Source of the DNA: an uncultured Ectothiorhodospiraceae bacterium
GTDB taxonomy: Bacteria > Pseudomonadota > Gammaproteobacteria > UBA6429 > Thiohalophilaceae
DNA: 32,269 nucleotides
Assembly: GCA_947260005.1 (NCBI GenBank)
Contig: CAMYOL010000057.1
Coordinates: 1-32,269, forward strand
Direction of reading: 5' to 3'
Below, one piece after another: positions 1 to 32,269 of this stretch. Numbering within the stretch: position 1 is the stretch's first letter; each line of letters opens with the position of its first letter. The position numbers and the translations under genes were made by a program. The notes below the pieces were generated by a model, which made no database searches, had not been told where the DNA came from, and was given only the letters and a program-made list of their open reading frames with translations.

Positions 1-888
1 GTCTCAGCTGTTATTCGGATTATGCCTCACTCCAGTGATAAAGCCCGGTTTAACAGAATCCTCGAACAAATGAAGTCATTCGGTATGATGACCTTATCCA
101 AATTTCAGGGCAAGCCGGTTAAACCAATCGATGATGTTCAGTTTCCAGATGTCGGGCGTACCGATTCTGATGTGTTTGAAAACAACTTCCTGGAAGTGAT
201 GCAATTTGTGGTTAATCATACAACGTTTGATCCAAAGGATGAGATCGATAATGAATTTCTTGCTGCATTGAAACCCTTGGGTGTTGAACCTGGCAAGACA
301 TTTGATAGTAGCAAGCTGATAAACCTCGACGGTAAACGAATTCGCAAGATCACAGATAAATTGCGCGAACGTAAATTCAGGCGAGCCATGGACCCAGAGC
401 AGACCGCAAAATTCGGAACCAGTATCTTTTTACCGAAAGGGAACATGACTGTCGATTTATTAGCGTTGCAATCTGTGATAGGCCCAATTGGTCAACCTGC
501 CACAGAAGCGGTGTATCCTCCCGTCACATCTAAAGATGGCAAAGCGATGAATGCGCAGAACGATTATGTAATTCGAATCAGCAAGGATCAAATGCCCCCC
601 GCGAAGGCATTTTGGTCGATGACATTATATGATTCAGCGAATGGCTTTTTTATCCCCAATGACAGAAAGAAATATAGCGTGGGTGAAAACTCTGGAATGA
701 AATTGAATGCCGATGGGGGCGTTGATGTCTACATTGCTGCAGAAAAACCAGAAGGTGTGCCGGAAGAAAACTGGTTGCCGGTTAATCGAAAGGATGAGAA
801 CCTAGATATCATTCTGCGTATTTATTATCCTGATTTGGAAAAGTACAAAACATGGACAGCTCCGCAAGCAGAGAAGCTTAAAAACTAG
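1..888 (+). CDS. DUF1254/DUF1214 domain protein, 5' truncated by window edge
   Basis: The reading frame is open from base 1, so the ATG at 22 is probably internal and the start lies outside the window. The visible part begins in the end of a DUF1254 region. The last ~110 residues have the DUF1214 pattern: a WSMTLYD motif, an NDRKKYSV segment matching the usual 'NP..RY.I', the NWLPV motif and a final LRIYYPD strand. DUF1254 and DUF1214 commonly occur together in periplasmic or exported bacterial proteins; their biochemical role is not established. The next gene, 33 bases downstream on the same strand, encodes a small secreted protein and could be cotranscribed. The family call is firm; the function is unknown. 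Confidence 0.8.
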   Translation, partial: VSAVIRIMPHSSDKARFNRILEQMKSFGMMTLSKFQGKPVKPIDDVQFPDVGRTDSDVFENNFLEVMQFVVNHTTFDPKDEIDNEFLAALKPLGVEPGKTFDSSKLINLDGKRIRKITDKLRERKFRRAMDPEQTAKFGTSIFLPKGNMTVDLLALQSVIGPIGQPATEAVYPPVTSKDGKAMNAQNDYVIRISKDQMPPAKAFWSMTLYDSANGFFIPNDRKKYSVGENSGMKLNADGGVDVYIAAEKPEGVPEENWLPVNRKDENLDIILRIYYPDLEKYKTWTAPQAEKLKN

Positions 889-921
889 AGTCGGGTAAGG
901 TATTTCGACAGGAGTTAGTTA

Positions 922-1197
922 ATGAAGAACACTCTATTCGCTGTAATGCTATTGATTACACCTGTGTCAGTTCAGGCCTCAGGCGGTTGGGATTTTAAAC
1001 ATACCCCTTATGCCTGGTTTGCCGGTGTTAAAGGTGAGGCCTCCACAATTCCGGGTGCACCTATTGTCCCCATAGGAGTCTCTCAGCGATATAATTTTGA
1101 TCGGGCAGGTGAACAAGCCTGGTTTGATGTTGACGGAGCGTCTGACATCGCTCGAAATTACAGATTGATCATCAATTATGAGATCCCGTTGTTCTAA
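922..1197 (+). CDS. Short secreted beta-barrel-like protein, possibly a degenerate remnant
   Basis: The 91-residue product starts with a signal peptide ending near VQASG. Next comes a GWDFKHTPYAWFAGVKGE stretch like the first strand of outer-membrane barrel proteins ('W.f..tPY.W..gl.G'). The C-terminus ends in an aromatic-rich strand closing with Phe, as in a barrel-assembly signal. Proteins of this kind are normally 200-300 residues, so this has only a first and a last strand, as after an internal deletion. The ATG has an AGGAG ribosome site ~7 bases upstream (910-914). It lies 33 bases after the DUF1254/1214 gene and converges on gltS. It could be a small real protein or a shrunken pseudogene; I cannot decide. 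Confidence 0.55.
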   Translation: MKNTLFAVMLLITPVSVQASGGWDFKHTPYAWFAGVKGEASTIPGAPIVPIGVSQRYNFDRAGEQAWFDVDGASDIARNYRLIINYEIPLF

Positions 1198-1219
1198 TTT
1201 TAATTCAAGTCTTAGACCA

Positions 1220-1237
1220 ATTTTCTGTTCAGAAAAT
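1220..1237. terminator. AT-rich palindrome between convergent genes
   Basis: ATTTTCTG at 1220-1227 is exactly complementary to CAGAAAAT at 1230-1237, in the 42-base gap between the short barrel gene and gltS, which converge here. T-runs sit inside the stem on both strands. It could act as a weak bidirectional terminator, but the stem is low in GC. Confidence 0.35.
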
Positions 1238-1239
1238 AT

Positions 1240-2469
1240 TCAGAAACTCTTCAGGAACAACGGTATAAAGATAGCGTTAACAATGTCAATAAAGAAGGCA
1301 CAAACCAAAGGCACGATAATAAAAGCCAGCTGCGATGGACCGTATTGTTTACTAACGGCCGACATATTTGCCATGGCCGTCGGCGTCGAACCCAGTGATA
1401 TTCCACCAAAACCAGCGCACACCACCGCAGCGTCATAATTTCGACCCATCGCTGGAAACACAACAAACAAATTAATCGCCACCGCGACCACGACTTGTGC
1501 GGCAAGAATACCCATGATGGGCCCGGCAAGATCGACCAAGGTCCATAGCTGTAAACTCATCAATGACATGGCGAGGAAGGTGCCCAGAGATATATCAGCA
1601 ATCAAAGCGATCGTCGGCTTGCGGGTTGGCCAGGCCATACCCGACCAGCGCGGCATGTTCTTCGGAATGGTATTGGTGATCAGGATCCCTGCAAACAGAC
1701 AGGTGACAAACAGTGGGAGTTGCAGCCCCATATTTTCCAAACCTTCATTTAAGAATACACCTACAATAATGCTCACATGAATGGCCAGAATGGCGTCGAG
1801 AAAATCCAGGTAACCGAACCCAACGGGTTTTGACTGTTCATCGTTAGCAACACCCACCACCAGGACTTCATCTTTGTTGGGTTTGAGATCGTATCGTTTG
1901 ATCAAGAGTTTCGCTATGGGACCGCCCATCACACTGGCAAGGATCAGACCGAACGTCGCAGAGGCAATGCCAATCTCCATTGCATTGCTGATGTTATAGT
2001 CTTCTGCGATACGGGGAGCCCAGGCGATCGCGGTGCCGTGCCCACCGATGAGTGAGACGGTGCCACTGAGCATACCGACCTGTGAGGGCTGATCAAATAA
2101 TGATGCCATGGTAATACCGGTCAGGTTTTGCAGTGCCATGTAGACAATCGTAATCACCAGTAAGATCACCAGCGGTTTACCACCGGATATGAGATCCTTA
2201 AGACTGGCATTAATACCAATGGTGGTAAAAAAGTAGACGAGTAAAAAATCTCGCGCCGCGAGATCGTATTCTACTGCAACACCCGAAACGGCATAGACAA
2301 TGCCAAGGATGATTGAAAATAACAGACCACCGGTTACTGGCTCAGGGATACTGAAATTCTGTAGAAAGGCGACTTTTTCATTCAATCGTTTACCGATGAA
2401 CAACACGATGATGCCGGTCGTAACCGCCAGGAAACTTTTAATGTGTAACGTACCGTCTACGAGATCCAT
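1240..2469 (-). CDS. gltS: Sodium/glutamate symporter GltS
   Basis: The 409-residue product (family norm about 400) is a polytopic inner-membrane protein of the ESS family, importing glutamate with Na+. The N-terminal half contains IPEPVTGGLL (residues 41-50) and the conserved GGHGTAIAW loop (142-150), followed by the ATFGLILASVMGGPIAK helix typical of GltS. The second half repeats the architecture and ends in hydrophobic helices. The ATG at 2467-2469 gives the expected N-terminus (DLVDGTLHIKSF). It is the only minus-strand gene in the first 6 kb, so it is probably monocistronic, converging on the short barrel gene. Substrate preference for glutamate is inferred from the family. Confidence 0.93.
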   Translation of the reverse strand: MDLVDGTLHIKSFLAVTTGIIVLFIGKRLNEKVAFLQNFSIPEPVTGGLLFSIILGIVYAVSGVAVEYDLAARDFLLVYFFTTIGINASLKDLISGGKPLVILLVITIVYMALQNLTGITMASLFDQPSQVGMLSGTVSLIGGHGTAIAWAPRIAEDYNISNAMEIGIASATFGLILASVMGGPIAKLLIKRYDLKPNKDEVLVVGVANDEQSKPVGFGYLDFLDAILAIHVSIIVGVFLNEGLENMGLQLPLFVTCLFAGILITNTIPKNMPRWSGMAWPTRKPTIALIADISLGTFLAMSLMSLQLWTLVDLAGPIMGILAAQVVVAVAINLFVVFPAMGRNYDAAVVCAGFGGISLGSTPTAMANMSAVSKQYGPSQLAFIIVPLVCAFFIDIVNAIFIPLFLKSF

Positions 2470-2713
2470 ATGTTAATCCAGACTACTAAATCTTTATTGA
2501 ATATACATCATATAGAACGGCTCTGCCTGGTGAATTAATTAACGATATTGTCCTGGATCAACTAAACTTTAATTTTGTATGGCCATTATTTACTCGCGAA
2601 GTATATTAAAATATAGGGTGTTAGCTTACCTGGCCTGTTGTATTGCTAAAGTATCATATATATTAAGGTATAAAATCAAATGGAAGTACGGTGAAGCAAA
2701 ATAGGGCAGAAAA

Positions 2714-3787
2714 GTGGACCTGAATCATCCAGCAAAAATCGATCAGACTACCTCTTCGCGATTTAGAATTATGAGGGTCATAAAATTATTATTACTGGCC
2801 ATTGTATTGATTGGTCTAACGGGCTGGGGCAGTTTGGCCATCTTTTATGGTGATTCGGCCGAGAGCCTGTTGCAAACAATATTATCGATCGCATTTGGTG
2901 TCGCTGGTTTTGCGGCTGTCATTAGTCTTTTTATTCTTCGTTGGCGCTTACCGCTTGTGGGTGGTTTTTTATTACTGTTTGTCGTTGTGCTGGTATGGTG
3001 GTTCAATATCTCACCATCAAACGAACGTGTCTGGCGACAGGAAGAGGCTCGTTCGCCATTTGCAAAAATAGAAGGTGATATTGTTACGATACACAACGTG
3101 CGTAATTTCACCTACCGCACCGAAACAGATTTTACGCCTGCTTACTATAGTAAAAGCTATGATCTTTCTAAACTTAACGGTATCGATTTGTTTGCGGTTT
3201 ACTGGATGGGTCCGGCGATCGCTCACACTATTATTAGTTTCGATTTTGGCGGGCAAGATCATTTAGCAATCTCAATCGAAGCGCGCAAGGAACAGGGGGA
3301 AGGTTATTCCACGATCAAAGGGTTTTTCCGCCAATACGAGCTGATCTATATTGTTGCCGATGAACGTGATTTGATTCGATTACGCACCGACTATCGAGAT
3401 GATCCTCCGGAAGAGGTGTATCTCTATCGCTTGCAAAGTACTCCAGAGAATGCTCGGAAATTTTTTATGGAATATGTCAAGAACATCAATGAAATAAATG
3501 ACCAGCCACGTTTTTACAATACCCTTTTAGCGAATTGTACCAACGTGATATGGATGCACGGGCACGTTAATCCCGGCCGTGTTCCTTTCTCCTGGAAGAT
3601 TCTTGCCAGTGGTTATTTACCTGAGTATCTCTACGAAAAGGGTCGGCTGGACACCTCGGTGTCGTTTGCTGAATTGAACAAACGAGGACATGTTAATCCC
3701 ATTGCAAAGCAGTTAGGTAATACGGCTGATTTCTCCCAACGGATTCGTGCTGGAGAGGCGTCGACGAGTACTGCAGTGTCACGCTGA
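2714..3787 (+). CDS. Membrane-anchored DUF4105 (Lnb N-terminal-like) protein
   Basis: The product has three hydrophobic segments near residues 21-43, 54-75 and 80-97, then a ~250-residue domain outside the membrane. The domain resembles DUF4105 (Lnb N-terminal periplasmic): AHTIISFDF (170-178) supplies a conserved His, VYLYRL follows at 235-240, and LLANCTNV (271-278) supplies the conserved NCT Cys. In Gram-positive Lnb this Cys/His domain takes part in lipoprotein N-acylation remodelling; the Gram-negative homologues are uncharacterised, so I infer no reaction. The start used is a GTG just after a purine-rich AGGGCAGAAAA. An ATG at 2771 is an alternative that still keeps all membrane segments. 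It stands alone between gltS (divergent) and nhaA. Confidence 0.75.
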   Translation: MDLNHPAKIDQTTSSRFRIMRVIKLLLLAIVLIGLTGWGSLAIFYGDSAESLLQTILSIAFGVAGFAAVISLFILRWRLPLVGGFLLLFVVVLVWWFNISPSNERVWRQEEARSPFAKIEGDIVTIHNVRNFTYRTETDFTPAYYSKSYDLSKLNGIDLFAVYWMGPAIAHTIISFDFGGQDHLAISIEARKEQGEGYSTIKGFFRQYELIYIVADERDLIRLRTDYRDDPPEEVYLYRLQSTPENARKFFMEYVKNINEINDQPRFYNTLLANCTNVIWMHGHVNPGRVPFSWKILASGYLPEYLYEKGRLDTSVSFAELNKRGHVNPIAKQLGNTADFSQRIRAGEASTSTAVSR

Positions 3788-3987
3788 TAACGTATTTACG
3801 GGTTATCTACTACGATGCTGGTAACATAGGGTGACATATTGAGAAATTGAAGGCTGAGGAATTTTGGGGATGTTTGATTCTATTTAGTATTATGTAACCT
3901 CGTCAAAATTTATTATTCGATTGTCTAGTTTGAAATAGGTTATGATCAATTCTGGTGTTTATGATTATAAATGGCAGGATCTCCATT

Positions 3988-5343
3988 ATGGCTATTGAGA
4001 AACGTTTTTACTTTGCACCCTGGGAAAAGGCTTATCAACGAATAGCCACCCCTTTCGAAGAATTCATTCACCGCCAGACAACGACGGGTATTCTTCTGAT
4101 GACCTGTGCGGTCATCGCATTAATCATTGCCAATACGCCACTGCTCGAGCCTTATGACAAACTGCTGCATATGCGAGTTGGTTTTTTTGCTGGTAATTGG
4201 CGCATTGAGCACAATGTCCATCACTGGATCAACGATGGTCTGATGACCATTTTCTTTTTTGTCGTTGGTCTTGAAATCAAACGTGAGATCCTGACCGGTG
4301 ATCTTTCTAATCCTAAAAATGCCGTGTTACCGGTTGCGGCGGCTATTGGTGGCATGGTGGTGCCCGCGCTGTTTTATTATATGGTGAATCGGGATGGTTT
4401 AGGTGATGGTGGCTGGGGTATCCCGATGGCGACCGACATTGCCTTTGCCGTAGGCGTCATGGCGTTATTAGGAAGTCGTGTACCCAGGAGCTTACTGACC
4501 TTTTTAGTGGCGCTGGCGATCGTTGATGATTTGGGCGCGGTGACGGTTATTGCCTTATTCTATACAGATGAAGTCAACCTGACCTACCTCGGTGCCGCGG
4601 TGTTGATCACCGCATTTATGTATATGCTTAATTTGATGGGCATACGTCGATCGCTACCCTATTTTTTGTTTGCCATAGTATTGTGGATTGTTATGGAGGG
4701 TTCTGGTGTGCATGCCACCATTGCCGGAATCTTTGCGGCCTGGACCATCCCGGCTTATTCTCGTTTTACCCCGAGCGTTTTTAGTAATGAGGTCCGTTCG
4801 ATCCTGGATCGCTTTGATGAACATGGCGAGGATGGAAAACCCTTAATCAATAACCCAAAACAAGCGGGTTTAGCCTGGAAAATGGGACATGCATATGATC
4901 TAGGTGTTTCGCCATTACAACGTCTCGAAACGGGTTTGCACATACCCTCTACTTATTTGGTTATCCCGCTTTTTGCATTGGCGAATGCAGCGATACCATT
5001 AGACATGAATTCGATAGCCAGTGCGATGACCGATCCGATTGCACTGGGTATTATATTCGGCCTGGTGGGGGGTAAACTGGTTGGAATCGCCGGTGTCGTC
5101 TGGGTATTACAAAAGATGGGTATCGGGGTGTTGCCTGAAGGCGTCAATATCAAACACGTTGTTGGGGCCGGGTTTGTTGCCGGTATTGGTTTTACGATGT
5201 CGATTTTTATCTCGGAGCTGGCCTTTCAATGGGATGGGGAGATTGTGGTCGTGGCCAAGATGGGCATCCTGTTTGCTTCGCTAATAGCGGGTATTTGTGG
5301 GTATGTTTGGTTACGATTTTTTACTGAACCGGCAAACAAATAA
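3988..5343 (+). CDS. nhaA: Na+/H+ antiporter NhaA
   Basis: The 451-residue product is an NhaA-family electrogenic Na+/H+ antiporter of the inner membrane, exporting Na+ for protons to keep internal pH and salt in check. The ion-binding signature is intact: GIPMATDIAF (Asp150, equivalent to E. coli Asp133) and ALAIVDDLGA (Asp180-Asp181, the essential pair). FVVGLEIKRE and GIGFTMSIFI are also present. It is longer than E. coli NhaA (388 residues), mainly through a hydrophilic insertion at ~275-310 (DEHGEDGKP region), as in the longer NhaA subtype. I chose the ATG at 3988 because AGGA lies 9-12 bases upstream; the frame stays open to a GTG at 3955. No nhaR-type regulator is adjacent. Confidence 0.95.
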   Translation: MAIEKRFYFAPWEKAYQRIATPFEEFIHRQTTTGILLMTCAVIALIIANTPLLEPYDKLLHMRVGFFAGNWRIEHNVHHWINDGLMTIFFFVVGLEIKREILTGDLSNPKNAVLPVAAAIGGMVVPALFYYMVNRDGLGDGGWGIPMATDIAFAVGVMALLGSRVPRSLLTFLVALAIVDDLGAVTVIALFYTDEVNLTYLGAAVLITAFMYMLNLMGIRRSLPYFLFAIVLWIVMEGSGVHATIAGIFAAWTIPAYSRFTPSVFSNEVRSILDRFDEHGEDGKPLINNPKQAGLAWKMGHAYDLGVSPLQRLETGLHIPSTYLVIPLFALANAAIPLDMNSIASAMTDPIALGIIFGLVGGKLVGIAGVVWVLQKMGIGVLPEGVNIKHVVGAGFVAGIGFTMSIFISELAFQWDGEIVVVAKMGILFASLIAGICGYVWLRFFTEPANK

Positions 5344-5360
5344 AATCAGTATTAAGTTAT

Positions 5361-5406
5361 AAAAAATATTCTCTAAGATGAGTAACTTCTATCGATAATA
5401 TTTTTT
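5361..5406. other. AT-only inverted repeat between nhaA and the barrel gene
   Basis: AAAAAATATT at 5361-5370 and AATATTTTTT at 5397-5406 are exact reverse complements separated by 26 bases. The position 3' of nhaA and the closing T-run would fit a weak terminator, but the stem has no G or C, so bent promoter DNA is as likely. Confidence 0.3.
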
Positions 5407-5460
5407 AATTCTAAATTTTTTAAAGATGAATGGCGTGTTCTTTAAACTACGTGATGATAG

Positions 5461-6318
5461 ATGATGGATCACTTATTCAAGTCAAGCAGACGGATACGAT
5501 ATGAGTTGCTGCTTACATTGCTTCTGCCTCAGATGTCTCAGGCGGAAGAATGGATCAACCAGGGTGAAGAAAAATTTGAGTTTGGTATTGGTGTATTTCT
5601 ACCGTCTTTCACTTCCAAAGTTCGGGTTGATAATTCTACTCTGGATACAGGCACCAGCATTGACCTGGAGGATGATCTGGGCTTGAGTAGCAAGGAGTCA
5701 ACTTATTGGGTCAATGGTATCTGGCGATTTAGTCCTAATCATCGTATATCACTTGCTTATTTCGGATTTTCCAGGGACTCAGTGGCAACGGCGCTTACCG
5801 ATATTGAAATTGGAGAGGAGATATTCCCTGCCGGAGCAACAATGACGACCACTTTTGATTTTCAGTCAATCCCGCTCATTTACAGCTATTCATTTATTAA
5901 GTCTGCTAAACATGAATTGGCCGGTAGCTTTGGGCTGCATATTGATAGACTGGAATTAAAAATCAAAGGTGATGCATTTTTGAGTGGCACTGGAGAGGTT
6001 GATGGAGAGGTTAATGCTAAGGCACAGGCACCACTACCTTTATTTGGTATAGATTATGAATACCATGCCAGTAAACGATGGACCCATGGTATTCACGCTG
6101 AGTTTTTTAGTTTAGATCTGGAAGATACTGATTTTGGATTCTCCGGTACGATATTTAATATCAGGGCCAGTACGGAGTACTGGTTTTATAACCAATTTGG
6201 CGTTGGGTTTGCGGTTAACTGGTTCAGCATGGATGTGGATGTAAATGACAGTGATTGGCGGGGTCGTATTGATTATGAATACCTGGGGCCACAGGTTTAT
6301 GCCAATATGCGCTTCTAA
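5461..6318 (+). CDS. Outer-membrane beta-barrel protein, uncharacterised
   Basis: A signal peptide (cleavage likely after MSQA, before EEW) precedes about 250 residues of alternating hydrophobic/aromatic strands with acidic turns: FEFGIGVFLPSF, WVNGIWRFSP, HRISLAYFGFSR, GIHAEFFSLDLE, EYWFYNQFGVGFAVNWF. The chain ends YANMRF, with the terminal Phe expected of a barrel-assembly signal. Strand number and length (285 residues) suggest a barrel of 8-12 strands. No channel or enzyme motif is visible and no specific function can be given. ATG ATG start; the second Met is equally possible. It is probably monocistronic: nhaA lies 117 bases upstream and a repeat element follows it. Confidence 0.75.
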   Translation: MMDHLFKSSRRIRYELLLTLLLPQMSQAEEWINQGEEKFEFGIGVFLPSFTSKVRVDNSTLDTGTSIDLEDDLGLSSKESTYWVNGIWRFSPNHRISLAYFGFSRDSVATALTDIEIGEEIFPAGATMTTTFDFQSIPLIYSYSFIKSAKHELAGSFGLHIDRLELKIKGDAFLSGTGEVDGEVNAKAQAPLPLFGIDYEYHASKRWTHGIHAEFFSLDLEDTDFGFSGTIFNIRASTEYWFYNQFGVGFAVNWFSMDVDVNDSDWRGRIDYEYLGPQVYANMRF

Positions 6319-6381
6319 TAATATAAGATCGAATCAGTTGAAATGAAAACTATATATAACCGGTTAAGAGTTTAATTTAAC

Positions 6382-6638
6382 CTGTCATTCTAACCGTAGT
6401 GAAGCGTAGGGAATGACTGTAGCGAAGCGGAAGGAATACTGTGTGATGCGCAAAACGCTTCTAGGCAGTGACTGCATGAAATGCGTGGCGGTTGACCGTA
6501 GCATTGCATAGGAAATGCTGCTCGAAGCGCGAAGCGGTTCAAGGCAGTACAAAGCATGTGGAATGAGCGATAGCGAGTGAAGAATCTTTTTGTGATTGAA
6601 ATTAAGATCCTTCGTCGTTGCACTCCTCAGGATGACAG
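6382..6638. repeat. Interspersed repeat with terminal inverted repeats (MITE-like)
   Basis: The 257-bp element is bounded by CTGTCATTCT (6382-6391) and AGGATGACAG (6629-6638), inverted repeats matching at 9 of 10 positions. The interior is full of short repeated words (GTAGTGAAGCGTAGGGAATGA, GTAGCGAAGCGGAAGGAAT, GCGATAGCGAGTGAAGAAT) and ends with AAGATCCTTCGTCG, wording common to interspersed non-coding repeats in many bacterial genomes. It fills the 368-base gap between the barrel gene and the RND operon. No transposase is encoded; the minus-strand frame inside it reads only repeat DNA. Confidence 0.7.
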
Positions 6639-6686
6639 TATAAGCAGTTCTTTGCTTTGCTTGTAATACTATGCATCTGGCGTGAC

Positions 6687-9600
6687 TTAATTAATTGGTT
6701 GATATTTGATTTTATAAACCAGTATGTAAATAACCGGTAATACAATCAAGGTCAGGATGGTCGCAAAGCCAAGACCGAACATCACCGTCACTGCCATAGA
6801 CGAGAAGAAGGCATCAAACAATAACGGCACCAGGCCAAGGATGGTGGTGATAGCCGCCATGGATACAGGTCTGACCCGACTAACCGCCGAATGGACCACT
6901 GCGAGGTAGGGATCTTTGCCTTCTTTAAGCTCTATAGAAATCTGATCCACTAACACGATACCATTTTTAATAATCATCCCGATTAAGCTGATAAACCCTA
7001 ATAAAGCGATAAACGTAAAGGGGGTTCCGGTTAGCAGTAATCCGAAAGCAACACCGATGATGGCCAGCGGGACCGTTGACCAGATTATTAAGGGTTGTCG
7101 AAAGTTATTAAACAGCAAGACCGTGATGATAAACATCATGGCAATGCCGATTGGCAGTGAGGCAAATAACGGACCTTGTGCTTTGCCAGAGCTTTCAAAT
7201 TCGCCTCCCCATTCCAGAGAATATCCAGGTGGTAATGTTATGGCTTCAATTTTTGATTGTACACGATTGAATACGGCCGCAGTGGTATCTTCGCCAAGAA
7301 TGTTTGGATCAGTGACGACCATAATGGTCCGTTTGCGATCACGGCGGTTAATGATCGAGTCTTCCCAGACTGTTTCAAATTCACTGACGACTTGTTCGAT
7401 AGGGACATAACGGCTATAAACCGGACTCCAGATTTGTATCTCAGGTAAGCTATCCAGGCTCAGACGTTCAATCGCTGGAGGACGGGCTACTATCGGCATT
7501 AAGGTTGTACCATCGCGATATAAACCAATTTCTTTTCCACTAAAACTCATTAACAAGGCATCGTCCATATCTTTTTTGCTGATGCCGAGTCTACGTGCCT
7601 GTGCTTCTGCGAAGATAGGACGGATTATTTTGGCGCGGGCTTTCCAATCATCTCTGACTGCCACGGTACCTGGATCGGCCAGTAAAATATCACGAGCCTG
7701 CTTGGAGATCGTTCTTAATACGGTTGGGTCGGGGCCACTAAAGCGTGCCTCGATTTTTCCCTGGGAAGAGGGACCTAATTCAACTTTTTTAAATTTAAAT
7801 AACGCTTGCGGATAATTATCACTGAGGTGATTTTCAATCTGTTTTATAAACGAATCAATTTTTTTATAATCATCAACTTCGATCATCCATTGTCCGTAAC
7901 TTGGAAACACTTTTTCGGGTGAATAGGTCAACATAAATCGAATGCCACCCTGTCCGGTGTTTGAACTAATTCTTTTTATACCATCGAGCTTCATCAGGTA
8001 TTTTTCAACTTCTTGAATATCCGCCTGGGTCGCTCGAATATCCGTCCCTTGTTGACGCCAGTAGTCAACAAAAAATATCGGTGTCGTCATGTAAGGAAAA
8101 AAGGCCTGTTTTACATAACCAAATCCGTAGCCCGCCAGTACCAGTAAAACAACAGCGGATAGTGCGGTTGTTTTGCTGTTGCGCAGGCAGGTATCAAGCA
8201 GTTTTTTATAGACTGTGAATATGAGTCCTTTGTATGGATCGTTATCGCTTTCATTGTTATCTTTCGGCTTTGCTTCTTTAAAAAACATATCGGCAAAGAA
8301 AGGGGTTAAGCTGATCGCGGTAAACCAACTCAGCATTAATGAGATTAACAATACATAAAAGAGAGAGGCGAGCATCTCACCGGTCGAGTCGGGTGATAAT
8401 CCAATTGGTGCAAAGGCGGTGACCGCGATGACGGTTGCGCCGAGTAAGGGCCAAATCGTTTGCTTGGTGATCGCGGCTGCAGCCTGAATTTTACTAAGAC
8501 CTCGTTGCATGCCGATTAATATGCCTTCTGTGATGACGATGGCATTATCCACCAGCATTCCAAGTGCGATGATTAATGCGCCTAATGATATACGTTGCAG
8601 ATCGATGTTATATATCTTCATAAAGATAAAGCTGCCGACCACGGTCAGGAACAGGATTAGCCCTATCAACAGGCCACTACGGATGCCCATAAATATCAAT
8701 AACACGGCAATGACAATGGTAACGGCTTGTGCCAGGCTGACAACAAATCCATTTATGGATGCCGATACTAACGCGGGTTGGTTATATAAAGGTTCGAGTT
8801 CGATGCCAACCGGGCGTTGAGCCTCGAGTTCAGCGAGACGGGCTTCAATGCGTTTACCAACCTCAACAACGTTGTATCCAAAACCGAACGAGACACCGAG
8901 CGTAATAGCCTCGCGACCATTGACCGAGGCGAGGTAAGTCGGGACTTCTTTAAAGCCTCGTTTGACGGTCGCCACGTCACCCAAATAGACCAGTTGTCTG
9001 GCACCGGCTTCACTAATAATGAGTCGTTCCATTTCTTTGACGTCCTGGAACTCACCTGTCGGACTAAAACGAATGTATTCCTGATCGAGTTTAACCGCAC
9101 CCGCATTTGAGACGACATTTTGGGTCGAAAGTATGTCGTAAATACGTTGGTAGGGAATGCCGAGGCGGGCCATTTTACTTCGAGAAATCTCAACAAAGAC
9201 CTGTTCCTGTTGTTTGCCTGCGACGGTCACTTTACCGACCCCTTCAACCAGAACGAGTTCACGACGTAAAAAGTCGACATAATCAACCAGCTCTTTATAA
9301 CTGTATCCATCGCCGACAATGCCAAATAATAATCCGTAAATATCGCCGAAATCATCATTGACCATTGGGGGTTTAACACCAGGTGGGAGTGAAGGAGCCA
9401 GGTCGTTTACTTTACGTCTGAGCTCATCCCAGATCTGCGGTAATTGATCCGGGCCATAGATTCTATCCATCGTTACGGTAATTTGTGACAGGCCTGCTGT
9501 ACTGATTGAACGTATATAATCCACGTATGGTAGTTGTTGAATCGCATTTTCCAATGGATAGGTGACTTCTTCCTCAACTTGCTGGGGAGAGGCGCCAGGG

Positions 9601-9752
9601 TATTGGGTAATGATGACCGCATCCTTAATGGTAAACTCAGGGTCTTCCAGTCGCGCCAAACCAGTAAAAGACATGATGCCGCCAACCAGAATGATGACGG
9701 TGATCATCCAGCTTATGGATTTATTACGTATGGAGAATTCAGCAATATTCAT
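6687..9752 (-). CDS. RND efflux pump, inner-membrane transporter (TriC/VexK-like group)
   Basis: The 1021-residue product is an HAE1-type RND permease, the inner-membrane, proton-driven part of a tripartite efflux pump. It has the family layout: TM1 at ~12-30, a large periplasmic loop, a TM2-TM6 block from ~340 with the central GMLVDNAIVITEGI motif (398-411), a second loop from ~560 and the TM7-TM12 block. LARLEDPEFTIKDAVI (32-47) is typical of the subgroup that includes TriC and VexK rather than AcrB. Where AcrB has Asp407-Asp408 this protein has Asp402-Asn403, usual for this subgroup. It lies 45 bases behind the adaptor gene. Its ATG has only a weak ribosome site, so translation may depend on coupling. 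Substrates cannot be predicted. Confidence 0.92.
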   Translation of the reverse strand: MNIAEFSIRNKSISWMITVIILVGGIMSFTGLARLEDPEFTIKDAVIITQYPGASPQQVEEEVTYPLENAIQQLPYVDYIRSISTAGLSQITVTMDRIYGPDQLPQIWDELRRKVNDLAPSLPPGVKPPMVNDDFGDIYGLLFGIVGDGYSYKELVDYVDFLRRELVLVEGVGKVTVAGKQQEQVFVEISRSKMARLGIPYQRIYDILSTQNVVSNAGAVKLDQEYIRFSPTGEFQDVKEMERLIISEAGARQLVYLGDVATVKRGFKEVPTYLASVNGREAITLGVSFGFGYNVVEVGKRIEARLAELEAQRPVGIELEPLYNQPALVSASINGFVVSLAQAVTIVIAVLLIFMGIRSGLLIGLILFLTVVGSFIFMKIYNIDLQRISLGALIIALGMLVDNAIVITEGILIGMQRGLSKIQAAAAITKQTIWPLLGATVIAVTAFAPIGLSPDSTGEMLASLFYVLLISLMLSWFTAISLTPFFADMFFKEAKPKDNNESDNDPYKGLIFTVYKKLLDTCLRNSKTTALSAVVLLVLAGYGFGYVKQAFFPYMTTPIFFVDYWRQQGTDIRATQADIQEVEKYLMKLDGIKRISSNTGQGGIRFMLTYSPEKVFPSYGQWMIEVDDYKKIDSFIKQIENHLSDNYPQALFKFKKVELGPSSQGKIEARFSGPDPTVLRTISKQARDILLADPGTVAVRDDWKARAKIIRPIFAEAQARRLGISKKDMDDALLMSFSGKEIGLYRDGTTLMPIVARPPAIERLSLDSLPEIQIWSPVYSRYVPIEQVVSEFETVWEDSIINRRDRKRTIMVVTDPNILGEDTTAAVFNRVQSKIEAITLPPGYSLEWGGEFESSGKAQGPLFASLPIGIAMMFIITVLLFNNFRQPLIIWSTVPLAIIGVAFGLLLTGTPFTFIALLGFISLIGMIIKNGIVLVDQISIELKEGKDPYLAVVHSAVSRVRPVSMAAITTILGLVPLLFDAFFSSMAVTVMFGLGFATILTLIVLPVIYILVYKIKYQPIN

Positions 9753-9797
9753 AAATTTTTTATTCTTGTCGTATTATTATTAACGGAATATGAAGCT

Positions 9798-10904
9798 TTA
9801 CAGACCACGTTCTCTGACGAATGGCTTCACTTTCTGACCTTCCTGAATAAAGTTAACACCAGCCGAAATAACCTGTTGTCCTTTTGCAAGTCCGCTCAAA
9901 ACCTCAATTCCTTCATCGGATAATTTCCCGACGCTAATCGCCTGTTTAGACACTTGCATACTGGCGGGATCAACTAACCATACATAACGTTGTGTACTAT
10001 CCAGGGCTTCATCTTCTGCGGCAAACACGGCGGTCGGGGGTAACATTATTTTGTTACTGACATTGCTAAATGCCTTGGAGAAGTCAATGATCACCGTTGT
10101 AGACATTCCCTCAAGTAAGGGAAAATCCTTAGGTCTGTCCATGGTCACCACGGCGCGATAGGTTTGGGTTTGAGGATCGGCCTCGGTATCAAATTCTTTG
10201 GGTTGAGCGGGATAGGTCTTGTCTCCCTGAGAATCAATGCGAATTTTAATCTCGGCCTTTTTACCTTGACCGCTTTTTATTCGGGCAATCACACTTGCGG
10301 GTAACTGAAATGTGATATCAACGGTGTCGATGGACTGAATATGAACTATCGGCTCATTGGCCTGTACATTAGCGAAATTATCAACATGAACTTTTGATAT
10401 CACGCCATCGAAGGGCGAGAGCAGTGTGGTGTAACTCAGGTTAGCTTGTGCGAGTTTTAGATCGGCTGTCGCAGCCAGATAGCGAGACTTGGCTTTATCA
10501 TAATCTGCTCGTGCAATGAGTCCTTTCGCAAGGATATCTTTTGCTCGTTCGTATTGAACCTTGGCCAGATCAAATTTTGCTTTGCTGTCGTCGCGTTTTA
10601 ATTTGTAATCTTTTGGGTCCAGGCGAGCGAGCACCTCGCCTTGTTTTACGTTCTTTCCAGGAAATGCAGGACGTTCTATGAGTTCTCCGCCAACCCGGAA
10701 TGATTGAATCGCCTTATCAGTGGATTGCACTTCGCCCGGGAAGGAGCGGATGAGATTTGAACTTGCATCACCAACGGTAAAAATTTTAGCCGGACGTACT
10801 ATCGGCGCTTGTTTTTCTTCTTTTTTGTCGCAGGCGAATAATACAACCGTGCACATCGCCATAATCAGGAGTCGTGATGTATTAAAGTGAATACGGGTTA
10901 GCAT
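9798..10904 (-). CDS. RND efflux membrane-fusion (adaptor) lipoprotein
   Basis: The 368-residue product is the periplasmic adaptor that joins the RND permease to an outer-membrane channel. A signal peptide with lipobox L-F-A-C (Cys25) predicts a lipid-anchored N-terminus, followed by a charged KKEEKQ linker. Then come a barrel-sandwich (lipoyl-like) half with VKQGEVLARLDPKDY, a helical hairpin (~85-135), the second half with LLSPFDGVISKVHV, a beta-barrel domain and a membrane-proximal domain ending FIQEGQKVKPF. I chose the ATG at 10904 because AAGGAGC (10915-10921) sits 10 bases upstream; an in-frame TTG at 10913 is too close to that site. First gene of a two-gene operon with the permease; no TolC-type gene or regulator is adjacent. 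Confidence 0.92.
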   Translation of the reverse strand: MLTRIHFNTSRLLIMAMCTVVLFACDKKEEKQAPIVRPAKIFTVGDASSNLIRSFPGEVQSTDKAIQSFRVGGELIERPAFPGKNVKQGEVLARLDPKDYKLKRDDSKAKFDLAKVQYERAKDILAKGLIARADYDKAKSRYLAATADLKLAQANLSYTTLLSPFDGVISKVHVDNFANVQANEPIVHIQSIDTVDITFQLPASVIARIKSGQGKKAEIKIRIDSQGDKTYPAQPKEFDTEADPQTQTYRAVVTMDRPKDFPLLEGMSTTVIIDFSKAFSNVSNKIMLPPTAVFAAEDEALDSTQRYVWLVDPASMQVSKQAISVGKLSDEGIEVLSGLAKGQQVISAGVNFIQEGQKVKPFVRERGL

Positions 10905-11278
10905 CGGTGGCAAAGCTCCTTTTATACTTATATAGTTCTTTAAAGCCAGAGGCTATCATATTTGTAGATAGGACAACATCACGGGAATGGAAGCCACTCA
11001 GTCAGCGAAAGACGTACAAAAAAAATGGTTATATAGAGTTTGTTCAAATCATATCGAGTCCAGTTTTAAATACATTTCGTGATATTTTCTTGTTGCTACT
11101 GACCTTGGGGTTCTGGTTGTAATGCTTACTCAGAATGGTTTTTAACCATAAATTGCACACTCAGCGTGAATCATTCCGTTCAACTTGTCCTTAGCGTAGG
11201 TAGCCTGCTATGTACTGGGTTTTTTCAAGTATCGGGTATGGTAAGCTTGATAAAGATCAGGAAACAGAATATTTACTC
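10905..11278. other. Intergenic region between divergent transcription units
   Basis: This 374-base gap separates the minus-strand efflux operon from the plus-strand lipoprotein gene, so it should hold both promoters. I see the palindrome ATGGTT-TTT-AACCAT at 11135-11149, a possible operator or small hairpin, and AT-rich stretches near 10921-10932 that could hold a -10 for the efflux operon. No convincing -35/-10 pair and no credible gene were found; a 71-codon plus-strand frame here has no usable start signal or recognisable composition. Confidence 0.5.
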
Positions 11279-11611
11279 ATGCTACTAAGACTAATAAAAC
11301 TCTCTACGTTGGCGCTTTTGTTATCGTCGTGTTCGGCGATTCCTATCGAGGATAAGGCTAAATCGGTAAGAATCATTCCATACCCTGAAAATATAAAAGG
11401 ATGCGAATATATCAAGGAAGCCTTTGGTTTACAGGGGAATATTATTTCGTACTGGTTTACTTCAAATACTAAATTAGTCAATGGTGCGCTAAATGATTTA
11501 AAAAATAAGGCTGCTGAAGCGGGTGGAAATGTCATCGTATTCGAAGAAGACAGAGAAGTTGATTTTACTACGTCGACCGTCTTTATTGGTTACATATATC
11601 GGTGCAAATGA
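11279..11611 (+). CDS. DUF4156-like small lipoprotein
   Basis: The 110-residue product starts with a short signal peptide and lipobox L-S-S-C (Cys18), giving a lipid-anchored periplasmic protein. The mature part carries VRIIPYPENIKGCEYI, ALNDLKNKAAEAGGNVIVFEED and a terminal GYIYRC. This matches DUF4156 proteins, which have a conserved 'G C . . l' and an 'l.n.aa..Ga N.v' helix-strand core; two Cys (in KGCEY and YRCK) could form a disulfide. The function of this family is unknown. The frame is open further upstream to 11210, but only the ATG at 11279 places the signal peptide at the N-terminus. First of four consecutive plus-strand genes for exported proteins. Confidence 0.7.
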   Translation: MLLRLIKLSTLALLLSSCSAIPIEDKAKSVRIIPYPENIKGCEYIKEAFGLQGNIISYWFTSNTKLVNGALNDLKNKAAEAGGNVIVFEEDREVDFTTSTVFIGYIYRCK

Positions 11612-11676
11612 GCGCTTAAATTGGCGTATACTTTACAAACCTTAGTTCTGATTAAATATAATTGAGGGACAGGAAT

Positions 11677-12282
11677 ATGAAAAAAATACTAATAATCATT
11701 TTATCCGGCTTTTGCTTGCTGCAAGCCAACGTTTTACTGGCCGAAACCAATGTCTCTATTTTTGGCGGGTATCGTGGTGGTGGCGAGTTCGAAGAAGCAA
11801 ATACGGGCGAGAAACTGTCGCTTGATGAAAATGGCACGGCTGGTTTTACCATTGATTGGGATTATGTTGACAACACCACTATTCAATTGTTCTACAGTCA
11901 TCAGGAGACGCAGTTACTTAGCGGCACGGCCGGACCCGATGCGCTTTTTGATCTTGATATAGATTATTTAGGTGTAGGGGGTTCCTATAAATGGCCAGGT
12001 AAAACCGTGGAACCTTATTTAGCGAGCACGCTGGGTATCACTCATTTTAAACCAGAGGCGGATGGTTATGGTTCCAAATCACGACTCCATCTCAGCATTG
12101 GCTTTGGAACACTTGTAAATTTAAGTAAACGTATTGGCTTGAAGTTTGAGGCCAGGACGTTTGGAACCTTCTTAAATAGTGACGGTGCGATGTTTTGTAA
12201 CAATGGCAACTGTACAGTCTTTGTCAGCTCCAGCGCGCTATTACAATATGAGTTACTTGCGGGTGTTAATTTTTCTTTCTAA
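11677..12282 (+). CDS. Small outer-membrane beta-barrel protein (porin/OmpA-like fold)
   Basis: A 201-residue product with a clear signal peptide (cleavage after LLAE or close by), then repeated amphipathic strands: NVSIFGGYRGG, TAGFTIDWDYV, TTIQLFYSHQETQL, YLGVGGSYKWPG, VEPYLASTLGITHF, LHLSIGFGTLVNLS, IGLKFEARTFGTFL and a terminal YELLAGVNFSF ending in Phe. Eight strands and this length suggest an 8-stranded barrel of the OMP_b-brl type. Two Cys in MFCNNGNCTVF, in a loop, may form a disulfide. The ATG at 11677 is preceded by GAGGGACAGGA. The gene lies 65 bases after the DUF4156-like gene. No specific activity can be assigned. Confidence 0.75.
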   Translation: MKKILIIILSGFCLLQANVLLAETNVSIFGGYRGGGEFEEANTGEKLSLDENGTAGFTIDWDYVDNTTIQLFYSHQETQLLSGTAGPDALFDLDIDYLGVGGSYKWPGKTVEPYLASTLGITHFKPEADGYGSKSRLHLSIGFGTLVNLSKRIGLKFEARTFGTFLNSDGAMFCNNGNCTVFVSSSALLQYELLAGVNFSF

Positions 12283-12351
12283 TGGACAGCAAATAGACCG
12301 AGATAGTTTTGAATAATTAGTTTTACACTAATGATATTACTGGAGAAACAA

Positions 12352-12861
12352 ATGAAATCCATCTTCATAACATTTACCAACCTGATCATAACGCTAGCCC
12401 TGGTTTCGTTTTCAGGTGTGATTTATGCGGAAACGCAACAGGAACTTTTTGATAAAGAAATAAAGTTTTCCCGTGAAGTTTTATCCAAGCAACGGCAAGA
12501 TTTGATTATAAAAAATATGAGCTTGACGGCCTACGATGAGAAAAAATTCTGGGGGGTCTATAATCGTTATCGCGATGAGATGAAACCCATACTTGATCAG
12601 ACGGTTACCTTATTAACCGAATACTCAAATTCGTTAAAAAACAAGAATTTAACCGATGAGATGGCCATCGAGTTTACCGAAACCGCAATTATGCTACAGG
12701 GTGCAAAACTGGCGCTGCGGCGGGATTATATCAAAGAGTTTAAGGCGTTTCTCAAACCAAAACAGGTTGCGCGCTTTATTCAACTCGAGACAAAAATTGA
12801 CGCGATTATTAATTATGATTTAGCGCGTAAGGTTCCATTGGTTCCGGTAAATTCAAAATAA
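12352..12861 (+). CDS. Exported helical protein, Spy/CpxP-like in appearance
   Basis: The 169-residue product has a signal peptide (cleavage near VIYA, before ETQQ) and an otherwise almost wholly helical, charged mature part. Near the end LKPKQVARFIQLETKI resembles the LTxxQ-type segments of Spy/CpxP periplasmic chaperone-like proteins ('L.p.Q..rf..l..k'), though this is a weak match and the classical LTxxQ pair is not complete. The ATG at 12352 follows TGGAGAA at a good distance; an earlier in-frame ATG at 12331 has no such site. It lies 69 bases after the barrel gene and may belong to the same envelope-related group. Function not known. Confidence 0.6.
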   Translation: MKSIFITFTNLIITLALVSFSGVIYAETQQELFDKEIKFSREVLSKQRQDLIIKNMSLTAYDEKKFWGVYNRYRDEMKPILDQTVTLLTEYSNSLKNKNLTDEMAIEFTETAIMLQGAKLALRRDYIKEFKAFLKPKQVARFIQLETKIDAIINYDLARKVPLVPVNSK

Positions 12862-12971
12862 TCTTATTACGGGTTGAGAGATGAAAAAAAGTGATTAATT
12901 TTGAATGCTACTGGAAATTTAGTTTTGATTTATCATGGTTATCGACTTCGAATATTTGCTGGGAGTAGGTT

Positions 12972-13346
12972 ATGAATACACTTAAAACGACATGGTTCTT
13001 TATTTTATTATTGAGTGTGCCTACGGTGTTTGCTTCGAACCTGGGTTTTTTACATCAAGCCGCCCCCATCGCAGACTTTAACAGTGAAGATGTGAAAATT
13101 ATGGAAGATACCATTCAAACGGCACTCAATGAGAAAAAGGATGGCGAAAAACTGGCCTGGAAAAATGATAAAACTAACCATTCAGGTTTGATCAATCCTT
13201 TGTCATCCTTTATTAAGGATGAGATGAAATGTCGTGAAGTCCGAATAGTTAATAAATCCCAAAAAAGAATTGCGCAGAACAATTTCAAATATTGTAAGCA
13301 AGACGACCAATGGGTATTGATGAAATTTAAAGATGAAGGTAAATAA
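12972..13346 (+). CDS. Small exported protein, 17-kDa surface-antigen-like domain
   Basis: 124 residues with a signal peptide (cleavage near VFAS). The mature part reads ALNEKKDGEKLAWKND, SGLINPLSSFIKDEMKCRE and FKYCKQDDQWVLMKF. This order, 'L...G..l.W.n...g..G.I.P......CR........C....W.l', resembles the C-terminal domain of Rickettsia 17-kDa-type surface antigens and related outer-membrane proteins, without the glycine-zipper region those often carry. The two Cys (MKCRE, KYCKQ) fit a conserved disulfide pair. An AGG-containing site (GGGAGTAGGTT) sits just before the ATG. Last of the four small exported-protein genes, followed by the end of moeB on the opposite strand. The role is unknown. 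Confidence 0.6.
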   Translation: MNTLKTTWFFILLLSVPTVFASNLGFLHQAAPIADFNSEDVKIMEDTIQTALNEKKDGEKLAWKNDKTNHSGLINPLSSFIKDEMKCREVRIVNKSQKRIAQNNFKYCKQDDQWVLMKFKDEGK

Positions 13347-13423
13347 CTAAATTCAGAAAAATTTAAATTTATTATGGCCTTGCAATATTATGAAGGTATG
13401 GAAGTCTAAAACTGCTTAACGAT

Positions 13424-14197
13424 CTAATCAGTAGCAGCGTTACAGATAGCGCATTCCGGATCACGAGATAATTTTAATACTCGCGTTTCCATCGTGAACG
13501 CATCAATCAACATTAATTTACCGGCCAGTGTTTCCCCTATCCCCAACAGTACTTTTATGGATTCAATAGCCTGAATTGAACCTATCATACCAACCAGTGG
13601 AGCAAGCACACCATTTTCACTACAGGTTTGCATCTCCTCATTTTCGCCTTCATCTTTATATAAACATTGGTAACAAGGGCAGTGACCATTGTTCATAAAG
13701 ACACTAACCTGGCCTTCAAAACGTATCGCCGCACCAGAGACTAATGGTTTACGATGTTCAACACAGGCTCGGTTGACGGCGAAGCGGGTTTCAAAATTAT
13801 CACAACCATCAATCACGACATCAACCTGGGGGATTAGATCATTTAGATTTTCTTTGTTAAGTTGTTGTTTGAACCGGGTAACCGTTATTTCTGGGTTTAT
13901 TTTTAACAATGTTTCATAGGCTGAATCGACTTTGTCTTTGCCAATATCATCTGTGCTATGAATAATCTGGCGTTGCAGGTTTGATAATTCGACTTGATCA
14001 AAATCAGCCAGGATTAGGTGCCCAACCCCGGCACTGGCCAGGTACAGCGCAATCGGTGAACCGAGTCCACCCATACCGACGATCAGTGCGGTTGAGTCTA
14101 ATAGTTTTTGTTGGCCGACGGCATCGACTTGCGGCAACATAATCTGGCGGCTATAACGTAGTAATTGTTCGTCTTCCATTTCCATGCGGTTACTCAA
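13424..14197 (-). CDS. moeB: MoeB/ThiF-family sulfur-carrier adenylyltransferase
   Basis: The 257-residue product is an E1-like enzyme that adenylates the C-terminal Gly-Gly of a sulfur-carrier protein (MoaD in molybdopterin synthesis, or ThiS in the ThiF branch). The nucleotide loop is GMGGLGS (41-47), followed by LSNLQRQI (71-78). VDVVIDGCDNFETR (125-138) has the DN pair of the family. Cys192 is in TCSENGVLAPLVG. Zinc ligands are Cys175-x-x-Cys178 and Cys249-x-x-Cys252. There is no C-terminal rhodanese domain. Its start overlaps the end of prmC by 8 bases, so the two are translationally coupled, an arrangement common in gammaproteobacteria. moeB is preferred over thiF because of this context, but the sequence does not settle it. 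Confidence 0.88.
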   Translation of the reverse strand: MSNRMEMEDEQLLRYSRQIMLPQVDAVGQQKLLDSTALIVGMGGLGSPIALYLASAGVGHLILADFDQVELSNLQRQIIHSTDDIGKDKVDSAYETLLKINPEITVTRFKQQLNKENLNDLIPQVDVVIDGCDNFETRFAVNRACVEHRKPLVSGAAIRFEGQVSVFMNNGHCPCYQCLYKDEGENEEMQTCSENGVLAPLVGMIGSIQAIESIKVLLGIGETLAGKLMLIDAFTMETRVLKLSRDPECAICNAATD

Positions 14198-15041
14198 GTT
14201 GTCCTCCGCTAATGCGGGTATGTCCTGCCAGGTCGAGGATTTGTTTTATATTAGTGTAGTGATAATTATCGAATAAATCTTTTATTCTTTGTGCCTGATC
14301 AAAACCATGTTCAAGCCAGAGCCAGCCCTTTGTTTTTAAGTAATCATAAGCGCTTGGGATTAGCAAACGAATATCATCCAAGCCATCGATTCCAGAACTA
14401 AGAGCTGAACGAGGTTCGTGTTGGACGTCACCTTGTTGCAGATGAGGATCATTGCTTTCAATATAAGGTGGGTTCGAGAGGATTAGATCAAATTTTTGCT
14501 TTGTCGGGATGTCATCAAACCACTGGCTAGTGACCAGCGATATATTTTTTAATTGGTATTTTTCAATATTATGGCGGGCGACAGATAAAGCAGCCGATGA
14601 CTTATCACTGGCAACAACATTCCAGTTTGGTCGTGCCTTTGCGATAGCAATGGCAATGGCGCCGCTACCGGTTCCAAGATCCAGTAGCTGTATATTTTCA
14701 TCTTCAGCATACAACGATAACGCCATCTCAACTAATAATTCAGTTTCAGGACGTGGGATCAAGGTGTCTTTAGTAACTTTCAGATCAAGATCCCAAAAAG
14801 AGCGTGAACCGGTGATATAGGCGATAGGGTAGCTTTGTTTACGTTTTTCTATAAGTTGTTGGACTTGTTTAATTTGTTCGGCTTCGAGAGCCATTTGATC
14901 TTGGGTAATAATTGCGGTGCGTGGAATCGATAAAACATGGCAAAGAATTAGATCGGCATCAAGCCGTGCAGAATCGGAATACCCCGTTAGTTCGGAAATA
15001 CTTTGTTTGTGCAATTCACCCAGTTTGATATTCTGATTCAT
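14190..15041 (-). CDS. prmC: Release factor glutamine methyltransferase PrmC
   Basis: The 283-residue product methylates the Gln of the GGQ motif in peptide-release factors, using S-adenosylmethionine. It has an N-terminal helical substrate domain (1-85), YITGSRSFWDLDL, the IPRPETELLVE motif (95-105), the AdoMet-binding DLGTGSGAIA (121-130) and the catalytic NPPY (190-193). I start it at the ATG at 15041, with GAGAA about 7-8 bases upstream; the frame is open to a TTG at 15077 that would add 12 unlikely residues. Its substrate RF1 is encoded just upstream by prfA, but the two genes are separated by a 175-base gap carrying two repeat hairpins, so readthrough through these is needed if they form one operon. 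Confidence 0.95.
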   Translation of the reverse strand: MNQNIKLGELHKQSISELTGYSDSARLDADLILCHVLSIPRTAIITQDQMALEAEQIKQVQQLIEKRKQSYPIAYITGSRSFWDLDLKVTKDTLIPRPETELLVEMALSLYAEDENIQLLDLGTGSGAIAIAIAKARPNWNVVASDKSSAALSVARHNIEKYQLKNISLVTSQWFDDIPTKQKFDLILSNPPYIESNDPHLQQGDVQHEPRSALSSGIDGLDDIRLLIPSAYDYLKTKGWLWLEHGFDQAQRIKDLFDNYHYTNIKQILDLAGHTRISGGQLE

Positions 15042-15103
15042 TATTTTCTCATTATGAACTTTAAATATGCCTGACAAATTACTATTGTTTTGTTAAGTGT
15101 ACT

Positions 15104-15183
15104 TTCCCGAATGAATTTATCGGGAATCCTGTATTTTGACTATTATTAGATCTCTGGATCCCCGATAAGAGCACTCGGGGATG
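15104..15183. repeat. Two hairpin repeats between prfA and prmC
   Basis: The first hairpin is TTCCCGA-(9 nt)-TCGGGAA at about 15105-15127; the second is ATCCCCGA-(9 nt)-TCGGGGAT at about 15157-15181, followed on the plus strand by GACG. Read on the minus strand each begins as 'CGTCATCCCCGA...' or a similar form and ends in 'GGGGATCCA' / 'GGGAA', so they belong to the same dRS3-like class (ATTCCC-N-GGGAAT) as the arrays at 20161 and 23995. They lie in the transcribed region after prfA and may dampen or stabilise the mRNA; no T-run follows. Confidence 0.65.
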
Positions 15184-15216
15184 ACGGATTCATTAGTTTA
15201 TAGCATTTCGGAGGTG

Positions 15217-16302
15217 TTAGTCATCACTCATGCTGGCTAACAGATCAGCCTGGTGTTCGTTAATGAGCGGGTTGATCACTTCATCGAGATTTCCTTGCAT
15301 GACTTCATCCAGTTTATACAAGGTTAAGTTTATCCGGTGATCGCTTAATCGCCCTTGCGGATAATTATAGGTGCGAATACGTTGAGATCGATCCCCACTA
15401 CCGACCTGTAATTTTCTGGTCTCGGCCTGTTCGGCATGTTGCTTGTCTTGTTCTTGCGTGAGTAAGCGCGATTGTAATAACGACATCGCCCGCGCACGAT
15501 TTTTATGTTGTGAGCGTTCATCCTGGCATTCAACGACAATGCCTGAAGGAATATGCGTAAGCCGAATGGCTGAATCCGTTTTGTTAACGTGCTGACCACC
15601 TGCACCGGAAGCACGGAAGGTATCGACTTTTAAATCACTCGGATTAATATCAAACTCATCTATGCTGTCGACTTCCGGCATGATGGCAACCGTACAAGCC
15701 GAGGTATGTACTCGACCCTGGGATTCCGTCTCAGGTACACGTTGCACCCGATGTCCACCCGATTCAAATTTTAATCGTGAATACGCTCCCTGGCCTTCGA
15801 TACGCGCAATAATTTCTTTATAACCACCGTGCTCACCTTCATGCTCGCTCATGACTTCGATATTCCAGCGGCGTTTCTCGGCGTAGCGGGCATACATCCT
15901 ATATAAATCACCGGCAAAGATAGCCGCTTCATCACCACCGGTACCGGCACGGACTTCGATAAATATATTTTTCTCATCGTTAGGATCTTTAGGCAGCATT
16001 AACAACTGCAATTCCTGGCTGAGTGTTTCCTGACGTTTTTCGGCAGTCTTTAATTCTTCCTGAGCCATCTCGCGCATTTCCGGATCGTCTTCTTCCAGCA
16101 TGGTCCTGGCATCTTCTATGGCCGATAAGGTTTCTTCATAATCATTATGACAAGATACAATCGGAGTGAGTTGTGCATGTTCCTGCGACAGCGCCCGGAA
16201 TTTATTCTGGTCGCTAATGACATCAGGATCAGCCAGAAGATGATTTATTTCTTCCAAACGTTCAGACAAATGCTGCAACTTAGTGCGCAAAGAGGCTTTC
16301 AT
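15217..16302 (-). CDS. prfA: Peptide chain release factor 1
   Basis: The 361-residue product (normal length for RF1) recognises UAA and UAG and triggers peptide release on the ribosome. The N-terminal helical domain is followed by [24 protein letters not shown] (read in parts, 114-137). The peptide anticodon at 190-192 is P-E-T in [10 protein letters not shown], against PAT in E. coli, and keeps the P-x-T form. The GGQ catalytic motif lies at 235-237 in [10 protein letters not shown]. The ATG is preceded by AAGGATAG. It starts 11 bases after hemA ends, so the two genes are cotranscribed; this order is standard in gammaproteobacteria. Confidence 0.97.
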
Positions 16303-16313
16303 ACTATCCTTCG

Positions 16314-17579
16314 TTAATCTAGGGTATTGGGATTAATGCCAAGTAATTGGCAGGCGTGTTCGAGAAGTTCTTGTTCACCATGATAGGCGGCATGTTTCAT
16401 TTGCACGCTGGGCTCATGAATGATTTTATTGGTTAAGACTCGGGCGAGTTCATCAATAACTTGTTGCGGATCTTTACCGGCAAGTAACTGCCGTTTGGCG
16501 GTGGCCAGTGTTTCATCGCGTGATTGATATGATTTTTCCCGGTAGGCACGGATAGAATCGACGGCTTCGAGTGAGCGCAGCCAGCCCATGAAGTGTTCGA
16601 CCTGGGTATCGATAATGTCTTCGGCCTGATAGGCCGCTTCCTGACGGGATTTACGATTTTCTTCAATGACTTCCTGCAAGTCATCAACGGTATAAAGATA
16701 AATATCATTTAACTCGCCCACTTCCGGCTCGATGTCGCGCGGCACGGCGATGTCGACCATAAACATCGGTTTGTGTTTGCGGGTTTTGATCACTGATTCC
16801 ATCATGCCTTTACCTATGAATGGCAATGGGCTCGCAGTCGAGCTGATCACTATGTCAGCTTCAGGTAGCCGTTCCGGTATTTGCGGTATGGCAATGGCCT
16901 GGGCATCAAATAGCTTAGCCAATTCTTTGGCTCTTTCCACCGTACGATTGGCGACAATGATCTGGCTAACCTGATTTTCTTTTAAGTGACGGGCGACCAG
17001 TTCAATGGTTTCACCGGCACCTATGAGCAGAACGGTGCGTTCACTTAAATCTGAGAAGATCTGTTGCGCCAGACTGACCGCCGCAAAGGCGACCGAAACC
17101 GGGCTGGCGCCAATCGCGGTATCGGTGCGGACCTGTTTGGCGACCGCAAAGGTATGCTGGAACAACCGGTTTAATTGGGTGCCAATCACACCGGTCTGAT
17201 TGGCGGTCATATAGGCTTCTTTAATCTGGCCTAATATCTGTGGTTCGCCCAACACCATGGAGTCGAGCCCGGAGGCGACCCGAAGGATGTGCTGTACCGC
17301 ATCACTGCCGAGGTGGGCATATATATAAGGAGAGATCGATTCAAGCGGTAGTTGGTGATATTCGCTGAGCCACTCAACAACGGCTTCATTGGCCGAGTCG
17401 TCCAGTCCGCAATAGACCTCGGTACGATTACAGGTGGATAAAATCACCGCTTCCTGCACGGCCTCATGATTGACCAGATCCTGCAATGCGGTCGGGACAG
17501 TATCGGGGGCAAAAGCGAGCTTTTCCCGTATATCAACGGGGGCTGTCTTGTGATTGATACCGAGCGCTACTAAAGTCAT
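16314..17579 (-). CDS. hemA: Glutamyl-tRNA reductase HemA
   Basis: The 421-residue product reduces glutamyl-tRNA(Glu) to glutamate-1-semialdehyde with NADPH, the first step of C5-pathway tetrapyrrole synthesis. It begins [13 protein letters not shown], the hallmark N-terminus, has the nucleophile Cys50 in [25 protein letters not shown] (103-120) and the NADPH-binding [12 protein letters not shown] (184-195). The C-terminal dimerisation helices end in HACQLLGI. The frame is open up to 17759, but the extra 60 residues are unlike any HemA; the ATG at 17579 has GAGAAA upstream and gives the right N-terminus. First gene of hemA-prfA-prmC-moeB and divergent from the TPR lipoprotein gene. Confidence 0.96.
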
Positions 17580-17657
17580 GGGGTTTCTCAGATTTTTGGC
17601 CTGAAACGTGCTAATTTCTATAAATATGGATGAACCAATACCGTAATAATTATCTAA

Positions 17658-17663
17658 ATTATA
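17658..17663 (-). promoter_or_regulatory. Candidate -10 element for the hemA operon
   Basis: On the minus strand this reads TATAAT, preceded by TTG, about 78 bases upstream of the hemA ATG, in the 136-base gap shared with the divergent TPR gene. No good -35 is found 16-18 bases further upstream, so the call is tentative. Confidence 0.35.
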
Positions 17664-17715
17664 CAAGGTATTTGGCCGAAAAGTTGTATATAGTTTGGAG
17701 ATAAACACACGGAAT

Positions 17716-19527
17716 ATGTCTATGCAAAACACGACCCCCACATTTGCCGCCCTGCCCAAATGGGCTCATATCGGAATCGCGCTACTGGCCAGTACTTTAC
17801 TAATCGCCTGTGCGGGGAATCCTACCCCGCCAGCTGGCACTGCACCGGCGACGGATCAAGCAAAAACACATGAAAAACAATCCGTTAGTGAGGCTGCAGC
17901 GCCGGCCGCAGCTGAACCAGAGGCTGAAACGGATTTAAGCCCGGAACTGCTATTTCGACTGATGCTGGCTGAGATATCGGGTCAACGGGGTCAAATCAAC
18001 GTTGCGGTGAGCCAATATCTCGAGGCGGCTCGTCTTTCGGGCGATCCGAAGGTGATTGAACGGGCGACACGAATCGCCGTTTATGCCAGAGATAACGCCA
18101 GTGCACTAGAAGCCTCAAAAATGTGGGTCGACACAGCTCCGGACAGCATTGAGGCCAATCAAGTGGCCGCGGCCATGAATATCCGCACCGGCAATATTCC
18201 ACAGGCCCAGTTCCACCTGGAAAAGGTGATTAATTTAAGTGAGCAGTCAGCCGGCACTAAAAACCATAATATTTTTATGCTTATTACTTCGTTATTGAGT
18301 AAAGAAAAGGATAAAAAATCGGTACTCTATTTAATGGAGCAACTGGTTGAGACCCGCCAGGATAATCCGCAAGCCCTCTATGCCTATAGTCAGCTGGCCT
18401 TGCTGGTGGGTGATCTCGACAAGGCGAAAGAGGCAGCTGACCAGGTTATCAAACTAAGCCCAGAATGGTCCGATGCCTACATCCTGAGTAGCAATATTCT
18501 CTATCGTCAGGGTAATAAACAACAGGCCCTGGATGAACTGCAGTTTGCCATTAGTAAGATACCCGAGAATGCGGTTTTGCGCGATTACTATGCACGCCGT
18601 TTAGTGGATGAAAAGCGCTATACGGAAGCTCGTGAACAATTTCAGGCTGTCATCGAGTTGCAGCCTGAAAATCCTGATTCAAAATATGCATTGGCGCTGT
18701 TGTCTTTACAAACCAATGAACTTGATGAGGCCAGCGAATTATTTAAGGAGTTGGTGAAATCGGGTAAGCGGATTAATGAGTCCAGCTATTACCTGGGGCA
18801 GATAGCGGAACAACAAAATAATACCAAGACTGCGATTCAGTGGTATAAGGTGATCAGTTCCGGTGAATACTTGATCGATGCACAAATTCGAATCGCCCTG
18901 ATTGAAGCGAAAGCAGGTCGGGTTGAACTCGCCAGAGAACGATTACATGCCGTCCATGCCGAATCTGCTGATGTGGAGCAGCGATTGATATTAGCTGAAG
19001 GTGAGATCTTGCGTGAAGTCGGTCAACACCAGGAGGCATTCGATCTCTATAGTGAAGGCCTGGCCAGAATGCAGGATAACATTTCACTTTTATATGCACG
19101 CGCACTTACTGCTGAAAAGATTGAACGCTTAGATGTCACGTTTTCTGATCTGAAAAAAATTATTACCATCGAACCGAAGAATGCGCAGGCCTTGAATGCG
19201 CTGGGTTATACGATGGTTGATCGTTCCGATCGTATCGAGGAAGGGATTGCCTATATTAAATTAGCCTACAAGATAAACCCGGATGATGCGGCTACACTGG
19301 ACAGTTTAGGCTGGGCGCACTACCGGATGGGAAATTACGACGAAGCAGTAAAATATCTGCGCATGGCACTAGATAAGTTGAAGGATGCCGAAATAGCCGC
19401 CCACCTTGGTGAAGTGCTATGGGTGATGGGTGATCATGAGTCTGCAAAAGATATATGGGATGAGGCTCTACGCGAAACACCTTCACATAAGTTGTTAAAT
19501 GATGTCGTTGAACGATTTACCAAGTAA
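17716..19527 (+). CDS. TPR-repeat lipoprotein upstream of lolB
   Basis: The 603-residue product has a signal peptide with lipobox L-I-A-C (Cys32), a Pro/Ala-rich linker (~33-75), and then tandem tetratricopeptide repeats to the end. Clear TPR units include the segments around NPQALYAYSQLALLVGDLDK, SPEWSDAYILSSNILYRQG, QPENPDSKYALALLSLQ, EPKNAQALNALGYTMVD and NPDDAATLDSLGWAHYRMG, each with the W/L-G-A spacing of the repeat. Such lipoproteins are repeatedly found directly before lolB in gammaproteobacteria and are thought to act as envelope scaffolds; no catalytic motif is seen. The ATG at 17716 is preferred (GGAG 15-19 bases upstream, with CGGA closer); ATG 17722 is possible. It overlaps lolB by 29 bases. 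Confidence 0.85.
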   Translation: MSMQNTTPTFAALPKWAHIGIALLASTLLIACAGNPTPPAGTAPATDQAKTHEKQSVSEAAAPAAAEPEAETDLSPELLFRLMLAEISGQRGQINVAVSQYLEAARLSGDPKVIERATRIAVYARDNASALEASKMWVDTAPDSIEANQVAAAMNIRTGNIPQAQFHLEKVINLSEQSAGTKNHNIFMLITSLLSKEKDKKSVLYLMEQLVETRQDNPQALYAYSQLALLVGDLDKAKEAADQVIKLSPEWSDAYILSSNILYRQGNKQQALDELQFAISKIPENAVLRDYYARRLVDEKRYTEAREQFQAVIELQPENPDSKYALALLSLQTNELDEASELFKELVKSGKRINESSYYLGQIAEQQNNTKTAIQWYKVISSGEYLIDAQIRIALIEAKAGRVELARERLHAVHAESADVEQRLILAEGEILREVGQHQEAFDLYSEGLARMQDNISLLYARALTAEKIERLDVTFSDLKKIITIEPKNAQALNALGYTMVDRSDRIEEGIAYIKLAYKINPDDAATLDSLGWAHYRMGNYDEAVKYLRMALDKLKDAEIAAHLGEVLWVMGDHESAKDIWDEALRETPSHKLLNDVVERFTK

Positions 19528-20143
19528 TTTCATTTCTAAAACACTTTTCATTTTTTTGGCTGTCTTGAGCCTGTCGGTTGGCTGTAGCACGATACAGTCA
19601 GTGCCACCTGATGAAAACTCCTATGCGGTTTGGGAGCATCGCCAGGGTGAACTGAGTGCGATTAAATACTGGCGGTTACGGGGTCGACTATTAGTAAGCC
19701 AGGGTGAGGATGCATGGAATTTATCACTCGAATGGCAACAAAAAGACGAAGACTATCAAATTATATTAAACGGTCCATTTGGTGCTGGAAAAGTTAAATT
19801 AGTTGGAAATGCCGATGGAGTGATCCTCAAAGATTCTGACGAACAAAGTTTTTATGCTGATCGTCCGGAAGAATTACTGTTTGATCAAACGGGCGTTCAT
19901 ATGCCGGTCGAAGGGTTACGTTATTGGGTGATGGGCATGACCAGTCCGAAACAAATTAAACAACCCAAACTCGATGGTCAGGGACGTCTGGCTTATCTCG
20001 AAGACGCGAACTGGAAAGTTAACTTTAAACGCTATACGCAAGTCAGTGGCATGGACCTGCCGCGTAAAGTGTTTATTATAAAACCCGATCAGGAGATTGA
20101 TGTGCGCCTGGTCGTGGATAAATGGACACTCGGCGCTTTTTGA
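19499..20143 (+). CDS. lolB: Outer-membrane lipoprotein receptor LolB
   Basis: The 214-residue product receives lipoproteins from the periplasmic carrier LolA and inserts them into the inner leaflet of the outer membrane. Its own signal peptide ends S-V-G-C (Cys29), a lipobox with Ser rather than the usual Leu at -3. The LolB pattern follows: WEHRQGELSAIKYWRLRGRL, LSLEWQQKDEDYQIILNGPFGAG, LRYWVMGM (matching LRQWILGL in E. coli) and a C-terminal DVRLVVDKWTL strand. It starts inside the 3' end of the TPR gene (29-base overlap; ATG at 19502 is an alternative), implying coupled translation. In related genomes ispE follows directly; here about 5.9 kb of other DNA intervenes. Confidence 0.92.
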   Translation: MMSLNDLPSNFISKTLFIFLAVLSLSVGCSTIQSVPPDENSYAVWEHRQGELSAIKYWRLRGRLLVSQGEDAWNLSLEWQQKDEDYQIILNGPFGAGKVKLVGNADGVILKDSDEQSFYADRPEELLFDQTGVHMPVEGLRYWVMGMTSPKQIKQPKLDGQGRLAYLEDANWKVNFKRYTQVSGMDLPRKVFIIKPDQEIDVRLVVDKWTLGAF

Positions 20144-20160
20144 AGCCCCGTCATACCTAT

Positions 20161-20348
20161 CTCGTCATTCTCCCTGGCGAGGGAGCATCCAAATTTCTCG
20201 TCATTCTCCTTGGCGAAGGAGAATCCACTTATAAACAGGCTTTTTCACTTTCCCGTTATTCCCATTTTTTAAGACTTCCCGTCATTCCCTCTGGAGAGAG
20301 GGAATCCATCTTTCAAAATTATTCGTCATACCCCTTGTAGAAGGGGAT
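20161..20348. repeat. Array of dRS3-like hairpin repeats, block 1
   Basis: Four related units of the form 'CGTCAT-ACCC/TTCTC-hairpin-GAATCC' lie directly after lolB. Hairpins: CTCCCT-GGCG-AGGGAG (20170-20185), ATTCTCCTT-GGCG-AAGGAGAAT (20203-20224), ATTCCCTCT-GGAG-AGAGGGAAT (20284-20305) and CCCCTT-GTAG-AAGGGG (20331-20346). A degraded unit (TCCCGTTATTCCC) lies at 20251. The stem arms vary together, so base pairing is conserved while sequence changes. This resembles Neisseria dRS3 and other REP-type repeats. One of the hairpins may serve as the lolB transcript end. From ~20350 to 20590 the DNA is very AT-rich and I see no gene or clear site in it. Confidence 0.8.
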
Positions 20349-20599
20349 TCCACATATAGAAATTATTTATCCTATTCCCATTATCTAATTCTAATATATT
20401 TTTATCATGTTGAAATTACGAAGAAATAATGAAGCTCAAGACAAACCCGGAAATATTACCAGATAACACATTTGTTTTATTTACAATAAAAACTGTAAAC
20501 TATTGAAAACACTATCAACAAAAAAAATTATCCGAAAAAAGTTCATGTTAGAATTTGAATTTAGTCTGGTGAATTATAGTTGAGGATACAAAAAACAGT

Positions 20600-20905
20600 A
20601 TGGCTTATGCAGAAATAATAATAGTAGCCGGACTAATTTTCCTATTTATTGCAGCTAATATTTATGCGACGATTTTATCGATTAAATCGGAGTACAACGA
20701 AAAATCGCAAAAGGTAACGCAAACATTTGTCGTTTGGTTAATCCCAATTTTTGGTGCCATTTTCTCCATAGCAATGAATAGAGAACCAAAATCGATTATA
20801 AAGAAGAAAGAAATTGGAAATGATACTACTGTTACAAATAATGATGCGTTTGATTTAGCTTGTACAAGCCGTATAGGTAATAATCATGAGTTCGATAATG
20901 ATTAA
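20600..20905 (+). CDS. Small two-helix membrane protein, uncharacterised
   Basis: The 101-residue product has a first membrane helix at ~4-26 (IIIVAGLIFLFIAANIYATI) and a second at ~43-60 (VVWLIPIFGAIFSIAMN), then a hydrophilic tail of ~40 residues rich in Asn and Asp. The W-x-I-P-x-x-G-A-x-x-x-I pattern of the second helix, followed by basic residues, is seen in small PLDc_N-like inner-membrane proteins, but the match is weak and gives no function. GAGGATA lies about 12 bases before the ATG. First of six unrelated same-strand genes in the accessory segment. It is followed by an attC-like palindrome. Confidence 0.55.
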   Translation: MAYAEIIIVAGLIFLFIAANIYATILSIKSEYNEKSQKVTQTFVVWLIPIFGAIFSIAMNREPKSIIKKKEIGNDTTVTNNDAFDLACTSRIGNNHEFDND

Positions 20906-20910
20906 AATCC

Positions 20911-20978
20911 ATAACAATGCGCGCCACTGTGGACGCCAAGCCGTGGCATTCCGCCGTGTTTATTGGTCGCGCATGGCC
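20911..20978. other. Imperfect palindrome after the first accessory gene (attC-like?)
   Basis: The segment opens with ATAACAATGCGCG and closes with CGCGCATGGCC; ATGCGCG (20917-20923) and CGCGCAT (20968-20974) are exact complements. Inside, CCAA (20936-20939) pairs with TTGG (20963-20966), and the wording GTGGACGCCAA resembles left arms of integron attC sites. A proper terminal GTTRRRY core is not present, so at best this is a degenerate site. It lies immediately after the stop of one small gene and before the next, where an attC site would sit. Confidence 0.35.
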
Positions 20979-21005
20979 TAAAACGATATAGGTCAAAGAA
21001 GATAT

Positions 21006-21680
21006 ATGCCAAAGTTTGATATTCATACCCATGGAATAGAAATTAAGGAAAGCCTGATTACTTATAATCTTATTCATGCTGTTATCGCTGAAGTAGAAGA
21101 ATCAGAAGAGGCATTACCTAAACATGGTATAAGAAATGCTGAAAAAAAATTTACATCTATTAAGGGCTTGTTGAGTGATAGTAGGCTTTTGAACGAGGCA
21201 CGTCATATTCTTGGTAAAGAGCCTCAGGTTGTTAGAGTAATATTCTTTGATAAAACACCCGATAAAAACTGGTTTGTAACGTGGCATCAAGATAAAACAG
21301 TTACGCTTAGCATTAGAAAGGAAATCGAAGGTTGGGGGCCGTGGACATTAAAAGATAAAACACATCATGTTCAGCCTTCATTAGACGTTCTAAATCAAAT
21401 GTTAACATTTCGTGTGCATTTAGATCCTTCTGGTACTGAAAACGGCTGTTTAAAAGTAATACCCTGTTCTCATGAGAAAGGTTTTCTGAAACAGAATGAA
21501 ATTGACGAAATAGTAAATAATACTGAGCCAGTATTTTGTGAAGTAAATTCTGGTGATGCTGTCATAATGCGCCCCCATATATTACATTCGTCTAGTAAGT
21601 CTATTCTTCCTGAGCACCGAAGAGTGGTTCATGTTGAGTTTAGTGGTTATGAGCTGCCAAATGGAATTAATTGGGCATAG
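21006..21680 (+). CDS. Phytanoyl-CoA dioxygenase (PhyH) family protein
   Basis: The 224-residue product is a non-heme Fe(II)/2-oxoglutarate oxygenase. The facial triad is visible: His94-x-Asp96 in VTWHQDKTVT and the distal His194 in RPHILHSSSKS, followed by Arg205/Arg206 in EHRRVVHVEF, expected to bind the 2-oxoglutarate carboxylate. LDPSGTENGCLKVIPCSH (139-156) is the typical PhyH segment between the two halves of the site. Members of this family hydroxylate very diverse small molecules; no substrate can be read from the sequence and no pathway genes flank it. It sits alone among unrelated small genes in the accessory segment, which suggests acquisition as a single-gene unit. Confidence 0.85.
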   Translation: MPKFDIHTHGIEIKESLITYNLIHAVIAEVEESEEALPKHGIRNAEKKFTSIKGLLSDSRLLNEARHILGKEPQVVRVIFFDKTPDKNWFVTWHQDKTVTLSIRKEIEGWGPWTLKDKTHHVQPSLDVLNQMLTFRVHLDPSGTENGCLKVIPCSHEKGFLKQNEIDEIVNNTEPVFCEVNSGDAVIMRPHILHSSSKSILPEHRRVVHVEFSGYELPNGINWA

Positions 21681-21763
21681 TTGCCCTATAAAAAATTGCT
21701 CGTGATGGTCAGGCGCAAACAACACACCTGCCTCACTACTCAAACGGTGGAGCAAACGAATAT

Positions 21764-22099
21764 ATGCAGAGTTCTAGTGTAAGAATATCTATTTCAGAAA
21801 GAATTACTACATCAATAGGATTTGCAGTTTGTATTGCATTAACAATCGCAATCACACCAATTTTGATAAGTTTAAAGGGTGCATTTGTTGGCGGTATAAA
21901 GTTATATGCTTTTTATACACATTGGTTATTCATTCTATCAATTGTCGTAAGTATATTTTTAGGTTTTATTATGGGTCGAAAATCATTCGTTATTTTAGGT
22001 CACCTATGGTATACAGAAAAGCCGCACAATAATCAGTTAACTACATTGCTATGGGTAGTAATAATTGGAATTGGGGTAATTACATATGCTTACAGTTAA
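21764..22099 (+). CDS. Small three-helix membrane protein, uncharacterised
   Basis: The 111-residue product has hydrophobic segments at ~17-37 (IGFAVCIALTIAITPILISL), ~50-70 (THWLFILSIVVSIFLGFIMG) and ~92-110 (TTLLWVVIIGIGVITYAY), with a short polar loop containing GRKSF and EKPHNNQ between the last two. No known motif is recognised. A GGTGGAG site lies ~12 bases upstream of the ATG. The base composition is AT-rich like its neighbours in the accessory segment and unlike the housekeeping genes on either side. Confidence 0.5.
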   Translation: MQSSSVRISISERITTSIGFAVCIALTIAITPILISLKGAFVGGIKLYAFYTHWLFILSIVVSIFLGFIMGRKSFVILGHLWYTEKPHNNQLTTLLWVVIIGIGVITYAYS

Positions 22100-22122
22100 T
22101 CTACAGCCTCATTATGTGACAA

Positions 22123-22527
22123 ATGAAAAACAGTAATCATATTGTTGAAGTAAAACTCTTAGAGGACGGCATAGTTTGTGCTGAATGGCCTCGTCATATG
22201 CATGTATCGAAACCAGAAATGGAGGACGAAACGACTCAACGACAAGCGTTAACGGACAAGCCACATGCCTTGCTTGTAAAGCTTCACGGTATAACGCATA
22301 TAACAGAAGAAGCCTGGGATATAATATCAGGGGATGATTTTCATTCTATTACAACGGCTCTTGCAATACTCTTTGATAAGGAATCTGGGTATTATGAACA
22401 CGGGAAACTTATGGTCGATCTTAAATTTTTCAGTGGTAAAACAGTGGATTACCCTGTGAAATATTTTGATGATGAAACATCTGCTATTAAATGGCTTCGC
22501 TCTTTTAAGGAATTAAATTGTGAGTAA
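22123..22527 (+). CDS. STAS/DUF7793-like small cytoplasmic protein
   Basis: 134 residues, soluble, no signal peptide. The order of elements is a strand with VEVKLLEDGIVCAEW, a region with KPHALLVKLHG (a buried strand such as 'p.l.d..g'), a helical segment with ITTALAILFD, and a C-terminal YFDDETSAIKWLRSF. The last, 'F.de..A..WL..f', is the signature end of SpoIIAA/STAS-like and DUF7793 proteins found widely in bacteria as stand-alone genes. The function in such proteins is not established. Its start follows the preceding gene's stop by 23 bases, with no strong ribosome site. Confidence 0.55.
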   Translation: MKNSNHIVEVKLLEDGIVCAEWPRHMHVSKPEMEDETTQRQALTDKPHALLVKLHGITHITEEAWDIISGDDFHSITTALAILFDKESGYYEHGKLMVDLKFFSGKTVDYPVKYFDDETSAIKWLRSFKELNCE

Positions 22528-22626
22528 ACTATGAATGCCCCACAAAACAAAGTACTCGTTCGGCCGCATACCTCACCGCGCTATGTTTGTGCCCGTACAG
22601 CTGCAAAGTTAGATTGATCAGCGCTT

Positions 22627-22968
22627 ATGGAAATAAAACAGTTTCTAATTACGTTACTGATGTTTGGTGTTAGTGCCATAATCGGCATCGCGCTTATTAA
22701 AGCGATAAAATTTATTGAGTCAATTAATACACCAAATAAAATAATCCTATCGAAATCTATAGTCATTGGGCTATTCTTTGCGCCATCACTAACAGCCGTC
22801 CCGGCAGGTAATTTCGCAGGAATCTATATCGTTCCGGCTATCTTAAAACTTCATATATCGTTATCGGGTGGTCCGCTACCGTCTGCTCTATTACTTGGAG
22901 TGCTACCAATGATAATGGTTTCGTTTGTAGCGTATTTTATTTTACGTCAAAGAGCAGTCCCTAAATAA
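22627..22968 (+). CDS. Small multi-helix membrane protein, uncharacterised
   Basis: 113 residues with three to four hydrophobic helices: ~5-28 (FLITLLMFGVSAIIGIALIKAI), ~41-58 (SKSIVIGLFFAPSLTAVP), ~62-75 and ~85-106 (ALLLGVLPMIMVSFVAYFIL), ending in a basic tail. No family is recognised. The 99-base gap before it ends with GTTAGAT (22608-22614), which fits the GTTRRRY core used at integron cassette junctions, followed 12 bases later by the ATG. The gap also has CACAAA/TTTGTG as complementary words but no well-formed attC fold that I can verify by eye. Confidence 0.5.
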   Translation: MEIKQFLITLLMFGVSAIIGIALIKAIKFIESINTPNKIILSKSIVIGLFFAPSLTAVPAGNFAGIYIVPAILKLHISLSGGPLPSALLLGVLPMIMVSFVAYFILRQRAVPK

Positions 22969-23076
22969 GATGATAATTGAAAGAACAAAAGCATAGCGGT
23001 CTGTCATGTGGAATCACTTCTTACTAGACATCTGCCAGACTAAACACAATAATGACTATGGAATTTAGATAATATT

Positions 23077-23943
23077 ATGGACAGGACGTTGATAAAAAAA
23101 TCGTACATGCTGATCTCATTTCTGTTATTGCTAAATGGTTGCGGCGTGTCACTCCCAATTTCTTCGGGGGTAAACGAATCCTCAATCAGCGGACACATAG
23201 ACGGCTATAAATCTAATCCCGATGAAAAAATCGTCGCCGTTACTTCGTCTACCGTATGGAAATTTATCGGTTTAGCACCCCATCCACCTGCAGATAAGAT
23301 CGACCATGATTATTCCACAACGACTAATTATTTTTTAGAAAAGCAAGGCGAAAGGATTGATCTGTATTTTTTACATCAATTCAACACCTATTTTGTATTT
23401 AATACTGATAATCAGTGGTTTAGTTTTGATTTAGATGACGACAATAAGTATTTTATTATTTACCAGTTTGACTTCGACGAAAATTATGTAAAACATAAAA
23501 TCCCCCTTCCTGTTAAAGGTGGGCTTGATGAAATGTATTTTGACAAGTTTGCAAAGTTCATTGTTTGGCGGGAAGTCAATATGGGCTATCAAGAATATAA
23601 TATTAACAAGCAGGAAATAACACGGCGTTATTTTTCACCGTCTAAATCCGAACTTGACGAACTTTTTCTGGTTTCAAAAAACAGATCTAACATTGCTGAA
23701 CTGGATTTTTTCAAAGCCGTTGAGTCAGATACCTCTCCTGAGCGAACAATCGACCCGTTAACAATCGTGAAATCGGATTCACTTGAACTATTGGATAAAG
23801 CCAGCCGATCGAAGCATTATTTAGTTCGCTGGGCGGTGGTGCTTAACCCCAATACCAGTAAAGATATGTTGAAGACACTCAGTCGTGATAATTCCTATTA
23901 TGTCGCTAGCGCCGCTTATAAACGCCTGAAACTCCAGTTTTAA
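23077..23943 (+). CDS. Lipoprotein with C-terminal VR-type helical repeat
   Basis: 288 residues; a signal peptide ending in the lipobox L-N-G-C (Cys22) predicts a membrane-anchored lipoprotein. The middle is rich in aromatic residues and Asp (for example WFSFDLDDDNKYFIIYQFDFD), suggesting a beta fold. The last ~50 residues, LLDKASRSKHYLVRWAVVLNP followed by DMLKTLSRDNSYYVASAAYKRL, form a leucine-rich-variant/HEAT-like unit ('D....VR.a.a.Np.t....L..L..D....V..aa..rL'). No enzymatic motif is visible. It is the last gene of the accessory segment and lies just before the second hairpin-repeat block. The function is unknown. Confidence 0.6.
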   Translation: MDRTLIKKSYMLISFLLLLNGCGVSLPISSGVNESSISGHIDGYKSNPDEKIVAVTSSTVWKFIGLAPHPPADKIDHDYSTTTNYFLEKQGERIDLYFLHQFNTYFVFNTDNQWFSFDLDDDNKYFIIYQFDFDENYVKHKIPLPVKGGLDEMYFDKFAKFIVWREVNMGYQEYNINKQEITRRYFSPSKSELDELFLVSKNRSNIAELDFFKAVESDTSPERTIDPLTIVKSDSLELLDKASRSKHYLVRWAVVLNPNTSKDMLKTLSRDNSYYVASAAYKRLKLQF

Positions 23944-23994
23944 TACCTTCTTTGAAGATAAAATTTGGAAGTTAAAACGAAGTCTTCCACTTTT

Positions 23995-24147
23995 CTCGTC
24001 ATTCTCCCTGGAGAGGGAGAATCCAAATATAATCAGGCCTTTTCACTTCCCCGTCATTCCTCTTTTTAAGACTTCCTGTTCCTGTCATACCCGCAGGGCA
24101 CATTTCCCTCTGGAGAGAGGGAATCCATCTACCTAAGTTACTCGTCA
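23995..24147. repeat. Array of dRS3-like hairpin repeats, block 2 (homologous to block 1)
   Basis: The block begins with CTCGTC and the hairpin ATTCTCCCT-GGAG-AGGGAGAAT (24001-24022). It continues with an AATCAGGCCTTTTCACTTCC spacer, a CTTTTTAAGACTTCC spacer and a second hairpin TTCCCTCT-GGAG-AGAGGGAA (about 24104-24123), closing with ACTCGTCAT. The same order of hairpins and spacer words occurs at 20197-20328 (ACAGGCTTTTTCACTTTCC, TTTTTTAAGACTTCC). The two blocks are diverged copies in the same orientation. Block 2 has an extra CTGTCATACCCGCAGGGCA piece. Confidence 0.75.
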
Positions 24148-24239
24148 TTACGCCAAACTTCAGCTCTACCAGATTTATCGTTGTTAGTGGGTTTAACTAA
24201 GATTTCAGCTGCCAGTTAAAGACGATTAAATCTCTGTCC

Positions 24240-24268
24240 TTGACAGACTAGGATGTTTGTCCTAATCT
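24240..24268 (+). promoter_or_regulatory. Sigma70-type promoter of the tetR-yciI-tag group
   Basis: TTGACA at 24240-24245, a perfect -35, is followed after 17 bases by TAATCT at 24263-24268, a good -10 (four of six positions match TATAAT). Transcription would start near 24275, about 57 bases before the TetR start codon. Operator 1 occupies the spacer and the first two bases of the -10, and operator 2 the region just after the start point. Confidence 0.75.
24249..24264. promoter_or_regulatory. Operator 1, TetR-type palindrome
   Basis: TAGGATGTTTGTCCTA, an inverted repeat (TAGGA...TCCTA) lying between the -35 and -10 of the promoter, where bound protein would block RNA polymerase. It matches operator 2 at the outer positions (TAGGAxG..TGTCCTA), with one arm mismatch. 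Confidence 0.75.
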
Positions 24269-24278
24269 ACGCCAAGAG

Positions 24279-24294
24279 TAGGACGGCTGTCCTA
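24279..24294. promoter_or_regulatory. Operator 2, TetR-type palindrome
   Basis: TAGGACGGCTGTCCTA, a perfect 6+6 inverted repeat (TAGGAC/GTCCTA) with a 4-base centre. Its centre is 30 bases from that of operator 1, about three helical turns, so two dimers could sit on the same face. It falls at about +5 to +20 of the predicted transcript. Confidence 0.78.
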
Positions 24295-24331
24295 ATTTTT
24301 GAAAATGTGACGGGTCAGCGAGGTGTTTTTT

Positions 24332-24907
24332 ATGAAAGATAAGACAACGCGCGATCACATTGTTGAGGCAGCCGATCAATTGTTCTATCAACAAGGCTAC
24401 GAACATACCTCGTTTTCGGATATTGCCCATAGCGTACAAATTTCACGCGGTAATTTTTACTACCATTTCAAATCGAAGGATGAAATTCTCGATGCGGTAA
24501 TCCATGTGCGCTTGGCGAATACCCAAAAGATGTTGGAACGGTGGGAAATTGAAGGGGAGCAACCCGTTGATCGCATTCGCAGCTTTATTCATATCCTGAT
24601 TGCGAACCGGGCCAAAATAAAACGTTACGGATGCCCGGTTGGCACACTAAGCACGGAACTTGCGAAACTAGATCATGGCTCAAAAGATGAGGCAAATGAA
24701 TTATTTACTCTGTTTCGGGTCTGGTTGCGTAGACAATTCAAACTGCTTGGTCGCAAGGCCGATGCTGATAAGTTGGCGATGCATCTTCTTGCTCGCAGTC
24801 AAGGGGTTGCTACACTGGCCAATGCCTTTCACGATGAGAAATTTATTAAACAAGAGGTCAAGCAATTGGATGACTGGCTAAATTCGTGTGTAGAAAACAC
24901 CGTCTAG
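24332..24907 (+). CDS. TetR-family transcriptional regulator
   Basis: The 191-residue product has the usual N-terminal DNA-binding domain: IVEAADQLFYQQGYEHTSFSDIA then the helix-turn-helix VQISRGNFYYHFKSKDEIL (35-53). The ligand domain contains RYGCPVGTLSTELAK with Cys101 at the position where NemR-like and related repressors carry a conserved, in NemR redox-reactive, Cys; that parallel is inference. The ATG at 24332 is chosen since GAGG sits 9 bases upstream; a GTG at 24323 overlaps that site. Two 16-bp palindromes in its promoter point to autorepression, and the yciI and tag genes follow on the same strand at 48 and 37 bases, so they are probably in its regulon. Confidence 0.9.
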   Translation: MKDKTTRDHIVEAADQLFYQQGYEHTSFSDIAHSVQISRGNFYYHFKSKDEILDAVIHVRLANTQKMLERWEIEGEQPVDRIRSFIHILIANRAKIKRYGCPVGTLSTELAKLDHGSKDEANELFTLFRVWLRRQFKLLGRKADADKLAMHLLARSQGVATLANAFHDEKFIKQEVKQLDDWLNSCVENTV

Positions 24908-24955
24908 GCTGGGTAAACGGTCTAACAGATTTAATTTTATAGGAGAGTAAAGTCG

Positions 24956-25243
24956 ATGTTTATCGTACTGCTAAAGTTTTCTGGCAATAAAGGACAGGCA
25001 AGTGAATTTATGGATGGTCACAATGAATGGATAAAGCGCGGTTTTGACGACGGTGTGTTTTTGCTGGTCGGTAGTCTCCAGCCCAGCCTGGGTGGAGGGA
25101 TCTTCGCCCATAATATTTCGAAATCTGAACTTCAAAACAGGGTGAACGCCGATCCGTTTGTGACTCAAAATGTGGTAAGCGCTGAGATTCTAGAAATCTC
25201 GCCAGCAATAGCAGACGAACGATTAAATTTTCTTCTCGGCTGA
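24956..25243 (+). CDS. YciI-family (YCII-related domain) protein
   Basis: The 95-residue product is a single YCII domain, a ferredoxin-like fold seen in small enzymes and in domains fused to other proteins. GHNEWIKRGFDDGVFLLVGSL carries the conserved His24 and the 'G.ll..G' strand, and NADPFV matches the conserved DPyv motif near the end. Family members are suggested to use a His-Asp pair in hydrolase-like or dehydrochlorinase-like chemistry, but most are uncharacterised, so no reaction is assigned. The start has AGGAGAG 7-8 bases upstream, a strong site. It sits between tetR and tag. Confidence 0.82.
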   Translation: MFIVLLKFSGNKGQASEFMDGHNEWIKRGFDDGVFLLVGSLQPSLGGGIFAHNISKSELQNRVNADPFVTQNVVSAEILEISPAIADERLNFLLG

Positions 25244-25280
25244 GTGACAGCTCTAAAATATTTTATATAAGGATAGTTAA

Positions 25281-25895
25281 GTGAGAAAAACGATAAAAGG
25301 TCAAGATGGCAAATTACGCTGTCGTTGGTGCGATGCTGCACCGGAGTTTCCTGACTATCATGATACCGAATGGGGTTTCCCGGTTAGTGATGATCGTCGT
25401 TTGTTCGAGAAGTTGTGTCTGGAGAGTTTTCAATCCGGACTGAGTTGGCGCACCATACTGACTAAACGCGAGAACTTTCGTGCAGCTTTTCATCATTTCG
25501 ATTTTAACAAAATAGCGCGCTTTACCAAGCGCGACATCAATCGTTTGCTAAAGGATGAAGGAATCGTCCGCCATCGCGGCAAGATCGAGGCCGTGATCAA
25601 TAACGCGCAACGCATGCAGGAGCTTATCAAACGAGAAGGCTCGTTAGCGACCTTCATCTGGCGTTACGAACCTGACAAAAAGCAACTTGCAAAACCACAG
25701 ACTGTTTCGACTTCTGCTGAATCCATTGCTTTGTCGAAGGAGTTGAAAAAGCAGGGCTGGAAATTTGTTGGTCCAACAACCGTGTATGCCTTTATGCAGG
25801 CCATGGGGTTGATCAACGATCATGTTGAAGGCTGCGTGATAAGACTTAAGGTTGAGCGGGCTCGCAAAAAGTTTAAGCGACCAAAGTTTAAGTGA
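25281..25895 (+). CDS. tag: DNA-3-methyladenine glycosylase I (Tag)
   Basis: The 204-residue product excises 3-methyladenine from alkylated DNA, starting base-excision repair. The diagnostic zinc site is intact: Cys14 in LRCRWC, His27 in YHDTEWG, and His181/Cys185 in NDHVEGC. The catalytic Glu48 lies in LCLESFQSGLSW, RHRGKIEAVINNA follows, and KFVGPTTVYAFMQAMGLINDH (read in parts) closes the helix-hairpin-helix fold. It has a basic 15-residue tail after the zinc site. The start is GTG with AAGGATAG upstream. Genomic position behind a TetR regulator and a YciI protein suggests regulated, perhaps electrophile- or alkylation-responsive, expression; that is inference. Confidence 0.93.
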   Translation: MRKTIKGQDGKLRCRWCDAAPEFPDYHDTEWGFPVSDDRRLFEKLCLESFQSGLSWRTILTKRENFRAAFHHFDFNKIARFTKRDINRLLKDEGIVRHRGKIEAVINNAQRMQELIKREGSLATFIWRYEPDKKQLAKPQTVSTSAESIALSKELKKQGWKFVGPTTVYAFMQAMGLINDHVEGCVIRLKVERARKKFKRPKFK

Positions 25896-25928
25896 TCAGG
25901 CGATGAGCAGATAACGGTTCGATTTCAG

Positions 25929-25949
25929 TATCGAGAACAAGTCTCGATA
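25929..25949. other. Perfect 8-bp inverted repeat between tag and ispE
   Basis: TATCGAGA (25929-25936), loop ACAAG, TCTCGATA (25942-25949). It lies 33 bases after tag and within 7-67 bases of the possible ispE starts. No T-run follows on the plus strand, so a classic terminator is unlikely; it could be an operator or a stem in the ispE leader. Confidence 0.45.
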
Positions 25950-26015
25950 GATTAATTGGGTCTGTTGGTGTGTCTGGCTATCGGCCATTCTCAAGATCCG
26001 ATATCATTCAGCATA

Positions 26016-26891
26016 GTGACTAGCCCAAAACCAACATCGCTCTCGGCCGAAACTAAATGGCCGGCACCCGCCAAGCTGAATCTGTTTCTGCACATCACCG
26101 GTCAGCGTGAGGATGGTTTTCATCTTTTGCAGACCGTGTTTGTGTTGCTCGATTTTGCAGACCAGCTTAGCTTTACTGTCACAGATAACCCAGGGGTTGA
26201 ACTCGATTATCAGCTCCATGGTGTAAAAAAAGAGCAGGATATCATCTACCGGGCCGCCACAGCCTTACAGCAACAGGCTGGCATCCAAAAAGGCGTCAAG
26301 ATTCAGTTGGACAAGCACTTACCCATGGGCGGGGGGCTCGGTGGTGGCAGCTCCGATGCGGCAACGACCCTGTTGGCCCTCAATCAATTATGGGGTTGTG
26401 AACTGGATTTGGCTGAGTTGGCTGAAATTGGGCTGAATCTGGGGGCCGATGTGCCGGTGTTCATTTATGGCCAAAATGCCTGGGCCGAAGGGGTCGGGGA
26501 GCAGTTAATCCCGGTCGAAGTGCCAAATGCATGGTATCTGGTGCTGATCCCTGAAATAAATGTGTCTACAGCGCAAATATTTAGCGACCCGCAATTGATA
26601 CGTGATTGCCCACCCATTACAATACGCGACTTTCTGGAAGGGCAGGGACAGAATGTGTGTGAGCCGATTGTGGCCGCCCAGTCGCCTGAAGTGGCCGAGG
26701 CCCTGCAGGATTTGGGCGCAGTCAGCTCAAAGTCTAGAATGACCGGTACCGGTGCTTGTGTATTTGCGGTATTTGAGAGCGAACAACAGGCACGACAGGC
26801 ATGGTCTAAATTGTCTGCTAAATGGAAAGGATTTATTGCACAGGGCCTGGAAGTATCGCCGGTGCATGAAATGCTAAATAGAACGCAATAA
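26016..26891 (+). CDS. ispE: 4-(cytidine 5'-diphospho)-2-C-methyl-D-erythritol kinase IspE
   Basis: The product phosphorylates CDP-methylerythritol in the MEP route to isoprenoid precursors. It is a GHMP kinase: WPAPAKLNLFLHI near the N-terminus holds the substrate-binding Lys-Leu-Asn motif, the ATP loop is GGGLGGGSSDAATTLL (105-120 from this start), LGADVPVFIYG follows and TGTGACVFAVF is the C-terminal GHMP motif. No start is clearly marked: the GTG at 26016 gives 291 residues, close to the family norm, while a TTG at 25956 would give 311 residues with an unlike extension; neither has a strong ribosome site. In related bacteria it follows lolB directly; here it begins the resumed housekeeping cluster. 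Confidence 0.93.
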   Translation: MTSPKPTSLSAETKWPAPAKLNLFLHITGQREDGFHLLQTVFVLLDFADQLSFTVTDNPGVELDYQLHGVKKEQDIIYRAATALQQQAGIQKGVKIQLDKHLPMGGGLGGGSSDAATTLLALNQLWGCELDLAELAEIGLNLGADVPVFIYGQNAWAEGVGEQLIPVEVPNAWYLVLIPEINVSTAQIFSDPQLIRDCPPITIRDFLEGQGQNVCEPIVAAQSPEVAEALQDLGAVSSKSRMTGTGACVFAVFESEQQARQAWSKLSAKWKGFIAQGLEVSPVHEMLNRTQ

Positions 26892-26933
26892 CTTGTTTTA
26901 TATAGTATTATTTCTCTTATTGGGAAGTATTGA

Positions 26934-26951
26934 ACCTGGGAATACCCAGGT
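26934..26951. other. Hairpin between ispE and tRNA-Gln
   Basis: ACCTGGG (26934-26940), loop AATA, CCCAGGT (26945-26951). It lacks a T-run. The decamer ATACCCAGGT here recurs at 27022-27031 inside the tRNA gene (variable/T-arm region), so it may be a fragment of tRNA-derived sequence or a processing-related stem. Confidence 0.45.
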
Positions 26952-26978
26952 AAGAAGAGAAGTTAAAAAGTTTTAAAT

Positions 26979-27053
26979 TGGGGTGTCGCCAAGCGGTAAG
27001 GCACTGGATTTTGATTCCAGCATACCCAGGTTCGAATCCTGGCACCCCAGCCA
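26979..27053 (+). tRNA. tRNA-Gln (anticodon TTG)
   Basis: 75 bases with encoded CCA. The acceptor stem is TGGGGTG paired with CACCCCA, followed by discriminator G and CCA. The D-arm includes GCCAAGCGGTAAGGC; the anticodon stem is CTGGA/TCCAG with loop TTTTGAT and anticodon TTG (reads CAA, and CAG by wobble). The T-arm is CCAGG-TTCGAAT-CCTGG. All stems pair without mismatch. Position between ispE and prs is the conserved gammaproteobacterial arrangement. Confidence 0.97.
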
Positions 27054-27080
27054 TATTTTTACTGCTCGTAGGAAAATTAG

Positions 27081-28034
27081 TTGGAAAACGGCAGCTTGAT
27101 GGTGTTTTCGGGCAATGCCAACCCGAAACTCGCCAATGACATCGTGGCAAGATTACAGCTCCCTCTCGGTAAGGCCGTGGTAGGGCGCTTTAGCGATGGT
27201 GAAGTACAAATCGAGATTATGGAAAACGTCCGCGGTAAGGACGTTTTTATTGTGCAGCCGACCTGCGCGCCGACCAACGAAAATCTGATGGAATTGTTGG
27301 TGATGGTCGACGCGGTTCGCCGCTCATCAGCGGCTCGAATCACAGCGGTGGTGCCTTATTTTGGCTATGCCCGTCAGGATCGCCGTCCTCGCTCAGCACG
27401 GGTACCGATTACTGCAAAAGTCGCAGCGGATATGGTCGCGACCGTGGGTACGGATCGGGTTTTGACTGTTGATTTGCATGCCGATCAAATCCAGGGATTT
27501 TTTAATATCCCGGTGGATAACGTCTATGCCTCACCGGTTTTATTGGGTGATGTATGGCGCCAAAAGTATCCGAATCTGATGGTGGTATCACCGGATGTGG
27601 GTGGTGTGGTTCGGGCGCGAGCCTTAGCCAAACGTTTAGATGATGCGGATTTGGCGATTATTGATAAACGTCGACCGAAAGCGAATGTCGCCAAGGTCAT
27701 GAACATTATCGGTGATGTAAAAGGGCGCAGTTGTATCCTGATTGATGATTTAGTGGATACGGCAGGGACCTTATGTCGTGCAGCGGCGGCGTTAAAAGAA
27801 AACGGTGCGGCAAAAGTGGTGGCCTACTGTACACACCCGGTTTTGTCTGGGCCGGCGGTTGAGAACATCTCGAATTCAGTACTTGATGAGTTAGTGGTGA
27901 TGGATACCATCCCGTTGAGTGAAGATGCAATGAATTGTGGTCGAATTCGACAGTTGAGCATTGCTGAATTATTGGCTGAGACCATTCGTCGTATCAGTAA
28001 TGAAGAATCGGTGAGCTCACTGTATATCGATTGA
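27081..28034 (+). CDS. prs: Ribose-phosphate pyrophosphokinase
   Basis: The 317-residue product makes PRPP from ribose 5-phosphate and ATP, feeding purine, pyrimidine, NAD, His and Trp synthesis. Class I signatures are present: [36 protein letters not shown] (59-72), [19 protein letters not shown] (92-110), [11 protein letters not shown] (131-141), [13 protein letters not shown] (195-207), the PRPP loop [10 protein letters not shown] (221-230) and terminal [14 protein letters not shown] start at the TTG at 27081, which has AGGAAA about 6 bases upstream; the ATG at 27099 is an alternative giving 311 residues and the Pseudomonas-like start MVFSGN. It lies 27 bases after the tRNA. Confidence 0.96.
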
Positions 28035-28052
28035 TGTTAGGCATGAGTTAAT

Positions 28053-28094
28053 ATCTGTCATGACTTTATACATATATATAGTGTCATGACAGAT
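28053..28094. promoter_or_regulatory. Long inverted repeat between prs and rplY
   Basis: ATCTGTCATGAC (28053-28064) and GTCATGACAGAT (28083-28094) are exact complements of 12 bases with an 18-base AT-rich spacer. Each arm also contains the self-palindrome GTCATGAC, so two identical small palindromes lie 26 bp apart. It may be a prs terminator stem (followed by the T-rich GTTATTAATTTATT), a leader structure for rplY, or a pair of protein-binding sites. Confidence 0.6.
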
Positions 28095-28208
28095 GTTATT
28101 AATTTATTAATGACACAAGCACGCTTTTGGTCGCGAAGGTGTGTGTAGCTAAGCTTCGGCTTATTAATGAAACGCAAACAAATGTTTGTTTATTTTGGAG
28201 AAAGTATT

Positions 28209-28871
28209 ATGTCTGCTGAATTTATACTAAATGCTGAACTCCGCGCTGATATGGGGAAGGGTGCGAGCCGCCGCCTACGTCATGCCGGGAAAGTTCCAGC
28301 GATTATTTATGGTTCGGGTAAAGAACCCACCCCGATTACTTTAGAGCACAACGAACTTGCACACCAGATCGAGAACGAAGCCTTCTTCTCTCATATTCTA
28401 AGCGTTAAGTTAGATGGCAAAGATGAAAGTGCGATCGTAAAAGATCTACAACGCCATCCAAGTCGTCCGATCATTATGCATATCGATCTGCAACGCATCA
28501 GTGCAACGGAAACCATTCGTGTTAACGTGCCGATTCACTTCATTAATGAAGAGCAATCTCCTGGTGTTCGTGAAGGTGGTTTGATTTCGCACAGCATTTC
28601 GGAAGTCGAAGTTCAGTGTTTACCAGGTAACTTACCTGAATACATCGAAGCGGATTTGAGCGCACTGGATCTGAATGCGATTTTTCACTTAACCGATTTG
28701 CAATTGCCAGAGGGTGTCGAGATCGTTGAGTTAACGCATGGTGAAAGCCATGACCAGGCGGTTGCCAGCGTGCATATCCCTCGTGCAGCGAAAGAAGTTG
28801 ACGAAGATGAAGCAATTGCACCAGAAGCAGAAGGTGAAGCTGCTGAAGGTGATGCAGAATCTTCTGATTAA
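28209..28871 (+). CDS. rplY: Ribosomal protein bL25, long (Ctc/TL5) form
   Basis: The 220-residue product binds 5S rRNA in the large ribosomal subunit. The N-terminal L25 domain (1-92) has GKGASRRLRHAGKVPAIIYG and the AIVKDLQRHPSRPIIMHIDLQ strand. The C-terminal TL5/Ctc domain (95-185) has VREGGLISHSISEVEVQCLP and PEYIEADLSALDLN. An acidic low-complexity tail follows (EDEAIAPEAEGEAAEGDAES). E. coli L25 has only the first domain, so this is the two-domain version. I start at the ATG at 28209, with GGAGAAAG just upstream; the frame extends to 28167 without a ribosome site. It is followed by pth after 32 bases. Confidence 0.95.
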   Translation: MSAEFILNAELRADMGKGASRRLRHAGKVPAIIYGSGKEPTPITLEHNELAHQIENEAFFSHILSVKLDGKDESAIVKDLQRHPSRPIIMHIDLQRISATETIRVNVPIHFINEEQSPGVREGGLISHSISEVEVQCLPGNLPEYIEADLSALDLNAIFHLTDLQLPEGVEIVELTHGESHDQAVASVHIPRAAKEVDEDEAIAPEAEGEAAEGDAESSD

Positions 28872-28903
28872 GTTAGATTTAGCTATCTGTACCGGAGCCG
28901 GCC

Positions 28904-29482
28904 TTGTCCGCGCATGTTGACATGATTGTTGGGTTGGGAAACCCTGGAAATGAATATGCCAACACGCGCCACAACGCCGGCTTTTGGTTTGTAGATGAAG
29001 TGGTTCGAAAATTTGGTGGCCACTTCAAGTCAGAAAAAAAATTCCAGGGCGATGCTGCACGTTCTACTATAAAAGGTCAGCAAGTGTGGTTGCTCAAGCC
29101 CGATACCTACATGAACTTAAGCGGCCAGGCAGTGCTGGCGCTCATGCAGTTTTATAAAATTAAACTCGAGAATATTCTTGTCGTGCACGATGATCTCGAT
29201 CTACCGGTGGGCACGCTTAAACTAAAACAAGGCGGTGGCCACGGTGGTCATAATGGTTTGCGTGACATCATTAGTCGCTGTGGTGGAAATGCTTTTCAAC
29301 GAATCCGTTTAGGCATTGGTCATCCGGGTAACAAAGAAAAAGTGACCGGGCATGTACTAAAAAAAGCCTCACAGGACGATCAGATTGCGATTGAAAACGT
29401 CATCGATCAAGCTATCAGTGTTCTTGATCAAATTGTCCACGGTGAAACGAATAAGGCCATGCAAACATTACACACAAAGTAA
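28904..29482 (+). CDS. pth: Peptidyl-tRNA hydrolase
   Basis: The 192-residue product frees tRNA from peptidyl-tRNA dropped by the ribosome. Motifs: IVGLGNPGNEYANTRHNAG with catalytic His23, KPDTYMNLSGQAV (66-78), VVHDDLDLPVG with Asp96, GGGHGGHNGLRDII, and RIRLGIGHPG. The start is probably the TTG at 28904 with GGAG 6 bases upstream; the ATG at 28922 would remove strand 1 residues and lie 24 bases from that site. It is placed between rplY and ychF, as in most gammaproteobacteria. Confidence 0.96.
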   Translation: MSAHVDMIVGLGNPGNEYANTRHNAGFWFVDEVVRKFGGHFKSEKKFQGDAARSTIKGQQVWLLKPDTYMNLSGQAVLALMQFYKIKLENILVVHDDLDLPVGTLKLKQGGGHGGHNGLRDIISRCGGNAFQRIRLGIGHPGNKEKVTGHVLKKASQDDQIAIENVIDQAISVLDQIVHGETNKAMQTLHTK

Positions 29483-29509
29483 GTGTCGTGTTTATATTAG
29501 GAGATTAAG

Positions 29510-30601
29510 ATGGGATTTAAATGCGGCATTGTTGGCTTACCGAATGTAGGTAAATCGACCTTATTTAATGCACTGACCAAGGCCGAAATACAAGCGGAAA
29601 ACTATCCGTTTTGTACCATTGAACCCAATGTTGGTATTGTGCCCATTCCTGATCCACGCCTGGATAAGTTAGCCGATATTGTGAATCCTCAACGTGTTTT
29701 ACCGACTACGATGGAGTTTGTCGACATCGCTGGCCTGGTAGAAGGTGCTTCCAAAGGTGAAGGTTTAGGAAATCAGTTTCTTGCCAACATTCGTGAAACC
29801 GATGCGATTGCCCATGTTGTTCGTTGTTTTGAAGATGACGACATTGTCCATGTCGCGGGAAAAATAGATCCTTTGAGTGATATTGAAATTATTAATACCG
29901 AATTAGCGTTGGCTGACATGGACTCGGTAGAAAAAAATATGCACCGCACCAGTAAGGTGGCTAAATCCGGTGATAAAGATGCCAAAGCAAAAATGCTTGT
30001 GTTAGAAAAAGTGAAGTCCCATCTGGATGAAGGGAATCCTGTTCGGTCTTTGGAGTTAGAAAAAGAAGAAAAATTATTAATCCGTGATCTTTTTCTACTC
30101 ACCATCAAACCAACCATGTATATCGCCAATGTGGCTGAAGACGGGTTTGAAAATAATACGCAACTGGATACGGTCAGAAAATTTGCTGAACAAGAGAAGG
30201 CTCCGGTAGTTCCTGTTTGTGCATCGATTGAAGCGGAAATGGTTGAACTGGATGATGAAGAGAAAAAAGAATTTCTAGATGAAATGGGACTTGATGAGCC
30301 CGGTTTAAATCGAGTCATTCGGGCGGGTCATTCTTTATTAGGTTTGCAAACGTATTTTACCGCCGGTGAAAAAGAAGTGCGTGGCTGGACCGTAAAGGTC
30401 GGTGCAACGGCACCCCAGGCGGCAGGCGTGATCCATACTGACTTTGAAAAAGGATTTATTCGCGCCGAAGTCACCAGTTATGATGACTTTGTTCAATATC
30501 AGGGCGAGAGTGGTGCCAGGGAAGCCGGCAAGTTACGCCTGGAAGGTAAAGAGTATATTGTGCAGGACGGTGACGTTATGCATTTTCGTTTTAATGTTTA
30601 A
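29510..30601 (+). CDS. ychF: Ribosome-associated ATPase YchF (OLA1 family)
   Basis: The 363-residue product is a TRAFAC-class P-loop NTPase that prefers ATP over GTP. The P-loop is GLPNVGKS (9-16), [14 protein letters not shown] follows, the G3 region is [19 protein letters not shown] (72-90), and the usual NKxD is replaced by the YchF-type [11 protein letters not shown] coiled-coil insertion lies at ~130-200 and a C-terminal TGS domain at ~278-361 ends [16 protein letters not shown] precedes the ATG at a proper distance, 27 bases after pth. The stop codon overlaps the end of the opposite-strand Crp/Fnr gene by 11 bases. Confidence 0.97.
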
Positions 30602-31268
30602 GCCGGTTAGTTAATTGCTCAGGTTTGTGGACATACATACCGTTACGATTAATATCTAATATTCCCTCGCGTTTTAGTTCACTAATAATTCCCGAGACAG
30701 TTTGCCTACAGGCACCGATCATATCGGCAATGTCCTGGTGCGTCGTGGGAATATCAATGTGGATACCGCCCTTTCTGGGTTGTCCATAACTTTCACTTAA
30801 GTGTTGTAATAGTTTAATAAATCGAATGTTAGCGCTGTCGCTGGCCATATATAAAACCATGTCGCCTAAGGCGTGAAGGCGAGAAGATAATTGATCAATA
30901 ACTAATAAACCGACTCGTGGTTCATTCAACATTAATTGATTAAAATCGACTTTTTTAATTTTTAATACTACGCAATCGCTAATTGCTTGCGCATAAACTT
31001 TGTTGGACAGGTTATTTTCGCCGGATATGCCAAAAATATCTCCGGGCATACAAAACCACTGGATCAATTCATTACCGAGTTGGGAGATTCGTGAAATCTT
31101 GGCACGGCCGCCTAGTATAATATAAATGGATCGATCGCTCTGATCGGCGGTGAAGAGATAGTCACCTTTCTTATAACAGTACTCATGTGCAATTGATTCG
31201 ACACGCCGAAATTCATTGGCTTGTAATCGATTGACAAAGCTATACGGCAAACATTGCTCAGCCTGCAT
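30591..31268 (-). CDS. Crp/Fnr-family transcriptional regulator
   Basis: The 225-residue product has an N-terminal cyclic-nucleotide-binding-type beta-roll (~15-125: [41 protein letters not shown], read in parts), a long dimer helix (~128-160) and a C-terminal winged helix (175-210) with [21 protein letters not shown]. The Arg and Glu that bind cAMP in CRP (in 'GE....RSA') are not conserved ([12 protein letters not shown]), and there is no N-terminal Cys cluster for an iron-sulfur centre as in Fnr. The effector is therefore unknown. GGAGG lies 6 bases before the ATG, and TATAAT on the minus strand (31301-31306) is a possible -10. Divergent from the TctC-type gene. Confidence 0.9.
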
Positions 31269-31634
31269 TCATCCCTCCACGTATTTTAGTAAATAAGGTT
31301 ATTATAATTTTGTGTATAAACAATTTTACTAACTGTCGTCTATGCGACAGACTAATCCTTCTAGAGGGTTAGAATACCATCTGAATTCACAAAGTCTAGT
31401 TAAGAACAAAACACGATAATTATTATCTTAACTTACTGTTTTTTAAACTTTTGTGATGCATTATTAAATTATATGAGGGACTCTGTAGATAGTATTGGAG
31501 GTGAAAATTACGTTGTTAATAACCAATACTATTTTTACGGGAGAGAACTTACCAGTTTCTGTGGATTGGGTTTAAATCCTTACTCAAATGAATGCCATCC
31601 ATTGCAACTGGACCACGTTCATTAAAGACAACAG

Positions 31635-31680
31635 CTTGATTTTTGTTACACTTGATTTTGTTACTCTTGATTTTATTACA
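31635..31680. repeat. Three tandem 15-16 bp repeats upstream of the TctC-type gene
   Basis: Consecutive copies CTTGATTTTTGTTACA (31635-31650), CTTGATTTTGTTACT (31651-31665) and CTTGATTTTATTACA (31666-31680) follow without spacers, about 90-135 bases before the TctC start codon. All share CTTGATTTT and a TTAC core. The even 15-bp period and promoter-proximal place suggest an array of regulator sites. Confidence 0.8.
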
Positions 31681-31690
31681 TTAGTGTAAT
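31675..31690. promoter_or_regulatory. Palindrome ending the tandem repeat array
   Basis: ATTACA-TTAG-TGTAAT, a perfect 6+6 inverted repeat whose left arm is the end of the third tandem repeat. The same half-site word (TTACA/TTACT) recurs in every repeat, so a dimeric regulator may bind here with extra half-sites upstream. Confidence 0.6.
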
Positions 31691-31769
31691 GGTGGAATAT
31701 GAATAAATGGCCGTTCCTTTACCCTTGAGGACCGGATAATAAAATGATCAATAACACGGAGAAGTGAGG

Positions 31770-32269
31770 ATGAAAAACATGTTTAAACTAGGACTTAGTA
31801 TTTTAATGGCAGCGGTGGTGACCAGTGCTACTGCGGCGGATTACCCGAGCCGCCCCATTACGTTTATGACGATGACCCAACCGGGTGCTCAGATCGATCG
31901 ATTAACTCGTGGCCTGGCTCAGCGAATGAGTAAGATTCTGGGGCAGCCCATCAATGTAAAAAATGTGACAGGTTCACATGGTACGGTAATGGCGACATCT
32001 CTAAGCCGGGCCAAAGCGGATGGGTATACTATCGGTGTGACTTCATTAACGGCCTATACCTATGCACCCCATCACGCGAAGATGCAGTATAAACCCGAAG
32101 ATTTTGATTACCTGACTCTGGTGGCGTTAAATTCCAGTGGTTTCATTGCCAAAAGCGACAAACCATATAATACATTGAAAGAAGCCTTTGCCTGGGCCAA
32201 AGAGAAGAATGGCGGCAAAATGCGTGCGATGTTCCACGGTGCGGATGACAAGGATGCGATAGTACGCAT
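31770..32269 (+). CDS. TctC-type tricarboxylate-transport substrate-binding protein, 3' truncated by window edge
   Basis: The visible 166 residues start with a signal peptide ending near TSATA|ADYPSRPI. The mature part matches the Bug/TctC family of periplasmic binding proteins: YPSRPITFMTMTQPGAQIDRL (read in parts), RGLAQRMSKILGQPINVKNVTGS, GTVMATSLSRAKADGYTIGVTS and YLTLVALNSSGFIAKSDKPY. These proteins deliver carboxylates or related organic acids to a TctAB-type permease in the tripartite tricarboxylate transporter system; the ligand cannot be read here. GGAG lies 8 bases before the ATG. The gene runs off the window; tctA/tctB homologues would be expected beyond the edge if it is a standard operon. 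Confidence 0.9.
   Translation, partial: MKNMFKLGLSILMAAVVTSATAADYPSRPITFMTMTQPGAQIDRLTRGLAQRMSKILGQPINVKNVTGSHGTVMATSLSRAKADGYTIGVTSLTAYTYAPHHAKMQYKPEDFDYLTLVALNSSGFIAKSDKPYNTLKEAFAWAKEKNGGKMRAMFHGADDKDAIVR

Follow-up and report, generated by a model that had tools for sequence, protein, structure and literature searches.

Why should a gene for a DNA-repair glycosylase share its promoter with a gene for a small YciI-like enzyme and a TetR-family regulator, and what kind of signal could release that regulator? This question is raised by a locus in the genome of an uncultured Ectothiorhodospiraceae bacterium. The window, that is, the whole stretch of DNA that was analysed, is 32,269 nucleotides long. 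The features of the locus are as follows.

24240..24245, plus strand: -35 element TTGACA, read in the sequence.
24249..24264, no strand: putative operator box 1, TAGGATGTTTGTCCTA, in the promoter spacer; kept in relatives.
24263..24268, plus strand: -10 element TAATCT, with three of the six consensus bases of TATAAT.
24279..24294, no strand: putative operator box 2, TAGGACGGCTGTCCTA, over the expected transcript start.
24332..24907, plus strand: tetR, 191 aa from ATG; a GTG upstream at 24323 would give 194 aa.
24956..25243, plus strand: yciI-like gene, 95 aa, with His22 and Asp66 invariant in 49 aligned rows.
25281..25895, plus strand: tag, DNA-3-methyladenine glycosylase I, 204 aa, GTG start, with a Pfam match.

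The three genes share a strand, with 48 bases between the first two and 37 between the last two; the next gene on this strand is a GHMP kinase gene, read as ispE. The regulator matches TetR_N (PF00440) at E 2.4e-16 (59.7 bits, cut-off 24) and TetR_C_13_2 at 27.2 bits (cut-off 27). Its best sequence match in the PDB is 3dpj (E 6.4e-70). The Tag protein matches Adenine_glyco (PF03352) at E 1.5e-72, far above the cut-off, and is below the cut-off of NCBIfam TIGR00624 (223.9 bits versus 232.5). The YciI-like protein is below the Pfam YCII cut-off (E 0.033, 15.1 bits versus 24). The genes probably form a small, self-repressed operon in which a single repressor governs a DNA-repair enzyme together with an enzyme likely to act in detoxification. 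The intergenic region upstream of the operon (23985-24160) contains recurring CGTCATT and GGAGAGGGA-like pieces that resemble dispersed genomic repeats.

An earlier note on this DNA called the promoter near-ideal. The -35 element is indeed perfect and the spacer between TTGACA and TAATCT is 17 bases long, but with a -10 element of only three consensus bases this wording is overstated. The same note described a palindrome in the spacer and a perfect copy 30 bp further on, and we found both in place. Box 1 is TAGGAT-N4-GTCCTA, with one mismatch to a perfect palindrome; box 2 is TAGGAC-N4-GTCCTA, with none, and their starts are 30 bp apart. The final TA of box 1 is the opening TA of the -10 element. 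Reckoned from the position of this element, about the first 20 transcribed bases would fall under box 2. Our promoter scan requires four of six consensus bases. Therefore, it does not list the window promoter, and its failure to find any plus-strand promoter-like site in 23900-26100 comes from a scan that also misses the main promoter. At up to three mismatches, the window contains 4 matches to the palindrome motif against 7.5 expected, so there is no enrichment. In the whole genome, the motif occurs at 28 places at up to two mismatches, versus 195 for the motif read backwards. At up to one mismatch, only three places remain in the whole 3.71 Mb, and two of them are the pair of box 1 and box 2. 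The third (C37:15876) sits between genes read by eye as iscS and iscU; it has one mismatch and is not symmetric, and we rejected it as a further regulon site and take it as chance.

The pattern TAGGA-N6-TCCTA, N13-17, TAGGA-N6-TCCTA was scanned over a collection of 84,980 species, which gave 62 stretches. A homologue of the window TetR or of Old Yellow Enzyme (OYE) is present in 35 of the 62 loci. Three loci (L056, L075, L095) are cut at the edge; TetR is present in their genomes, and the boxes stand before tetR. It turned out that both boxes have the form TAGGAY-N4-RTCCTA in 41 of the 62 stretches, and 38 of these 41 belong to this tetR. We rejected the exceptions (L074, L099 and L101) as boxes of this tetR and take them as other sites; TetR has no match in the genomes of L099 and L101, and only weak ones in that of L074. 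None of the 21 loci with boxes of the other type has a TetR or OYE match. At the level of sequence, the twin boxes predict the regulator (38/41 for the Y/R type versus 0/21 for the other type). Bases 9 to 5 before box 1 are T, T, G, A and C in 30, 29, 28, 28 and 27 of the 35 loci with a TetR or OYE homologue, and the last base of the -10 element is T in 33 of them. The layout is kept from proteobacteria to Streptomyces. The carriers with named records are Hydrogenophaga, Trinickia, Duganella, Undibacterium, Rhodanobacter, Billgrantia, Hahella, Balneatrix, Thalassomonas, Thalassobaculum, a Bdellovibrionales MAG, Streptomyces, Actinoplanes, Glycomyces and Phytoactinopolyspora. The genome search for tetR-yciI-tag neighbours and the palindrome, which the earlier note had proposed as a check, thus found the layout to be widespread. 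Apparently, some loci are repeats (L045 of L118, L054 of L120), and L006-L014, L025 and L027 recur in L033-L043 and, in part, in L044, L056, L062, L067, L088 and L103. A 571-aa open frame in Glycomyces that looked like an OYE-TetR fusion was rejected, since it is two genes in different frames. Twin TAGGA-TCCTA palindromes of the other type, without this tetR, were seen in L048, L058, L076, L077, L082-L084, L089, L093 and L105; L084 has four matches in a row. These twins are perhaps repeat elements or sites of other regulators.

For a box-independent sample, we searched for the window TetR in 397 Pseudomonadota genomes at a cut-off of E 1e-40, which leaves out more distant regulators; all counts on this sample apply within it. 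The regulator was found in 22 of the 397 genomes, the window genome included. At up to two mismatches, the other 21 loci carry two boxes in 18 cases, one box in two (L127, L135) and none in one (L138), with 38 box matches in total versus 3 for the reversed control pattern. In this sample, the sequences indicate that the regulator predicts the boxes (two in 18/21, one in 2/21). The start-to-start spacing ranges from 23 to 31. Therefore, the 30 bp of the window is not universal, and we rejected it as a fixed feature. TTGA begins 8-10 nt before box 1 in all 20 box-bearing loci (9 or 10 in 17 loci, 8 in three), at a background of 0.0044 per position. The last T of the -10 element is kept in 8 of these 20. 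As judged from these promoters, the constant feature across loci is the position of box 1 inside the promoter spacer. This YciI is present in 19 of the 21 loci and OYE stands upstream of tetR in two. Tag lies within the 1.5-kb flank in 15, and in a sixteenth (G277) it lies 1.2 kb further on. In the phylum of the Glycomyces genome (G063), TetR was found in two of 296 genomes, G063 itself and one other; the latter has two boxes and YciI, and no Tag match in the locus. The layout, its conservation and the linkage of the genes are direct observations. It is very probable that TetR acts at the twin boxes. The earlier note had predicted an autorepressed, self-contained unit, and the conserved promoter, boxes and gene order strongly support this prediction.

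Two further loci were observed. On pSymB of Sinorhizobium meliloti (L191, 3362-4294), tetR, split over two frames in this record, is followed by yciI; one perfect box and TTGACA stand before tetR, and there is no tag beside the pair. L029 encodes a 38%-identical TetR, and upstream of it are TAGTAC-N4-GTACTA and TAGGCC-N4-GTACTA, 28 apart and 82 and 54 bases before tetR. They perhaps have the same 6-4-6 form with changed middle bases.

In a number of relatives (e.g., L033, L039, L045, L049, L060, L072, L109, L123), an OYE gene lies between the boxes and tetR, and the protein matches Oxidored_FMN at E 2e-74. A conjugative plasmid of Agrobacterium tumefaciens is annotated in the order alkene reductase, TetR, hypothetical protein, DNA-3-methyladenine glycosylase I, and two boxes with one mismatch each stand before the alkene reductase. 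In L055 (102-215), just 38 OYE residues match. In L080 (5409-6015) and L034 (3262-4346), OYE is split over frames or pieces. No OYE was found in L038, where both boxes stand some 110 bases before tetR. The shortened, split or missing OYE in these close relatives suggests repeated loss. The window operon has no OYE either; one OYE-like gene lies elsewhere in the window genome, and we rejected it as a distant regulon member, as no box within two mismatches was found there (L139).

We aligned the window regulator with 70 of the 78 TetR matches, leaving out L118 and L120 as repeats and L023, L024, L026, L030, L031 and L032 as distant, and built a quick tree of the 71 sequences without bootstraps. 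The OYE labels on the tree were set by hand, with the L055 remnant counted as OYE. A clade of 57 rows (support 99) holds all rows with YciI or Tag, and OYE-only rows lie near its base. The opposite clade of 14 rows has OYE in seven; in the flanks examined, none of its rows has YciI or Tag. We interpret this as an OYE-TetR circuit that would have gained YciI and Tag and often lost OYE, in the window too; the order of gain and loss is an interpretation, since the root of the tree was not inferred. Other TetRs, from the same family of bacteria, were observed in the order boxes, OYE, tetR, peroxiredoxin (AhpC/TSA), without yciI or tag (L040, 3810-6283; L041, 2605-5102); some boxes of such loci have one or two mismatches.

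The earlier note pointed to Cys101 of the regulator, in a stretch that it likened to the redox-reactive Cys region of NemR. Its numbering is right if translation starts at the ATG at 24332, where relatives start, and the residue aligns with NemR Cys106. However, it is not diagnostic. The column is Cys in 71 of 71 aligned relatives and also in all 14 distant TetRs aligned, some at 24-29% identity (L023, L024, L026, L030, L031 and L032 were looked at in this comparison). Therefore, Cys101 says little, and we rejected it as proof of electrophile sensing because it is non-specific.

The window YciI was aligned with 48 of 49 YciI matches (L118 was left out). Forty-two of the 49 aligned members reach YCII at E 0.01 or better, the window member not being among them, and His22 and Asp66 are invariant in all rows. 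The structure model (pLDDT 93.9) has one PDB match below E 0.001, namely TftG, a 5-chloro-2-hydroxyhydroquinone dehydrochlorinase (4.3e-4); the next fold matches are HI0828 and ClcF, and identities are 10-13%. The model fits a ferredoxin-like fold of the YCII superfamily with conserved His and Asp. This YciI was found at E 1e-15 or better in 20 of the 397 Pseudomonadota genomes, all among the 22 with TetR, and TetR adjoins it in 20 of 20 loci. It is not fully tied to this TetR, since a Pseudoalteromonas plasmid (L194, 4001-4297) carries it at 56% identity between other genes, and within 4 kb of it there is no good box and no TetR, Tag or OYE.

Cys4, Tyr16, His17, Glu38, Trp46, His175 and Cys179 of E. 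coli Tag, which we take to be its catalytic and metal-binding residues, all have equivalents in the window Tag; they are kept in 41, 40, 41, 40, 41, 41 and 41 of 41 rows, two of which are probably repeats of other rows. The window tag is the only PF03352 match found in its genome. A close Tag was found in 75 of the 397 Pseudomonadota genomes versus 22 with TetR, so by this count Tag is not dedicated to this operon. Tag stands beside TetR in actinobacteria too (L061, L091, L096). A lexA/dinB-type neighbourhood was seen at L037 (reverse strand, the same place as L103), L043 and L025. In one relative (G028), the genes downstream of a twin-box tetR-yciI pair are, in the place of tag, lexA, a gene of the glyoxalase family and one for a Y-family polymerase (Pfam IMS, read as dinB); a palindrome of its own was seen by eye just upstream of this lexA. 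In G010, a shortened tetR, for which no box was found, is followed by yciI, lexA and dinB.

From the layout, we infer binding, repression, the class of inducer and the enzyme activities of the operon. One TetR dimer would bind each of the two 16-bp palindromes. On box 1 it would fill the spacer between -35 and -10 and exclude RNA polymerase; on box 2 it would cover the first transcribed bases and make repression stronger. TetR may be released by a reactive electrophile or by a small molecule linked to such a compound, and tetR, yciI and tag would then be induced together. YciI could remove or rearrange the reactive compound, and Tag could excise the alkylated bases that it makes in DNA. Since OYE (alkene reductase) comes first in the operons of relatives, the operon may work like NemR-NemA with DNA base repair added. 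We give this reading, in which YciI and Tag extend a NemR-like electrophile operon under autorepression, a probability of roughly 0.6. An electrophile response seems to explain best the company of OYE, YciI and Tag, an argument from association that somewhat favours it. Several points speak against it. Cys101 is not diagnostic, NemR Cys21 and Cys116 lack equivalents, and the likeness of TetR to NemR is confined to 81 residues. The window operon has no OYE, which is found in only two of the 21 sampled loci, and Tag is missing beside five or six of them. The -10 element is weak, the box spacing varies from 23 to 31, and YciI occurs without TetR in Pseudoalteromonas. Moreover, the substrates of Tag (3-methyl purines) are products of methylating agents, whereas OYE typically acts on enones and quinones, which we also count against an OYE-type electrophile. 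Tentatively, and with the odds somewhat against it, we propose that an electrophile circuit of OYE and TetR took up a DNA glycosylase and an almost dedicated subfamily of YciI. A single twin-operator repressor would then control both the removal of an electrophile and the excision of the base adducts that this electrophile makes. In this case, Tag may act beyond 3-methyladenine.

The same autorepressed operon would also result if TetR bound one specific metabolite or xenobiotic non-covalently, for example an aromatic or quinone-like one. YciI would then act in its catabolism, as an isomerase or dehalogenase, with OYE in a side role and Tag handling incidental damage. This is consistent with a Cys101 general to the wider TetR group, with fold neighbours of YciI (TftG, ClcF) that act in chloroaromatic catabolism, and with Tag as the part most often absent beside TetR. 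Tag would be needless in a catabolic unit, however, and its place beside TetR in 15 of 21 sampled loci and in actinobacteria makes us consider such a specific ligand rather unlikely. Still less probable is an alkylation response proper, in which methylating agents would methylate Cys101 or another site of TetR and so release it, by a logic like that of Ada and with Tag as the main effector. For a response of this kind, one can cite the sole PF03352 gene of the genome and the Cys101 present in all 71 aligned relatives; but several TetRs have no Tag beside them, whereas YciI is retained in 19 of 21 loci, and the genome has its own Ada-type gene. Moreover, OYE is not known to act on methylating agents.

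It is also conceivable that the boxes are due to chance or serve another regulator, and that tag is transcribed on its own. Loose matches to the motif are not enriched in the window, and 27 of the 62 twin-box loci lack a TetR or OYE match. Of these 27, however, 21 have the other sequence type and three are cut at the edges with TetR just beyond, so that three remain. Given also a layout kept over such distant bacteria and no plus-strand promoter-like site in the region around the genes (in the scan that misses the main promoter too), we regard this as very improbable.

If the operon is in fact induced by electrophiles, base repair would have a further regulated route next to Ada and SOS. The operon would also tie metabolite detoxification directly to excision repair under one repressor, and hint at what an uncharacterised subfamily of YciI does. 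The twin-box operator is a readable mark for finding the operon in any genome, and with so conserved a layout, a single reporter and binding test would be informative for many bacteria. Among the matches listed in open-access literature, we found no description of a tetR-yciI-tag operon, which does not imply its absence from print.

The operon can be compared with several known systems. TftG, which has a catalytic His-Asp pair according to PMC7641849, and other YCII-superfamily proteins match the fold of the YciI model best (TM about 0.7), with conserved His and Asp in common; in contrast, the window YciI is about 12% identical and is below the Pfam YCII cut-off. The Ada response would likewise induce alkylation repair, but through another regulator family. 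A separate Ada-type gene (352 aa, contig C7) that matches both Ada_Zn_binding and DNA_binding_1 is present in the window genome, which supports a circuit distinct from Ada, as the earlier note had proposed. The closest regulator of known structure, 3dpj, presumably from Silicibacter pomeroyi, belongs to the same TetR subfamily (matched over residues 4-187) and has the same YGCPVG motif, although the title of the entry names no function.

The system most like the window operon is nemRA-gloA of E. coli. In both, a TetR-family regulator shares an operon with OYE, in our case in the relatives, where the OYE of L033 shares 42% identity with NemA. The palindrome upstream of nemR (TAGACC-GACT-GGTCTA) has the 6-4-6 form TAGnnC-N4-GnnCTA with TAGnnC half-sites and, by eye, lies in the spacer of the promoter TTGCAC-17-TACACT. 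These two features uphold the likeness to NemR suggested in the earlier note; the argument from Cys does not. NemR Cys21 and Cys116, essential for the electrophile response according to the review PMC5297802, have no equivalents in the window TetR, which has Phe18 and Ala111 there. BLASTP detected 27% identity to NemR over 81 residues of the N-terminal part only, without whole-protein similarity; accordingly, we class the window regulator as one that may work like NemR and not as a NemR. The palindrome search found the box once upstream of nemR, versus two boxes in the window, and the half-site is TAGACC there and TAGGAC here. In the E. coli operon a further detoxification gene, gloA, stands downstream; the window operon has YciI and Tag in its place and, unlike the E. 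coli operon, no OYE. According to PMC3739934 (section 8), gloA goes up in E. coli when nemR is deleted, owing to read-through from nemRA, which is a precedent for a downstream enzyme in a NemR-type operon.
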